Part shown: positions 1 through 64,000 of the stretch, in pieces
Position numbering within the stretch: position 1 is the stretch's first letter
How the letters are laid out: the number at the start of each line of letters is the position of its first letter
NCBI RefSeq assembly: GCF_000317025.1
Contig: NC_019689.1
Coordinates: forward strand, 3,736,024 to 3,800,023
DNA: 64,000 nucleotides
Direction of reading: 5' to 3'
Origin: Pleurocapsa sp. PCC 7327
GTDB taxonomy: Bacteria; Cyanobacteriota; Cyanobacteriia; Cyanobacteriales; Microcystaceae
Notes under the pieces: model-generated
Told to the model about the DNA's origin: nothing
Database searches by the model: none
The model's input: the letters and a program-made list of their open reading frames with translations, nothing else
Translations under genes and position numbers: made by a program

Positions 1-417
1 GAAGTTCATAATATTGAACTCGTTCCCGGTAAGGGGGGTCAAATGGTTCGCGCGGCCGGAGGTTCTGCCCAGGTTGTCGCCAAAGAAGGCGATTACGTAA
101 CGCTCAGATTGCCTTCCAAAGAAGTCCGCATGGTGAGGAAGGAGTGTTATGCCACCATCGGCAAGGTAGGGAATGCGGATGCGAGAAACTTGCAGCTAGG
201 AAAGGCGGGTCGATCGCGCCACAGAGGGCGCAGACCCCACGTTAGAGGAAGCGTCATGAATCCCGTCGATCACCCACATGGTGGTGGAGAGGGTCGCGCT
301 CCCATCGGAAGAAGCGGACCCGTTACACCTTGGGGCAAGCCAGCTTTAGGGGTGAAAACCCGCAATCGAAAGAAACAAAGCAGTTCGCTGATCGTTCGCC
401 GTCGCAATCAAGGCTAG
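1..417 (+). CDS. rplB: 50S ribosomal protein L2, C-terminal part
   Basis: The reading frame is open from the first base of the window and ends at TAG, so only the last 138 residues of a protein of about 275 residues are present. The conserved L2 segment [13 protein letters not shown], with the histidine and glycine loop that lie close to the peptidyl transferase centre, is intact. It begins the visible part of the S10-type operon. The rplC-rplD-rplW genes expected upstream lie outside the window. Internal ATG codons are not the true start. Confidence 0.97.
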
Positions 418-451
418 ACATAATCCAAAACCTACAATCCAAAATCGAACT

Positions 452-733
452 ATGGCTCGTTCTCTCAAAAAAGGTCCTTTTGTTGCCGACAGTCTCCTAT
501 CCAAAATAGAAAAGCTCAACGATAGAAATGAGAAGCAGGTGATTAAAACCTGGTCGAGAGCTTCTACTATCATGCCCGAAATGGTTGGCCATACTATTGC
601 CGTTCACAATGGCAAACAACATGTTCCCATCTATATCACCGAGCAAATGGTAGGACATAAACTCGGCGAATTTGCTCCGACGCGAACCTTTAGAGGTCAC
701 GCTAAGAGCGATAAAAAAGCTGGTCGAAGATAA
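452..733 (+). CDS. rpsS: 30S ribosomal protein S19
   Basis: This is a 93-residue protein of normal S19 length, starting [12 protein letters not shown] and containing the family signature around [16 protein letters not shown]19 binds 16S rRNA in the head of the small subunit together with S13. It sits between rplB and rplV as in all S10 operons. The Shine-Dalgarno sequence before the start is poor, which is common in this operon. Confidence 0.97.
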
Positions 734-770
734 ATGATAACTGATTACTGATAACTTAACTAATTACTAA
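734..770 (+). repeat. Degenerate heptamer repeat (ACTGATT/ACTGATA type)
   Basis: The rpsS-rplV spacer consists of 7-bp units such as ACTGATT and ACTGATA. The same type of unit recurs in many spacers of this window and resembles the short tandemly repeated repetitive (STRR) sequences known from cyanobacteria. Confidence 0.6.
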
Positions 771-772
771 AA

Positions 773-1129
773 ATGGCAGTAGATACAACAAACGAAGTAA
801 GAGCGATCGCTCGCTTTGTGCGAATGTCTCCTTATAAAGTCCGACGAGTTCTCGATCAAATTCGCGGTCGCAGTTATAGGGAAGCACTGATCGTCTTGGA
901 ATTTATGCCATATAAAGCTTGCGAACCCGTGCTCAAAGCGCTGCGATCGGCGGTTGCCAACGCCGAACACAACAATGGACTCGATCCGGCTAGCTTAGTC
1001 GTGAGCAAAGCTTATGCGGATGGCGGTCCGAGTTTAAGGCGCTATCGACCCAGAGCACAAGGGCGAGCCTATCAAATTCGCAAACCTACTTGTCACATTA
1101 CCGTCGCCGTTGCCCCAAACAGCGACTAA
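773..1129 (+). CDS. rplV: 50S ribosomal protein L22
   Basis: The 118-residue product matches L22 in length and in its C-terminal beta-hairpin segment ([19 protein letters not shown]), which lines the peptide exit tunnel and carries macrolide-sensitive positions. It has the canonical place between rpsS and rpsC. Its start follows directly on a heptamer repeat spacer, with no clear Shine-Dalgarno sequence. Confidence 0.97.
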
Positions 1130-1182
1130 TCTAAAGGCGCGACAGGTCGCGTTTCTATCCCCGATCGCTAATAACTGAAACA

Positions 1183-1905
1183 ATGGGACAAAAGATACAT
1201 CCAATTGGTTTTCGCCTCGGCATAACCAAAGAGCATAAGTCTCGCTGGTATGCCGATACCAAACGCTATCCAGAACTTCTCCAAGAAGATCGTCGAATTC
1301 GGCAATATGTCGATAAAAATCTCAGTAACGCCGGAATAGCCGATATTCGCATCGAGCGCAAAGCCGATCAAATCGACCTGGCAATTCACACCGCTAGACC
1401 CGGCGTTGTGGTCGGTCGAGGCGGAACGGGAATTGAAGCCTTGCGCGTCGGTCTGCAAGAAGAATTAGGCGGCACTCGACAAATCCGCATCAATGTCATT
1501 GAAGTCCCTAGAGTCGATGCGGACGCTACCCTGATCGCCGAATACATTGCCCAACAATTAGAGCGAAGAGTCTCCTTCCGCCGCGTCGTGCGCCAAGCCA
1601 TTCAACGAGCGCAGCGGGCAGAGGTTAAAGGCATTAAAGTTCAGGTGAGCGGTCGTCTCAACGGAGCAGAAATTGCTCGTACCGAATGGATTCGGGAAGG
1701 TAGAGTGCCTTTGCACACCCTTCGGGCTGACATTGATTATTCCTATCGCACCGCTCAAACCATTTATGGCATTCTCGGCATAAAAGTGTGGGTTTTTAAA
1801 GGAGAAATCATCCCCGGACAGGAAGAACCCGCGACTCCCCCTCCTGCCCAAGCACCTCGTCGGCAACGTCGCCGCCAGCAATTTGAAGATCGATCGAACG
1901 AATAG
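1183..1905 (+). CDS. rpsC: 30S ribosomal protein S3
   Basis: This is a 240-residue S3 with an N-terminal type II KH domain (GxxG loop in [11 protein letters not shown], about residues 74-84) and a C-terminal S3 domain. The last 25 residues are a proline/arginine/glutamine-rich tail. S3 lies at the mRNA entry of the small subunit. The start [13 protein letters not shown] is the family consensus. Confidence 0.97.
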
Positions 1906-1907
1906 TC

Positions 1908-1957
1908 ATCGGTCATTAAAAAACAAATGACAAAGAACAAGTAACAAAAGACAAACC
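1908..1957 (+). repeat. Degenerate heptamer repeat (AATGACA/AAAGACA type)
   Basis: The rpsC-rplP spacer holds units of the AATGACA family (AAATGACAAAGAACAAGTAA and so on) running up to the rplP start. The composition matches spacers at about 13.9, 21.2, 37.1 and 41.6 kb. Confidence 0.55.
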
Positions 1958-2377
1958 ATGCTTAGTCCCAGAAGAACAAAATTCCGCAAGCAACAGCGCG
2001 GACGCATGACAGGGCTTGCCCAGCGAGGCAGTAAGCTGAACTTTGGAGACTTTGCCCTCCAAGCAACAGAACCCTGCTGGATTACCTCGCGCCAAATCGA
2101 GGCGGCACGCCGAGCGATGACCCGTTACATCCGCAGAGGCGGTAAAATCTGGATTCGCATTTTTCCCGACAAACCCGTCACTATGCGTCCGGCAGAAACT
2201 CGTATGGGTTCTGGTAAAGGCTCGCCCGAATACTGGGTTGCCGTCGTCAAACCGGGACGCATCATGTTTGAAATCGCAGGCGTTTCTGAACCTGTTGCTC
2301 GCGAAGCCATGCGCCTAGCAGCTCAAAAATTACCGATCGAAACCAAGTTTATTACTCGCGAGGAGGAGTATATCTAA
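1958..2377 (+). CDS. rplP: 50S ribosomal protein L16
   Basis: This is a 139-residue L16 with the typical start [17 protein letters not shown] and the motif [20 protein letters not shown]16 organises the A-site region of 23S rRNA. It is followed after 3 bases by rpmC, so the two are probably translationally coupled. Confidence 0.97.
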
Positions 2378-2380
2378 GCC

Positions 2381-2683
2381 ATGCCTCTCCCGAAAATAGC
2401 AGATGCCAGAAAACTCAGCGATGAGGAACTCGATACCGAGATTTTAGCTGCCAAGCGAAAGCTTTTCGAGCTTAGGCTGCAGCAGGCTACTCGGCGGTTA
2501 GAAAAGACTCACGAATTCAAACATACCCGCCATCGCTTAGCTCAACTAATGACCGTAGAGCGAGAGAGACAACTCGGTATCGCCTCAAAGACCACCCCAG
2601 AAACCTCTCAGGGAAAAGAACCAACGGCAGCAGCGAAGAAAAAAGCTAAAGCCAAGTCATCAGTAACTCAAGAAGAGGAATAA
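2381..2683 (+). CDS. rpmC: 50S ribosomal protein L29 with C-terminal extension
   Basis: The first 65 or so residues are a normal L29 two-helix bundle ([20 protein letters not shown] ... IAQL-type region). The protein is 100 residues long, against 65-75 in most bacteria. The surplus is a lysine/alanine-rich, acidic-ended tail after about residue 70 that looks disordered. L29 sits at the tunnel exit next to L23. The gene is packed between rplP and rpsQ. Confidence 0.95.
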
Positions 2684-2690
2684 ACTTGCC

Positions 2691-2939
2691 ATGGCAGTAA
2701 AAGAAAGAGTCGGAGTGGTTGTCAGTAACAAAATGGAGAAAACCGTGATTATTGCCGTCGAAAACCGCTCTCCTCACCCTAAATACGGCAAAATTGTCGT
2801 CAAAACTAAGAAATTTAAGGCTCACGATGAAGAAAATCGCTGCCGGGAAGGCGATCGCGTTCGCATTCGCGAAACTAGACCACTCAGCCGTACCAAGCGC
2901 TGGATAGTAACCGAAATTCTTAACACTGATACCCCGTAA
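2691..2939 (+). CDS. rpsQ: 30S ribosomal protein S17
   Basis: This is an 82-residue OB-fold S17 with the family segment [20 protein letters not shown] at the N-terminus and the signature [15 protein letters not shown]. It is a primary 16S rRNA-binding protein of the body of the 30S subunit. It lies 7 bases behind rpmC, in normal operon position. Confidence 0.97.
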
Positions 2940-2956
2940 TTTAGAGGTACGCAACC

Positions 2957-3325
2957 GTGATTCAACAGCAAACCTATCTCAATGTCGCTGACAATAGTGG
3001 CGCTCGCAAACTTATGTGCCTGCGGGTTTTGGGGACTGGCAATTGTACCTATGGCGGCATCGGCGATCAAATCATCGCCGTCGTCAAAGATGCCATTCCC
3101 AATATGCCTATTAAGAAATCAGATGTTGTCAGAGCCGTGATCGTCCGGACTCGTCAGTCCTTGCGCCGCGAGAGTGGCATGACCATTCGCTTTGACGATA
3201 ATGCCGCAGTTATCATCAACGCAGAAGGCAACCCTAGAGGCACTCGCGTTTTCGGACCCGTAGCGCGGGAATTACGCGACAAAAACTATACCAAGATTGT
3301 TTCTCTGGCACCGGAGGTCATCTAA
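2957..3325 (+). CDS. rplN: 50S ribosomal protein L14
   Basis: The 122-residue L14 starts at GTG and reads [17 protein letters not shown], the family consensus. L14 forms an intersubunit bridge and is the target of the silencing factor RsfS. Its TAA stop overlaps the ATG of rplX by one base, indicating translational coupling. Confidence 0.97.
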
Positions 3326-3669
3326 TGCCTAAAAGCAACTCTTCCAATCGGTACAAGATGCACGTCAAAAAAGGCGACACCGTTCAAGTCATTTCGGGAC
3401 GCGACAAAGGCAAAGTTGGCGAAGTTCTGCGGGCGATTCCCAAAACGAGCAAAGTGATCGTCAAAGGCGTAAATATTAGAACCAAGCACGTCAAACCTCG
3501 CCAAGAGGGAGAGTCGGGGCAAATCGCGACCTTTGAAGCGCCGATTCACAGTTCTAATGTAATGCTTTATTCCCAAAAAGAAAAGGTCGCCAGCCGCATC
3601 TGCTATACCTTCACCGAAGACGGTCGCAAGGTAAGGATGCTTAAGAAAACTGGAGAAATCATCGATTAG
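3325..3669 (+). CDS. rplX: 50S ribosomal protein L24
   Basis: This is a 114-residue L24 with the KOW motif [18 protein letters not shown] near residues 17-34. It initiates 50S assembly by binding the 5' end of 23S rRNA. It is coupled by a one-base overlap to rplN. A gap of about 110 bases with AT-rich inverted repeats separates it from rplE. Confidence 0.96.
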
Positions 3670-3713
3670 GGCAAAAGAAAAAAAGGAAAAAGGAAAAAAT
3701 GTTTTGCCTTTTT
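3670..3713 (+). terminator. Weak hairpin with T-run between rplX and rplE
   Basis: GGCAAAA (3670-3676) can pair with TTTTGCC (3702-3708), followed by a short T-run. The stem is short and AT-rich with a 25-base purine-rich loop, so this may be an attenuator-like site or chance. It lies in the longest gap of the early operon. Confidence 0.3.
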
Positions 3714-3777
3714 ACCTATTTACTTTTAACTTAAAAATTCCCTGACCAAGCCCAGGGATGTAGAGGAAATTATAACA

Positions 3778-4317
3778 ATGACACAGCGACTCAAAACTTT
3801 ATATCAGGAAACTATCGTTCCCAAACTCAAAGAGCAGTTTGGCTATAGCAATATTCACGAAGTTCCAAAAGTAGTAAAAGTAACCGTTAACCGAGGATTG
3901 GGCGAAGCCTCTCAAAATGCTAAAGCATTAGAGTCCTCGATTAGCGAGTTAGCCGTCATCACCGGACAAAAACCCATCGTAACGCGGGCTAAAAAGGCGA
4001 TCGCTGGCTTCAAAATTCGCCAAGGTATGCCGGTGGGGGTAATGGTCACCTTACGTTCCGAGCGCATGTACGCTTTTTTAGATCGCTTGATCAATTTAGC
4101 ACTTCCCCGCATTCGCGACTTTCGCGGTATCAATCCCAACAGTTTTGACGGACGCGGCAACTACAGTCTTGGCATCAGAGAACAGCTCATCTTCCCCGAA
4201 ATCGATTACGATAGCATCGATCAGATTCGCGGTATGGATATCTCCATCATTACCACAGCCAAAACCGACGAAGAAGGTCGCGCTTTGCTTAAAGCAATGG
4301 GGATGCCCTTCCGTTAA
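3778..4317 (+). CDS. rplE: 50S ribosomal protein L5
   Basis: The 179-residue L5 contains the signature around [19 protein letters not shown] and the C-terminal [19 protein letters not shown]. It binds 5S rRNA in the central protuberance. The next gene is rpsH: rpsN (S14), which many bacteria have here, is absent, as usual for cyanobacteria. Confidence 0.97.
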
Positions 4318-4358
4318 TCTTTGAATCCTTAATAATTAGGAGAAAATAACAGGAAATA

Positions 4359-4760
4359 ATGGCAGCAATCGACACGATTTCAGACATGCTAACTCGCATC
4401 CGCAATGCTTGCGCGGTTAGGCATCCAACCACCCAAGTGCCCATTACTAAAATGACGCGCAGCATTGCCAAAGTTCTCAAAGACGAAGGGTTTATTGAGG
4501 ACTACGAAGAAGTTGGCGAAGGCATTAACAAACAGTTAGTCATCTCCCTTAAATACAAAGGCAAAAATCGCCAACCCTTGATTACCACCCTCAAACGGGT
4601 CAGCAAACCCGGACTGAGAGTTTATTCTGGCAGCAAAGATTTACCTCGCGTTTTAGGAGGAATCGGCATCGCGATCGTTTCCACCTCAAAAGGTATTATG
4701 ACAGACCGGGAAGCTCGAAAACAAAAAGTGGGTGGCGAAGTCCTCTGCTATATCTGGTAG
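4359..4760 (+). CDS. rpsH: 30S ribosomal protein S8
   Basis: This is a 133-residue S8 beginning [16 protein letters not shown] and ending with the conserved [10 protein letters not shown]8 binds the central domain of 16S rRNA and in other bacteria represses spc operon translation. An AGGAG Shine-Dalgarno sequence precedes the start at a fairly long distance. Confidence 0.97.
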
Positions 4761-4762
4761 TT

Positions 4763-4850
4763 ATTGGTCATTAGTCATTGGTTATTAGTAAAAATAAAGG
4801 ACGAATGACAAAAGACAAAGAATAAACAATTAACTAATAACTGGTAACCG
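4763..4850 (+). repeat. Degenerate heptamer repeat spacer
   Basis: The rpsH-rplF spacer is built of two heptamer types in succession, first GTCATTA/GTCATTG-like, then AATGACA/AAAGACA-like, and ends in ACTAATAACTGGTAA just before the rplF ATG. No promoter or gene is visible in it. Confidence 0.55.
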
Positions 4851-4853
4851 ATC

Positions 4854-5393
4854 ATGTCTCGAATTGGCAAACGCCCGATCGCAATTCCCAACAAAGTCAC
4901 CGTGGAAATTAACGGATTAAATGTTGTTGTCAAAGGACCGAAAGGAACCCTAGAAAGAACGCTACCGCCCCAAGTCAAAGTCGAGCAAGAAGGCAATACG
5001 CTAAAAGTCTTGCGACGAGACGAATCAAGAGTGGCTCGCGAGCGCCACGGGCTTTCCCGTACCCTCGTTGCCAACATGGTAGAAGGGGTTTCCCAAGGCT
5101 TTCAAAAGCGCCTCGACATCCAAGGAGTGGGATATCGAGCGCAAGCGCAGGGCAGCAAGCTTACTCTTAACGTAGGATACAGCAAACCCGTTGAAATGAT
5201 GATGCCCAAAGATATACAGGTAGCGGTAGAAAACAACACGCAAGTTGTCATTAGTGGCATCGATAAAGAAATAGTCGGTAATATCGCCGCTCAAATCCGT
5301 GGCGTCCGACCGCCAGAACCCTACAAAGGTAAAGGGATTCGCTACCAAGGAGAATTTGTCAGACGTAAAGCTGGTAAGACAGGTAAGAAGTAA
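4854..5393 (+). CDS. rplF: 50S ribosomal protein L6
   Basis: The 179-residue protein has the two homologous L6 domains and the C-terminal signature [22 protein letters not shown]. It binds the sarcin-ricin region of 23S rRNA. rplR follows after 2 bases. Confidence 0.97.
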
Positions 5394-5395
5394 CG

Positions 5396-5758
5396 ATGAA
5401 ACCGACACGAGTAGAATTAATCAAACGTCGTCACAAACGATTGCGCAAGAAAGTTACGGGCACGCCCGAACGTCCCCGCTTGGCTGTTTTTCGCTCTCAC
5501 AAGCACATCTACGCGCAAATTATTGATGATGTTGCCCAGCATACCCTAGTAGCTGCCTCGACGCTAGAACCAACTCTCAAAACAGAGCTATCTACGGGGG
5601 CTACTTGCGAAGCATCGGCTGCCGTAGGCAAGCTAGTCGCACAACGCGCCCTAGAAAAGGGAATCGAGAAAGTCGTCTTCGACCGAGGAGGAAACCTCTA
5701 TCACGGTCGCGTAAAAGCTTTAGCTGAAGCCGCTCGCGAAGCTGGATTGAGTTTCTAG
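5396..5758 (+). CDS. rplR: 50S ribosomal protein L18
   Basis: This 120-residue L18 has the arginine/lysine-rich N-terminus and the conserved [20 protein letters not shown] and [20 protein letters not shown] segments. It binds 5S rRNA with L5. It is adjacent to rplF and rpsE in standard order. Confidence 0.97.
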
Positions 5759-5829
5759 GAATTGGTGATTGGTTAGCGATTAGGAGAAGGCGACTAATAA
5801 CTTACACCGAACAATAAAGGATACTAATT

Positions 5830-6351
5830 ATGGCAAAACGTCAAAAAAGCAGTCGTACTAAAACCAAAGAAACTAACTGGAAAGAGCGAGTCATTCAGAT
5901 TCGCCGCGTCAGCAAAGTGGTCAAAGGCGGTAAAAAATTAAGCTTCCGCGCGATCGTTGTCGTCGGTAACGAAAGCGGTCAAGTTGGCGTAGGCGTAGGA
6001 AAAGCCGGCGACGTTATCGGAGCCGTCCGCAAAGGAGTCGCCGACGGGAAAAAACAACTCATCGAAGTGCCCCTAACAAAAGCCAGCTCCATCACTCATA
6101 TTACTAGGGGAGCCTCTGGCGGCGCGAAAGTAATTATGCGTCCTGCTGCCCCCGGTACAGGGGTAATCGCTGGCGGAGCCGTGCGAACCGTGTTGGAGCT
6201 AGCTGGCGTTAAAAATATCTTGGCGAAACAGCTTGGCTCTAATAACCCACTGAATAATGCCAGGGCAGCCGTAGATGCGCTATCAACGCTGCGAACCTTT
6301 TCAGAAGTGGCACAAGATAGAGGTGTACCCGTCGAACATCTCTACACCTAA
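5830..6351 (+). CDS. rpsE: 30S ribosomal protein S5
   Basis: This is a 173-residue S5 with a double-stranded RNA-binding-like N-domain ([20 protein letters not shown]) and the signature [18 protein letters not shown]. It acts in decoding fidelity and mRNA unwinding at the entry site. It is followed directly by rplO: rpmD (L30) is missing, as in cyanobacteria generally. Confidence 0.97.
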
Positions 6352-6394
6352 TAGACCGACCGAATCGTCTTAAGTTGCTATATGAGGAAAAATT

Positions 6395-6844
6395 ATGAGA
6401 ATCCATGACACTGTTCCCAAAGCAGGGTCTAAAAAGCGCCGCCGTCGCGTTGGTCGCGGCATTTCAGCCGGACAAGGAGCTAGCTGCGGTTTTGGCATGC
6501 GCGGTCAAAAATCTCGCTCCGGTTCGGGAACCAGACCTGGCTTTGAAGGAGGACAAATGCCACTTTATCGGCGCGTCCCGAAATTAAAACACTTTCCAAT
6601 TGTCAATCCCAGCTATTACACGATCGTCAACGTTGGCAAGCTAGCATCGCTTCCGGCTAAAACCGAAGTAACTCTAGAAAAACTGATGGAAACAGGAATC
6701 GTCACCAGTAACGACGGTCCGCTCAAAATTCTTGGAGATGGCGAGTTAACGGTAGCTCTAACGGTAAAAGCGGCTGCTTTTACTGCTAGCGCGAAGGAAA
6801 AAATCGAGGCGGTGGGCGGCAGTTGCGAAGTCGTAGAAGGCTAA
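6395..6844 (+). CDS. rplO: 50S ribosomal protein L15
   Basis: The 149-residue L15 has the glycine/arginine-rich N-terminus ([20 protein letters not shown]) and the C-terminal signature region VEAVGGS-like. TGAGGAAAAATT before the ATG provides a Shine-Dalgarno sequence. It comes before secY, as in most bacteria. Confidence 0.97.
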
Positions 6845-7003
6845 ACTTGACATTACTTTTTGAAAATGTCATCGACGATCGCCCTTCTCTCGGTCGGATG
6901 GCATGTTAGGATTATTAATTTAAAGGTAAATAAAAGTTAACAAAGCCTAAAATTTTTACCTCCCCAACTTCCCAATCCGCCAACCCACAAGAGGTAGCCA
7001 CCC

Positions 7004-8320
7004 ATGGTCGTCAGTCGAGATAAAACCCCCACGGCTCAAGAAACTTTCCTACAAATGGCACAAGCAGCCGGATTGCGAGGTCGGCTGCTGATTACTCTAG
7101 GTCTTTTGATCTTAGTTCGCTTCGGGATCTCCATTCCCATACCGGGAATCGATCGCGCGCGATTTTCTGCCGATATTGCCAACCTTCCCATCTTCGGAAT
7201 CTTTGATTTCCTCACGGGAGGAGGTTTGAAAGCAGTCGGACTATTTGCATTAGGCATCCTGCCCTACATTAATGCTTCCATCATCATGCAGCTTCTAGCC
7301 GCTGCCATACCAGCCCTAGAAGACTTACAAAAAAACGAAGGCGAAGCGGGGCGACGAAAAATTTCTCAGATTACTCGTTATGTAGCACTAGGTTGGGCAA
7401 TTATCCAAAGTTTGGGAATTACGATTGGTTTGTTGCGTCCCTACGCCATTAATTACGGATTTTGGTTCGTAGCCCAAACCGTTTTGGCACTGACGGCTGG
7501 CTCCATGTTTGTCATGTGGGTTTCGGAACTGATTACCGAACGCGGCATTGGCAATGGAGCTTCTCTACTCATTTTTCTCAACATCGTGGCGGTCTTGCCA
7601 AAAACGCTGGGAGACACGATTGACTTGGCTCAAACGGGCGGTCGAGACACGATCGCGAAAGTCGTTCTTCTGCTACTCGTTTTCTTAGTGACCATTATTA
7701 TGATTGTCTTCGTCCAAGAAGGCACTCGCAGAATTCCTATTGTTTCTGCTCGCCGTCAAGTCGGCAAGAGACTCTACCGAGAAAGAACGAGCTATTTACC
7801 CCTGAGACTCAATCAGGGTGGTGTCATGCCAATTATTTTTGCCTCGGCTGTTTTGTTCTTGCCATCTACACTAGCCGGACTTTTCAGCAATCAAGGCAAT
7901 ATCAGTCAGGCTTTGGTGCAAGTGGCTAATACCCTACAGCCCGGTAGCTGGATCTACATAGCAGTCTACTCACTCATGATTATTTTCTTCAGCTACTTCT
8001 ATGCCTCCCTAATCGTCAACCCAGAAGACGTATCAAAAAATCTTAAGAAAATGGGAGCTAGCATCCCAGGGATTCGTCCAGGAGAAGCGACGACCAAGTA
8101 TCTTCAAGGCGTGCTCAACCGCTTGACTTTCCTAGGAGCAATATTTTTAAGCGTTGTTGCCATCGTGCCTACCCTGGTAGAAGGTGCGACGGGGGTAACG
8201 ACTTTTAGAGGATTGGGAGCCACTTCTTTGCTCATTCTCGTAGGCGTGGCAATCGATACGGCTAAGCAAATTCAAACCTACGTAATTTCTCAACGTTACG
8301 AAGGAATGGTCAAACAGTAG
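7004..8320 (+). CDS. secY: Preprotein translocase subunit SecY
   Basis: This is a 438-residue, ten-span membrane protein and the central channel of the Sec translocon. Conserved segments include the plug region after IPIPGI, the GIGNGASLLIF stretch and the cytosolic loop with RRIPIVSARRQVGKR. The ATG is preceded by AAGAGGTAGCCACCC, an acceptable Shine-Dalgarno sequence. A gap of about 160 bases after rplO could hold a secondary promoter. No clear -10/-35 pair was identified. Confidence 0.97.
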   Translation: MVVSRDKTPTAQETFLQMAQAAGLRGRLLITLGLLILVRFGISIPIPGIDRARFSADIANLPIFGIFDFLTGGGLKAVGLFALGILPYINASIIMQLLAAAIPALEDLQKNEGEAGRRKISQITRYVALGWAIIQSLGITIGLLRPYAINYGFWFVAQTVLALTAGSMFVMWVSELITERGIGNGASLLIFLNIVAVLPKTLGDTIDLAQTGGRDTIAKVVLLLLVFLVTIIMIVFVQEGTRRIPIVSARRQVGKRLYRERTSYLPLRLNQGGVMPIIFASAVLFLPSTLAGLFSNQGNISQALVQVANTLQPGSWIYIAVYSLMIIFFSYFYASLIVNPEDVSKNLKKMGASIPGIRPGEATTKYLQGVLNRLTFLGAIFLSVVAIVPTLVEGATGVTTFRGLGATSLLILVGVAIDTAKQIQTYVISQRYEGMVKQ

Positions 8321-8392
8321 GCAGTAGGGACAAGACATATCTTGTCCCTATCGATCTCTGATGCGCGTATTAAAAAGCATTTAGGAAAAAGA

Positions 8393-8956
8393 ATGGCAAA
8401 TACCACTGGATTAATTTTTTTAGGGCCTCCAGGAGCGGGAAAAGGAACCCAAGCAAGTCTTTTGGCAAAATTTTATAGTATTCCTCATATTTCTACCGGA
8501 GAAATTCTCCGAGGGGCAATTGCCGAACAAACTCCACTGGGTCAGCAAGCTCAGAGTTATATGGACAAGGGAGAATTGGTTCCCGACACGCTGATTTTAG
8601 AGTTAGTTAAAGAACGGTTGGGTCAACCCGATGCAGGAAAAGGCTGGATTTTAGACGGGTTTCCCCGCACCGTTCCCCAAGCGATTTTTTTAGACAAGCT
8701 GCTTGAAGAACAAAATCATACCTCCGAGCGCGTTCTAAATTTAGACGTTCCCGACGAGGTCATCCTAGAACGCCTGCTTCAGCGAGGCAGAAAGGACGAT
8801 ACTGAGGAGACAGTTCGCCGACGCTTAGAAGTGTATCGAGAGCAAACCGCACCGCTGATCGAATACTATCGCGATCGCGGTAAACTTCATCATATCGATG
8901 GCAATCGCTCGCCCGAAGAAGTTACTGAAGCTTTGAAGGAAGCGATCGCGCTTTGA
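8393..8956 (+). CDS. adk: Adenylate kinase
   Basis: The 187-residue protein catalyses ATP + AMP to 2 ADP. The P-loop [10 protein letters not shown] lies at residues 11-20, followed by the AMP-binding STGEILR region and the DGFPRT motif. It has the short LID of the no-zinc subtype. The frame opens further upstream at a TTG, but ATG at 8393 with AGGAAAAAG before it gives the usual N-terminus, so that start is chosen. Confidence 0.95.
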
Positions 8957-9187
8957 AAGAAAATGACTGGGAACCGGAAGATTAATTAGAAGGGCTAAAA
9001 AATTAATTTCTAATTGCTACCGTCCTCGGACTATCGTCGGGCGGGAGCGTTTAACCTCAATCTCCAGTCTCAGGTAAATTTTTGATAAGATAGATAAATA
9101 AGGGGATGATATCGTGCTACATCAATTGTTGAGCTGGGCGAGCGATTAGTACCCGATTCCACAAAAAAATTATTGAGGATTATTACT

Positions 9188-9418
9188 TTGTCAAAACAAG
9201 ACCTGATTGAGATAGAAGGTACAGTAACCGAATCTCTTCCCAATGCGATGTTCCGCGTCGAACTCGACAACGGATTTAATGTTTTAGCTCATATTTCCGG
9301 CAAGATTCGTCGTAATTATATTAAGATACTTCCCGGCGATCGCGTCAAGGTAGAACTGACCCCATACGATCTCACCAAAGGAAGAATTACTTATCGTCTT
9401 AAGAATAGTAAAAAATAA
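9188..9418 (+). CDS. infA: Translation initiation factor IF-1
   Basis: This is a 76-residue OB-fold S1-like protein reading [20 protein letters not shown]. It binds the A site during initiation. The probable start is TTG at 9188, preceded by TTGAGGAT at proper spacing; this gives the cyanobacterial consensus N-terminus. The upstream in-frame TTG at 9173 would add five residues and lies within the Shine-Dalgarno sequence. A methionine aminopeptidase gene, often found between adk and infA, is absent. Confidence 0.93.
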
Positions 9419-9544
9419 GTAGTGGGAAAAGCTCTGCCAAAGCGATCGCAACTAAAAAAAGAGACAGATAAGTTTTATATGACCTGACAAAGTTCCTTAA
9501 TTACTGATATAATTAAAAACTTGCAGTGTTTGCCCATAAACGGC

Positions 9545-9658
9545 ATGAAAGTTAGAGCATCAGTCAAGAAAATGTGTGAAAAGTGCCGCGTCATCAGACG
9601 ACGCGGTAGAGTCATGGTGATTTGTACTAACCCGAAGCACAAGCAGCGCCAAGGTTAG
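9545..9658 (+). CDS. rpmJ: 50S ribosomal protein L36
   Basis: This is a 37-residue reading frame, [19 protein letters not shown] to KHKQRQG. The zinc-ribbon ligands C11, C14, C27 and H32 are present. It lies between infA and rpsM, the standard place. Confidence 0.96.
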
Positions 9659-9725
9659 TGGCAATCCACCAGAAGTCTTCAACATCCTTTGTAACCAAAC
9701 TACAAAATTCAGAGGGAGAAAAAGC

Positions 9726-10109
9726 GTGGCAAGGATTGCTGGCGTAGACCTACCCCGCGACAAACGCGTGGAGATCGCCCTAACTTATCTATACGGCATC
9801 GGTCTATCTCGTTCACAAGAAATATTAGCAAAAACTGGTGTAAATCCGGACATCAGAGTTAAAGATTTAACGGATGAAGACATCGCAACGCTTCGTTCGT
9901 TCATTGAAACCAACTATCAGATCGAAGGTGACTTGAGACGTTGGGAAGCAATGAACATCAAGCGCTTGATCGATATCGGGACTTATCGCGGTCGCCGTCA
10001 TCGCTTGGGACTCCCCGTGCGAGGACAGCGAACCCGTACTAATGCGCGGACTCGTCGCGGCAGACGAGTAACCGTCGCCGGGAAGAAGAAAGCTCCCGCC
10101 AAGAAATAA
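9726..10109 (+). CDS. rpsM: 30S ribosomal protein S13
   Basis: The 127-residue S13 starts at GTG behind AGGGAGAAA and begins [20 protein letters not shown]. It has the helix-two-turn-helix domain and a basic C-terminus ([14 protein letters not shown]) that reaches the P-site tRNA. Confidence 0.97.
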
Positions 10110-10157
10110 CCTTATCTTTTTAACTTCACTTATACAGAGAAATCTCGACTAAGCAAT

Positions 10158-10550
10158 ATGGCGCGACCAACGAAAAAAAGCGGCGCAAAAAAACAGAAAA
10201 AAAACGTACCTAACGGCATCGCTCACATCCAATCTACTTTCAACAATACCATCGTCACGATTTCCGACACCAGGGGAGACGTAATTTCCTGGGCATCAGC
10301 CGGGTCGAGCGGCTTCAAAGGAGCTAAGAAAGGCACGCCTTTTGCAGCGCAAACAGCTGCCGATCAAGCAGCTCGACGAGCCATCGAACAGGGGATGCGC
10401 CAGATCGAAGTTATGGTCAGCGGACCGGGGGCAGGTCGAGAAACCGCAATTCGAGCCTTGCAGGGTTCGGGTTTGGAAATCACCTTAATTAGAGATGTTA
10501 CTCCGATTCCTCACAATGGCTGTCGTCCGCCTAAGCGGCGTAGAGTTTAA
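10158..10550 (+). CDS. rpsK: 30S ribosomal protein S11
   Basis: This is a 130-residue S11 with the signature [20 protein letters not shown] and the C-terminal [12 protein letters not shown]. It lines the mRNA path at the platform. It is located between rpsM and rpoA. Confidence 0.97.
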
Positions 10551-10552
10551 GT

Positions 10553-10649
10553 CAGCGACCAGTGACCAGTGACCAGCAATCGGTTCCTAATGACTGATGA
10601 TTGGCAGCTAACACTGATTACTGATAACTGATTACTGATAACTGATAAG
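10553..10649 (+). repeat. Heptamer tandem repeat upstream of rpoA
   Basis: The 100-base rpsK-rpoA spacer contains three GACCAGT units, then six near-perfect units of the series ACTGATT/ACTGATA in tandem, ending next to the rpoA ribosome binding site. It resembles the STRR class. Confidence 0.65.
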
Positions 10650-10665
10650 CATGGGAGGTCAGTCG

Positions 10666-11616
10666 GTGGCACAGTTTCAAATTGAGTGTGTAGAATCTAA
10701 GACTCACAAAAATCAGAGTCAATACGGTAAGTTTGTTTTAGAGCCTCTCGATCGCGGTCAAGGGACGACAGTAGGCAATGCCCTCAGACGAGTTTTGCTC
10801 TCGAATTTAGAAGGAACTGCCATAACGGCAATTCGTATTGCTGGAGTCAATCACGAATTCGCGACGATTCCAGGGGTGAGGGAGGACGTACTAGAAATCA
10901 TGCTCAACATGAAAGAGATCGTCCTTAAAAGCTATACTCACCAGCCTTTAATCGGTCGCCTCGTGGCAACTGGGCCGGCTACGATAACAGCAGCCAACTT
11001 TGACACCCTTCCCTCAGAAGTAGAAGCGATCGACCCCAACCAGTATATAGCCACCTTAGCTGAAGGGGCAAAGCTGGAAATGGAGTTTCGCATTGAAAAG
11101 GGCAAAGGGTATCGCGCGATCGAACGCGGTAAAGATGAAACAGCTGCAATAGACTTTCTCCAAATCGATTCGGTCTTTATGCCAGTTACCAAAGTCAATT
11201 ACAGCGTAGAAGACGTGCGAGTTGACGACGCTCAGGCAAAAGATCGACTGATTATGGAAATTTGGACGAATGGCAGCATCAGTCCCAAAGAAGCGCTTTC
11301 TCAAGCAGCTAATATCATTGTCGATCTGTTCAATCCTCTTAAAGATCTTAACGAACTAGATACCAAACCTATCGACGATCGGGATGAGATCCCTCCTGAG
11401 AGTCAGATTCCTATCGAGGAGCTTCAGCTGTCAGTTCGCGCGTATAATTGCCTCAAACGAGCGCAGATTAATACTGTTGCCGACTTACTCGAATACAGCC
11501 AGGAAGATCTCTTAGAAATTAAGAACTTCGGGCAAAAATCGGCAGAAGAGGTGATCGAAGCTCTGCAAAAACGTCTGGGAATTACTTTGCCCCAGGAAAA
11601 AACAGTGAAAGCATAG
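10666..11616 (+). CDS. rpoA: DNA-directed RNA polymerase alpha subunit
   Basis: The 316-residue alpha subunit has an N-terminal dimerisation/assembly domain (about 1-230) and a C-terminal helix-hairpin-helix domain (about 245-310, with the LLEIKNFGQKSAEEVIEAL segment) that contacts UP elements and activators. The start is taken at GTG 10666, with GGGAGG seven bases upstream, giving the cyanobacterial MAQFQIECVES N-terminus. The frame also opens at ATG 10651, which lies inside that Shine-Dalgarno region. Confidence 0.95.
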   Translation: MAQFQIECVESKTHKNQSQYGKFVLEPLDRGQGTTVGNALRRVLLSNLEGTAITAIRIAGVNHEFATIPGVREDVLEIMLNMKEIVLKSYTHQPLIGRLVATGPATITAANFDTLPSEVEAIDPNQYIATLAEGAKLEMEFRIEKGKGYRAIERGKDETAAIDFLQIDSVFMPVTKVNYSVEDVRVDDAQAKDRLIMEIWTNGSISPKEALSQAANIIVDLFNPLKDLNELDTKPIDDRDEIPPESQIPIEELQLSVRAYNCLKRAQINTVADLLEYSQEDLLEIKNFGQKSAEEVIEALQKRLGITLPQEKTVKA

Positions 11617-11754
11617 CTCGTTAATTCAGTTAAGATGTAGCTAGCTGCGGCAAAACAAAGACAAAAGTCAAAAATAATCTTTTTGCCTTTTGTCTGTTTA
11701 TTTTTGTCTTTAGAAGATAAAATTTATCTCGCTAAATATATAAGGAAAAAGAAA

Positions 11755-12105
11755 ATGCGTCACCAATGTCGCGTACCACAACTAGGACGACCGGCAGATC
11801 AGCGAAAAGCGCTACTCAGAGCGCTGGCAACAGAACTGATTCGTCACGGTCAAATTACCACGACTAAAGCTCGCGCTAAAGCCGTTCGCTCGGAAGTCGA
11901 AAGAATGATTAGTCTGGCAAAAGATGGTTCCTTAGCAGCAAGGCGAGCCGCTTTGGGCTATATTTATGACAAACAGTTGGTTCATGCCTTGTTCGAGGCA
12001 GCTAAAGAACGTTACGGCAATCGGAACGGGGGATACACCCGGATCGCTCGTACCGTGCGCCGCCGGGGAGATAACGCAGAAATGGCAATTATCGAGCTAG
12101 TCTGA
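11755..12105 (+). CDS. rplQ: 50S ribosomal protein L17
   Basis: This is a 116-residue L17 with the consensus N-terminus [20 protein letters not shown]. The ATG at 11755 has AAGGA upstream. The frame extends 24 codons further upstream, but that stretch is AT-rich spacer without L17 similarity. It follows rpoA as in most bacteria. Confidence 0.96.
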
Positions 12106-12120
12106 GCCGAATTGAGATTG

Positions 12121-12966
12121 ATGTCCGAGAAGACAGAATTAGAAAACTCAGAACGGGTGGCTCTCGTCATTCAATACGTGGGAACCAATTTTTCTGGCTG
12201 GCAGCGACAACCCAAACGGCGAACCGTACAGGAAGAAATTGAAGCCGCGATCGCGCAGGTACTTCAACATCCCGTCAGTTTAATTGCGGCAGGACGTACC
12301 GATACAGGAGTTCACGCCGCCGCTCAAGTCGCTCATTTCAACCAAAAAAGCACGATTCCCGCCTCCCGTTGGGCAGTTATTCTCAATTCTCGGCTACCCG
12401 AAGATATTTTGATTCGAGCCTCGGCTAAAGTTTCTCAAACCTGGCACGCTCGCTTTTCAGCTCTGTGGCGGCGTTATCGGTATACGATTTATACTGACAA
12501 GCGTCCTAACCTGTTTGTTAAGCCTTTTAGCTGGCATTATTATCATGCTCCCCTGCAAGAATCTCTCATGCAGGCAGCATTGACCTCCATGCTCGGAAAA
12601 CACCACTTTGCTGCTTTCCACCGCGCTCGCTCCGCACGTAGGCACTCTTGGGTAGAGGTTCAAGAAGCCCAATGCTATCGACAAGGACCTTTGCTACACA
12701 TAGAGATTCAAGCAAACGCCTTTTTATACGGGATGGTGCGCCTTCTGGTGGGAATGCTAGTAGAAGTTGGAAGCGGCAAGCGATCGCTAGAAAACTTTAC
12801 CGATATTTGGTTCAACCAAAAGCGAGAAGAAGTTAAGTATGCGGCTCCAGCAAAAGGTTTGTGTCTGCTGCGAGTCGGCTACCCCGAATTTCCCTTTTCC
12901 CCTGACATTTGGTACGATACGCAACCCATCTTTCATTTTAATGAGGAGCTAGTCGTTAGTGGTTAG
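12121..12966 (+). CDS. truA: tRNA pseudouridine(38-40) synthase TruA
   Basis: The 281-residue enzyme converts U38-U40 of the tRNA anticodon stem to pseudouridine. The catalytic aspartate lies in AAGRTDTGVHAAAQV (D61), and YVGTNFSGWQRQP is the conserved N-terminal strand. The ATG at 12121 is preferred to the earlier TTG. It is inserted between rplQ and rplM, as is usual in cyanobacteria. Confidence 0.95.
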   Translation: MSEKTELENSERVALVIQYVGTNFSGWQRQPKRRTVQEEIEAAIAQVLQHPVSLIAAGRTDTGVHAAAQVAHFNQKSTIPASRWAVILNSRLPEDILIRASAKVSQTWHARFSALWRRYRYTIYTDKRPNLFVKPFSWHYYHAPLQESLMQAALTSMLGKHHFAAFHRARSARRHSWVEVQEAQCYRQGPLLHIEIQANAFLYGMVRLLVGMLVEVGSGKRSLENFTDIWFNQKREEVKYAAPAKGLCLLRVGYPEFPFSPDIWYDTQPIFHFNEELVVSG

Positions 12967-12977
12967 CAGGAAGAAAA

Positions 12978-13046
12978 CAACTAACTACTCACTACTAACA
13001 ACCAACTACTAAATAACCAACTACTCACTACTAACAACTAACAACC
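12978..13046 (+). repeat. Heptamer tandem repeat (ACTAACA/ACTACTA type)
   Basis: The truA-rplM spacer is built of about nine ACTAACA, ACTACTC, ACTAAAT-like heptamers and ends AACAACC immediately before the rplM ATG. There is no purine-rich Shine-Dalgarno sequence. Confidence 0.65.
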
Positions 13047-13505
13047 ATGACTACTAAAACGCCACTTCCCACTCAAGAAACTATAGAGCCAAAATGGTAC
13101 GTCATAGACGCTACCGATCAGCGCTTGGGCCGTCTTGCCTCAGAAATCGCGAAGATCCTCAGAGGAAAAAATAAGCCTATTTTTACTCCTCACATGGATA
13201 CAGGCGATTTTGCGATCGTCATCAACGCCGAAAAAGTTATCGTTACGGGCAAAAAACCCAAGCAAAAGGTCTATCGCCGCCATTCGGGACGACCGGGCGG
13301 AATGAAGACAGAAACTTTCGAACAACTGCAACAGCGCATTCCAGAGAGAATTATCGAAACCGCCGTCAAAGGAATGTTGCCCAAAAACTCCTTGGGTCGC
13401 AAACTATTTACCAAACTCAAGGTCTACGCGGGATCGACGCATCCCCACCAAGCCCAAAAACCCGAAGAACTAAAAATTAATACTATTCCAACCGGAGGGA
13501 ACTAA
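13047..13505 (+). CDS. rplM: 50S ribosomal protein L13
   Basis: This is a 152-residue L13 with [18 protein letters not shown] and the signature region around [20 protein letters not shown]. It is an early 50S assembly protein. Its stop codon overlaps the rpsI ATG (TAATG), so the pair is translationally coupled. Confidence 0.97.
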
Positions 13506-13918
13506 TGCAAGCAACAGAATCTCAAGATAAAGTCGTCTATTGGGGAACGGGTCGCCGTAAATCTTCTGTGGCAAGAGTTCGTCTCGTTCCCGGCAGCGGA
13601 CAGTTGATTGTCAATGACAAACCCGGAGAGATCTACTTCAATAGAATCCCCGGTTATCTACAAGTTATTAAAGCTCCTTTGGAAACCCTGGGTCTAGAAA
13701 ATGAATACGACATTTTAGTCAAAGCCCACGGCGGCGGACTGACAGGACAATCTGATGCTGTTAAACTAGGAGTAGCTAGAGCTTTATGTCAACTCGCGCC
13801 AGAAAATCGCCAACCGCTAAAAATTGAAGGGTATTTAACCCGCGATCCCCGCGCTAAAGAGCGCAAGAAATACGGCTTGCACAAAGCTCGTAAGGCACCT
13901 CAATACTCTAAGCGATAA
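13505..13918 (+). CDS. rpsI: 30S ribosomal protein S9
   Basis: The 137-residue S9 has the signature [19 protein letters not shown] and the basic C-terminus KAPQYSKR, whose last arginine contacts the P-site tRNA. It overlaps rplM by one base. Confidence 0.97.
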
Positions 13919-13924
13919 AATTAA

Positions 13925-13998
13925 ATTGTCATTTGTCATCGGTCATTAGTCATTCGTAAAAAAACAAAGGACAATTAACAAATGACAAGGGACAAATA
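13925..13998 (+). repeat. Heptamer repeat spacer (GTCATTN / AATGACA type)
   Basis: GTCATTTGTCATCGGTCATT-type units are followed by their near-reverse complement (AAAGGACAATTAACAAATGA and so on), so the transcript could fold into a long imperfect hairpin between rpsI and rpmE. Confidence 0.5.
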
Positions 13999-14008
13999 GG
14001 AAATAACT

Positions 14009-14260
14009 ATGCCAAAACCTGACATTCATCCCACTTGGTATCCAGAAGCAAAAGTCATTTGTAATGGCGAGGTCGTCATGACCGTTGGCTCCACCAAACC
14101 CGAAATTCATGTCGAGGTTTGGTCGGGCAATCATCCCTTCTTTACCGGAACGCAAAAACTGATCGATACTGAAGGACGAGTCGATCGCTTCCGCCGCAAA
14201 TACGGAACGCTCGGTAAAACCGACCAGAAAAATAAAGCTTCTAATGCAAAAGAAAAATAG
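14009..14260 (+). CDS. rpmE: 50S ribosomal protein L31
   Basis: This 83-residue L31 reads MPKPDIHPTWYPEAKVICNG. It lacks the CxxC zinc pairs and is thus the zinc-independent (C-minus) form, with a lysine-rich tail. ATAGGAAATAACT precedes the ATG. A strong structured terminator follows. Confidence 0.95.
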   Translation: MPKPDIHPTWYPEAKVICNGEVVMTVGSTKPEIHVEVWSGNHPFFTGTQKLIDTEGRVDRFRRKYGTLGKTDQKNKASNAKEK

Positions 14261-14262
14261 CG

Positions 14263-14337
14263 GCTCGATTGACTTGTCTTGACCCAGCAGAAATTCTGCT
14301 GGGTTAGCCCTGTCTATCGCTCAGTCGAGCTATTTTT
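14263..14337 (+). terminator. Nested-stem terminator between rpmE and prfA
   Basis: An inner hairpin (ACCCAGCAG, loop AAATT, CTGCTGGGT; 14282-14304) sits inside an outer stem of GCTCGATTGA (14263-14272) with TCAGTCGAGC (14321-14330), one wobble pair, followed by TATTTTT. It fits a rho-independent terminator ending the alpha/rpmE transcript, with prfA starting 19 bases later. Confidence 0.7.
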
Positions 14338-14355
14338 GTATTAGGAGCAACTTCC

Positions 14356-15471
14356 ATGGCTGAATCTTACTTACTCGAAAAACTACAATCCGTCGAACAA
14401 ACTTTTAAAGAATTGACCCGCCGCCTTGCCGATCCGGATATCGCCACCAATCCAGAAGAGTTGCAGCGAGTCTCGAAGGCGCGTTCTTCTTTGGAAGAGA
14501 CGGTTAATACCTACGAAACTTGGAAAAAAACCAAGGAAGACTTAGCCGGAGCCAGACAAATTCTGAAAGAATCTGGCAGCGATCCAGAATTAAGGGAAAT
14601 GGCTGCTCTAGAAGTCGAAGAATTAGAGGAAAAATTAGCCCAGCTAGAAAAACAGCTCAAAATCTTACTCTTGCCTCGCGATCCCAACGATGATAAGAAC
14701 ATCATGCTAGAAATTCGCGCTGGGACTGGCGGGGACGAGGCAAGTATTTGGGCGGGCGATTTGGTGCGTATGTATTCGCGTTATGCTGAGTCCCAAAATT
14801 GGAAAGTTAAACTCGTCAGCGAGTCGCTAGCCGAATTAGGAGGTTTCAAAGAAGCCATTCTGGAAATCCAAGGCGATCGCGTTTATAGCAAACTAAAATT
14901 TGAAGCGGGCGTTCACCGAGTTCAGCGAGTGCCTGTCACGGAAGCAGGCGGACGAGTCCATACCTCAACGGCAACAGTAGCGATTATGCCAGAGGTGGAT
15001 GAGGTAGAAGTCGAGATCGATCCCAAAGATATCGAAATAAAAACGGCGCGTTCTGGCGGTGCTGGAGGACAAAATGTTAATAAGGTGGAAACAGCAGTAG
15101 ACTTGATCCACAAGCCGACCGGAATCAGAATATTCTGTACAGAAGAGCGATCGCAATTGCAAAACCGCGAGCGAGCCATGCAAATTTTGCGAGCTAAGCT
15201 CTACGAAATGAAGCTGCAAGAACAGCAAGAAGCAGTGACTTCCATGCGGCGATCCCAGGTGGGAACGGGAGCGCGGTCGGAAAAAATCCGCACTTATAAC
15301 TACAAAGACAATCGCGTCACCGATCACCGATTGGGACAAAACTTTAACTTAGCCGCTGCTTTAGAGGGAAACCTAGAAGACATGATTCAGGCTTGTATTG
15401 CTCAGGATCAGCAAGAACGTCTAGAGGAATTAGCCACTTCTCCTACAACGGCTGAGGTATTGAGTAATTGA
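14356..15471 (+). CDS. prfA: Peptide chain release factor 1
   Basis: This is a 371-residue class I release factor reading UAA/UAG. The codon-recognition tripeptide PVT is at residues 193-195 and the peptidyl-hydrolysis motif GGQ at 237-239 (within [16 protein letters not shown]). TTAGGAGCAACTTCC precedes the ATG. It terminates the ribosomal-protein region. Confidence 0.97.
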
Positions 15472-15487
15472 CGCTCTGTTAACCTAG

Positions 15488-15510
15488 GCATGGGAGTCAC
15501 CTCCCCATGC
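15488..15510 (+). terminator. Hairpin downstream of prfA
   Basis: GCATGGGAG pairs with CTCCCCATGC across a TCAC loop, with one bulged C. No long T-run follows, so termination is only inferred from its place between prfA and the convergent esterase gene. Confidence 0.4.
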
Positions 15511-15626
15511 TTGGCTCCAGGAACTGGACATGAAAGTTGCCCCTTCATCCGGCTCCTCTCCGCGTTGACCCTTGTCATAGGTACTAATATCAATTTTTAC
15601 TTCTATCTGTAAAATTTTTCCGATCT

Positions 15627-16568
15627 CTAAAGAACAGATGAGGCAGCTTCACCTAAAACGCGGTGAATTGCGGCGGTAGGGTGAACATTGTCCCAAAAGA
15701 GATACTGGTCTGGATTTGCACCACTTGCAGGAGCTACACTCAAAAATGGTCGATCCACAACGGTAAGCCCAAATCTCTGCGGTTTGGCGATCGCGCGATC
15801 GAACAAACTGTTAACGTCAAACAAGGTTATATTGACATCATCAGGTAATTTTTTTTCTAACTTATCTAAGTTTTTTGCCAACAAACTATTGTGTCTGTTG
15901 CTTATCTTTGTAAGAGCCTCGGAAGAACGGACAATCTTTTCGCCGAATACGTCCCCTCCTGTGAGTGCGCCTGGAGTTCTACCCAAATCGGGCAAGTTGG
16001 GGATGAGAAAATCACGTCCGCCGCGTTGGTAAAGAGATTTGATGCTGTCTGTGATATTCTCGACGACATCTTTGGGTTTGGCACTTGAGTCAAAGAAATA
16101 ATCGTTTGCCCCACCCCAAATAACAAATAGGTCATTGGCATCAGCCGATTTTTGGAAGCGGTCGTGGTCTTGAGTAAACTGAGCTACCTGATCTACCACT
16201 GTTGGCAACAAACCGCGATTGCCCGTGTTTCCTTCCGTTTCCGTGCCTCCATAGGCAAAGTTGACGCTTCGATCTATAGTTTTGCCGTCGAAAGAGCCAG
16301 TCACGGATAAATCGGTAGAAGCGGTAAGATCGTCTACTCCCAAATTCTGTGCCAGAATTTCTACCCAAGTAGATCCGTTTGTAAAGCGTCCGTTGAAGTA
16401 CGGAGGACTAGGAGGTGCGCCGATAAGTTTAAATGTGTTTCCTATATCAGAGAGACTATCTCCGAAAATGTAGAGATCGTCAATGCCGTTTGTTTCCGAA
16501 CTCGCCAATCCTACAAGAGGCTCATTACTTTCTAAGCCAGTGAGATTATCGTTATTGTTTTCCGGCAT
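15627..16568 (-). CDS. GDSL/SGNH-family lipase or esterase
   Basis: The 313-residue protein has the SGNH block I FGDSLSD at residues 35-41 (nucleophile S38), block III in WGGANDYF, and the block V D293-x-x-H296 in WDNVHPTAAIH, so the catalytic set is complete. It resembles the COG3240 phospholipase/esterase group. There is no signal peptide at the N-terminus, which is acidic and low-complexity (MPENNNDNLTGLESNE), and no autotransporter barrel follows. The substrate is not predictable. It stands alone, convergent with prfA. Confidence 0.85.
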   Translation of the reverse strand: MPENNNDNLTGLESNEPLVGLASSETNGIDDLYIFGDSLSDIGNTFKLIGAPPSPPYFNGRFTNGSTWVEILAQNLGVDDLTASTDLSVTGSFDGKTIDRSVNFAYGGTETEGNTGNRGLLPTVVDQVAQFTQDHDRFQKSADANDLFVIWGGANDYFFDSSAKPKDVVENITDSIKSLYQRGGRDFLIPNLPDLGRTPGALTGGDVFGEKIVRSSEALTKISNRHNSLLAKNLDKLEKKLPDDVNITLFDVNSLFDRAIAKPQRFGLTVVDRPFLSVAPASGANPDQYLFWDNVHPTAAIHRVLGEAASSVL

Positions 16569-16937
16569 TTTTGTTTTTTTAAGGAAAAATCACGAAAAAT
16601 ATATCATATGTCGGAATTTTTAGGACTATTTTTAAATTATGATTCTGATTAGTTAAATTTACTTTCTTAAGCTGCTTTTATTGATACTTTAAGTTGCATA
16701 ATTGCAAACTAGCAAATATGTAAATTAGTATCTGGCAAGTAAAACAATAGAGCCTCTAGAAAAATACTATTCATCAGACTCGCACCAAATATAGGATCCC
16801 CGAAGAAAGGCTTTCTAAACTCGTTCCCAGGCAGCAGCCCCTTTATCGAGAAGAGCGCGGTTCTAGCTTGAAAAAACAAGAGGTAAAGATGGAAATTGAG
16901 GATTTAATCTTCGATATTTCACTTAATTCTTTTGACA
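16569..16937. other. Intergenic stretch, no gene recognised
   Basis: AT-rich upstream region of the esterase gene, followed by a stretch without a sizeable reading frame. Short open stretches exist on both strands but none has a start, a ribosome binding site and a recognisable family. Confidence 0.5.
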
Positions 16938-16990
16938 ATAAAAAAAGGCGATCGCAGCCAAACCCGATAAAGATTTCCCATGCGATCGCC
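16938..16990 (-). terminator. Rho-independent terminator of the cta remnant
   Basis: On the minus strand a perfect 10-bp stem GGCGATCGCA / TGCGATCGCC with a 24-base loop is followed by a run of seven T. The position, just past the ctaE stop, fits the end of a former ctaDE transcript. The stems are HIP1-type GCGATCGC palindromes. Confidence 0.65.
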
Positions 16991-17007
16991 AATTTCGAGC
17001 AATTCAG

Positions 17008-17642
17008 TTAAAACCTAGTCAGAATGTAGAGCAGCGAGAAAAGGATAATCCAGATGATATCGACGAAGTGCCAGTAGATTTCTGCCATTTCTACGCCGAC
17101 GTGTTTAGCAGCATTATAGTGACCTTGACGGCGCGATCGCCACAATACGTCCAGGATTAACAAAACCCCAATAGTAACGTGAAGGCCGTGAAATCCAGTC
17201 ATCAAGTAAAAACAGTTGGAAAAGATATTAGTCGTCAACCCATAACCGAGGGTTAGATATTCGTATACCTGACCAGCTAGGAATACAATCCCCATCAGGG
17301 CAGTAACGATACGATATACCAAAGCCACAACCCACCAACATCTCCTTTCTTGATGGCTACATCGCCTTGGTAGATGACGAAACTGCTAGACACCGGAATA
17401 ATTGTATTGATTGCAGGCAATAATAACTCGACTTCGGTTCCTTCTGGAGGCCAATTGGCAGCCGCACATCGGTAAATTAATTAGGCAGCAAACATCTCCC
17501 CAAACATTAAAGATTCAGAAACCAGGAAGACGAGCAACCCCAGTACTCGATAATCGGGATGTTCTGCATGAGCAGTAGCTGCAATGGCATGAGGGGTTGA
17601 GGAGTTGGAAATTATCGGAGATTCAACAGTCGATCCTTGCAT
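17008..17642 (-). pseudogene. ctaE: Cytochrome c oxidase subunit III, disrupted
   Basis: The whole gene can be followed on the minus strand. It starts MQGSTVESPI and reads ...LVSESLMFGEMFAA, then meets an in-frame TAA (17481-17483) where the family has an aromatic residue before LIYR. It continues through WPPEGTEVE and GDVAIKKGDVGG, then needs a 2-base shift at the TATATC at 17313-17318 to enter the last 100 residues (ALMGIVFLAGQVYEY ... MAEIYWHFVDIIWI). Two independent lesions make it a pseudogene. The intact C-terminal frame shows that the decay is fairly recent. Confidence 0.88.
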
Positions 17643-17665
17643 AGATTTCTTTTGTTGTTTGATAG

Positions 17666-17724
17666 TTGAGAGTAGTTAGTAGTTAGTGGGAAGCTTTAAA
17701 CTAACTACTAACCAATAACTAATT
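17666..17724. repeat. Heptamer repeat between ctaE and ctaD remnants
   Basis: AGTTAGT/AGTTAGTGGG units followed by ACTAACTACTAACC units form a small inverted pair of heptamer tracts. Confidence 0.45.
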
Positions 17725-18496
17725 AATTCTTTAACTCCGAACTTACTTCTGAGAGTATCTCCGATACGGATTCGCTTTCGTCAACGCTGAGGCTGTCAAT
17801 GCCATAATCGTAAGGCCCTGCCCAGAGAACAGGAGGTTCCTCAAAGTTTTCGATCGCGGGTGGAGAAGTGGTTTGCCATTCCAGAGTCAATGTCTGCCAG
17901 GGATTGCGACCCGCAACTTCCCCAGCTCTCCAACTCCAGAGAATATTAACAATGAATGGCAAAACGGAGATGCCCAAGATATAGGCACCATAGGTACAAA
18001 TCTCATTAAGTGGCGTAAATTGCGGGTCGTACATGGCTACCCGTCGCGGCATTCCTTTCAATCCGAGTTCGTGCATCGGCGAAAAGGTGAGGATGGTGCC
18101 GACAAAGGTAAGAGCAAAATGAATGCGTCCCAAAGTTTCGTTGAGTTTGCGTCCCGTCATTTTGGGGAACCAGTGATAAATTCCCGCGTAAATGCCAAAG
18201 ACGGAACCGCCAAAGAGGACGAAGTGAAAATGAGCGACCACATAGTAAGTGTCGCGAACGTGAACGTCAAAGGGAGCAGTTCCCAGAGTAACGCCACCGA
18301 TCCCGCCGAAGACGAACATTGCCAGCAAACCGATCGCAAATAGCATGGCACTGGTAAAGCGAATTTTACCACCCCAGATTGTAGCGACCCAACTGAAGAT
18401 TTTTACGCCCGTAGGCACGGCAACCATCAGGGTAGAAATGGTCAAGAACATCCGCATCCAAGGTGGGGTGCCGCTGGTAAACATGTGGTGTACCCA
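17723..18496 (-). pseudogene. ctaD: Cytochrome c oxidase subunit I, 5'-truncated
   Basis: Only the last 255 or so residues of a protein of about 550 are left. The remnant begins at WVHHMFTSGTPPWMRM and keeps the heme ligands in HFHFVLFGG, the PRRVAMYDP loop and an acidic C-terminus. The first seven or so transmembrane segments, the low-spin heme histidine of helix II and the CuB ligands in the missing part are gone, so no oxidase can be made. Similarity stops abruptly at about 18496, where the transposase remnant begins. No ctaC is present. Confidence 0.88.
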
Positions 18497-18499
18497 CGT

Positions 18500-18679
18500 T
18501 GGGCTATTAAAACCGGAGATTGGTTATCGTCTCATCGTCCTCTCAAGGTTAAGAAACATGGACGACAGCAAGCTAGCGTTTTTCGTTATGGCTTTGATTA
18601 TCTTCGCTCTATTTTCACTGATTTGGATTTGAAATCCAACGACTTTCTCTACTCTTTACAATTTTTGTCCTGTACTTAA
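18500..18679 (+). pseudogene. C-terminal remnant of an IS transposase (IS4-like)
   Basis: The plus strand reads IKTGDWLSSHRPLKVKKHGR then SVFRYGFDYLR and ends in FLSCT. This is the basic C-terminal tail I recognise from cyanobacterial IS4-type transposases. There is no start, no catalytic DDE core and no intact terminal repeats. It abuts the broken ctaD end to end, so an insertion followed by deletion is the simplest history. The family name is by memory of the motif and should be taken as likely, not certain. Confidence 0.6.
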
Positions 18680-18784
18680 AGAAAAGTGGGAGAGATAAGG
18701 AGGATGCGGAAGATGATTAGACCACATGTGGCACTCTAACAAGCAGAAATTTAGATGAGAAATCCAGGGACAAATGACAAATGA

Positions 18785-19213
18785 CTAACCCTTAGTAGGA
18801 CAAGGAGTTTGTTCGTGAGAGCGAGGACAAGTTTCTATATCTCCAATCATACTAGGTTCGGGTGTTAACCCAATCCAAGCATCAATTTGTTCGGGATTGA
18901 ACCCGACTTGACGAATTTTTCCTACCTGAATTAACGGACGACGAATTAACAGAGAATCTTCTATCATCAATTTCAAGGCAGTTGGCTCGTCTAACTCTAA
19001 AGGATTAATCTCTCCTGATTTGATACGAGGTGCAGTGTAATTGAACCACTCACTAACAGGTAAATTGCCAAAAAATAGACGCAAATTTTCTGGTTTCCAA
19101 GGTTCTTTTAATAAATTATGAACCTCCAACTTATGTCCAGCAGCATATAGTAAAGCTTTCTGCTTCGCATTATTAATACAACCAGGTTTTTCGTAAAAAA
19201 CTACTTTAGCCAT
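18785..19213 (-). CDS. Nitrogenase-associated ArsC/Spx-like protein
   Basis: The 142-residue thioredoxin-fold protein is of the arsenate reductase-like type found in nif clusters ('nitrogenase-associated protein' family). The N-terminus VVFYEKPGCINN carries the single active-site cysteine C12, and RRPLIQVG is the typical substrate-loop region. TGAGGTGAG gives a good ribosome binding site. Its position downstream of the [2Fe-2S] protein and CBS-CP12 suggests it is the last gene of the nifP arm. The biochemical role is unknown. Confidence 0.82.
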   Translation of the reverse strand: MAKVVFYEKPGCINNAKQKALLYAAGHKLEVHNLLKEPWKPENLRLFFGNLPVSEWFNYTAPRIKSGEINPLELDEPTALKLMIEDSLLIRRPLIQVGKIRQVGFNPEQIDAWIGLTPEPSMIGDIETCPRSHEQTPCPTKG

Positions 19214-19257
19214 AACTCACCTCAGTTTTGGATTGACAGGTATTTATCCAACAACCC

Positions 19258-19370
19258 GCCTGCCAATTAATTAGCAGGCTAATAGCAAAAGTTCTCTCAA
19301 GAGAACTGCTTATAGCACTGAGTCCATTTAAATAGACTTTAGCTATGAGCAAGGAAATTAATTTCCTTGC
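19258..19370. repeat. Cluster of four adjacent palindromes
   Basis: Four inverted repeats follow each other: GCCTGC(N10)GCAGGC (19258-19279), AGTTCTC(TCAA)GAGAACT (19290-19307), AGTC(CATTTAAATA)GACT (19321-19338) and the perfect 22-bp palindrome from GCAAGGAAATT to its mirror (19349-19370). They fill the gap between the ArsC-like and [2Fe-2S] genes. They may be operators, processing hairpins or a repeat element. Confidence 0.7.
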
Positions 19371-19380
19371 AGGTAATCGT

Positions 19381-19965
19381 TTACTTACAAGAAATGCAGA
19401 AATGCTTCTCCAAAAACGAAAGAATACTATCAAGATCCATGCGATCGCAGCGAGTTTCTTTTTCTCCTGGCATTAAAATAAAATTTGGCGCTTTTTTACA
19501 GCGTTTTTGACAGCCAGTTCGTTCGATCTCGACATGATTTTGCAATCCTAACTCAGACAAAGCTTGTTCTATTTTTTCATGTAAATGCTTGCCCCCTCGC
19601 TTGAGACAGCCTGACTTGTGACACACTAAAATTTTGGCTTTAGATTTACCTTTTTTGGAATAGCTAATTTCTTCAAGATTGTCTGGCATTGGTTCGCTTT
19701 GGCGGCTGAGGTTAATAATTCGAGTAGCTTTGAGTTTATGGATGCCTGTCTCTGGTTTTAAGGTTTCATCGCCGATAATTTTAAGGCGATCGCCAGGAAC
19801 AATATTTAAATCTACAATTTCCCGTCGTAATGACTTAGATAGCTTAATAGGAAATCGCTCCTCGCCAATCGCAATGCGCACATATTTGGGCGTACCTTTC
19901 GACCAATCGAGAAATTGAATAAGTTCCCCTTCGACTTGAAATTGAAATTTCGTTTGTGGCAACAT
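19381..19965 (-). CDS. Thioredoxin-like [2Fe-2S] ferredoxin-domain protein
   Basis: This is a 194-residue protein. Residues 110-194 are a thioredoxin-like [2Fe-2S] domain (COG3411 type) with ligands C115, C120, C152 and C156 (CHKSGC ... GCQKRC). Residues 1-85 form an all-beta, OB-like part (VEGELIQFLDWSKG, NIVPGDRLKIIGDE) that I cannot assign. It lies in the nifP arm between CBS-CP12 and the ArsC-like gene, so a role as a redox carrier for nitrogen fixation is inferred only from context. Confidence 0.8.
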   Translation of the reverse strand: MLPQTKFQFQVEGELIQFLDWSKGTPKYVRIAIGEERFPIKLSKSLRREIVDLNIVPGDRLKIIGDETLKPETGIHKLKATRIINLSRQSEPMPDNLEEISYSKKGKSKAKILVCHKSGCLKRGGKHLHEKIEQALSELGLQNHVEIERTGCQKRCKKAPNFILMPGEKETRCDRMDLDSILSFLEKHFCISCK

Positions 19966-20050
19966 AGTTGTCTCTAAGGAGGTAAGAGTTTGCGCTCGCC
20001 TTGTTTTTTTCCCGAGGCGGGGATTGCCCGCCCCAGGTTTTTATACCTAA

Positions 20051-20680
20051 TTAGGTTGTCGTTTCAAGTACCTGATGGCGCACTTGCAAAATTTCTGGAT
20101 GTTCTTGACAGAACGCCTGGAAAGGTGTTGTATCGGGAATGACTGTTCCTTCTTGATAAGCTGCCTCAGCTTCCAAGTCTTCTACCAAAGCCCAAGCATC
20201 AATGCATTCCTGAGAAGTTGCGCCTTTTGCCGCACTAATTGCTTTTGCTTCCTCGATGGCTTTTTCCAGTTCTCGCCGCAATAGAGGGACTTTAGGATTT
20301 TCCAAGAAATCGCCTTTAAAAAGAATGTCGCTCTCTGAGACTATGCCCAATAGCCCGCCCTGAATAACGGGAGCAATGCGAATGCCCGTATTGGCAAACA
20401 GTCGCGCTACATACTCCACGCCCAGATCGGGGTTAACTACAATACAGGGCTTGGTCATAATTTCGTAGACGCGAATTGTTTGGGGATCTTTCCCATAAGC
20501 AATTACTTTGCTGACAATATCGGAGTGAGTAACGATGCCATAAGCATCTTGACTATTGCGAAGATCGACAATTAGCGCCCGCAGTTCTTTAAACTTCATC
20601 AATTTTACTGCTTCTGCTATTGTCGCCGAACCTCGAATGGTGGCTACATCATAACTCATGATATCGGATGCCCTCAGCAT
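20051..20680 (-). CDS. CBS-CP12 fusion protein
   Basis: The 209-residue protein has a CBS pair (about 6-130: DIMSYDVATIRGSATIAEAV, then YEIMTKPCIVV ... GIVSESDIL), then a CP12-like tail with the core AWALVEDLEAEAAYQ and the end FCQEHPEILQVR. Classical CP12 has two cysteine pairs that bind GAPDH and PRK. Here each pair keeps only one cysteine (in QECIDAW and FCQEH), so redox switching through disulfides is unlikely. The start is set at the ATG with GAGAGGAG upstream, six codons after an in-frame TTG. CBS-CP12 genes are known in cyanobacteria. The ligand is probably an adenine nucleotide. Confidence 0.85.
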   Translation of the reverse strand: MLRASDIMSYDVATIRGSATIAEAVKLMKFKELRALIVDLRNSQDAYGIVTHSDIVSKVIAYGKDPQTIRVYEIMTKPCIVVNPDLGVEYVARLFANTGIRIAPVIQGGLLGIVSESDILFKGDFLENPKVPLLRRELEKAIEEAKAISAAKGATSQECIDAWALVEDLEAEAAYQEGTVIPDTTPFQAFCQEHPEILQVRHQVLETTT

Positions 20681-20928
20681 AGAATTAACTCCTCTCAAAA
20701 TTTGAGCATTGAAAAAATTGGCGTACTCAACTGCCAGTAACTAAATAGATCGCCCCACTCAGAATCTAAAGTTAAAGAATATGACGGGGTGACAAGCAAT
20801 CTGAAATCTTGGCAAGGCAGAAAGCAGAAGGTAAGAACTTCAGGAGTTTTAGAGTCATCTCATCCTCAGCATTTATGCGCAAAATCAATCGACTTCAGAA
20901 AGGATGTCACCCTGCCAGATTCAGACTT

Positions 20929-21132
20929 TTATGCGATTTTCCTTGCTTCAGTCGTTATTGGTAACTTTAACGGTTCTTCGAGTTTAGAAAACAGAAGTTC
21001 CCAACCATTTGCTAAGGTCATCAGTATGCCCTCTTGCATTACAGTTTCTTTGACAACTTCTTCTTCTAAATCTTTTTTAGGCACGTAAACCGACAAGTGT
21101 CCGGCAGGATTTTTGTGCAACATTACTTTCAT
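20929..21132 (-). CDS. nifT: Nitrogen fixation protein NifT
   Basis: The 67-residue protein reads MKVMLHKNPAGHLSVYVPKKDLEE, the NifT/FixU pattern. It is a small accessory protein of nitrogenase maturation without known essential function. AAGGAGA lies six bases before the ATG. It sits next to nifZ and nifV as in other cyanobacteria. Confidence 0.93.
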   Translation of the reverse strand: MKVMLHKNPAGHLSVYVPKKDLEEEVVKETVMQEGILMTLANGWELLFSKLEEPLKLPITTEARKIA

Positions 21133-21156
21133 GGCAATCTCCTTTTTCAGTTAATA

Positions 21157-21290
21157 TTTGTCCTTTGTCCAAGGTCATTTGTCATTTGTCATTTGTCACT
21201 TATCCAATATCATTTGTCTAGTATCGAAAGTCCTTTGTTTTTACTTCCGACTTCCGACTTCCGACTTCAACAATGACCAATGACGATTAA
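21157..21290. repeat. Heptamer repeat between nifT and nifZ
   Basis: This is the longest heptamer tract of the minus arm. Units of GTCATTT (six or more copies, some diverged to GTCCTTT) are followed by three to four copies of ACTTCCG. It separates nifZ from nifT within one presumed transcript. Confidence 0.65.
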
Positions 21291-21553
21291 TCAACGGCTT
21301 CCAATTCCTTTGTGCGGCAACCGACGACTACATCGCGATCGATAAAATGCACCGCATAGATGTAATAGCTTTGCAAATAAGTACCGATGCTGACGACGTA
21401 GCCTTCATCTCCTTTTTTGGCGAGGACTTCACCAATGTCTCTACCGGGAAACGTTCCGTCATTGCGAATTAGCTTGCGAACCCTAACTTTCTGTTCCATG
21501 TTGAAAGCTGGGGGATCGTCTAATTCGATTTCTCCTGGGTTATACAATCCCAT
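21287..21553 (-). CDS. nifZ: Nitrogen fixation protein NifZ
   Basis: The 88-residue protein has the NifZ core KVRVRKLIRNDGTFPGRDIG and GDEGYVVSIGTYLQSYYIYA. NifZ helps form the second P-cluster of the MoFe protein. The reading frame overlaps the 3' end of nifV by 14 bases and has its own AAGGAG within nifV, so the pair is translationally coupled. Confidence 0.95.
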   Translation of the reverse strand: MGLYNPGEIELDDPPAFNMEQKVRVRKLIRNDGTFPGRDIGEVLAKKGDEGYVVSIGTYLQSYYIYAVHFIDRDVVVGCRTKELEAVD

Positions 21554-22673
21554 TGGCTATACTCCTTTTCGGGACGATATCGAGCAATTCTTCTACGGTT
21601 AAACTGCGTTTGAGATTGACTGACATATGTCTGACGGCATCAATAACGGATTGCGCTTCTTCTCTGGTTAAGGTGATGCCATGCTCTTTAAGAAGCGTCA
21701 ATACTAGATGTCTTCCCGAATGCTTGCCGACGACTAAGCGGCGTTTCCAACCAACTTCATCTGGTGAAAAAGGTTCATAAGTGGCGGGATTTTGCAAAAC
21801 GCCGTGGGCATGAATGCCGGACTCGTGAGCAAAAGCATTTTCACCGACGATCGCTTTCCAGGGAGAAACGGGACAACCGGACGCGGCGACGACGAATTGA
21901 GATAATTCTCGCAATCGCTCGGTTTTGATGCCCAAGTCAACGCCATAGATGCGTTTGAGTGCCATGACGATTTCTTCTAGGGCAGCATTTCCCGCTCTTT
22001 CGCCCAATCCGTTGACAGTTGTATTGACGGATGTCGCTCCCGCACGCAGCCCCGCTAGGGCGTTGGCAGTGGCGAGTCCGAGATCGTCGTGGGTGTGCAT
22101 TTCAATGGGAATTGACAGCCATTTGGTCAGTTGGCTGACTTTTTCAAAGGTAGTCACGGGATCGAGAATGCCTACCGTATCGCAAAAGCGAAACCGAGAA
22201 GCGCCCCACTCTTGAGCAGAGAGTGCTACATCGAGAAGGAAAGTTTCGTCTGCACGAGAAGAGTCTTCTCCGCCAACGGATATCCACAAACCGCGATCGC
22301 AAGCATAGAAAATTGCCTCTCGCAGGCGATTGAAAATCAGTTCGCGATTGCCACCAAATTTAGCTGCAATCTGAATTTCTGAGACAGGAACGGAGATATG
22401 TACCCGTTGCAAACCACAGGCAATAGAAGCTTTAACATCGGAGCGAACAGCTCGATTCCAGCCAATTAATCGAGCGTTCAGCCCCATTTCTACAATAGCG
22501 GAGATTGCCGTAGCTTCAGAACCGCCCATTGCCGGAATGCCGACTTCGAGTTCAGAGATGCCGATCGCATCGAGCAGCGTAGCTAGGGCAACTTTTTCTT
22601 CTAGGGTAAAGGCAATTCCTGCGGCTTGTTCCCCATCCCGTAGCGTCGTGTCATTAATTTGAATCGAATTCAT
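21540..22673 (-). CDS. nifV: Homocitrate synthase NifV
   Basis: The 377-residue enzyme condenses acetyl-CoA with 2-oxoglutarate to homocitrate, the organic ligand of FeMo-cofactor. The N-terminal NDTTLRDGEQAAG and the metal-binding EMHTHDDLG are intact, as is the AFAHESGIHAHG segment. AGGGAG is placed before the ATG. nifZ overlaps its end. Confidence 0.95.
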   Translation of the reverse strand: MNSIQINDTTLRDGEQAAGIAFTLEEKVALATLLDAIGISELEVGIPAMGGSEATAISAIVEMGLNARLIGWNRAVRSDVKASIACGLQRVHISVPVSEIQIAAKFGGNRELIFNRLREAIFYACDRGLWISVGGEDSSRADETFLLDVALSAQEWGASRFRFCDTVGILDPVTTFEKVSQLTKWLSIPIEMHTHDDLGLATANALAGLRAGATSVNTTVNGLGERAGNAALEEIVMALKRIYGVDLGIKTERLRELSQFVVAASGCPVSPWKAIVGENAFAHESGIHAHGVLQNPATYEPFSPDEVGWKRRLVVGKHSGRHLVLTLLKEHGITLTREEAQSVIDAVRHMSVNLKRSLTVEELLDIVPKRSIANGIV

Positions 22674-22712
22674 TATTGCTCCCTAATGTGAAAGCGGACA
22701 GGTAAAGCCTCT

Positions 22713-22988
22713 TCAGTGGAAGGCGGCTATGAGAGGACAGATTTTGGCTTTTTTGCCTTCTGCTCTCTCAAGCAAATGTTTTACGCCTAATGCAGCTTGA
22801 CTGTCGAACCAATCAAAGATTCGCTGTAGCTGTTCTAGGGAAATAAAGCCATACTGCCAGAGGAGCATGGCTAAGGGATCGTTGGATTGTTGCCTTTTTT
22901 CTGTGACCATCGCCAAGTCTGCCTTGGGGATGGCAAGTTCTTCATGCAAAAATTGATGAAATTCCGTAAGTGAAGAATTGGATTCCAT
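22713..22988 (-). CDS. DUF2949-family protein
   Basis: The 91-residue protein matches the small cyanobacterial DUF2949 group in its pattern FLHEELAIPKADLAM and LAMLLWQYGFISLEQLQRIF. The function is unknown. It lies 39 bases upstream of nifV in the same direction and is probably co-transcribed with the nif genes. No membrane segment, metal site or signal peptide is visible. Confidence 0.72.
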   Translation of the reverse strand: MESNSSLTEFHQFLHEELAIPKADLAMVTEKRQQSNDPLAMLLWQYGFISLEQLQRIFDWFDSQAALGVKHLLERAEGKKAKICPLIAAFH

Positions 22989-23166
22989 GACAGCACCATT
23001 TTCAGTTACCAGTTACCAGTAGAGACAAACGGCTGTTTGCTCGTACAGTTACTAATGATTTAAAGGGTGAGAGATGAAGTGTGGATTTGACTTAACCTTA
23101 TGTTGAACTCGTTTTATCTTTCTCCTTCAATTCTTCATCCTTGATTCTTTATTGGATAACCGATCG

Positions 23167-23712
23167 CTATCTAGCAAGTTTGACAAAGCTTACAGTCAAG
23201 CTATCTTCTGCGAGGAAGTGTTCGAGATGGAAAGCTCTGTCTTCGGTTGCGAGCAGGATTTGTTCGTAGAGATAGCGAGTAGCGCGATCGCCCACGCTTT
23301 CGGCTTGATTGGCTTGACGGCGAATTAAGTTAATGACGGCTTGTTCGGCTGCTAGATCGTGTTCTAGCATCTGACGCGCCCTAAAAATACCATCTTCTTC
23401 TTGGGTAAAACAGCACAATTCGGCAAGTTTGCCAAAGCTGGCGACTGGCGTACCGCCCAAACCATTCAAGCGTTCTCCAATATCGTGAACGTGGTCTGCA
23501 ACTGCCCCATAGCTGTCTTGGAAAAACTGATGTAATTGATAAAATTCAGACCCCTCAACGACAAAATGATGTTTTTGGTATTGGAGATAAAGGGCTTGGA
23601 AGCTTGCTAGAGCAATATTTAAGCCTTCGCAAACGGGAGTCGTTATTTCCCTTCCTAAGCCAATGGGATTGTCCGATACTTCTCCAAAGGGACGAAACGT
23701 TGTATTTGTCAT
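23167..23712 (-). CDS. Dps-family ferritin-like protein
   Basis: The 181-residue four-helix protein has Dps ferroxidase-type residues in [18 protein letters not shown] (H48/H49, H61) and the following [10 protein letters not shown] helix. Dps oligomers store iron and detoxify peroxide. Placement in the nifP arm suggests iron buffering or peroxide protection for nitrogenase synthesis (inference from context). The N-terminal tail is short, without the lysine-rich DNA-binding extension of E. coli Dps. Confidence 0.88.
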
Positions 23713-23821
23713 GGTTTGATTCTCAGTTATTTAGATTTTGGATTTTGGATTAATAGTGTTCAGTCATCGATCGCTGGCTATACTCCGCAATTTACAATTA
23801 TTGAATTGCGAATTGTTTTGG

Positions 23822-24091
23822 TCACTGATAACTGTTAACTGATTCAGCTTCCCAGCACCGTTCCAACCAATCCACTAATTCTGGACGAGCAGCGAATAAC
23901 TGTTGAACGGTACTGCGTAACAGAATTGCATCGATGCAATTGTTAACTTCTACTAAGAGTGACCCATCGCTGGGACACCAACAAGGAATATTTAATTCGT
24001 GGAGGCGGTGATAGACGAGCCAGCGATCGCTGCGAGAAACTTTCGCCACCTCCCAGACGAATGCTTGAGAACTTGAAGGGTTATACATCAT
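23822..24091 (-). CDS. Asr1405/Asl0597-type small protein
   Basis: The 89-residue protein contains [21 protein letters not shown] then IPCWC, and ends around LERCW. I recognise this as the small cyanobacterial family that accompanies nifP. The function is unknown, and two cysteines (CWC) could bind a metal. Its start overlaps the end of nifP by 11 bases, so it depends on nifP translation. Confidence 0.75.
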
Positions 24092-24827
24092 TGTAGTGAC
24101 GCTCTCTTTGTAAATTCCGTATCTGTTGTTCCATTTGCTCGATGCGATCGAGTAACATCCGAATGACTTTCCCTTCTACATCGGGTAATTTGCCATGTTC
24201 TAAATGTTCTAGGGAACAACCATGACCCGTGCGCGAAACGATGCGACCGGGAACTCCCACCACCGTACAATCGCTTGGGACGTTTTGCAGGACGATCGAC
24301 CCCGCACCGATGCGAACGCGATCGCCAATATTAATATTTCCTAAGACTTTAGCACCCGTCCCGACAACGACGTTATTGCCCAAGGTTGGATGGCGCTTGC
24401 CACTCTCTTTTCCCGTTCCCCCCAGCGTGGCATTTTGATAAATTAAACAATAGTCTCCAATAATAGCCGTTTCCCCAATGACGACTCCCATGCCGTGGTC
24501 GATAAATACGCCTTCTCCAATGGTTGCGCCGGGGTGAATTTCAATACCAGTCAAAAATCGTCCCACGTGCGAGAGAAAGCGGGGCAGAAAAGGAACGCTT
24601 TGACGATAGAGCCAATGAGCAAATCTATGTAGCGCCAAAGCATGTAAACCAGGATAGCATAACAATACTTCCAACCAATTTCGGGCGGCTGGATCTCGCT
24701 CGAAGATGATTTGAAAGTCCTTCCTCAGCGCCTGCAAGGGAGGGAGGGTCAGAGGACGCGGGCAATCCGTCGAGGAAGCCTTTACCTTCCAAGGTTGGTT
24801 TGTTTTTAGGGTGATGGGATGTAGCAT
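24081..24827 (-). CDS. nifP: Serine O-acetyltransferase NifP (CysE-type)
   Basis: The 248-residue left-handed beta-helix acetyltransferase makes O-acetylserine for cysteine and so sulfur for Fe-S clusters. Hexapeptide repeats run from about residue 95 to 190, with the active-site [12 protein letters not shown] and the NATLGGTGK loop. The first 30 or so residues ([13 protein letters not shown]...) and the last 40 (coiled-coil, ending [17 protein letters not shown]) extend the catalytic core. The promoter upstream shares a composite element with nifB. Confidence 0.92.
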
Positions 24828-24917
24828 CGAATTGGGCGATCGAATTTGAGGGTTTCGATGTTTATACCAAGTGCCCCTAGATAGATCGCACTAATTCGTG
24901 TTGGTTAAGATTATTTG

Positions 24918-25057
24918 ATTAATCAACTTGCACTCATTTTAGTAGAATCTTGACAAGATAAAGCTTAGAGTTATTTGAAAAAAATTTTTTGGGTCGAGGG
25001 GCTAGTATTTTTTAATAGGGGTTAGAGTATTTATGCATGGAGGCGCAAGTATTTGTG
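24918..25057 (-). promoter_or_regulatory. nifP promoter region with triple 22-bp-phased motif
   Basis: Reading towards nifP (minus strand), three motifs each begin AAATACT, with their ACT exactly 22 bp apart (ACT complement at 25048-25050, 25026-25028, 25004-25006). The last is AAATACTAGCCCCTC. Next come CGACCC, an A6T7 tract (24978-24990) and a GAGTGCAAGTTGATTAAT box (24918-24935). The same series in the same order precedes nifB. In Leptolyngbya boryana the nifB-nifP promoters are activated by CnfR. That these are CnfR sites is inference. Confidence 0.75.
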
Positions 25058-25372
25058 TACTCAGGTTTAAACTCGCTCTAATCCAGTTCTGTTAGACTTT
25101 TTGGGCAATTCATCGAACAATTTTTAGTAATGTGGCTTTGAACTCAAAAATCGATTCTTTCATCGATCTTGAAACCTTTACCTAGTAAGTCCTCTAGCTT
25201 TTAAAACAAAATTTTTTTGAATGGTTTGAGTAGGCAATAAAATTCCTATCGATTAAATGTTAAATTAGATACAGAATTAAATTCCGTGACAGCACTGGGG
25301 AAGCCGAAGATGCTTACTCCAGTTTTTTTTAGAGTTGGCAGGACAACTAAGAGCTAGGCAAGCTAATACACT
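25058..25372. other. Intergenic region distal to the nifP promoter
   Basis: AT-rich stretch with no supported gene. It contains the left copy of a 30-bp direct repeat and leads into the dead toxin gene. Confidence 0.5.
25256..25285 (+). repeat. Left copy of a 30-bp direct repeat
   Basis: AATGTTAAATTAGATACA followed by GAATTAAATTCC occurs again at 27637-27666 with 28 of 30 bases identical. The two copies flank the toxin-antitoxin and GGDEF genes that separate nifP from nifB. Confidence 0.8.
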
Positions 25373-25604
25373 TCATCGTGACTGCCGATGTCAACAAAAA
25401 CGGCTTTTCCATCATCTGTGAAGTAAAATATGACTCTCTCGTCGTATTCCAAATAATTTATGAGTTTTCAAGCTGCGCTCAAAAGGATCGTTGGTAAACA
25501 GCTCTACTTTTTGCCAAAACTTTACTTCTAAGTCCGCATTTGCCTTAATTCGCTTTTTGAAAGCACGACGAAAGGAAGAGCTAAAACTAATCTCGATCGT
25601 TGCT
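25373..25604 (-). pseudogene. RelE/ParE-type toxin remnant
   Basis: The minus strand reads EISFSSSFRRAFKKRIKAN, then FWQKVELFTNDPFERSLKTHKL, then shifts frame to YDERVIFYFTDDGKAVFVDI and GSHDEVY before TAG. About a dozen residues of the usual central strand (SGKLKGLWSF-like) are missing at the shift and no start codon is evident. It is a dead member of the RelE/YafQ-like toxin superfamily. The antitoxin gene lies immediately upstream. Confidence 0.72.
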
Positions 25605-25806
25605 CTTCCATCAGTTGCCTGAGTTCGTTAATATCGGAAGAAAACTTTAAATTACCTTTTTGTTCTTCTGCTTGACTCATTCTGAAGTTATTATAAATTT
25701 CTTCTCGTCGTTCTTCCCTCAAATATTGCCTCAGTAGCAGTTGAATTTCTTGTTTTTCTTCAATAGAAAGTTTTTTAATAGCCTCGACTAGGTCGCTGAA
25801 GCTCAT
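25528..25806 (-). CDS. Probable antitoxin of the dead toxin pair
   Basis: This 92-residue frame starts MSFSDLVEAIKKLSIEEKQE and is helical, with a charged centre (LREERREEIYNN), like small cyanobacterial antitoxins paired with RelE-type toxins. The last 25 residues are read from what should be the toxin's start in another frame, so the natural stop near LMEE has been lost. The product may be non-functional. No clear Shine-Dalgarno sequence is visible. Confidence 0.55.
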   Translation of the reverse strand: MSFSDLVEAIKKLSIEEKQEIQLLLRQYLREERREEIYNNFRMSQAEEQKGNLKFSSDINELRQLMEEQRSRLVLALPFVVLSKSELRQMRT

Positions 25807-26092
25807 GACGCGAAATATTTTGTAGTCTTTATTCAATTAATTTAGCACGATGCAGATAGGATGGCGATCGCGCTCTCAAATCACAACAGCCGAGTAATAA
25901 TGAAGCAAGAGGCAAGATAGCCAACCCATATCTACTTGCTTTTTAGTGATTGTAACCATTGACGCTGAAACTCCTGTTGTACTTCAACTGATGTCCTAAA
26001 TTATGCTGATGAATCAGCTTACTAGAAAAAATTCTTAAATTGGTTGAAGTGCGATCGTTCTTATACCAATCCTAGAAATTCCAAATAATTCG

Positions 26093-27487
26093 TCAAACGT
26101 TAAGGCTGTAAGTGTTTCGACCTCGTTGTTTAGACTGATAGAGAACTCGATCTGCCATCTCCAATAACATGTCTGGCAAACTGTTTTGTGTGGGAATAGT
26201 GGTAGCAACTCCTAAACTAACGGTAATATAGCCATTGCTGCTAGCAACATGGGGAATCTGAAGCTGCTGGACTTGCGTAAGAATAGCTTTTGCTATATGC
26301 TCGGCTCCAGTAAGATTGGTATCGGGCAAAACGATCGCAAACTCTTCTCCACCATAGCGAGCAACTAGATCGGTAGGACGTTTGATAACTTGAGAGAGAG
26401 TCTGCGCGACTTGCACCAAGCATCGATCTCCCGCTGGATGACCGTAGATATCGTTGTAACATTTGAAGCGATCGACGTCGCACAAAATCAGCGACAATGG
26501 ACTGATGCAGCGTGCCAATCGCTTCCATTCACGAGCAAAATACTCGTTGAAATAGCGACGATTGGCTACATTAGTCAGTTCATCGATAGTTGCCAATCGA
26601 TGGAGTTCTTGATTAGCTGCTCGCAACTTCTCGTTAAGCTGCTTTAATTCGCTAGTTTGGCGATCGATGATTTGCTGCATCTGTTCCATCACATGATACG
26701 TCTGTGCTGGATCGATCCGTTTGAGCAATTGCGTTTGAGTAACAATCCCAGCTAACTCGCCAGTGGGTTCGGTAACGACCAAGCGACGAACTTGTAATTC
26801 TTGCATTCGTTGATGTACGATCCAAAGGGAACTCTGAGGCTGTACGGTAGATAAAGGTGCGCTCATGACGGTTTGTGCCGATAGGCGAGCGAAATCTCGT
26901 TTGCTTGCGTGAAGCTTAATAATGTCTCGTTCTGTAACGATTCCGACTGGAATAGAGCTATTGGCATTGACAATGACGATACAACTGACTCGATGCAATG
27001 CCATCTGTTGGGTTAGCTGCAAAACTGTGTCGTTAGGCGATCCGCAAATGACATTCCTTGCCATTACCTCAGCTACCTGTATGTAGCGCAGTAAATATTC
27101 TGGCTTCAAAACGTTGCGAATGCTCTGGGGAGTTACGATACCCATTAAGCGATCGCGATCGTCTAATATTGGCAGATGGCGAATTCGATAACGATTAAAT
27201 AGCTCCGATACCGTAAAAATGTTGTCAATTTCGGAAGATTTTAGGCTAATTACTGTTTGAGTCATGAGATCGGCTAGGGTAAGTTTTTCTAGCGACCTCC
27301 CAGAAGAAATGACTTTGACGACATCTCGTTCAGTCAAAATCCCAACGAGTTTTTGATTATCGACGACTAACACGCAACTCGTCCGTGCCTCATTCATCGC
27401 TGCGATCGCTTCTGTCACCGATGTAGAAGGTGACAAGGTCAATGGCGATGACTGAACGATTGCTTCAACGGTTGTCTGCATCTGCAT
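26093..27487 (-). CDS. Four-CBS diguanylate cyclase (CBS-GGDEF)
   Basis: The 464-residue soluble protein has two CBS pairs (about residues 5-130 and 135-265), a coiled-coil linker (about 270-305, VMEQMQQIIDRQTSELKQLN) and a GGDEF domain. The active-site GGEEF is at 379-383, with the inhibitory-site RPTD five residues before it, so c-di-GMP synthesis with product feedback is predicted. CBS pairs usually sense adenine nucleotides. It sits between the nifP and nifB promoters in an apparently inserted segment. The start is chosen at ATG 27487; an in-frame TTG lies eight codons upstream. Confidence 0.9.
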   Translation of the reverse strand: MQMQTTVEAIVQSSPLTLSPSTSVTEAIAAMNEARTSCVLVVDNQKLVGILTERDVVKVISSGRSLEKLTLADLMTQTVISLKSSEIDNIFTVSELFNRYRIRHLPILDDRDRLMGIVTPQSIRNVLKPEYLLRYIQVAEVMARNVICGSPNDTVLQLTQQMALHRVSCIVIVNANSSIPVGIVTERDIIKLHASKRDFARLSAQTVMSAPLSTVQPQSSLWIVHQRMQELQVRRLVVTEPTGELAGIVTQTQLLKRIDPAQTYHVMEQMQQIIDRQTSELKQLNEKLRAANQELHRLATIDELTNVANRRYFNEYFAREWKRLARCISPLSLILCDVDRFKCYNDIYGHPAGDRCLVQVAQTLSQVIKRPTDLVARYGGEEFAIVLPDTNLTGAEHIAKAILTQVQQLQIPHVASSNGYITVSLGVATTIPTQNSLPDMLLEMADRVLYQSKQRGRNTYSLNV

Positions 27488-27636
27488 ATCGATACACTGA
27501 CTTTTTAACAATGACTGTACTTGTTTTGGTGCGATGCCGATTTATTTTGATTTAAAAAATCTAAGTTGCTTGGATTTTGTTCACCATTTAATCGATCCAA
27601 AGAAAATTTTAAATTAGTTTTGCTATCTTGCCAACG

Positions 27637-27666
27637 AATGTTAAATTAGATACAAAATTGAATTCC
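27637..27666 (+). repeat. Right copy of the 30-bp direct repeat
   Basis: This copy differs from the copy at 25256-25285 at two positions and has the same orientation. It lies about 110 bases distal to the first CCCTC motif of the nifB promoter. Confidence 0.8.
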
Positions 27667-27773
27667 AGTAGTTTCCGAGTACAACAATAGAAAATAAAAA
27701 ATTATTGGGGAGAATTACCCAAAACCCTTGTGTGGATTTACGCAGATTGGGTTGGGGTAGTGAGTGCGCGAAC

Positions 27774-27894
27774 ACCGTCCCCTCCTATAAAAAAAACTAG
27801 CTCCTCTGCTCAAAAATACTAGCCCCTCAACCCCAAAAAATTTTTTTTCTAGTTATTTCAAGGCTTTTGTCCCTGAGTACAAACTTGATTAATT
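27774..27894 (+). promoter_or_regulatory. nifB promoter region with triple 22-bp-phased motif
   Basis: Three motifs start exactly 22 bp apart: ACCGTCCCCTC (27774), ACTAGCTCCTC (27796) and ACTAGCCCCTC (27818). They are followed by AACCCC, an A6T8 tract (27835-27848) and GAGTACAAACTTGATTAAT (27875-27893). Element order, phase and orientation match the nifP promoter. Upstream of nifB the leader is about 150 bases long and holds no reading frame I can support. Confidence 0.78.
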
Positions 27895-28048
27895 CCAATA
27901 AATTCCGATCGCATCTTTGTACTCATGCCCTAAAAAACTGGGGTGGTATAACTCTTTTATTGCCAACGCCAACAAATCAGTTTAACAGTTTTTTCAAAAT
28001 TTGGAATTCTACCAGAATTCATCTGCACACAACTACTTACGGAATTCA

Positions 28049-29518
28049 ATGACTGGTACACTAATCGGCACTCAAACGACTTCCAAACTGCCAATTGCTC
28101 CTTCAACTGAGAAAAAATCTGCTGGCGGTTGCGGTTGCAGTTCAAAAACCCCCCAGGAAGTCAAAGACCAGAAAATTTTAGACAGAATTTCTAAGCACCC
28201 TTGTTATAGCGAAGAAGCACACCATCATTATGCACGGATGCACGTTGCCGTAGCACCCGCATGCAATATTCAGTGCAACTATTGTAACCGCAAGTATGAT
28301 TGCGCCAATGAAAGTCGTCCTGGCGTTGTTAGCGAATTGCTAACCCCAGAAGAAGCGGCACATAAAGTATTAGTTATCGCTGGTAAAATTCCACAAATGA
28401 CGGTGCTAGGTATTGCTGGACCCGGCGATCCTCTAGCTAACCCCGAAAAAACCTTTCGTACCTTTGAGTTAATTGCACAAAAAGCTCCCGATATTAAATT
28501 ATGCTTGTCCACCAATGGGTTAATGCTACCCGATTACGTCGATCGCATCAAACAACTCAATATCGATCACGTCACCATTACGATTAATATGGTTGACCCA
28601 AAAGTAGGAGAAAAAATTTACCCTTGGATTCGCTACAAGCGCAAACGCTACAAAGGATTAGAAGCAGCCAAAATCCTTCACGAACGTCAAATGGAAGGAT
28701 TGCAGGCACTCCAGGAAGCCGATATACTCTGCAAAGTTAACTCCGTCATGATTCCAGGGATCAACGACGAACACTTAGTAGAAGTTGATGAAGTTATCAG
28801 ATCCAAGGGTGCATTCCTGCACAATATTATGCCCCTGATTTCGGCTCCCGAACACGGCACTTATTTCGGACTAACCGGACAGCGCGGTCCCACGCCCAAA
28901 GAACTGAAAGCCTTGCAAGACAATTGTTCTGGCAACATGAAAATGATGCGCCACTGCCGCCAATGTCGTGCAGACGCAGTGGGACTTCTCGGTGAAGATC
29001 GATCGCAAGAATTCACCAAAGATAAATTCATGGAAATGGCTCCAGAATACGATTTCGATAAGCGCCAAGAAGTTCATGCAGGCATCGAGCAATCCAAAGC
29101 AGAGCAAAAAGCAGAAAAAGAAAGAAAAGCAGCGCTCAGAAAAGCAAACGACGCACCTTTACCCAAAATTCTCGTTGCAGTTGCAACCAAAGGCGGCGGC
29201 GTAGTCAATCAACACTTCGGTCATGCCAAAGAATTCCAAATCTTTGAAATCGATGGCACAGAAGCGAAATTTGTCGGACACCGCAAGGTAGATCTTTACT
29301 GCCAGGGTGGTTATGGCGAAGAAGCAACTTTAGACAACATTATCAAAGCGATCGCAGATTGCAAAGGCGTACTCGCCTCCAAGATTGGCAGTTGTCCGCA
29401 AGACGAACTGCGTAAAGCAGGAGTCGAACCCTTTGAAGGATATGACACCATTACTAAGGTTGCCTTTGACTTCTACGAACAATATCTGCAAAAGCAGAAA
29501 GAGTTAGCAGCAGTATAG
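28049..29518 (+). CDS. nifB: Nitrogenase cofactor biosynthesis protein NifB
   Basis: The 489-residue radical-SAM enzyme makes NifB-co, the Fe8S9C core of FeMo-cofactor. The radical-SAM cluster ligands are C72, C76 and C79 ([10 protein letters not shown]). The cysteine-rich start (GGCGCSS) and the downstream CRQCRAD supply further cluster ligands. Residues from about 385 form a NifX-like domain ([20 protein letters not shown]). The frame opens earlier at a TTG, but ATG 28049 gives the normal N-terminus. It is the first gene of the plus arm. Confidence 0.96.
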
Positions 29519-29548
29519 TTGCAAACGCTATAACCGAGGAGTAGAGCC

Positions 29549-29911
29549 ATGACTTACCGGATTACCAGTGAATGTATTGAATGCGATCGCTGCCAAACGC
29601 AATGTCCCACAGATGCAATTGAAACTCTCAACGGCAAACTGTTCATTAACCCTAACCTCTGTAACGATTGCGTTGGTTCTTACGGCGTTCCCCAGTGCAT
29701 GGCAGTATGTCCCACCAATAATGGTTGCGTTCCCAGTATCGATACTTTAATCCCATCTAAACAAACACAAGCAGATTACTGGGAATCCTGGTTCGATATT
29801 TATGATAGGGCGATCGTCCAACTCAAAGCCAGAAAGCAAACCAAATATTGGCATCGCTGGTTCTCTCTCTACTCCCAGGAAATAGCATCTCTAGCAAATA
29901 ATTACACCTAG
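29549..29911 (+). CDS. fdxN: nif-associated 4Fe-4S ferredoxin FdxN
   Basis: This is a 120-residue ferredoxin with CIECDRCQTQCPTDA and a second set CNDC(N8)CMAVCP, the two-cluster fold with a long insertion typical of FdxN. Residues 80-120 are a helical C-terminal tail. GAGGAG precedes the start. FdxN supports NifB in cofactor synthesis in other diazotrophs. Confidence 0.93.
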   Translation: MTYRITSECIECDRCQTQCPTDAIETLNGKLFINPNLCNDCVGSYGVPQCMAVCPTNNGCVPSIDTLIPSKQTQADYWESWFDIYDRAIVQLKARKQTKYWHRWFSLYSQEIASLANNYT

Positions 29912-29968
29912 TGCGGGCATCTTGCCCGCGTGCGGGAAACCCAAACCGCGAGTGAGACGCTCGCACTA
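29909..29968. repeat. Dispersed hairpin repeat (TAGTGCG...CGCACTA), copy 1
   Basis: The ends TAGTGCG and CGCACTA are inverted. Internally, GCGGGCATCTTGCCCGC forms a hairpin, and GCGAGTGAGACGCTCGC forms a second. Related copies occur after nifX and after hesB. Confidence 0.7.
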
Positions 29969-29984
29969 CCAAGAATTTCTCAAA

Positions 29985-30019
29985 ACTGGTCACAGATAAC
30001 TGCTAACTGGTAACTAATA
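29985..30019 (+). repeat. Heptamer repeat running into the nifS start
   Basis: Units ACTGCTA, ACTGGTA and ACTAATA lead directly into the nifS ATG, leaving no Shine-Dalgarno sequence. Confidence 0.6.
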
Positions 30020-31222
30020 ATGAACGACTGCATCTATCTTGACAATAACGCTACGACTCGTATCGACGACGAAGTAATTACGGCGATGCTGCCTTACCTA
30101 ACTACCTATTACGGCAATCCCTCATCCATGCACACCTTCGGCGGACAAGTCGGAGGTGCCGTAAAAGAAGCACGAGAGCAAGTCGCCTCCTTACTGGGCG
30201 CAGAATCTTCGGAAATCGTTTTTACCAGTTGTGGCACGGAAGGAAATAACGCCGCGATTCACGCTGCTTTATCCGCGCAACCCGATAGAAAACATATTAT
30301 TACAACTGAAGTCGAACATCCAGCCGTGCTAAATCTATGCAAGCACCTGGAAAAGAAAGGCTATACCGTTACTTATCTCTCAGTCAACGAGAAAGGATTG
30401 TTAGACTTAGATGAATTAGAAGCTTCGCTCACCGGAGGAACCGCCTTAGTTTCGACCATGTATGCAAACAACGAAACGGGCGCACTATTCCCAGTCGAGC
30501 AAATCGGGCAGATGGTGAAGGAATACGGTGCTATCTATCACGTCGATGCCGTGCAAGCAGTGGGCAAAATCCCTCTCAATATGAAGGATAGCACTATCGA
30601 TCTGCTCACCCTTTCCGGTCACAAACTTCATGCACCAAAAGGTATCGGAGTGCTATACGTGCGCCGTGGTACGAGATTTCGTCCTCTGCTCATCGGCGGA
30701 CACCAAGAAAGAGGTCGTCGTGCGGGAACAGAAAACGTCCCTGGTATCGTTGCACTCGGCAAAGCGGCAGAATTGGCAAAACAGCATTTAGCTAATGTAG
30801 ATCGCGAAAAACGGTTGCGCGATCGCCTCGAACAAGCTATCCTTGCAACCATTCCCGATACTGTCGTCAACGGTCATCCCACTCAACGGTTGCCCAACAC
30901 CACTAATGTTGGCTTCAAATATATCGAAGGCGAAGCAATCCTCTTGCATCTCAACCAGTACGGTATCTGTGCCTCTTCTGGTTCCGCTTGTACCTCCGGT
31001 TCTCTAGAACCCTCCCACGTCTTGCGAGCAATGGGACTTCCCTACTCAGTGTTGCACGGTTCAATTCGATTCAGCCTCTCTCGTTATACCACCGAAGCGG
31101 AAATCGATCGCGTTCTCGAAGTTCTTCCTGGCATTATCGAACACCTCCGCGCCCTCTCTCCCTTCTCCAGCGACGAAGCAGATTGGTTACAAGAACAAGA
31201 AAAAGCAGTACTTACTAAGTAA
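30020..31222 (+). CDS. nifS: Cysteine desulfurase NifS
   Basis: The 400-residue PLP enzyme supplies sulfide for nitrogenase clusters. The PLP lysine is K202 in LSGHKLHAPKG, and the persulfide cysteine is C324 in SSGSACTSGS. The N-terminus is YLDNNATTRID. It works with NifU, which follows after 97 bases of heptamer repeat. Confidence 0.96.
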   Translation: MNDCIYLDNNATTRIDDEVITAMLPYLTTYYGNPSSMHTFGGQVGGAVKEAREQVASLLGAESSEIVFTSCGTEGNNAAIHAALSAQPDRKHIITTEVEHPAVLNLCKHLEKKGYTVTYLSVNEKGLLDLDELEASLTGGTALVSTMYANNETGALFPVEQIGQMVKEYGAIYHVDAVQAVGKIPLNMKDSTIDLLTLSGHKLHAPKGIGVLYVRRGTRFRPLLIGGHQERGRRAGTENVPGIVALGKAAELAKQHLANVDREKRLRDRLEQAILATIPDTVVNGHPTQRLPNTTNVGFKYIEGEAILLHLNQYGICASSGSACTSGSLEPSHVLRAMGLPYSVLHGSIRFSLSRYTTEAEIDRVLEVLPGIIEHLRALSPFSSDEADWLQEQEKAVLTK

Positions 31223-31319
31223 CAGTAATCAGTAAACAGTGAAGCGAGCGCTGATTACTAACCACTGACTACTAACACCTAACAACTAACAACTAACCAC
31301 TGATAACTGGTAACTGATT
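31223..31319 (+). repeat. Heptamer repeat between nifS and nifU
   Basis: About a dozen 7-bp units of the ACTAACA/ACTAACC/ACTGATA families fill the whole spacer. The last units ACTGATA, ACTGGTA and ACTGATT run directly into the nifU ATG. Confidence 0.7.
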
Positions 31320-32213
31320 ATGTGGGACTATACAGACACAGTAATGGATCACTTCTACAATCCCCGTAATAAAGGTGCGATTACGGAGGCACAAGAAGGA
31401 GAAAGAATTGTTACAGGAGAAGTCGGCAGTATTGCTTGTGGAGATGCGCTAAGATTGCACCTCAAGGTACAAGAAGCTACTGAAATTATTATAGATTCTA
31501 GATTTCAAACCTTTGGCTGTACCTCTGCGATCGCGTCTTCTTCTGCCTTAACCGAATTGCTCAAAGGGAAAACTTTAGACGAAGCGCTTAACATAACCAA
31601 TAAAGAAATTGCCGACTTTTTAGGCGGATTGCCCGAAGAAAAAATGCATTGTTCTGTTATGGGACAGGAAGCATTAGAAGCGGCTATTGCCAACTACAGA
31701 GGCATTCCCTTAGAAAACCATGACGATGATGAAGGAGCGTTACTCTGTCGCTGTTTCGGCGTTACCGATTCTAAGATTCGTCGCGTCATTATTGAAAATA
31801 ATCTTACCACTGCCGAACAAGTTACGCACTATGTTAAAGCAGGCGGCGGATGCGGTTCTTGCTTGGCAGATATCGACGATATCATTGCAGACGTTCTCGA
31901 ACAGAAAGAGAAAGCAGTGGCGGTGGCAACAAAAGTTGTTACAGATAAATTAGCCACTACCCAATCCGGCAAACCCCTGACCAATCTGCAAAAAATCGGG
32001 CTGATTCAGCAAGTTTTAGAAAGCGAAATCAAACCCCTCCTCGCTAGAGATGGCGGCGATGTCGAACTGTTCGATGTCGAAGGCGATCGCGTCCTTGTCG
32101 TTCTCCAGGGCGCTTGCACTAGCTGTTCTAGCTCCACGGAAACCCTCAAAGTTGCCATTGAAGCTACCCTGCGCGATCGCGTTTCGCCTACCTTAATCGT
32201 CGAATCCGTCTAA
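31320..32213 (+). CDS. nifU: Fe-S scaffold protein NifU
   Basis: The 297-residue modular scaffold has three parts: an IscU-like domain (C40, C67, C111), a central [2Fe-2S] Bfd-like domain (C143, C145, C178, C181) and a C-terminal Nfu domain with GACTSCSSS (C266, C269). All expected cysteines are present. It assembles and delivers clusters to NifH and the cofactor machinery. Confidence 0.96.
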   Translation: MWDYTDTVMDHFYNPRNKGAITEAQEGERIVTGEVGSIACGDALRLHLKVQEATEIIIDSRFQTFGCTSAIASSSALTELLKGKTLDEALNITNKEIADFLGGLPEEKMHCSVMGQEALEAAIANYRGIPLENHDDDEGALLCRCFGVTDSKIRRVIIENNLTTAEQVTHYVKAGGGCGSCLADIDDIIADVLEQKEKAVAVATKVVTDKLATTQSGKPLTNLQKIGLIQQVLESEIKPLLARDGGDVELFDVEGDRVLVVLQGACTSCSSSTETLKVAIEATLRDRVSPTLIVESV

Positions 32214-33457
<1,244 letters not shown>

Positions 33458-33562
33458 TTCGGCGACTAGAAATGTTTAGAGGGATGAAACCAGACAAGGA
33501 AGATCGAACTCCCTCCTCTCCCAAATCCCCCTATCTTCCTTGTTTCTCCCTCTTCCTCATTC

Positions 33563-33597
33563 ACTGATAACTGATTACTGATAACTGGTAACTGATA
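33563..33597 (+). repeat. Five heptamers merging with the nifD start codon
   Basis: ACTGATA, ACTGATT, ACTGATA, ACTGGTA and ACTGATA are perfectly tandem. The A of the last unit is the A of the nifD ATG, so no Shine-Dalgarno sequence exists upstream of nifD. Confidence 0.8.
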
Positions 33598-35033
33598 TGA
33601 CCACAGCAGAGGAAAAGAGACAGCTAATCCAGGAGGTACTGGACGTTTATCCAGAGAAAGCCCGCAAAAAACGGGAAAAACACCTCAACGTTTATGAGGA
33701 AGGAAAACCAGATTGCGGCGTTAAGTCGAACGTTAAATCCCTTCCCGGCGTAATGACCACTCGCGGTTGTGCCTATGCAGGTTCAAAAGGAGTGGTATGG
33801 GGTCCGATTAAAGATATGATTCATATCTCTCACGGTCCGGTTGGTTGCGGTTATTACTCCTGGTCTGGTCGCCGTAATTATTACATCGGTACTACAGGTA
33901 TTGATACTTTCGGTACGATGCAGTTCACCTCCGATTTCCAAGAGCGCGATATCGTCTTCGGCGGTGACAAGAAACTGCACAAACTCATTCTCGAAATTGA
34001 AGAACTCTTCCCGCTCAATGGAGGAGTCTCCATTCAATCAGAATGTCCTATCGGTCTAATTGGAGACGATATCGAAGCGGTTGCTAAAAAGACCAGCAAA
34101 GAAATCAATAAGACCGTTGTTCCCGTCAGATGCGAAGGATTCCGAGGCGTTTCCCAATCTCTCGGACACCATATCGCTAACGACTCGATTCGCGACTGGG
34201 TATTCCCCCAAGCGGATAAAGAAAACGCAGAATTTGAAGGCACGCCCTATGATGTAGCCATTATCGGCGACTACAACATCGGTGGCGATGCTTGGTCGAG
34301 CCGCATTCTGCTCGAAGAAATGGGCTTAAGAGTCGTCGCTCAGTGGTCTGGCGATGGCACGCTCAATGAAATCAAGCTTACGCCCAAAGTGAAGCTCAAT
34401 CTCGTCCACTGCTATCGGTCGATGAACTACATCAGCCGTCACATGGAAGAGAAGTATGGGGTACCCTGGTTTGAGTATAACTTCTTCGGACCGACCAAGA
34501 TTGCTGAATCCTTGAGAGCGATCGCGAATTTCTTCGACGACAAAATCAAAGAAGGCGCAGAAAGAGTTATCGCTAAGTATCAACAGCAAGTCGATGAGAT
34601 CCTCGCCAAGTATCGTCCGCTTCTAGAAGGCAAAAAAGTCATGATGATGGTCGGTGGATTGCGTCCTCGCCACGTCGTTCCCGCCTTCAAAGATTTGGGA
34701 ATGGAAATGCTCGGCACGGGCTATGAATTTGGTCACAACGACGACTACAAACGTACTACTCACTATATCGAAGACAGCACCTTGATTTACGACGATGTAA
34801 CGGGCTATGAGTTCGAGAAGTTCGTTGAAACCCTCAAACCCGACCTCGTTGCTTCTGGAATTAAGGAGAAATACGTCTTCCAGAAAATGGCACTGCCCTT
34901 CCGTCAAATGCACTCTTGGGATTATTCTGGTCCCTACCACGGATATGACGGATTCGCCATCTTTGCAAGAGATATGGATCTCGCGCTCAACAGCCCCACC
35001 TGGGAATTAATCGGCGCACCCTGGAAGAAGTAA
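33597..35033 (+). CDS. nifD: Nitrogenase MoFe protein alpha chain
   Basis: The 478-residue subunit holds FeMo-cofactor and half of the P-cluster. The P-cluster ligands are C58, C84 and C150. The FeMo-cofactor ligands are C272 ([10 protein letters not shown]) and H439 (RQMHSWDY). The whole frame is uninterrupted, with no excision element as seen in some heterocystous species. Translation starts inside a heptamer repeat. Confidence 0.97.
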
Positions 35034-35110
35034 TTGTTGTTAGTGGTTAGTGGTTAGTCGTTTTTCCCACTAACTACCAACTACTAACTACTACCTAATC
35101 CCTAATCCCC
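35034..35110 (+). repeat. Heptamer repeat between nifD and nifK
   Basis: GTTAGTG units followed by ACTAACT/ACTACTA units (an inverted pair) and then CCTAATC/CCCAATT-like units. A separate AGGAG site for nifK follows. Confidence 0.55.
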
Positions 35111-35143
35111 AATTCCCCAATCATCCTTGATAGGAGCAAAATA

Positions 35144-36682
35144 ATGGCTCAGAATGTAGAGAAGATCAAAGACCACGCCGAACTATTTCAACAGCCAGAG
35201 TATCAAGAACTCTTCAAAAGCAAAAAAGAAGGCTTTGAAGGAATGCCTGCTGCCGATGAAGTGGAAAAAATAGTCGAATGGACGAAAACTTGGGAATACC
35301 GCGAAAAGAACTTCGCTCGCGAAGCGTTAACGGTTAACCCAGCCAAAGCCTGCCAGCCTCTTGGAGCCATTCTCGCTGCCGTTGGCTTTGAAAGCACGTT
35401 GCCCTTCGTACACGGTTCGCAAGGTTGCGTTGCTTACTTCCGCACCCATTTTACCCGCCACTTCAAAGAACCCTTCAACGCCGTTTCTAGTTCCATGACC
35501 GAAGATGCAGCCGTCTTCGGCGGACTGAAGAATATGGTTGAAGGCTTGGCGAACGCTTACGCCCTCTATAAACCCAAAATGATTGCCGTCTGTACGACCT
35601 GTATGGCAGAGGTAATTGGGGATGACTTGGGTGCGTTTATTACCAACTCCAAGAAAGCAGAGTCTATTCCTGAAGATTTTCCGGTTCCCTACGCCCATAC
35701 CCCCAGCTTTGTCGGTTCCCACATTACGGGATACGACAACATGATGAAGGGGATTCTTACCAATCTTACCGAAGGCAAGAAGAAAGAAACTACCAACGGC
35801 ACGATTAACTTCATCCCCGGTTTTGAAACCTACATGGGCAACCTGCGGGAGTTGAAGCGCCTCACGTCTTTACTGGGCGTAAACGCTACGGTTTTGGCAG
35901 ACAACGAAGAGTATTTGGATTCTCCCAACACGGGAGAATACGAAATGTATCACGGAGGAACGCCTCTAGACGTAGCAGCCGAGTCGATTAACGCCGAACA
36001 AACCATTGCCCTGCAAGCTTACTCCACCACCAAGACGCGGGAGTACATCGAGAAAGAATGGAGACAAAAAGTCTCCGTACAACGTCCTTGGGGCATCAAA
36101 GGAACCGACCAATTCCTGATGGCGCTGTCTGAAGCAACAGGCAACCCCATCCCCAGAGAGTTAGAAGTCGAACGCGGTCGCGTTGTCGATGCTATGACCG
36201 ATACCCAAGCTTGGCTGCATGGCAAGCGGGCTGCGCTTTACGGCGATCCCGATTTGGTGCTGGGACTGTTGCAGTTCTTGCTAGAGATGGGAGTTGAACC
36301 CGTTCACGTTCTCGTGACCAACAGCAACCCCACCTTTGAGGAAGAAGCTAAGACATTACTAGCTTCTAGTCCCTACGGACGTTCTGCAACTGTTTGGGGT
36401 GGTAAGGATCTTTGGCACATGCGATCGCTGCTGTTCACCGAACCCGTAGACTTCCTGATCGGAAACTCCTACGCGAAGTACCTCTGGCGCGATACTCATA
36501 CGCCATTAGTCCGCATTGGCTATCCGATCTTCGATCGCCACCACTTACATCGCTATTCTACCATCGGTTACTCTGGTGCGCTCAATCTACTCAACTGGAT
36601 TGCTAATACAGTCCTCGACGAGTTAGATCGCAACACCATTATCCCAGCGAAGACGGATATCTCTTATGACCTGATTCGCTAA
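35144..36682 (+). CDS. nifK: Nitrogenase MoFe protein beta chain
   Basis: The 512-residue beta subunit shares the P-cluster with NifD. The ligands are C70, C95 and C153 (AVCTTCMAE), numbers identical to those of well-studied NifK proteins. GATAGGAGCAAAATA provides a good ribosome binding site. Confidence 0.97.
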   Translation: MAQNVEKIKDHAELFQQPEYQELFKSKKEGFEGMPAADEVEKIVEWTKTWEYREKNFAREALTVNPAKACQPLGAILAAVGFESTLPFVHGSQGCVAYFRTHFTRHFKEPFNAVSSSMTEDAAVFGGLKNMVEGLANAYALYKPKMIAVCTTCMAEVIGDDLGAFITNSKKAESIPEDFPVPYAHTPSFVGSHITGYDNMMKGILTNLTEGKKKETTNGTINFIPGFETYMGNLRELKRLTSLLGVNATVLADNEEYLDSPNTGEYEMYHGGTPLDVAAESINAEQTIALQAYSTTKTREYIEKEWRQKVSVQRPWGIKGTDQFLMALSEATGNPIPRELEVERGRVVDAMTDTQAWLHGKRAALYGDPDLVLGLLQFLLEMGVEPVHVLVTNSNPTFEEEAKTLLASSPYGRSATVWGGKDLWHMRSLLFTEPVDFLIGNSYAKYLWRDTHTPLVRIGYPIFDRHHLHRYSTIGYSGALNLLNWIANTVLDELDRNTIIPAKTDISYDLIR

Positions 36683-36832
36683 TCGGGACTGGGGATAGGT
36701 GCTTTGGGGCTTTGAGAGTAGGGGACATAACCCCTCTCCTCCTTAAAAACAGGGAAGACGAACAACTCCCCCTTCTCCCCCATCTACCCCATTTCCCTTG
36801 TCTTCAAAAAAACTCCCCTAGGAGCAATAATT

Positions 36833-37138
36833 ATGACCACTACCACCCATCCCCTCATTCCTAACAGAAAGCCATCTTTTGATATTCTCTATCCCCTGCG
36901 CCGTTGGATCGATGGCATTGAGGTTAAAGATGCAAAATTCGCCCACTTCATCTGTCAAGTTTTTCCTTGCAATTGTCCTTTTGAGCGGGATATTAAGCTT
37001 TTTGGACGCACTCTGTTTCATATTCCTCCTCTTTGTAAATTGAATCCTTTATACAACGAGGTTGTTGGTTTGCGGTTTCGGGCTTTATCTTATCTGTCCG
37101 ATACTTGCGGGGTGGATGTAACTCACTACATCTGTTAG
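36833..37138 (+). CDS. Mo-dependent nitrogenase C-terminal domain protein
   Basis: The 101-residue protein reads YPLRRWIDGIEVKDAKFAHF then CQVFPCNCPFERDIKLFG and LCKLNPLYNEV. This is the small family annotated 'Mo-dependent nitrogenase, C-terminal' (PF06967), found in cyanobacteria next to nifK or elsewhere. Its cysteine pattern (C-x4-C-x-C) may bind metal. The function is unknown. AGGAG lies nine bases before the ATG. Confidence 0.85.
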   Translation: MTTTTHPLIPNRKPSFDILYPLRRWIDGIEVKDAKFAHFICQVFPCNCPFERDIKLFGRTLFHIPPLCKLNPLYNEVVGLRFRALSYLSDTCGVDVTHYIC

Positions 37139-37203
37139 TCATTGGTCATCGGTCATTAATTACAAAGGACAAATGACAAGTGACAAAAGACAAAGGACAA
37201 AAT
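37137..37203 (+). repeat. Heptamer repeat upstream of nifE
   Basis: GTCATTG/GTCATCG units followed by AAGGACA, AATGACA, AGTGACA, AAAGACA and AAGGACA units. The last AAGGA lies close enough to the nifE ATG to serve as Shine-Dalgarno sequence. Confidence 0.65.
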
Positions 37204-37204
37204 C

Positions 37205-38611
37205 ATGAAATTAACTCAAGGCAAAATTAACGAACTGCTTACGCAGTCGGGTTGCGACCACAACCACAAAAAAGACGGTAAGGGCAAAAATAAGTCTTGC
37301 AAGCAGCAAGCTCAACCCGGTACTGCTCAAGGGGGTTGTGCTTTTGATGGGGCTTCTATTGCTTTGGTGCCGATTACTGATGCAGCACATTTAGTCCACG
37401 GTCCCATCGCGTGTGCGGGCAATTCTTGGGGCAGTCGGGGCAGTCTTTCTTCTGGTCCTACGACTTACAAAATGGGTTTTACGACTGATGTAAGTGAAAA
37501 TGACGTGATTTTTGGTGGGGAAAAACGACTCTACAAGGCGATTAAAGAAGTTTGCGATCGCTATCATCCCCCCGCCGTATTCGTCTATTCTACTTGCGTG
37601 ACGGCGCTTATCGGCGACGATATGGATGCGGTTTGCGCTGCGGCGACTAAGAAGTTTAATACTCCCGTCATACCAGTTAATTCCCCGGGTTTTGTGGGTA
37701 GTAAAAACCTGGGCAATCGATTGGGTGGAGAATCCTTACTCGAATATGTTGTTGGTAGTAAGGAACCTGAATATACAACGCCTTACGATATTAATTTAAT
37801 TGGCGAATACAATATTGCTGGGGAAATGTGGAACGTTACCCCTATCTTTGAAAAGCTGGGCATCCGCGTGTTGGCAAAAATTACAGGCGATGCTCGCTAT
37901 GAGGAAATTTGCCACGCCCATCGCGCCAAAGTTAACGTCATGATTTGTTCCAAGGCGTTGATTAACATGGCGACGAAAATGAAGGACAAATACGGCGTTC
38001 CCTACACGGAAGAGTCTTTCTACGGCATCGACGATATGAATCGTTGTTTGCGGAATGTTGCCAAGTTGTTAGGCGATGTAGATTTGCAAGAGAGAGTTGA
38101 AAAACTCATCGCCGAAGAAACGGCTAAGTTAGATGTTGCTTTAGCACCCTATCGGGAAAGATTGAAAGGCAAGCGCGTTGTTCTTTATACGGGTGGGGTT
38201 AAGAGTTGGTCGATTATTTCTGCGGCAAAGGATTTAGGAATAGAGGTTGTCGCTACCAGTACCAAGAAAAGCACTGAGGAAGACAAAGCCAAAATTAAAG
38301 AATTACTCGGCAAAGATGGGATGACCCTAGAGAAAGGCAGTCCTAAAGAATTGCTCAACGTGATTGAGAAAACTAGGGCAGATATGCTGATTGCGGGCGG
38401 ACGGAATCAGTATACGGCACTGAAAGCCCGCATTCCCTTCCTCGACATCAACCAAGAACGTCACCATCCTTACGCGGGTTACGACGGCATGATTGAAATG
38501 GCAAAGGAATTAGATGAGGCACTGCACAGTCCTATTTGGGCGCAGTTGAGAAAAGCTGCACCGTGGGAAACAGTTGAAACAGTGACCGAGAAACTGGCTG
38601 TTAATTATTAA
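37205..38611 (+). CDS. nifE: FeMo-cofactor scaffold protein NifE
   Basis: The 468-residue NifD paralogue forms the NifEN complex on which FeMo-cofactor is completed. Cluster-ligand cysteines are kept in GGCAFDG, GPIACAGNSWG and VYSTCVTALIGDD. The N-terminus (residues 17-45) is lysine/glutamine-rich with extra cysteines and histidines (CDHNHKKDGKGK). Confidence 0.95.
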   Translation: MKLTQGKINELLTQSGCDHNHKKDGKGKNKSCKQQAQPGTAQGGCAFDGASIALVPITDAAHLVHGPIACAGNSWGSRGSLSSGPTTYKMGFTTDVSENDVIFGGEKRLYKAIKEVCDRYHPPAVFVYSTCVTALIGDDMDAVCAAATKKFNTPVIPVNSPGFVGSKNLGNRLGGESLLEYVVGSKEPEYTTPYDINLIGEYNIAGEMWNVTPIFEKLGIRVLAKITGDARYEEICHAHRAKVNVMICSKALINMATKMKDKYGVPYTEESFYGIDDMNRCLRNVAKLLGDVDLQERVEKLIAEETAKLDVALAPYRERLKGKRVVLYTGGVKSWSIISAAKDLGIEVVATSTKKSTEEDKAKIKELLGKDGMTLEKGSPKELLNVIEKTRADMLIAGGRNQYTALKARIPFLDINQERHHPYAGYDGMIEMAKELDEALHSPIWAQLRKAAPWETVETVTEKLAVNY

Positions 38612-38656
38612 GTCTTTTTGATCTCACGCAGAGGCGCAGAGAAGAGCGCAAATCTC

Positions 38657-38694
38657 TAACTTCCGACTTCCGACTTCATACTTCCGACTTCATT
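38657..38694 (+). repeat. Heptamer repeat running into the nifN start
   Basis: CTTCCGA, CTTCCGA, CTTCATA, CTTCCGA and CTTCATT end directly at the nifN ATG. No Shine-Dalgarno sequence is present. Confidence 0.75.
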
Positions 38695-40071
38695 ATGACT
38701 ACTGTAACCAGTCGCAAAAAATCTGTCGCAGTGAATCCTTTGAAGTTAAGTCAGCCTTTGGGTGCTTCATTGGCTTTCCTTGGGTTGAAGGGGATGATGC
38801 CTTTGTTTCACGGTTCGCAAGGTTGTACGGCTTTCGCTAAAACGCTTTTGGTACGCCATTTCCGCGAGGCTATTCCTATGTCTACGACGGCGATGACTGA
38901 AGTGGCTACTATTCTGGGCGGACAGGAAAATATCGAACAGGCAATCTTGGTTTTAGTCGAGAAGGCAAAACCAGAAATGATTGGTCTTCTGACGACGGGA
39001 TTGACTGAAACTCGCGGCGAAGATATGGAGGGCATTCTTCGACTCTTCCGCAAAAGTCATCCCGAATTAGATTATCTGCCAATTATCTTTGTCTCGACTC
39101 CCGATTATAAAGGGGCATTGGAAAGTGGATTTGCTGCTGCGGTAGAAAGCATTGTCTCGACGGATTACGAGACTGGGGAAGAGAAACCGCCTTCTCTCTA
39201 CCAACAACCTCAAATAACAATTTTAGGGGGTTCTCTGCTTTCGCCAGGGGATTTGGAAGAGATTAAGGAGATTGTTGAGGCGTTTGGGTTGAAACCTTTG
39301 GTAGTGCCCGATCTCGGCGGTTCCTTAGACGGACATCTCGAAGATGATTATCAGACGACAACGAGTGGCGGAACTACCTTGGAAGGGTTGAGAAGCTTGA
39401 AAGAGTCTGTTTATACCATCGCGATTGGAGAAAGTATGCGTCCTGCTGCCGAAATCCTAAAACAAAAGTTCGGCACTAGCTACGAACTCTTTCCCAGGAT
39501 AGCAGGCTTGGAGGCAACGGATAATTTCATCTGGCGACTTTCTAAAATTGTCAGTTCCAGACACGATCCCCATTTTGTTAATCCGCCTCGCGTACCGCAG
39601 AAATATCAGCGCCAGCGTCGTCAATTGCAAGATGCCATCCTCGACACGCATTTCTATTTTGGTCGCAAGAAAGTTTCTTTAGCATTAGAACCAGATTTAC
39701 TTTATCAAACCAGTTGGTCGCTCAAAGAAATGGGGGCAGAAATTCACGCGGCAGTAACGACAATGAAATCTCCAATTTTGGAAGATTTACCTGTAGAAAC
39801 AGTAACGGTTGGGGACTTGGAAGATTTAGAAGATTTGGCAGAAGGTTCCGATTTAATTATTGCTAATTCTCACGGAAAAAGAGTTTCTCAAAAATACAAT
39901 ATTCCCCTATATCGCATGGGCTATCCTATCTTCGATCGCCTGGGTAACAATCATCGCTGTTTAGTCGGTTATCGAGGAACAATTCAGTTTCTCTTGGATG
40001 TTGGCAACCTTTTTTTGGAAGCAGAAGAAGCCCACAATCACAGTCAATTTACTCATCATCATAACCACTAA
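38695..40071 (+). CDS. nifN: FeMo-cofactor scaffold protein NifN
   Basis: The 458-residue NifK paralogue is the partner of NifE. It has VNPLKLSQPLGASLAFLG and the cluster cysteine in LFHGSQGCTAFAK. The C-terminus is histidine-rich (EAEEAHNHSQFTHHHNH), which may bind metal. Confidence 0.95.
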   Translation: MTTVTSRKKSVAVNPLKLSQPLGASLAFLGLKGMMPLFHGSQGCTAFAKTLLVRHFREAIPMSTTAMTEVATILGGQENIEQAILVLVEKAKPEMIGLLTTGLTETRGEDMEGILRLFRKSHPELDYLPIIFVSTPDYKGALESGFAAAVESIVSTDYETGEEKPPSLYQQPQITILGGSLLSPGDLEEIKEIVEAFGLKPLVVPDLGGSLDGHLEDDYQTTTSGGTTLEGLRSLKESVYTIAIGESMRPAAEILKQKFGTSYELFPRIAGLEATDNFIWRLSKIVSSRHDPHFVNPPRVPQKYQRQRRQLQDAILDTHFYFGRKKVSLALEPDLLYQTSWSLKEMGAEIHAAVTTMKSPILEDLPVETVTVGDLEDLEDLAEGSDLIIANSHGKRVSQKYNIPLYRMGYPIFDRLGNNHRCLVGYRGTIQFLLDVGNLFLEAEEAHNHSQFTHHHNH

Positions 40072-40097
40072 TAATTAGAACCATCCAAAATCGAACG

Positions 40098-40622
40098 ATG
40101 AGCCAAGCAGTCTTGTTAAAAGAACCCAAAACTTTTTTTAAGAAACCAACGGTCTTTCTTAAAAAAACTTCTTCTTTAGATATCTTTGCTAATCCCTTTC
40201 TTCAAGAATTAGCCAGACAAATTATCGCTAGAGATACTTTTGGTATCTATCGTAACTATTCTTATGGATCGCTCGTGCAATTATTAATATTAGATCCCGA
40301 AACACGCAATCGCTACCAAAAAGATATTTTTTCTCAAAAGCGAATCTTTACTTTTTACAAAACGGTAGCCGCACGAGTAGAATAAGAAACTGGAAAACCA
40401 ACTAAAATTTTTATTAATTTTAACCCTGAAGGGGTGAGTTCTGTATTAATATTTTGTGGCAACGTATTGGTTACTGCTCAGGTCATACGCAACGCTCAAA
40501 ATTTTGGTTTTGATTCCCTAGAAGAACTCGCCAATGAAGGCGATCGCGTTACCAATTCAGCTCTTGAATTAGCTAAAAGATATCTTGATTTTCTTCGACC
40601 TATTTTAGGAGAAATATCGTGA
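40098..40622 (+). pseudogene. Second DUF269 (NifX-associated) gene with in-frame TAA
   Basis: The frame reads NPFLQELARQIIARDTFGIY ... FYKTVAARVE, then TAA (40383-40385), then continues in the same frame ETGKPTKIFINFNPEG ... LIFCGNVLVTAQVIRNAQNF to TGA. The intact DUF269 gene after nifX aligns along both halves and has lysine at the stop position, so one AAA-to-TAA change explains it. The final TGA overlaps the nifX GTG (GTGA), and the nifX Shine-Dalgarno sequence lies inside this gene. Readthrough cannot be excluded. Confidence 0.85.
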
Positions 40623-41026
40623 AAGTTGCATTTGCTACCAGCGATAACGTTCGCATTAACTCTCACTTTGGTTCAGCACAAAGTATTGCTGTCTATGATG
40701 TTTCATCTAAAGGCTATAACTTTTTAGAAACAAAAACATTTGACGGCAATCTTAACGAAGATGGAAACGAAGATAAATTAGTTCCAAAAGTTGCTGCCTT
40801 AGAAGGATGTACTTTAGTTTATGTTTCGTCAATTGGAGGTAGTGCAGCTTCCCGTTTACTTAGCAACAAAATTACTCCTGTCAACCTCAGAAGTGACGAA
40901 GAAGAAATCAAAAGAACGCTAGATAATTTAGTTGAAACATTGAATGGCGATCCTCCTGCATGGTTGAGGAAAGCATTACAACAGCAACAACCGAAAAGCT
41001 TCGATTTTGAAGATGAAGACGAGTAG
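40619..41026 (+). CDS. nifX: Nitrogen fixation protein NifX
   Basis: The 135-residue cofactor carrier binds NifB-co and VK-cluster between NifB and NifEN. The family start is MKVAFATSDNVRINSHFGSA, and the C-terminus is acidic (FDFEDEDE). It starts at GTG with TTAGGAGAAATATC upstream. It is placed behind the broken DUF269 copy rather than directly behind nifN. Confidence 0.94.
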   Translation: MKVAFATSDNVRINSHFGSAQSIAVYDVSSKGYNFLETKTFDGNLNEDGNEDKLVPKVAALEGCTLVYVSSIGGSAASRLLSNKITPVNLRSDEEEIKRTLDNLVETLNGDPPAWLRKALQQQQPKSFDFEDEDE

Positions 41027-41029
41027 TAT

Positions 41030-41070
41030 GGGTGCTTTGCCCGTTACTCGCGAGCAAGATGCTCGCACTA
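41030..41070. repeat. Dispersed hairpin repeat, partial copy 2
   Basis: CGCGAGCAAGATGCTCGCACTA corresponds to one half of the repeats after fdxN and hesB. The left half is eroded to GGGTGCTTTGCCC. Confidence 0.6.
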
Positions 41071-41106
41071 TCTGCTAAAAACTAACCCATAGCAATTATT
41101 AATCCA

Positions 41107-41577
41107 ATGAGTACAACTGCAACTGAAACAAACACAAATCTTGTCGCAAAAAACGCATTTTTGCAAGAATTAGTTCGTCAAATTCGCGCACAGGATCGTT
41201 ACGGCGTTTACAGAAGCTGGGAAGATAGATTAGTGCTTGCACCTTTTGTCGTTTCTCGCGAAAAAAAACGTCAAATAAAAGTTGATGGAGACGTGGATTC
41301 AGCTACTCAATTAAGAGTGCTATCTTTTTATCGCGCGATCGCGGCTTGCATTGAAAAAGAAACCGGAAAACTTTGCCAAGTCGTTATCGATTTGAGTCAT
41401 GAAGGTTTTGGTTGGGCATTGATTTGGTGCGGACGCTTAATGATAGTTTCTCGTACTCTCAGAGATGCTCAACGTTTTGGTTACGATTCCCTCGAAAAGT
41501 TAGCCGCCGAAGGAGAGAAATTAGTCAAAGCTGGCGTTGATTATATTCAGCGTTATCCTGAGATTGCAAATCTTTAA
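41107..41577 (+). CDS. NifX-associated DUF269 protein
   Basis: The 156-residue protein of the DUF269 (PF03270) family always accompanies nifX. It has AFLQELVRQIRAQDRYGVYR, FYRAIAACIEKETGKLCQVV and GFGWALIWCGRLMIVSRTL. The function is unproven, and a role in cofactor handling is inferred from context. It is the intact paralogue of the disrupted copy upstream. No Shine-Dalgarno sequence is obvious. Confidence 0.92.
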   Translation: MSTTATETNTNLVAKNAFLQELVRQIRAQDRYGVYRSWEDRLVLAPFVVSREKKRQIKVDGDVDSATQLRVLSFYRAIAACIEKETGKLCQVVIDLSHEGFGWALIWCGRLMIVSRTLRDAQRFGYDSLEKLAAEGEKLVKAGVDYIQRYPEIANL

Positions 41578-41654
41578 TTTGGTCATTGGTCATTAGTCAT
41601 TGGTAGAAGTGACAAGTGACAAAAGACAAAGAACAAAGAACTAAGGACAGAACA
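41577..41654 (+). repeat. Heptamer repeat upstream of the CCE_0567-like gene
   Basis: GTCATTG/GTCATTA units, then AAGTGACA/AAAGACA/AAGAACA units, up to AAGGACAGAACA before the ATG. Confidence 0.6.
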
Positions 41655-41891
41655 ATGGTCGAACTAACCACGGAAATTCCAACAAAAGAAGCTATTGAGG
41701 AGTTAAAAACCCAAATCAAACGCCTCAATACCCAAGCGGGTCAAATGAAAATGGATCTGCACGATCTGGCAGAAGGATTACCCACCGACTTTGAAAAACT
41801 GCCAGAAGAAGCTGCTAAAACCTATGAGGTTTATAAGCACTTAGATACTCTAAAAAAACAACTGAAAGACTGGGAGAAAAAAATCAAATGA
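41655..41891 (+). CDS. CCE_0567-like small metalloprotein
   Basis: The 78-residue, all-helical protein reads AIEELKTQIKRLNTQAGQMK, MDLHDLAEGLPTDFEKLPE and ends in LDTLKKQLKDWEKKIK. It belongs to the DUF683/CCE_0567 family found in cyanobacterial nif clusters. Its stop overlaps the nifW ATG (ATGA). The in-frame upstream ATG at 41616 would read repeat sequence and is rejected. Confidence 0.85.
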   Translation: MVELTTEIPTKEAIEELKTQIKRLNTQAGQMKMDLHDLAEGLPTDFEKLPEEAAKTYEVYKHLDTLKKQLKDWEKKIK

Positions 41892-42235
41892 CACTTACAA
41901 CCGCTACACAAAGAACTTTAGCAGAATTTAGAAAGCTGACAGATGCAGAAGATTACTTGCAATTTTTTAATCTTCCCTATAGACAAGATTTTGTCAATGT
42001 TAATCGACTGCATATTCTCAAACAATTTGCCCTTTTAATTGCCAAAATTGATGAAGTTTTTCCCAATGTCAGTGAAGAGGAAAGATTAGAAAAATATCGC
42101 TTGGCACTGACAGAAGCCTATGAACTCTTCCAAACAGCCAGTCCGCAAGAAACCAAACTGTTCAAAGTCTTCAACGAAACACCAAAAAACTTTGTTTCCC
42201 TCGAATCGCTGGCTAAAAAGGCAGGAGTAATGTAA
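41888..42235 (+). CDS. nifW: Nitrogenase-stabilising protein NifW
   Basis: The 115-residue protein reads TLAEFRKLTDAEDYLQFFNL then PNVSEEERLEKYRLALTEAY, the NifW pattern. It is thought to protect or assist maturation of the MoFe protein. It overlaps the preceding gene by 4 bases, and hesA follows without a gap. Confidence 0.94.
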   Translation: MTLTTATQRTLAEFRKLTDAEDYLQFFNLPYRQDFVNVNRLHILKQFALLIAKIDEVFPNVSEEERLEKYRLALTEAYELFQTASPQETKLFKVFNETPKNFVSLESLAKKAGVM

Positions 42236-43051
42236 ATGGTACTGACACCACAGGAATTAGAACGCTACAGCCGACAAATCATGCTTCCTGGTTTTGGCGA
42301 AAAAGGACAAACAGCCTTAAAAAACTCAACTGTCCTTGTTACTGGTGTAGGCGGATTGGGTGGCACGGCTGCTCTTTATTTGGCAGTAGCGGGGATTGGC
42401 AAACTAATCCTCGTTCGTGGGGGAGAAGTACGTCTCGATGACATGAATCGCCAGATTCTCATGACCGATGACTGGGTTGGCAAGCCTAGAGTACATAAAG
42501 CCAAGGAAACCCTAGCCAAAATTAACCCTCATATCGAAATCGAAGCGATTCCCGAATACGTTACCTCCCAAAACGTTGATTCCTTGGTGAAGCAAGCTGA
42601 TATCGCGATCGATTGTGCCTTTAATTTCGAGGAACGAGACTTGCTTAACGATGCTTGCGTGCGTTGGAATAAACCGATGGTAGAAGCTGCTATGAATGGC
42701 ATGGAAGCCTATCTCACTACGATTATTCCTGGCAAAACTCCCTGTCTCTCTTGTATCTTTCCCGAAAAACCCCAATGGGATCGCTGGGGTTTTGGTGTCC
42801 TCGGTGCTGTTAGCGGAACTCTTGCTTGTCTGGCGGCTTTAGAAGCCATCAAATTAATTACCGGACTAGATAAGCCACTTTTAGGTCAGTTACTGACGAT
42901 GGACTTGAGTCGCTTGGAATTTGCCAAACGCCGTCCCTACCACGATCCCGATTGCCCAGTTTGCAGCAGTAGAACGAAACAAGGGATTGCAGAAGCGATC
43001 GCGTTATTGGAAAGAACAAAAGAAGAAGAACTGGCAAGCATGAGGTATTAA
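42236..43051 (+). CDS. hesA: HesA/MoeB/ThiF-family protein HesA
   Basis: The 271-residue E1-like adenylyltransferase has the nucleotide-binding VLVTGVGGLGGTAALYLAVAG, the MNRQ segment and zinc ligands CLSC and CPVC. It was named from heterocyst-expressed genes and its partner is unknown. It is located between nifW and hesB, as in other cyanobacteria. Confidence 0.93.
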   Translation: MVLTPQELERYSRQIMLPGFGEKGQTALKNSTVLVTGVGGLGGTAALYLAVAGIGKLILVRGGEVRLDDMNRQILMTDDWVGKPRVHKAKETLAKINPHIEIEAIPEYVTSQNVDSLVKQADIAIDCAFNFEERDLLNDACVRWNKPMVEAAMNGMEAYLTTIIPGKTPCLSCIFPEKPQWDRWGFGVLGAVSGTLACLAALEAIKLITGLDKPLLGQLLTMDLSRLEFAKRRPYHDPDCPVCSSRTKQGIAEAIALLERTKEEELASMRY

Positions 43052-43109
43052 ATTTTTTCCTCCTACTAACCACCAACTACTAACCACCAACAAAAAAAAG
43101 GAGATTTCG

Positions 43110-43475
43110 ATGACAATTATCCTCACAGAAAAAGCAGCTTTTCGCCTTCGTACTTTTATTAAAGGAAGCGCATCAGCCACGCCTGAAACTGGAGTGAGAG
43201 TAGGCGTAAAAGATGGCGGATGTAGCGGTTACGAATATGCTTTAGATATTGCAGACAAACCCAATCCCGATGATTTGATATTTAAACAAGACAACATACC
43301 TATTTATATCGATCCAATCAGCGAACCATTAGTGAAAGGCGTTGTCATTGATTTTGTCGAAAGTTTAACTCAAAGCGGCTTCCAATTTATTAATCCCAAT
43401 GCAACAGATACCTGCGGCTGTGGCAAGTCATTTTCAGTTGGCGATTGTACCCCTGATGCAATTCCTTGTAGCTAA
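43110..43475 (+). CDS. hesB: HesB/IscA-type iron-sulfur protein
   Basis: The 121-residue A-type carrier has the three cluster cysteines in GGCSGYEY and DTCGCGKSFS. AAAAGGAGATTTCG is a strong ribosome binding site. It is thought to deliver Fe-S clusters to nif proteins. Confidence 0.94.
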   Translation: MTIILTEKAAFRLRTFIKGSASATPETGVRVGVKDGGCSGYEYALDIADKPNPDDLIFKQDNIPIYIDPISEPLVKGVVIDFVESLTQSGFQFINPNATDTCGCGKSFSVGDCTPDAIPCS

Positions 43476-43508
43476 AGAAATTTATCGAGTCGCGATCGAA
43501 CATCTAAG

Positions 43509-43570
43509 GTAGTGCGAGCATCTTGCTCGTGCCTAGAAAATATGAGCTGCAAGCGAGACGCTCACACTAC
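43509..43570. repeat. Dispersed hairpin repeat, copy 3
   Basis: GTAGTGCGAGCATCTTGCTC starts and GCGAGACGCTCACACTAC ends this copy. The ends and the internal GCGAGCATCTTGCTCG hairpin match copy 1. It lies between hesB and fdxH. Confidence 0.7.
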
Positions 43571-43598
43571 ATTAATCCAAATCGAGGAGAACTAAAAA

Positions 43599-43913
43599 AT
43601 GACTACAACTTACAAAGTTCGCTTAATCAAAGGCAAAAAGAAAAAGCCTCCAGAAGTCGATGTAACGATTGATGTGGCTGAAGATACTTACATCTTTGAT
43701 GCAGCAGAAGAAAATGGCATAGATTTACCTTCTTCTTGTCGTTCTGGTTCCTGTTCTAGTTGCGTTGGCAGGATCGAGGAGGGAGAAGTCAATCAAGACG
43801 ATCAAGTTTTCTTAGATGACGACCAACTAGCGAAGAAATTCGTTCTTTTGTGCGTAGCTTATCCTCGTTCTGATTGCACGATTAGAACTCATCAGGAAGC
43901 TTATTTGGTCTGA
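43599..43913 (+). CDS. fdxH: Nif-type [2Fe-2S] ferredoxin FdxH
   Basis: The 104-residue plant-type ferredoxin has cluster ligands C47, C52, C55 and C85 ([11 protein letters not shown] ... LLCVAYP). The N-terminus [16 protein letters not shown] is lysine-rich, as in FdxH, the electron donor to NifH. CGAGGAGAAC lies before the ATG. Confidence 0.94.
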
Positions 43914-44137
43914 GATATTCAATTTTACTTCTAAGTGACAAAATGGCTTAGGTAAAAGTGGGCATTATTTTTTATCTTTACCCTCTTATTCATCGCTAAT
44001 AGTGCCCGCTCTAATTTCAATTTGAGACTCTCAAAAATTGAGATGCCGATCGTCGAATTTCAAAATAAAAAATAGCTTGGTATCAAAGCTTGGTGTTTAT
44101 CCCACAGTAACTCGACTCATGAGGAGATGTTGCAATT

Positions 44138-44482
44138 GTGATTAAACCAGAATATCTCGCTCAAGAATATGTATTGCTAGTCAAGAATTATTATCCGATG
44201 ACTGGGGAGTTATTAGAGTATTGCTATGTCAAAATTCTTGAGTGCTATCTGGAAAGATCGGGGAAGCGTTTTTATTACGTTGGCGTTTATTATCCCGAAG
44301 GAATGTTAGCTGTCATTCAAGAGCAACAAGATGTTTTAAAAGATATTGCCGAAAATATGGGATTAGTTACAGTAGTTTGTATCAATGCAACTCGATTGGT
44401 ACGCGATCCAGTTTCAAATCTAAAACAAGAAAATCCTCGTCTTTGGCTAGAGTTATATTGGGTCACGGCACGCAGATATTGA
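44138..44482 (+). CDS. Unknown protein between fdxH and fdxB
   Basis: The 114-residue frame starts at GTG with GAGGAG upstream: MIKPEYLAQEYVLLVKNYYP. It is tyrosine-rich (ECYLERSGKRFYYVGVYYPE) and ends LWLELYWVTARRY. It has no membrane segment and no cysteine motif. I do not recognise a family. Codon use and context fit a real gene of the plus arm. Confidence 0.65.
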   Translation: MIKPEYLAQEYVLLVKNYYPMTGELLEYCYVKILECYLERSGKRFYYVGVYYPEGMLAVIQEQQDVLKDIAENMGLVTVVCINATRLVRDPVSNLKQENPRLWLELYWVTARRY

Positions 44483-44532
44483 GAAAATTATTGAGCGATC
44501 GCAACTAAAACTAAATAAAGGAAATTATATCT

Positions 44533-44700
44533 ATGTTTACCCAGGAGTTTTCGGTTTGTTTTTCTTCGTTAGCTTTACTAAAAAATAAAGAAAAGGGAGT
44601 TGTCAGTTGCTTGAGAAACAAGGATAAAGAAATTATCCGGTTTATCGCTCTCATTTTTTTGAAAAGAAATGAATTACTCAATTTGCAGGAGAACGTCTAA
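44533..44700 (+). CDS. Small unknown protein coupled to fdxB
   Basis: The 55-codon frame starts [20 protein letters not shown] and ends LLNLQENV. Its TAA overlaps the ATG of fdxB (TAATG), and the fdxB Shine-Dalgarno sequence GCAGGAG lies in its last codons. AAGGA lies 11 bases before its ATG. It may be a leader peptide or just an open frame; no family is recognised. Confidence 0.4.
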
Positions 44701-44993
44701 TGGCAACACTGACTGGTACAACCCTTGGAGGACTTACCTGGGAACCGAATTTCGTTCAAGAAATCGACCAACACAAATGTATTGGCTGTGGCAGATGCTT
44801 TAAAGTTTGCGGTCGCAATGTGCTCGCTCTGAGGGCAATGAACGATGAAGGTGAATTTGTAGAAGATGAAGATGATGATGAAATCGAACGCAAGGTAATG
44901 ACAATTGCCAATCCTCAATACTGTATAGGCTGTCAGGCTTGTTCGAGAATTTGCCCGAAAAATTGCTATACACACGCTGCTTTAGCAGTCTAA
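44700..44993 (+). CDS. fdxB: Nif-specific ferredoxin III FdxB
   Basis: The 97-residue ferredoxin has two [4Fe-4S] motifs, [15 protein letters not shown] and [14 protein letters not shown], separated by an acidic stretch ([13 protein letters not shown]) typical of FdxB. It is the last recognisable nif gene of the arm. Confidence 0.93.
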
Positions 44994-45147
44994 AAATTAG
45001 ATCTTAAAAGCTATTAGCTTTTAAAATAAAGAAATAGCATAATTCGAGAAAGCGTCAGCGATCGCGTTTTGGTACATACTTAAAAAAGCTGGCTGCTTGC
45101 TGCAAACTAGCAAAATTTGTTATTGTGTCGAATAGCGTCGGAAAACT

Positions 45148-46113
45148 ATGCGCGTTGCTCAGAATATTACAGAACTCGTCGGTCGGACCCCTCTGGTTCG
45201 GTTAAATCGCATTCCCCAGGCAGAAGGTTGCGTCGCTCAAATCCTGGTTAAGCTAGAGAGCATGAATCCTGCTGCCTCAGTTAAAGACCGGATTGGCGTG
45301 CATATGATTAATAGCGCCGAACGAGAAGGATTAATTTCTCCCGGTAAAACCATTCTCGTCGAACCCACTTCAGGCAATACAGGAATTGCGCTGGCTATGG
45401 CAGCCGCTGCCAAAGGTTATAAATTAATCTTGACCATGCCAGAGACCATGAGTTTAGAGCGACGGGCAATGCTAAAAGCTTATGGCGCGAAATTGGAACT
45501 AACTCCGGGCAATAAGGGAATGAGCGGCGCGATCGCACGAGCGAACGAACTCTTAGAAACTATTCCCAATGCCTATATGCTCCAACAATTCAACAATCCT
45601 TCTAACCCAGAAATTCATCGATTGACAACGGCAGAGGAAATTTGGGAAGATACTAATGGTAGAGTGGATATTCTCGTCGCTGGCGTAGGAACAGGAGGCA
45701 CGATTACCGGAGTTAGTGAAGTTATCAAACAGAGAAAGCCAGAGTTTAAAGCGATCGCAGTCGAACCAGCCAACAGCCCCGTCCTCTCTGGCGGTAATCC
45801 CGGCCCTCACAAAATTCAAGGCATCGGTGCAGGTTTTGTGCCTCAAGTCCTTAAAGTCGATCTGATCGATGAAGTAATAACCGTAACCGATGAAGACGCG
45901 ATCGCCTATAGTCGTCGCATGGCAAAAGAAGAAGGTCTGCTATCTGGAATTTCTAGTGGGGCCGCCCTTTGTGCCGCTATCCAAGTAGCCAAGCGTCCAG
46001 AAAATAAGGGAAAGCTCATCGTCATGATTCAGCCCAGCTTTGGCGAACGCTATCTCAGTACGGTGCTGTTCCAAAACTTAGATGAAGGAGAGAGAGAGCC
46101 AGTACTTGCTTAA
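45148..46113 (+). CDS. cysK: Cysteine synthase A
   Basis: The 321-residue PLP enzyme makes cysteine from O-acetylserine and sulfide. The PLP lysine is K46 in [11 protein letters not shown], the phosphate loop is [11 protein letters not shown] and the GTGGTITG motif is intact. It could complement NifP, which makes the substrate. It is separated by 154 bases from fdxB, so it may have its own promoter. Confidence 0.95.
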
Positions 46114-46276
46114 TGTTCGGAATTCAGGAGTCTAGGAGCCAAGATTCTATCATTTGTACCTTGTCTCCTGTATCTCTCTCTTCGACTTCTTTGATATAGT
46201 TCTTTTGTCCTGAATTTCTATATGAACGTTAGAATTTTTTGAGGTTTCTATTTCCTGAGAGCAACTTCTGTAAACA

Positions 46277-47323
46277 ATGAAATTAAGTGAAATTGTTGCA
46301 AAGTTAGGTAAGTTAGCAGCATCGGATAGTCTTACTTCTAACCCAGGTTGCGATCCCAACATTACAGGAGTTGCCCCAGTTGAAGAAGCTACTGCGGGAA
46401 CGCTGAGCTATATTGAGGGAGCGAAATTTGCTGCTATGGTAGCGAAAACGGCGGCAAGTGCCTTAATTTTGCCTCTAGATCCCGCGCTACAGACGCAAGC
46501 AAGCGATCGCGACATTGCTTGGATTGCCACTGCCGAGCCAAGGTTAGCGTTCGCTCATGCGATTAAACTTTTTTACCATCCCTTCCAACCGTCGCCCAGA
46601 ACTCATCCGACTGCGGTTGTTTCCCCTGGCGCAACCATTGGCAAGGATGTTTACATTGGCGCTCACGTTGTCATTCATGCAGGCGTAAAAATCGGCGATC
46701 GCGCCTGTATCCATCCCAATGTCGTCATTTATCCAGACGTGACAATTGGCGATCGCACTGTCTTACACGCTAACTGCACCATCCACGAACGCACCCAGAT
46801 TGGTGCGGATTGCGTCATTCACAGCGGTGCGGTCATCGGTGCGGAAGGCTTTGGCTTTGTTCCCACGCCCCAAGGCTGGTTCAAAATGGAACAGTCCGGT
46901 TGTACGATCCTCGAAGATGGCGTAGAAGTCGGCTGCAACAGCACCATCGATCGCCCTGCGGTAGGAGAAACCCGCATAGGACGCAATACCAAGTTAGACA
47001 ACCTAGTCCATATCGCTCATGGCTGTCAGATCGGTCAAAATTGCGCCTTTGCCGCCCAAGTAGGCTTAGCAGGGGGCGTGAAAGTAGGCGATCGCGTTAT
47101 CTTAGCAGGTCAAGTTGGCGTTGCCAATCAGGTAAAAATCGGAGACGGCGCGATCGCAACTGCCCAAAGCGGCATTCACAACGATATCCAACCGGGCGAA
47201 ATTGTTTCTAGCAGTCCCGCCGTTCCCAACAAATTATATTTAAAAGTTTCCGCCATTTATAAGCGTCTTCCCGAAATGTATCAAACCCTAAAACGCCTTC
47301 AGAAGAAATTGGGCGATGACTAA
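46277..47323 (+). CDS. lpxD: UDP-3-O-acylglucosamine N-acyltransferase LpxD
   Basis: The 348-residue enzyme of lipid A synthesis has an N-terminal uridine-binding domain (about 1-100), then hexapeptide repeats forming a left-handed beta-helix. The conserved segment VIHSGAVIGAEGFGFVPTPQ is present, and the catalytic-type histidine lies in DNLVHIAHGCQIG. There is a C-terminal helical tail (IYKRLPEMYQTLKRLQKK). Other lpx genes are not in the window. Confidence 0.94.
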   Translation: MKLSEIVAKLGKLAASDSLTSNPGCDPNITGVAPVEEATAGTLSYIEGAKFAAMVAKTAASALILPLDPALQTQASDRDIAWIATAEPRLAFAHAIKLFYHPFQPSPRTHPTAVVSPGATIGKDVYIGAHVVIHAGVKIGDRACIHPNVVIYPDVTIGDRTVLHANCTIHERTQIGADCVIHSGAVIGAEGFGFVPTPQGWFKMEQSGCTILEDGVEVGCNSTIDRPAVGETRIGRNTKLDNLVHIAHGCQIGQNCAFAAQVGLAGGVKVGDRVILAGQVGVANQVKIGDGAIATAQSGIHNDIQPGEIVSSSPAVPNKLYLKVSAIYKRLPEMYQTLKRLQKKLGDD

Positions 47324-47520
47324 TATCATTTTAAAGTTATGGCGATCGCTTTCATCAAAATCAATTATATTTCCTCGATCGCATTTGGGGGAGCAGAGAA
47401 GCCTATCAGTTAAACCCTGAATAAAAATTAATATAAAATTTTTCGCTGCTGGAATTTAATTGTGCTATTTATTAAGGTCGGAATGAAGTGTAAAAAGTCA
47501 AAAAATTCAGGTCAATAAAA

Positions 47521-47757
47521 ATGGACAAAGACGATCGCAGTCAAACAACATTAACTTTTGAAGATTTATCTTTTATTGATGAACTGAATGAAAGAGAAAA
47601 AGTAGTTGGCGGTGAAACACAAATATTTGATGACGGTACTACTTTAGAAACAGGCGAATATTGGGATTGGGATAGCGGCTATGGGTATTTCTGGACTACA
47701 TCGACAGATCTTGACGGAAACCAAGTCACTTATATCGAGGTTGGAAGAATCGCATAG
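47521..47757 (+). CDS. Small peptide precursor with double-glycine leader
   Basis: The 78-residue precursor-like protein starts with an acidic leader, FEDLSFIDELNEREKVVGG (GG at residues 30-31), matching the pattern of double-glycine leaders cleaved by PCAT/C39-type ABC exporters. The following part is rich in Asp, Gly, Trp and Tyr (YWDWDSGYGYFWTT) and lacks cysteine. No exporter or modifying enzyme is adjacent. The leader assignment is from pattern only. Confidence 0.6.
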   Translation: MDKDDRSQTTLTFEDLSFIDELNEREKVVGGETQIFDDGTTLETGEYWDWDSGYGYFWTTSTDLDGNQVTYIEVGRIA

Positions 47758-47801
47758 ACGATCTCCAGGATACTCAACCTTGGCGACAGCCTGAGCTTCT
47801 T

Positions 47802-47908
47802 ATATCAAATCTGGTTAGACAACCACAAAAAATAGGAGTGCGACCATCTCGATCGCGATCTGTGAGCTGCGCACTACTATATTATGGCTAATTAAACGGA
47901 TTTGATAT
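47802..47908. repeat. 107-bp MITE-like element with terminal inverted repeats
   Basis: ATATCAAATCTGGTTAG at the left and CTAATTAAACGGATTTGATAT at the right are imperfect inverted ends, with a perfect outer 10 bp. The interior has no reading frame. This resembles small palindromic intergenic elements found scattered in cyanobacteria. Confidence 0.6.
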
Positions 47909-47968
47909 TAAGCTAAATCCCTTCACTGCCTAACTATATCTTGGCTCGATATCAAATAAGCCAAACTA

Positions 47969-48916
47969 TTAATACACTGTTTGAATCCATTCCCATTGTT
48001 GCGTCAATCCTTCAATTAAGGAGACTTTAGGAGACCATCCTAAAAGCGCTTTTGCCTTGGAAACATCTGCTCCGGTGTGACGAGCATCTCCTCTAGCCGT
48101 CTCCAAATAGTTTCTTTGAATCGGAATTGCTGCGATCGCTTCAATCTTATCCAACATATCAGCCAATACAACTCTACTACCGCCGCCGATATTGAAAGCT
48201 TCGCCAATAGCATCTGGAACGGTTGCTGCCGCTAGATTTGCTGCTACTACATCGCTGACAAAGGTAAAATCTCGCGTTTGTTGTCCGTCTCCATAAATCG
48301 GAATTGGCGCACCTACCATTGCTGCTTTAAAAAATTTATGAAATGCCATATCGGGACGTTGGCGAGGTCCGTAGACGCTAAAGTAGCGAAGGGCTGTCAC
48401 TGGGACTTGAAAATTTCGGTAGTATAAAAAACATAAATATTCTGCTGCCAATTTAGTAATGCCATAGGGGGAAGTAGGCTGAGGACAAATTGATTCTGGA
48501 GTCGGCAGGGTTTCTGCATTCCCGTAGATCGACGAGCTAGAGGCAAATACCAGTCGCTTAAGGGATTTGGACTCTTTGGCAGCTTCTAAAATAATTTGAG
48601 TAGCGTTAATGTTGCGTTCTGTATAGTGACGGAAACTTTCGCCCCAGCTTGCCCGTACTCCAGCCTGAGCTGCCTGATGATAGAGGGTTTCTGCGTTCGC
48701 CAACAGTTCTTGCCAATTCAACTCATGAATCGACCCTTCTATTAACTCAAAAGAAGAGTAACTCTCAAGAGATGAAATATTTCTACGCTTAAAGCTAGGC
48801 TCGTAGTAATCATTAAATTCATCAATGCCGATTACTCTCTCCCCTTGTTTGAGTAATGCTTCAGCTAGGTGCGAGCCGATAAAACCCGCGACTCCAGTTA
48901 CTATCGAAGTTGTCAT
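47969..48916 (-). CDS. NAD-dependent sugar-nucleotide epimerase/dehydratase
   Basis: The 315-residue extended SDR protein has the NAD-binding TGVAGFIGSHL, the catalytic SSSIYG serine and the YGITK tyrosine-lysine pair. The motif RYFSVYGPRQRPDMAF and its length fit UDP-glucose/UDP-glucuronate 4-epimerase-type enzymes. The exact substrate is open. It is divergent from the polysaccharide genes that follow and probably supplies a sugar nucleotide to them. Confidence 0.88.
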   Translation of the reverse strand: MTTSIVTGVAGFIGSHLAEALLKQGERVIGIDEFNDYYEPSFKRRNISSLESYSSFELIEGSIHELNWQELLANAETLYHQAAQAGVRASWGESFRHYTERNINATQIILEAAKESKSLKRLVFASSSSIYGNAETLPTPESICPQPTSPYGITKLAAEYLCFLYYRNFQVPVTALRYFSVYGPRQRPDMAFHKFFKAAMVGAPIPIYGDGQQTRDFTFVSDVVAANLAAATVPDAIGEAFNIGGGSRVVLADMLDKIEAIAAIPIQRNYLETARGDARHTGADVSKAKALLGWSPKVSLIEGLTQQWEWIQTVY

Positions 48917-49275
48917 AAGGCTAAAAAAGATAAATAAAAATTTTAACTCACCCTACCTAATTTCTGGATATAATTTCAGGCAATTGGCTGTAAATGTTTG
49001 CTAATTATATCCTAACGATCGCGATCGCAGAAGTTTTAGATTTCTCGCATTCAAACCAAAGTTCAGAATTTTTCAAGAATCTAAAGCTTTTTTCTGGTGG
49101 TGATATTCTAAATGACGCGCAGCTCAAATTTCTACATCTTTAGACCGATGTGTTTTTTTTGACCGAAGTAGTAAAAATATAACCAACTGCAAAAATTTTA
49201 AGCGAGCAGCACAATTTATAGAACGTAAATACCGATGGCTTGTGACATTAATTATTCGGATCGAACAACTAAGTT
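48917..49275. other. Divergent intergenic region, no gene seen
   Basis: AT-rich space between the epimerase and glycosyltransferase starts. It should contain promoters for both directions. I see no convincing repeat, RNA gene or long inverted repeat, apart from GATCGCGATCGC-type palindromes. Confidence 0.5.
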
Positions 49276-50550
49276 ATGAAAATTGCATTTATTGTTAGCC
49301 ATTTTCCAGTTTTATCGGAAACGTTTATTTTAAATCAAATTGTCGGCTTACTCGATCGCGGATATGAAGTTGATATTTATGCAGACCAAGTAGGTGACAG
49401 TTATAAAATCCATCCAGAGGTAGAAAAATATCGCCTCCTAGAACGAACCTACTATTGGCCTCAAATCCCAAACAATCTCTGGTGGCGGTTATTTAAAGGA
49501 ATGGGATTGTTGTTAGCAAACGGCTATAAAGACCTCAGGTTGTTTATGCGATCGCTTAACTTTACTAAATATGGCAAGCAAGCTTTCTCCTTATATTTAC
49601 TCTACACGGCAACTCCTTTACTGAAAAAAACATACGACATCATCCATTGTCAGTTTGGAACGCAGAGCTTCAGAGGAATGGCATTTCGTGTTATGAACTC
49701 TCCCGGCAGCAAGCTTATTGTAGCATTTCGCGGCTACGATCTCTCTGAGATGCTTCAAAGAAAAGGATCTCGCGTTTACGACGAATTATTTCAAGAAGGA
49801 GATTGTTTTTTACCCAATTGCGACTATTTAAAGCAGCTAGTTCTCAAGCTCGGTTGCAGCGAACAAAAAGTTATCGTGCATCGGTCGGGAATCGATTGCC
49901 GTCGGTTTTTCTTTACCCCGCGTCACTTGCCCTTAGATGGTCGGGTTCGGATTGTCACCATCGGTCGTTTCGTCGAAAAAAAAGGTATAGAATATGGCAT
50001 TCGTGCCTTTGCCAAGATTGCTCAAGTCAATCAAAATATTGAGTACAACATTATTGGCGACGGAGCTTTGCGGCAAAAATTACAGCAACTCATTGAGGAA
50101 CTAAATGTGAGTGAAAAAGTGAAGCTGCTGGGTTGGAAACATCAGGAAGAGTGTATTAAAATTCTGAACGACTCGCACATTCTCATCGCAGTGAGCGTGA
50201 CGGGTAAAGACGGCGATCGAGAAGGTATTCCCAATGTCCTAAAAGAAGCAATGGCAATGGGTTTGCCAGTCATCAGCACTTTCCACGCAGGTATTCCCGA
50301 ACTGGTCGAAGATGGGATTTCAGGCTTTCTAGTCTCAGAGTGCGATGTAGATGCCACAGCCGAGAAGTTAGGCTACCTAATCGAGCATCCAGAAGTCTGG
50401 TCTGAAATGGGTCGAGCTGGTCGCGCGCATGTAGAAAAATATTTTGACACGCACGCACTTAACAATGAGCTAGTAAAAATTTACCAGCAATTACTAAGCT
50501 CAGAGGAGAGCCAGCAATTAATGCAAGAATATCCCGTGAGTCAAGGATGA
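49276..50550 (+). CDS. Glycosyltransferase, GT4 family
   Basis: The 424-residue GT-B enzyme has an acceptor-side N-domain beginning MKIAFIVSHFPVLSETFI and a donor-binding C-domain with IGRFVEKKGIEYGIRAF and the nucleotide-sugar region REGIPNVLKEAMAMGLPVIS (E-x7-E). It resembles the WcaL/colanic-acid type glycosyltransferases. It begins the export operon. Confidence 0.88.
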   Translation: MKIAFIVSHFPVLSETFILNQIVGLLDRGYEVDIYADQVGDSYKIHPEVEKYRLLERTYYWPQIPNNLWWRLFKGMGLLLANGYKDLRLFMRSLNFTKYGKQAFSLYLLYTATPLLKKTYDIIHCQFGTQSFRGMAFRVMNSPGSKLIVAFRGYDLSEMLQRKGSRVYDELFQEGDCFLPNCDYLKQLVLKLGCSEQKVIVHRSGIDCRRFFFTPRHLPLDGRVRIVTIGRFVEKKGIEYGIRAFAKIAQVNQNIEYNIIGDGALRQKLQQLIEELNVSEKVKLLGWKHQEECIKILNDSHILIAVSVTGKDGDREGIPNVLKEAMAMGLPVISTFHAGIPELVEDGISGFLVSECDVDATAEKLGYLIEHPEVWSEMGRAGRAHVEKYFDTHALNNELVKIYQQLLSSEESQQLMQEYPVSQG

Positions 50551-50581
50551 AAAATTTGCAGTCAAAAGAGAGGATTTTCGG

Positions 50582-51427
50582 ATGCCGCCTGAGATAGTTC
50601 ACACGCCTGAGAGCTTGCTCAGACATCCAGTTCAACTCTTTAAACAGATGTGGCGAGACTTGCTCGCTTCTCGCGAACTCGCTTGGCGACTCATGGTGCG
50701 AGATCTCAAAGCTCAGTACCGTCAGTCATTTTTGGGGATTGCCTGGGCATTTTTACCGCCAATCTTTATGGCAGCCGGATTTACGCTTGCGAATGATGCC
50801 AAGGTTATCAGCGTGAGCGCTACAGATATACCCTATCCAGCTTATGTAATGTTTAGCACGGCACTTTGGCAGACTTTTGTGGAAGCGTTAAATGGTCCCG
50901 TGCAAGCGGTGACATTGGCGAAACCAATGCTGTCCAGAGTCAATTTTCCGCGAGAAGCAATTATTTTAGCCAAGTTAGGCGAGGTGTTTTTCAACTTTGC
51001 CATCAAGCTGATTCTAATTGTGGCACTATTTGTCTGGTTTAGGGTTCCAGTTAGTTGGACGGTAATTTTGGCTCCTGTGGCACTGATTCATTTAATTATG
51101 CTGGGGACATTAATTGGTATGCTACTCTCTCCACTAGGAGCTTTATATCAAGACGTGTCAAAGGGAATAACGATGGCGACGGGATTCTGGCTGTTTTTGA
51201 CTCCTGTCATTTATCCGGTGCCAAGCCAGGGAACTTTTGGAGTGTTAGTAAAACTGAATCCTGTCACCCCTCTGCTAGTAACAACGCGCGAGTTGGCAAC
51301 AACCGGAGTCGTCTCAGAACCATTAGGATTTTGGATAGTAAGTATTATGACCATCGTTGGCTTAGTGCTAACATGGATTGCCTTTCGCCTAGCGCTACCT
51401 TACGTTATTGAGAGGATAAGTTCATAA
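50582..51427 (+). CDS. Polysaccharide ABC exporter permease (Wzm-type)
   Basis: The 281-residue ABC-2 family membrane protein has six predicted spans. The N-terminal amphipathic region LAWRLMVRDLKAQYRQSFLG is typical of Wzm/KpsM/TagG-type permeases for polysaccharides. Its stop overlaps the start of the ATPase gene, so the two subunits are coupled. Confidence 0.9.
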   Translation: MPPEIVHTPESLLRHPVQLFKQMWRDLLASRELAWRLMVRDLKAQYRQSFLGIAWAFLPPIFMAAGFTLANDAKVISVSATDIPYPAYVMFSTALWQTFVEALNGPVQAVTLAKPMLSRVNFPREAIILAKLGEVFFNFAIKLILIVALFVWFRVPVSWTVILAPVALIHLIMLGTLIGMLLSPLGALYQDVSKGITMATGFWLFLTPVIYPVPSQGTFGVLVKLNPVTPLLVTTRELATTGVVSEPLGFWIVSIMTIVGLVLTWIAFRLALPYVIERISS

Positions 51428-52713
51428 TGCTAAATGAGATTCAAGATAGACAAATTGACGCTCAGCCTGAAAATGCAGACATAGTTATCTCTGTTGAAAA
51501 TATTTCTAAAAAGTTTTGCCGAGATTTGAGAAAGTCTCTATTTTATGGGGTTCTAGACATTGCTACAGATTTAGTTGGGGGTCGAAGAAAAAGCGATCGC
51601 TTGCGAAAGGGTGAGTTTTGGGCATTAAAAGACGTTAGCTTTCAACTGCGGCGAGGTGAAGCACTAGGCTTAGTTGGAGCCAACGGTGCAGGTAAAAGTA
51701 CGCTCCTGCGTATTATTAGCGGACTAATTAAGCCAGATACTGGTCGGGTTAGAGTGAGAGGTCGATTGGCTCCGCTAATTGCGCTAGGAGCGGGATTTAA
51801 TCCAATTTTGACGGGAAGAGAAAATGTTTATGCCAACATGTCGATTTTGGGTTTATCTACTAAAGAAATTAATGAAAGATTTGATGCGGTTGTCGATTTT
51901 GCGGAAATTGGGGAGGCGATCGACGCACCAGTGCAGAGCTATAGTTCTGGAATGTCGGCACGGTTGGGGTTTGCCAGCGCCATTCATACACAGCCAGATA
52001 TTCTTTTAATCGATGAAGTTTTGGCTGTGGGAGATATTAAATTTAAGGCTAAATGTTATCGCAGGCTACATGAGCTAAACCAACAAGGCGTGTCTTTTAT
52101 CTTAGTTAATCACAACACGCAGGCTATTTTAAATGTATGCGACTCTGCAATTTATCTATCAAAAGGTCAACTGGTTGCTTTCGGGGATACAGGGACAATT
52201 CTCAATCAGTATGAAAAAGATTTATTTTTAGAAGGGAGGGAAAACACGCCAGGAGTTTTGTATTTACCAAAAAAGTTAGAACATGAGAGTTTAGGTTTGG
52301 ATTTAATTTCAATTTATTTCAAATCTCTTGAAGGTGATATTGTCGAATCGATTATTAGTGGCGAACCCATCGTTTTCTGCGTAAATTTCCGCGCTCATAA
52401 AAAATTTAGTGATGTTAATGTTCACTTAAAAATTACAGAATTACGCAAACAAGGCAATCCAATTTTATTTTTAAGTAATAAAAATGATGGAAAATCTTTT
52501 GAAGTAGGGATAGGAGAGCATGAAATCCAGCTTAAAATTCCTTATCTAAGCTTAGTACCTGGTGCATATATTATGAGCATTAAGCTTAAAGAAGGAGCGC
52601 TAGGCACTCTTGATTTGGTTGAATCTTTTAAGTTTACTGTTAAATCAGATATTAATATGGGAATAAGTTTAATTAATCAACAAAGGTCGTGGGAAATTGC
52701 GAGCAAACAATAA
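51427..52713 (+). CDS. Polysaccharide ABC exporter ATPase (Wzt-type)
   Basis: The 428-residue ATPase has Walker A GANGAGKST, signature YSSGMSARLGFA and Walker B ILLIDEVLAVGD. After about residue 275 follows a C-terminal beta-sandwich domain (Wzt-C type), which in O-antigen exporters recognises the capped glycan end. So export of a finished, capped polysaccharide is likely. Confidence 0.92.
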   Translation: MLNEIQDRQIDAQPENADIVISVENISKKFCRDLRKSLFYGVLDIATDLVGGRRKSDRLRKGEFWALKDVSFQLRRGEALGLVGANGAGKSTLLRIISGLIKPDTGRVRVRGRLAPLIALGAGFNPILTGRENVYANMSILGLSTKEINERFDAVVDFAEIGEAIDAPVQSYSSGMSARLGFASAIHTQPDILLIDEVLAVGDIKFKAKCYRRLHELNQQGVSFILVNHNTQAILNVCDSAIYLSKGQLVAFGDTGTILNQYEKDLFLEGRENTPGVLYLPKKLEHESLGLDLISIYFKSLEGDIVESIISGEPIVFCVNFRAHKKFSDVNVHLKITELRKQGNPILFLSNKNDGKSFEVGIGEHEIQLKIPYLSLVPGAYIMSIKLKEGALGTLDLVESFKFTVKSDINMGISLINQQRSWEIASKQ

Positions 52714-52716
52714 AGA

Positions 52717-53688
52717 ATGATTAATTCTCAAAGTTCTAATTTTAAAGGACGAGTAGTTTTTGCTATTGGTACGGGTCGCTGTGGCACTGAATTTATTTCT
52801 AGGGTTATCAATTTAGAACCAAATGTTTCTTCAGTTCACGAACGAAATCCGTTGAATGAAACCTTTCATCGCTACTGTAAGTGGTATGGTTTACCAGTGG
52901 ATAGCGAGGGATTTTTACAGACAAAAGAAGGCGAGATTCAACAAGATTTAGAAAATCATTTCTTTTCCTTTGAGGCAAGCGCTCATCTTTCTCTTTCTAT
53001 CCAGGAACTATACGATCGCTTTAATGCCAAGTTTCTTCTGTTAATACGCTCTCCAGAGCGAGTCGTTAATTCCTATTTACAAAAAGGATGGTATGAAAAA
53101 CCTGTAATACGAGCCAATCCCAATCTGGCACCGGGCTATCAGGATTACTGCACGTCTTTTCATCACTCTCTAGGACGAATTATGCCCTCTGGAGAGAAGT
53201 TCCTGCAATGGAACCAAATGAGCCGCATCGGAAAAATTGCTTGGTACTGGAATGCACTTAATGCTAGAGTTCTCGAACAGTTTGAGCGCATCCCAGAAAC
53301 TCACTGGCGTATAGAAAAGCTTGAAGATTTGTCCTACAGCCGCTATCTAGAAATTGCCGAGTTTTTTGGCTTTCAGTCGGCGATCGCGCCGGAAATATAC
53401 GAGCAATTATCGCTACGCCGACCCAACGCTAAATCTCGCGTTCCTACTATTGCTACCTGGAATAGTACTGAGATTAGTGAGTTTGAGGCAGAGGTAGAGC
53501 CGATGGCTAAAAGGTTTGGTTACGAATACAAGGTGAATCATTTACCCATTCCCCAGCCACAACAAGATTCAACAGAGCAAACCTCATTAAGCCAGTTAGG
53601 ACATCGCACTAAGAAGTTGGCAGTGAGTGCACTCAAGAGTATCGGTCATACCTTAATGCCCAATGCGAGGCAGGAGAAGAAGGATTAA
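52717..53688 (+). CDS. Sulfotransferase-family protein
   Basis: The 323-residue protein has the PAPS 5'-phosphosulfate loop VVFAIGTGRCGTEFISR and a 3'-phosphate motif LLLIRSPERVVNSYLQKGWY. It follows the ABC ATPase by 3 bases. It probably sulfates the exported glycan. The C-terminal 50 residues are polar and basic without assigned function. Confidence 0.8.
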   Translation: MINSQSSNFKGRVVFAIGTGRCGTEFISRVINLEPNVSSVHERNPLNETFHRYCKWYGLPVDSEGFLQTKEGEIQQDLENHFFSFEASAHLSLSIQELYDRFNAKFLLLIRSPERVVNSYLQKGWYEKPVIRANPNLAPGYQDYCTSFHHSLGRIMPSGEKFLQWNQMSRIGKIAWYWNALNARVLEQFERIPETHWRIEKLEDLSYSRYLEIAEFFGFQSAIAPEIYEQLSLRRPNAKSRVPTIATWNSTEISEFEAEVEPMAKRFGYEYKVNHLPIPQPQQDSTEQTSLSQLGHRTKKLAVSALKSIGHTLMPNARQEKKD

Positions 53689-53793
53689 AGGATTAGATAT
53701 AGCGATCGTCGCGCATTTTTCCCTTTTAGACTTTTGTACAAACACGATATCTAGCGGCTCTACCAAACTTTTCTTTTCGAGCGAGAAAGTAAT

Positions 53794-55026
53794 ATGGCAA
53801 CCTTAAAATCCCTGCTTTATTTGTCTAATGGCAACTTACCTTCAAAAATGGCTCATACCATACAAGTTGTTAAGATGGCGCAAGCCTTATCTCAGCAGCT
53901 CGACAATTTTGAGTTAGTGACAGGTGGCGATCTTCGATCGGCTTTAACGGGGATGGATGGCGAATTTCAAAATTGGTATGGCTTACATCGCCATTTTAAG
54001 CTAGTACGCTTGCCAACACACGTTAAGGTAAAGTATCCTTTTCCCCAAGATTATCAAAGTTACAGATATTTTAAGTTAGCGGTATTGTATGCTTGCCTGA
54101 AATCTCCTTCCTTGGTGTTTACTCGCTCGACTCTAATTGCCGATCGCTTGCTAAAGATTGGCGTACCCGTTCTCTGGGAAAAGCACGAACTAATCGACGA
54201 CAATTCTGCTAGCCGCAAATTTTTTGCTGACAAAAACTTGATCGGTTTCGTTACCATATCGCAACGATTAGCCGATCGCTGTATCAACTATGGTCTCAGT
54301 CCCGAAAAGGCATTGGTCGCTCATAGCGGCGTGGATGTGCAAAGTTTTCTTCCCTACCAAGAAAAACATTTGGCTCGCCAAAAGCTATCCCTTCCTCAAG
54401 CTGAAAAAATCATCTTATACTCCGGTCACTTGTACGAATACAAAGGAATTCCAACGCTTCTGGAGACTGCCCGCATGATGCCAGAATGCCGATTTGTTTT
54501 GGTAGGAGGATGGGTTGAGGATATCGATCGCGTCAAACAAGAGTGTAACAAACTTAATTTACATAACGTACAGCTTGTCGGTCACGTAACGCAAACCGAG
54601 TTGGCATCATATTTATATGCGGCAGATATCTTAATCGTTCCGACGAGTAAGTACTGGCATTTAGGCGAAACCACCAGTCCTCTCAAACTATTTGAATATA
54701 TGGTCGTTAAAAGACCGATTGTTGCTTCGGCTTTACCGACTATTATGACAGTATTGCGCGATCGCGAAAACGCTTTGCTAGCAGAGCCTGACGAACCGCT
54801 TTCCTTCAAAGACGCGATCGCGAATTTATTGGAGAACCCTATTCTTGCAAATAATATTGCCGAACGTGCTTTCCAAGAGGTACAAAACTTTACTTGGGAT
54901 AAGCGAGCCAAGCGCATCGTAGAATTTTCAGCAGAAAGGCTAAAAGAAGTCGATCGAGACACAGCTAACCTTGGGAAAAACTTGATTAGATATCTCCAAC
55001 AAAACGTGAGAGCGGCTTTTACGTGA
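53794..55026 (+). CDS. Glycosyltransferase, GT4 family
   Basis: The 410-residue GT-B enzyme has IILYSGHLYEYKGIPTLLET in the C-domain and TSPLKLFEYMVVKRPIVAS in the donor site. It is a diverged paralogue of the next gene: both share VKMAQ near the N-terminus, LVGG-x(0,1)-EDIDR and the HLY-YKGIPT-LETA stretch. Confidence 0.87.
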   Translation: MATLKSLLYLSNGNLPSKMAHTIQVVKMAQALSQQLDNFELVTGGDLRSALTGMDGEFQNWYGLHRHFKLVRLPTHVKVKYPFPQDYQSYRYFKLAVLYACLKSPSLVFTRSTLIADRLLKIGVPVLWEKHELIDDNSASRKFFADKNLIGFVTISQRLADRCINYGLSPEKALVAHSGVDVQSFLPYQEKHLARQKLSLPQAEKIILYSGHLYEYKGIPTLLETARMMPECRFVLVGGWVEDIDRVKQECNKLNLHNVQLVGHVTQTELASYLYAADILIVPTSKYWHLGETTSPLKLFEYMVVKRPIVASALPTIMTVLRDRENALLAEPDEPLSFKDAIANLLENPILANNIAERAFQEVQNFTWDKRAKRIVEFSAERLKEVDRDTANLGKNLIRYLQQNVRAAFT

Positions 55027-55077
55027 AATAAGTCGCTCTTCCCTGAAATTTTCCTTTTTGTTTTGAGACCAATAGCC

Positions 55078-56223
55078 ATGCGAATCCTTGTTGCTAGTAT
55101 CTTTGAAGCCTCATCTCAGAAAGCTCACGTTATTAATACGGTTAAGATGGCTCAGGGCTTTGCTAGGCTAGGGCATGAAGTTACCATTATCTGCTGCCAA
55201 GCACCAGAGGGTGCGGTATCGCCCGACAAACTGGCTAAAATATACGGGCTAACGGAACCATTGCGCTGGGTGCAATTGCCAAAGAAAATTTTAGGTTACA
55301 AGATTAACGAATATAGGTGGTTTGCTCTACTAGCTTTACCCTTTGTACTTCAGATTCGACCCGATTTAGTTTACGCCCGTAACGATGGCTATCCCGGATT
55401 AACCGTAACCAGTAAATACGGAATCCCAACTGTTGCTGAAAGCCACGCACATGTGGGCACCAACACAATTCCCTTCCTGCGTCTGGTAGAACTCACCCGC
55501 GATCGTGCTTTCCTCGTGTGGGTAACGATATCCCATCGTCTGGTTGACTACTACCATTCTCTGGGCGTGCCTAAAGATAAGCTAATCGTACTCTGTGATG
55601 CAGTCGATCTAAAATTTTTCCAGCGCCCAGAACATTTGCCACCGAGTCCTTATTCAGGAAATCGGGCAAATGTAGCGTATGTCGGGCACCTATACGATTA
55701 CAAAGGGATTCCCACAGTCCTAGAAACCGCAGCCAAGCTACCCGACATACACTTTCATTTAGTAGGCGGATTGCCAGAGGATATTGATAGGCAACAAAAA
55801 CGAGCGCAGGAACTTCAGTTAGATAATGTCACTTTCCACGGACTCCAGCCACAAGTAGAACTGCCAAAGTTTCTCTGGCATGCAGATGTCTTGCTTCTTC
55901 CCCCTTCGCAACACCATCCGAGTGCTGCTTGGACGAGTCCTGTCAAGTTAGGCGAGTATTTGGCATCTGGCACTCCGATAGTCGCTACCGAGATCCTGGC
56001 TTTAAGAGACTGGTTAACCGACGATGACGTTGAATTTGTCGAACCCGACAATCCCGAAGCGCTTGCTAAGGGGATTGCGCACCTGTTATCTAATCAGCAA
56101 CGAGCCGAACAGCTTCGAGTATCTGGACTTGCTAAGGCTCAAGAGCTATCCTACGAAAAAAGAGCGCAAGCAATTCTTAAGTACTACAAAAAAGATACTT
56201 CATCGCTAAAACAAAGATTTTGA
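55078..56223 (+). CDS. Glycosyltransferase, GT4 family
   Basis: The 381-residue enzyme starts at ATG 55078 (MRILVASIFEASSQKAHVIN); an in-frame TTG five codons upstream is rejected. The C-domain has VAYVGHLYDYKGIPTVLETA and TSPVKLGEYLASGTPIVATE. It is tandem with the preceding homologue, perhaps adding a related sugar. Confidence 0.87.
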   Translation: MRILVASIFEASSQKAHVINTVKMAQGFARLGHEVTIICCQAPEGAVSPDKLAKIYGLTEPLRWVQLPKKILGYKINEYRWFALLALPFVLQIRPDLVYARNDGYPGLTVTSKYGIPTVAESHAHVGTNTIPFLRLVELTRDRAFLVWVTISHRLVDYYHSLGVPKDKLIVLCDAVDLKFFQRPEHLPPSPYSGNRANVAYVGHLYDYKGIPTVLETAAKLPDIHFHLVGGLPEDIDRQQKRAQELQLDNVTFHGLQPQVELPKFLWHADVLLLPPSQHHPSAAWTSPVKLGEYLASGTPIVATEILALRDWLTDDDVEFVEPDNPEALAKGIAHLLSNQQRAEQLRVSGLAKAQELSYEKRAQAILKYYKKDTSSLKQRF

Positions 56224-56292
56224 AGATAGGTAATCTGCTACTCTTTGTTTGAGATTAATATCCTAAATGATTACTTTATAGGAATTTTGAAT

Positions 56293-57090
56293 ATGAACAA
56301 ACCTTTTTTAACAGAAAAAATCAAAAACGTAATAAAAATAATAGCACCAGAGAAACCGAAGATATTTTTCATGCATATTCCTAAAACAGGAGGAATTTCG
56401 GTAGATAATGCGATCGCTCGGTTTTACAAAAGAAGCTCTTACAATGTCGATCCTGCTTTTTCAAAAACAGCTTCAAAAATACTATGCAACCCTGAAAATG
56501 TTTCGAGTCGAGACTATAACATGTTCGTCTTTAGACAGTATTTAGCCCTTCATGAAATGGTAAAAGGAACAAAATATATTAGCGGTCACGTGCGTTTTAA
56601 TTTAGATATCTGGAATGCTTATCATAGTCAATATGCTTATATAACTATTTTAAGAAATCCTATAAAAAGATATATTTCTCAATATTTTTATGATGCTTTT
56701 AAAAAAGACGAGCATGCAAGAGTAAGTGAAGACTTGCCAAATTATCTTAGATCGAATAAAGGAAAAGAAAGAGGTCATACCTATATTAACTATCTCAGCA
56801 ATGCTTGGCCTCAAGAGAATTGTAGCGTTCAAGAAAAACTTAAATTAGCAAAAGATAATTTAGATAAATTTCAGTTGGTTGGTTTTTTGGAGCAGATCGA
56901 TGTTTTTATTGAAAGATTTAAAAATCAATTTGGATTGAGTTTAAGAATCCCTCACAAAAATAAAAATCCCATTTCTCGTCCACAGGTAGACGACAAGATG
57001 ATTCAACAGATTGAGGAGGTATGCGAACCCGACATAGAACTTTATGAGTATGCTAAAAAGAAGTCTCTTTCAGAGATGCTGTCGCTGTGA
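56293..57090 (+). CDS. Sulfotransferase family 2-type protein
   Basis: The 265-residue protein has FFMHIPKTGGISVDNAI (PAPS 5' loop of the heparan-sulfate 2-O-sulfotransferase-like family) and ITILRNPIKRYISQYFY (3' loop). The start is ATG 56293 with TAGGA upstream; an in-frame TTG 16 codons earlier is less likely. Its base composition is clearly more AT-rich than its neighbours, which hints at separate acquisition. Confidence 0.82.
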   Translation: MNKPFLTEKIKNVIKIIAPEKPKIFFMHIPKTGGISVDNAIARFYKRSSYNVDPAFSKTASKILCNPENVSSRDYNMFVFRQYLALHEMVKGTKYISGHVRFNLDIWNAYHSQYAYITILRNPIKRYISQYFYDAFKKDEHARVSEDLPNYLRSNKGKERGHTYINYLSNAWPQENCSVQEKLKLAKDNLDKFQLVGFLEQIDVFIERFKNQFGLSLRIPHKNKNPISRPQVDDKMIQQIEEVCEPDIELYEYAKKKSLSEMLSL

Positions 57091-57160
57091 CTAATGCGAT
57101 CGCCTTAAAATTTCATGGGATAATAGAGTTTGCTGGCGAGTTAAGTCCCTGAGAAATTCC

Positions 57161-58306
57161 GTGTCAACCGAACAGCATAAAATTGGCGTAGCAGTAGTCG
57201 GGACGGGTTTTGGTCAAGCCATCCATATCCCTGGATTTCAGCACCATCCGCGCACCGAGGTCGTTGCCGTCTACAACCGCGACTTGGGAAAAGCAAAAGC
57301 GATCGCAGATTCCCATAACATTCCCTACGCCTATAACCAACTAGAGAAAATTCTTGCTTTACCCGAAGTTGAGGCGGTTAGTATTTCTACCCCGCCATTT
57401 CTGCACTACGAGATGGGAAAGATGGCACTAGAGGCAGGAAAGCATCTCTTGCTGGAAAAGCCGATGAATATGTCGGCGCAGGAAACCAAAGAACTGTATC
57501 ATCTAGCAGCAAAAAAAGGCTTAGTAGCGACGGCTGACTTTGAATTTCGCTTTGTTCCCGGGTGGCAACTCCTAGCCGAATACCTCCAACAAGGCTATGT
57601 CGGACAAACGCGCTTGATTAAAATCGATTGGTTGGTAGCCAGTCGCGCCAATCCCGAACGCCCTTGGAATTGGTACTCTCGCAAAGATATGGGAGGAGGT
57701 GCGTTAGGGGCAATCGGTTCCCATGCCTTTGATTATATTAACTGGCTTTTTGGTTCGGTGCAGCGATTGTGCGCTAATTTAACTTGCGCCATCAAAGAAC
57801 GACCCGATCCCAATGCAGGAGGGGAATTAAAACCCGTCGATGCGGACGATACCTGTTTGATAATTTTAGAGTTGGCAGATGGCACGCCCTGTCAACTATC
57901 GATTAGTTCGGTGACGTATCAAGGACGGGGACATTGGGTAGAAGTGTATGGCGATCGCGCTACGTTAGTCTTAGGCAGCGACAATCTCAAGGATTACATA
58001 CATGGCTTTCGGTTGATGGCTGCACCCGCTGGAAAATCGCTTGCAGAAGTAGAAATTCCCAAGCGGTTGGCGTTTCCTCAAGTCTTTACCGATGGACGTT
58101 TAGCACCGTTTATTCGCGTGGTCGATCGCTGGGTAGAATCTATCGATGCGGGAGAATCTTTGGTTCCTTCATTGCGGGAGGGGGTTTATTCTCAATTGCT
58201 GATGGATTTAACGCATCAATCGAACGAACATCGCTGTTGGGTGGATGTGCCCGATTTGGATACGTTTTTATCTCTCGCAGAGACGCAGAGGCGCAGAGAG
58301 GATTAA
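57161..58306 (+). CDS. Gfo/Idh/MocA-family oxidoreductase
   Basis: The 381-residue NAD(P)-dependent dehydrogenase starts at GTG. It has the Rossmann motif VVGTGFGQAIHIPGF, the conserved LLLEKPMNM and a C-terminal alpha/beta domain. It probably acts on a sugar or inositol-like substrate. It ends the polysaccharide region, with a WYL gene convergent to it. Confidence 0.88.
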   Translation: MSTEQHKIGVAVVGTGFGQAIHIPGFQHHPRTEVVAVYNRDLGKAKAIADSHNIPYAYNQLEKILALPEVEAVSISTPPFLHYEMGKMALEAGKHLLLEKPMNMSAQETKELYHLAAKKGLVATADFEFRFVPGWQLLAEYLQQGYVGQTRLIKIDWLVASRANPERPWNWYSRKDMGGGALGAIGSHAFDYINWLFGSVQRLCANLTCAIKERPDPNAGGELKPVDADDTCLIILELADGTPCQLSISSVTYQGRGHWVEVYGDRATLVLGSDNLKDYIHGFRLMAAPAGKSLAEVEIPKRLAFPQVFTDGRLAPFIRVVDRWVESIDAGESLVPSLREGVYSQLLMDLTHQSNEHRCWVDVPDLDTFLSLAETQRRRED

Positions 58307-58343
58307 TAGTGCCTTTCAAATATACTGAGGCTACAGCTTTAAT

Positions 58344-59204
58344 TCAGCTACTATATTGCTGACTCATCGCTTTGACTTTCTCTTGAACGCGATCGCGCAC
58401 GATTTCAGGAGAAACGATCGCGCAGTCTTCCCAATACTTTGAGATATCTCGGAAAAACCAGAAGGTACTAAAAATATTCCTCACTACTCGTCTAATGGGT
58501 GGATTACCTTCGAGATCGCCAATCGTTTCATCTTCGCCTGTATCGTCGTGATAGGCAAAAGCAAGTCTCCCAGACAAGTGAAATTCTACAGCAACTCTTT
58601 CTAAGTCCTTTTCCCAAGGTCGAGCGATCGCAACGACAGCCGCCTCTTGAATTCTATCTAGCCGCAGCGTCCAATTGTGAGACAGTTCGTCTATATCTTC
58701 ATTTCCTTCAAATTCTTCGCAGCGACAGACTAGATATTCTCTTTTGGCTTCTAATAATCGAATCTGCGCGTGTACGATGGTGTACTCCCAAAGGCGATCG
58801 GCTGCATCCCGATAAGACAGGCGAAAAGGTTGCTGTCGGTGGATGAAGTTATCAATTTGTCGTCGCCATGTTGGTTGAGGGTTTTTGAGAAACTGTTCGA
58901 TTTCTGCTCTCTGGGGAATCGTAAGTTCGCTACGTTCCTGAAGTATTTGGGCAATTTCTCTGGCTTCAGAAATTTTTCCTAAATCTACCAGCGCTTGTCT
59001 GGCTGTTTCTAACACTTGTATGCGATTTTGCGTCCAATCGTGATTGGGCGCGATCTGAAGGTGATGGCGCGCGATCGCTTCGATGAGTTTGGAGATGTTC
59101 GGGCGATCGCCCCAAGTCATTCCAAATTCTAAAGCCAGTTTTTCTAGTGCTTTCTTATCTCGTTCTGAAACAGACAGGGTAATTGACTGACCTTTACGTC
59201 CCAT
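58344..59204 (-). CDS. WYL-domain transcriptional regulator next to cas genes
   Basis: The 286-residue protein has an N-terminal ribbon-helix-helix-like segment (SITLSVSERDKKALEKLALE) and a WYL-type ligand domain (about 120-210, with FRLSYRDAADRLWEYTIVHA and REYLVCRCEEFEG). This is the architecture of cyanobacterial CRISPR-linked WYL regulators. It is divergent from cas10d with a 197-base control region, so repression or activation of the cas operon is inferred. Confidence 0.85.
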   Translation of the reverse strand: MGRKGQSITLSVSERDKKALEKLALEFGMTWGDRPNISKLIEAIARHHLQIAPNHDWTQNRIQVLETARQALVDLGKISEAREIAQILQERSELTIPQRAEIEQFLKNPQPTWRRQIDNFIHRQQPFRLSYRDAADRLWEYTIVHAQIRLLEAKREYLVCRCEEFEGNEDIDELSHNWTLRLDRIQEAAVVAIARPWEKDLERVAVEFHLSGRLAFAYHDDTGEDETIGDLEGNPPIRRVVRNIFSTFWFFRDISKYWEDCAIVSPEIVRDRVQEKVKAMSQQYSS

Positions 59205-59222
59205 TTTTGTACGTACATCTTA

Positions 59223-59340
59223 TAAGTAAGATATCTTGACTATCTCTATTTTGAAGAACAAAATAGGAAATATCAATTAGTTAAGTACACATTTTTAGTA
59301 TAAAAGGAAGATAAGTAAAGAAAATTTACTATCTTACTTA
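59223..59340. promoter_or_regulatory. Inverted-repeat pair between WYL and cas genes
   Basis: TAAGTAAGATA (59223-59233) and its exact reverse complement TATCTTACTTA (59330-59340) lie 96 bases apart near the two divergent gene starts, and a related AAGATAAGTAAAG lies at about 59308-59320. They are candidate operator sites for the WYL protein; binding is inference. Confidence 0.5.
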
Positions 59341-59401
59341 CGCTTTGGTCGATCGAATGCCTGTTTTGGGAAACCTAATAAAAATTAAAGAAGTGAAAAT
59401 C

Positions 59402-62099
59402 ATGTCACGACTTTTGAACCGCCAGCCAGAAACTTTAGAAGAGAAATATTTTAGAGATATTCGCCCAACTTTATACGAACGACACGCAAAACATCAGCAG
59501 TATGGTGTCAGAAAAGGAAGAACGCTGGCAGAACATCTCGACTCAGCTTGTCAATTTGTCTTAACGGTTAGTCGAAAAGCAAAAGTTTCAGAAGATAAGC
59601 GACCTTTCCTATTAGCTGCAACGGCTGTTCACGATCTCAATAAATTAGATTCATTAGGAAGAAATGTCAAAAAGTTGGCTAGAGATCGAGACTTTTTACA
59701 AGAGCAGTTAAAGTTAGCTTGCGTCTCAGATTTTGTCTCTACTGAAGAAGATTTTGAGCTAGTTAGAAGACTAATCGAACGGCATTCAGGTCATAATGCC
59801 AGCGATGGGATGAGATTTTTTCCTGAAGATGAGGCAATTAAACAATGGGCAGCTATGCTTATTGGTGCAGATTTATTTGACCTTGGTATTCCAGAAGTAG
59901 AGCGAATTCGTAAAGTTGAAAATGAATTAACGGTAGCTTTTGGTCGTCCCAGTCATCTATTTAAAGTTAGTGTCTCGAAAGACCAAGGTTATATTACTGC
60001 CCTATTACTGAGTGCTTGCGAAGAAGTTTTAGGGAAATATGGGCTGACTCCTCTGGCAATTTTTCCAGATGGAGAACTATTTGAGGGAGAAGTTTTACCA
60101 AAGCAAGACTTAACTAGAGAAATTGCTATAGTTTGGCAGAAAAACATCGATCGCGTTTTTAGTGGAAATATCGAACAACTCGTCCATTCTACTAAAGATG
60201 GAATTAAAGTCGATCCTCAAGCAATTCAGCAAAATTTAGAAGAAGCCCTCATTTGCGTTCGCTCGTTTCTTGAAAAGAAAAAAGCGGGGTTTAAGCTGGA
60301 TAAAGTTAGTCAGGATATTAACAAATGGGGTAATGCAGCAGGTGAAAATGCTTTAACTATAGCCAATAATTTAGGTTTGCTACCCGTTACTAATCCAGAA
60401 GAATTTGCTATATCAGAAGGCTTAAAAGCTGCTTATCTAAGTTATAGAAAAGTTGGAATTAGTCCTCAAGAAGTTTGGAATCGAATTGCCATTCAAGTAG
60501 GTTTATCTGAGGAGCAAAGAAAGGCACTCGAACTGTTTGATGTTCAATATGGGCGCTGTTTATTTGCCGCCAAAGCAGCTTTAGCCTCAGTAGGAATAGA
60601 AGGTGTGATAGCAGCACTGAGAGAATCTTTTCAGATGCGACAAGGAAAGCAATCTGAAGACTCAAACTCGGAAGTTTCTGAGGAGATAATTGCAGAAGTA
60701 GGTCGCAGTCTAAACTTACCTCATTCAAACAATTGGAAAGGAATTGATGAACTAAATACTTATATTAATGCCAATCCTCGACAACGCTGTTCTTTAGGCA
60801 CTCCTTCTACTCAGATAGAAGAATTAATTTCTAATAAAATGCCACCGGAAACAAAGGTTCAATTTTTCTCTAATCGCTTACCTGGCGGAATGAGTGCAGC
60901 ACCGAAAAGACGAGCAAACTCAATAGCCGCTTTAGCTTATCAATTAATAGCAGTTGGGGCTAATTTTCCAGCAGTCAAAAAAAAAAGATCTGCTTTATTT
61001 ACTTTATTTACACTTTGCTTTACCTCAAGGAACTTGTCCAGAATTACTGAGAATCTGGCGACAATTCTTAAGAGAGACTGCTGCAACTAATACAGAAGGA
61101 GGAACAGTAACTGTTGATGAATTAAAACTCTATCAAGATAATATTTTAGAATTTAAAGCCGATAAAGTCGTTGGTTTTGCTTTTCCTAAACGTCCTGATT
61201 TTATCCATTCTACTGTTATCATTCCTGTTGTTTGGGGAGATGTTAATACATCTGTTGCTCTTCTAAAATCTCTACGATTAGCTTTAGAACTCTCTTTATC
61301 TTTTGATTTTGGTTTCCCTTTTACAATTAGCGGAAATTTAGAGGTAGAGGTTTGGAGCGATCTTTATGGCAGAGTTGAAGGAATCCCATCAACGCTACAA
61401 CCTCTTCTTAAAAATGGACAGTATCTTCGTCAAGATGCAGAAGAAATCCTGAAAAGATTGCGAGATATCGGAAATCTTTCAGTTTTAGTTTCTAGCCCTC
61501 AGAATCGAGATGATTGTCTTTACGATCTAGCTCGTGCGGCAAAACGCCCTCTCGATTTTTATTATGTCTTATTTCGCTGGATTTTACGCGAACAAGACGA
61601 ACCAAATTGGGAATACTATTGGAGTCGTATTTGCCAACCATTAAATAGTTTACTAAAGAGTCTTATGCAGGAAGAATACGAACAACTAACTAAGTACTTA
61701 AAAGAAGCTGCTCAAATTGCAGCAGAAGCAAAACTCTGGGGAAGTTCATTTAAAAGAACCTCTCAAGTCGAACCGTTTAGTGATTTTCTTGCAGCTATTC
61801 GTGCAAGAAAATCTCATCTTCCGTGGGAAGTTGTTTTTGCTTCTTTGGTTCAAAATTATCATACTCGTCTCGATCGCATTCGAGAACATGGTGTTGGAGC
61901 AACTAAATACGAGCAAATTACCAAGTATTACGAGGTGTTGAGAAACCTGTTTGCTGAAGTCTATCAAGAGCGTCCTGAAAAACTTTTAGCCGATCGCAAA
62001 ACTCTTGAACCTGCTTATTTATTTTTCCTCCAAGAAGCTCGCCAGCAACTTAAGAAATCATCTGAAACTGAATCGCTTGAAACCATTGAATCTAATTAA
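59402..62099 (+). pseudogene. csc3: Type I-D Cas10d (Csc3), frameshifted in an A10 tract
   Basis: The two overlapping frames together give a protein of about 900 residues. The first half has the HD-nuclease segment AATAVHDLNKLDSLGR. It runs to the ten-A run at 60977-60986 and then reads out of frame to a stop at 61088. With nine A the frame would continue KKKDLLYLLYLHFALPQGTC through to the TAA at 62097. Cas10d is the large subunit of the type I-D effector and carries the target-cutting nuclease. The start is set at ATG 59402. The frameshift could be real, slippage-corrected or a sequencing error. Confidence 0.87.
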
Positions 62100-62111
62100 T
62101 AGGAGATAATT

Positions 62112-63146
62112 ATGACTATTGAAAAACTCACTCCATTTCTTGCGCCAACTTATGAAAATTTTCCTAAAGGACGCACGATTGGATTAGTTGTTTTAAGAAC
62201 AACTCACTCTGAAACAATTTTTCGGACAGAAGGTTCGGGCGAACCAATGTGTAGTGAATTTGTGCGAGCGGGAATAGAGGATAAAAATATTATTTCTCGT
62301 TTGGTGATGACCAAGCGCAAACAAGTTGCGCCCGAACGACGGCGAGGACGGGAATTTTTGCGCTCTCATAATCTTCTTTATAACAGTCCTAAAGGCGATT
62401 CGATTTGCTCTCTCAATACGAATGCTCCCTGTGAAATGTGCATTGATTGTTTTCTCTACGGTTTTGCTGCCGGAGGCGAAGGCGCACAAAAAAGTCGTGT
62501 TTGGACTGAGGATGCATTTAGCGTGTTACCGAGTACGGAGTTAGTCGGCGATCGCACAATTAATGCAATCTTTGAAAATGGGACGATGCGGGATGAAAAC
62601 GGGAAAGCTTCAACCGCCCTCAATACCAGCGAATACATCAAACCAGGCGTTCATTTTCTCGATATTGTCACACTCAAAGATGTAACTGCCGATGAGTTGC
62701 GTTATGTCTTAGGTAACATTCTGCTAACCACTCGCTATGGTGCAGTGTCTAGTCGAGTTGGGCGCATGGAAAATGAGATTTTAGGGGTTTTTGGCGGAAT
62801 TGCGGAACTTCCGAGTTCTCTAGAGTTAGTACAAGCAGTTCATGATCGCTTAAAAGCTTCAGGAAAACCTGTAGAACATCCTCTCAATACTAACGAGTTA
62901 ATTTCTGCAACCAAGCAAGCGATCTCAACTTGGATAGATAAGCGAGGAATCTCTATGCAACTTTCTGAAGATGAATTAAATAATTTAATTGCTGATGTCG
63001 ATCGCCATTTATCGCCAAACGAACAAGAGAATTTTCTCAAACGTTTAGATAGATCTTACGAAAATTTCCGTCGTCTTCCTGCGGAAACAGAGACCAAAAA
63101 AGATAAAAAGAAGAAAGCGAGTACAACAATTTTAGGCGAAGCTTAA
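62112..63146 (+). CDS. csc2: Type I-D Cas7d (Csc2) backbone subunit
   Basis: The 344-residue RAMP protein forms the crRNA-covering backbone of the type I-D complex. Csc2 features are visible: the start FLAPTYENFPKGRTIGLVVL, the cysteine-rich insertion APCEMCIDCFLYGF and GAVSSRVGRMENEILGVFGG. AATAGGAGATAATT precedes the ATG. The C-terminus is lysine-rich. Confidence 0.93.
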   Translation: MTIEKLTPFLAPTYENFPKGRTIGLVVLRTTHSETIFRTEGSGEPMCSEFVRAGIEDKNIISRLVMTKRKQVAPERRRGREFLRSHNLLYNSPKGDSICSLNTNAPCEMCIDCFLYGFAAGGEGAQKSRVWTEDAFSVLPSTELVGDRTINAIFENGTMRDENGKASTALNTSEYIKPGVHFLDIVTLKDVTADELRYVLGNILLTTRYGAVSSRVGRMENEILGVFGGIAELPSSLELVQAVHDRLKASGKPVEHPLNTNELISATKQAISTWIDKRGISMQLSEDELNNLIADVDRHLSPNEQENFLKRLDRSYENFRRLPAETETKKDKKKKASTTILGEA

Positions 63147-63231
63147 TTTAAAGTGTAATAAAAATGCAACTCAACAACACCATCTTTTTAGATGTTGGGT
63201 TGCATTCTTCTAAACAAATACATCGAATACT

Positions 63232-64000
63232 ATGCAACAGCTAGAACTATCACTCAATCCAGCTAAAAAAACTTCTCGTCCAACTTATACAAAAGCTCAA
63301 CTCATTGAATTATGGTGTGCCGAACCCGTATTTTTCGCTTCTAGAGAGTTATCAGATACTTATTATACTGAAGGCGTAATTGGCAATTATGCACTTGCCT
63401 ATGGATTTGGATGGGCGCGATCGCCTTATCGCCTGACAGGTGCAGCAACGGGAAGACCTACTTACATTGAAGATTTATCTCCTTTAGATTGCTATGTATT
63501 ACCTGCTTGGTCGGATAAAGTTTCATTTCGTTTTGAACGTTTTAATGCGCTTTCTGATGCTTATTGGTATGAAATGACGAATAACCACGTTGCAACTTCC
63601 CGTGAAGATTTACCTCTAAAACGAACGGGTAAAAGACCGAATACTTACAGACCCAGCAATTTTCCCCAAACCGGACGGTTACGAGCGATCGAACGGGGCA
63701 ACTCTTTTCAAACTATTGTCTTTGGAAAGCGAGAATTACCCGAATATATTCGTCTAGGTAAGTTTATGAGTAAAGTGCGAGTCAGGATTTTAAAAGACCT
63801 AGAGATCGTTTCTTTACCTATGGGTAAATATGACAGCAAAACTTACCTCAATTCAGCCGATCTACCTAATATTAATTTGCTCGCTTTTGATTTAGTCAAT
63901 ATGCCTCCTGTGTCCCTCTTAAAAAACCTTCGCTTTCGAGGAGAGGCGTGGCAAGTTGGTGAATTTATCGTTCCAGCCAATTTAAAATTTTGTGGTGGAG
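63232..64000 (+). CDS. csc1: Type I-D Cas5d-like subunit Csc1, partial
   Basis: The frame is open from ATG 63232 to the window end (256 codons). It includes LWCAEPVFFASRELSDTYYT and IGNYALAYAFGWARSPYRLT, the Csc1 N-terminal pattern, and a later GRLRAIERGNSFQTIVFG. Csc1 caps the 5' handle of the crRNA. It is a continuation of the cas10d-csc2 operon; cas6 and the adaptation genes are presumably beyond the window. Confidence 0.88.
   Translation, partial: MQQLELSLNPAKKTSRPTYTKAQLIELWCAEPVFFASRELSDTYYTEGVIGNYALAYGFGWARSPYRLTGAATGRPTYIEDLSPLDCYVLPAWSDKVSFRFERFNALSDAYWYEMTNNHVATSREDLPLKRTGKRPNTYRPSNFPQTGRLRAIERGNSFQTIVFGKRELPEYIRLGKFMSKVRVRILKDLEIVSLPMGKYDSKTYLNSADLPNINLLAFDLVNMPPVSLLKNLRFRGEAWQVGEFIVPANLKFCGG

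Follow-up and report, generated by a model that had tools for sequence, protein, structure and literature searches.

Upstream of nifP, the 64-kb window (the whole stretch of DNA analysed) carries three minus-strand copies of the word AAATACT, at 25054-25048, 25032-25026 and 25010-25004, both steps between them being exactly 22 bp. The array that they form, together with its counterpart upstream of nifB, is real and not a product of chance, and, judged by its conservation, it is functional. From the sequence comparisons presented below, we consider it likely that the three copies are sites, held in phase, at which CnfR, the activator of nif genes, recognises the DNA. The array is an element of an already known kind, with an unusually regular architecture, while its 22-bp phasing rule and its quantised geometry with the breadth of the latter may be new, as may the third target operon that is predicted here.

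Arrays upstream of nifP and nifB

Direct reading of the minus strand confirmed the threefold AAATACT with identical 22-bp steps that an earlier note on this DNA had described, as well as the positions given there for ACT (25050-25048, 25028-25026 and 25006-25004) and the C-rich halves following the three words (GCGCCTC, TAACCCCT and GCCCCTC, respectively). The sequence of this strand before nifP is GAGTACAC AAATACTTGCGCCTCCATGCAT AAATACTCTAACCCCTATTAAA AAATACTAGCCCCTCGACCCAA AAAATTTTTTT. Past the copies, the A6T7 tract (24990-24978) and the box GAGTGCAAGTTGATTAAT (24935-24918) were likewise found as claimed. Two of the proposed designations hold in part: ‘CCCTC-type’ describes the motif locally but not phylum-wide, where the consensus is AAATACTnGtaCCcc; and of the downstream box, the TGAGTRC part is conserved, while the TTGATTAAT tail occurs in 2 of 47 promoters, both belonging to this window. 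The nifP side comprises the following elements:

25057..25062, minus strand: upstream GAGTAC box, 8 bp before copy 1 (TGAGTAC in the conservation profiles)
25040..25054, minus strand: array copy 1, AAATACTTGCGCCTC
25018..25032, minus strand: array copy 2, AAATACTCTAACCCC
24996..25010, minus strand: array copy 3 (proximal), AAATACTAGCCCCTC
24978..24990, minus strand: A6T7 tract, the conserved A/T tract, one 22-bp row past copy 3
24930..24935, minus strand: downstream GAGTGC box (copy 3 starts 75 bp before it)
24862..24869, minus strand: extended -10, TGGTATAA, 66 bp past the GAGTGC box
24081..24827, minus strand: nifP (CysE-type serine O-acetyltransferase, TIGR01172), start at 24827

Transcription of nifP is predicted to start near 24854, 27 bp before the ATG, according to a spacing rule anchored on the A. 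variabilis nifB1 start published in PMC4284476. The same architecture had been claimed for nifB, and indeed the plus strand carries copies beginning at 27770, 27792 and 27814, followed by A6T8 and GAGTACAAACTTGATTAAT:

27762..27767, plus strand: upstream GAGTGC box
27770..27784, plus strand: array copy 1 (degenerate), GAACACCGTCCCCTC
27792..27806, plus strand: array copy 2, AAAAACTAGCTCCTC
27814..27828, plus strand: array copy 3, AAATACTAGCCCCTC
27835..27848, plus strand: A6T8 tract
27875..27880, plus strand: downstream GAGTAC box, 61 bp from copy 3
27944..27951, plus strand: extended -10, TGGTATAA
28049..29518, plus strand: nifB (TIGR01290)

Both window promoters possess the extended -10 TGnTATAA, at the distance expected for an extended -10 promoter without -35 such as that mapped for A. 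variabilis nifB. Throughout the own genome (4,986,817 bases, up to 3 mismatches), the two-copy 22-bp pattern matched these two sites only, and its reversed control gave 0 matches in the same genome. The divergent arrays are separated here by about 2.7 kb (25057-27770) vs. usually about 450-600 bp in relatives; a gene of a CBS-GGDEF diguanylate cyclase (26093-27511) and a small ORF lie between them, apparently inserted.

Periodicity and promoter geometry among cyanobacteria

Cyanobacterial nifB loci were picked by NifB protein similarity alone, 1 kb of upstream sequence was taken, and repeated non-simple 7-mers were counted at every spacing against shuffled sequences. A 7-mer repeated at 22 bp was found in 43 of the 50 upstream regions, with 2.85 expected (shuffle mean), a set that holds many Nostocales, so that these counts do not equal independent events. 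The top word was AAATACT, and the second-best spacing, 44 bp, was observed in 13 loci; among proteobacterial nifB loci, 1 of 29 displayed the 22-bp repeat. When single copies were scored and the spacing was left free, the highest-scoring copy had its best partner at 22 bp in 39 of 53 cases and at 44 bp in 6. On the nifP side, an independent single-copy matrix, trained on nifB arrays and run on loci fetched with the nifP protein, revealed spacings of 22 bp (10 loci), 44 bp (5) and 23 bp (1), and none in 13 loci, many of which are probably ordinary cysE; the same matrix gave 0 of 29 on the proteobacterial loci. Thus, the check on orthologous promoters that the earlier note had proposed identified 22 bp as the dominant spacing at both nifB and nifP. 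The signal is also present in Oscillatoriales, Chroococcales/Pleurocapsales, Pseudanabaena and Prochloron, the array being conserved upstream of nif genes in heterocystous and non-heterocystous diazotrophic cyanobacteria.

Three copies of the consensus are present in 43 of 46 nifB arrays and two in the other 3. Alignment of the 46 arrays by the proximal copy yielded the successive rows TGAGTACAAA, AA..CctGa.CCcc, AAATACTnGtaCCcc, AAATACTaGtaCCcCTACCC and an A6-T5 tract, the best conserved array positions being C+5, CC+11/12 and the AAATAC start. The promoter elements follow one another in the order GAGTAC box, three copies, A/T tract, second GAGTRC box and extended -10 TGnTATAA. The first box precedes copy 1 by 8-9 bp, and where that copy is degenerate, the distance from the box to the first scored copy is 30 bp; the second box, downstream of the array, is present in 45 of 47 promoters. 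An NtcA box, GTA-N8-TAC, was considered as a likeness related to nitrogen control in cyanobacteria; the array word has TAC-N2-GTA, in contrast, and the candidate was rejected, GTAN8TAC occurring in 1 of 47 array-to-promoter regions.

Distances were measured in another 40 loci, with 70 arrays that include both promoters of the window; the arrays had been found with the 22-bp pattern, so that in this set only the box and -10 distances constitute independent evidence. The second box lies 61-65 bp (49 cases) or 73-77 bp (12 cases) past the proximal copy, with single outliers at 86 and 39 bp, and never at 66-72 bp. In the protein-selected set, which overlaps partly with the former, the corresponding values for nifB-oriented arrays are 61-65 bp (10) or 72-76 bp (34), with none at 66-71 bp. 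The preferred offsets, about 63 and about 74 bp, differ by one helical turn. In Nostocales, the offset is mostly 74 bp at nifB and 64-65 bp at nifP, which makes a one-turn switch visible between promoters of one lineage. The extended -10 follows the second box at 65-67 bp in 57 of 60 promoters of the 70-array set, and at 65-68 bp in 57 of 60 promoters of the protein-selected one. Applied to four Anabaena/Nostoc nifB loci (L054, L046, L068 and L042), the spacing rule predicts transcription starts at -324 to -326, vs. the start published for A. variabilis nifB1, 328 bp before the start codon, with a putative extended -10 (PMC4284476). In the nifB promoter of a Gloeomargarita MAG (L080, position 5770), a single copy can be recognised; GAGTAC stands there at the canonical +63 and the extended -10 at +126.

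CnfR as the proposed binder and competing explanations

The assumption of the earlier note that the copies are CnfR sites is supported by co-occurrence, by two CnfR-type genes in the same genome and by the literature. According to published work, transcription of nif genes from nifB and nifP needs CnfR, and the elements conserved upstream are regarded as its likely sites (PMC8510180; PMC5943405), those upstream of A. variabilis and L. boryana nifB being cis-acting (PMC8510180). The protein has a pair of 4Fe-4S sites at its N-terminus and an XRE domain at its C-terminus (PMC8510180); in L. boryana as well as in Synechocystis, it drives nifB and nifP (PMC5943405).

No CnfR-type gene was found within the 64-kb window. 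The own genome encodes two CnfR-type proteins (G000:C1:679931-681529, 533 aa; and 61369-62985, 539 aa), which are 51% identical, have Fer4 and HTH_3 matches each, and possess XRE domains near-identical in the presumed recognition helix (SQSWIRDLE / SQSWVRDIE). A. variabilis likewise has two, CnfR1 and CnfR2. Both CnfR-type genes lie far from the nif cluster, yet only two arrays were found in the own genome. The Cys spacing of the second cluster in CnfR differs from that in the regular expression used at first, which missed CnfR.

For the co-occurrence analysis, a looser 22-bp pattern proved noisy, its reversed control giving similar results in many genomes, and was replaced by a three-copy pattern. 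With up to 3 mismatches, the latter called arrays in 113 of 390 genomes of the cyanobacterial class (reversed control, counted by eye: about 17 matches in 15 genomes), and strong full-type CnfR, defined by our own cut as a best E below 1e-120, was present in 122 of the 390. Both occurred in 107 genomes, the array only in 6, CnfR only in 15 and neither in 262 (odds ratio 311, Fisher p 7.6e-71, uncorrected for phylogeny); this association reflects shared descent in part. The 15 CnfR-only genomes include some fragmented assemblies and some degenerate arrays, for instance G054, whose nifB is preceded by a degenerate 22-bp array, with a box and a -10 of the same kind.

Weaker CnfR relatives (E about 1e-75 to 1e-112) form a second set and, in several families, often align from residue 60-75 onwards only, i.e., without the ferredoxin part. 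The Gloeomargarita MAG has, near nifB, a CnfR relative (L080, 1694-3268) in which N-terminal 4Fe-4S cysteine motifs were not seen; structure prediction of a Gloeomargarita relative, without alignment, failed (pLDDT 36). Profile searches with CnfR against Pfam, PHROGs and PDB sequences gave convincing matches for the ferredoxin and HTH parts only, and nothing convincing in these databases for the middle domain (approximately residues 75-450); in viral contigs, CnfR was not found.

In the proposed mechanism, CnfR, a 2[4Fe-4S] ferredoxin and XRE helix-turn-helix protein, would bind as one unit per AAATACTnGtaCC copy, and the 22-bp pitch, equal to two helical turns, would stack three such units on one DNA face adjoining the A/T tract. 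The quantised spacing between array and second GAGTRC box favours the same-face idea of the earlier note, its 11-bp steps arguing that the face matters from array to box. With the array, the flanking GAGTRC boxes and the extended -10 placed at fixed or one-turn-apart distances, the complex would be shown to RNA polymerase from one side; the polymerase would use here a promoter without -35, and CnfR would act from about -190 to -140. We infer that CnfR may contact each copy directly, with one molecule per copy setting the number of molecules, may contact the polymerase, and may impose oxygen control via its Fe-S clusters. A more far-reaching reading, to which we would give slightly less than an even chance, regards cyanobacterial nif promoters as one rigid, helically quantised machine with CnfR activating as a far-upstream face-aligned oligomer (about -140 to -190) and with further operons, such as a cnfR-linked one for small unknown proteins in Nostocales and relatives, coded in the same way as undescribed CnfR targets; its terms are three CnfR sites at a pitch of 11 bp per turn, a second box only at whole-turn offsets (about 63, 74 and 86 bp), and a fixed distance to an extended -10 without -35.

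Among the competing explanations, a two-factor promoter, with CnfR on the GAGTRC boxes and another co-inherited regulator or a nucleoid protein on the AAATACT copies, appears unlikely, though it is the most probable of them. Two distinct conserved words do exist, CnfR is tied here to neither one of them, and a figure legend in PMC4284476 marks, upstream of nifB1/nifB2, a TGAGTATA motif and a conserved motif distinct from it. However, the array is accompanied by the boxes, and both by CnfR, and the L. boryana nif cluster was activated in non-diazotrophic Synechocystis once cnfR was supplied (PMC5943405), which argues that a second diazotroph-specific factor is not needed. Much less probable is an action of phased A-tracts, i.e., of AAA every 22 bp and A6T7, through intrinsic DNA curvature rather than sequence recognition: the A-runs do recur in phase and an A/T tract follows most arrays, but conservation peaks in columns that are not part of the A-runs, C+5 and CC+11/12 reaching about 2 bits, and curvature alone would not keep ACTnG..CC. 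Pure A-tract curvature was rejected on account of these columns.

Plasmid iterons, which are served by Rep initiators, consist of phased direct repeats, each only about 17-22 bp long, beside an A/T-rich tract. The 22-bp direct repeats adjoining an A/T tract resemble this layout, and might be an iteron-like replication element or a relic of tandem duplication with no promoter role; we regard this as very improbable, since the array is chromosomal, lies upstream of nif and nif-linked operons and keeps a fixed -10 distance in separate lineages, while CnfR combines XRE and ferredoxin parts with no Rep family detected in it. No Rep gene was seen among the ORFs read around the window array. Chance similarity of AT-rich promoter DNA has a still smaller, practically negligible probability: AAATACT is indeed an AT-rich word that alone occurs 14 times in the window, but the 22-bp repeat in 43 loci far exceeds the shuffle expectation and the own genome gave zero control matches. 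Chance was rejected by the 22-bp excess in the nifB set, the free-spacing partner test and the nifP-homology matrix test.

The preferred reading, an array bound by CnfR, can be compared with two known systems. Tsujimoto, Kamiya and Fujita reportedly described in 2016 (Mol Microbiol 101:411) a CnfR-recognised cis-acting element upstream of L. boryana nifB and nifP, a study that PMC8510180 and PMC5943405 cite. The element is said to comprise nine motifs, of which six are essential, and to lie about 76 bp ahead of the start. This element resembles the window array in the genes, the kind of host, the position upstream of the start and the presence of conserved elements. The A. variabilis nifB1/nifB2 promoters, as described in passages of PMC4284476 (Fig. 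11) and PMC8510180, share a TGAGTATA-type motif, an extended -10 without -35 and three conserved elements, and the loss of two of these three decreased nifB1 expression by 75%. Unlike the array studied here, the motif descriptions in those passages mention no 22-bp repeat.

Candidate targets and neighbouring genes

The phased array bears on how CnfR would switch nitrogenase genes from more than 100 bp upstream of a promoter without -35. The strict spacing rule would lead to sharp predictions (5 bp inserted, off; 11 bp inserted, on), to a genome-wide listing of CnfR targets and to a design rule for compact nif promoters. Efforts to transfer nitrogen fixation to other phototrophs make use of CnfR promoters.

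Nostocales have a third array, at a distance of roughly 9-29 kb from cnfR in the cases with both on one contig, and in two genomes, G546 and G601, an array is situated just upstream of the gene divergent from cnfR. In all eight extra arrays that were inspected, the box stands at +64 and the -10 at +130/131. The genes behind them encode small proteins that match no Pfam family, together with a luciferase-like monooxygenase, a cupin protein and a class-II glutamine amidotransferase. In the cnfR-linked operon (L229-L235 and L238), the monooxygenase was observed in Nostocales, and the cupin and amidotransferase in others. Two small proteins are common to the Nostocales operon and those of G546/G601, and one further small protein of the former, orfC, has a relative in the window at 44138-44470. 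This small-protein operon is predicted from its promoter arrangement to be a candidate new CnfR target, extending the CnfR regulon.

Elsewhere in the window, the region 59345-63146 includes the type I-D CRISPR gene csc2 (62112-63146), preceded by two ORFs (59345-61090 and 60954-62099) that overlap in different frames; they may be one frameshift-split gene, possibly cas10d, with no NCBIfam match. Beside the nif cluster, the genes of cytochrome c oxidase subunits I and III (17008-18484) look truncated: the CtaD ORF covers no more of its profile than positions 285-503 of 504, and the subunit III ORF corresponds to the C-terminal half only.
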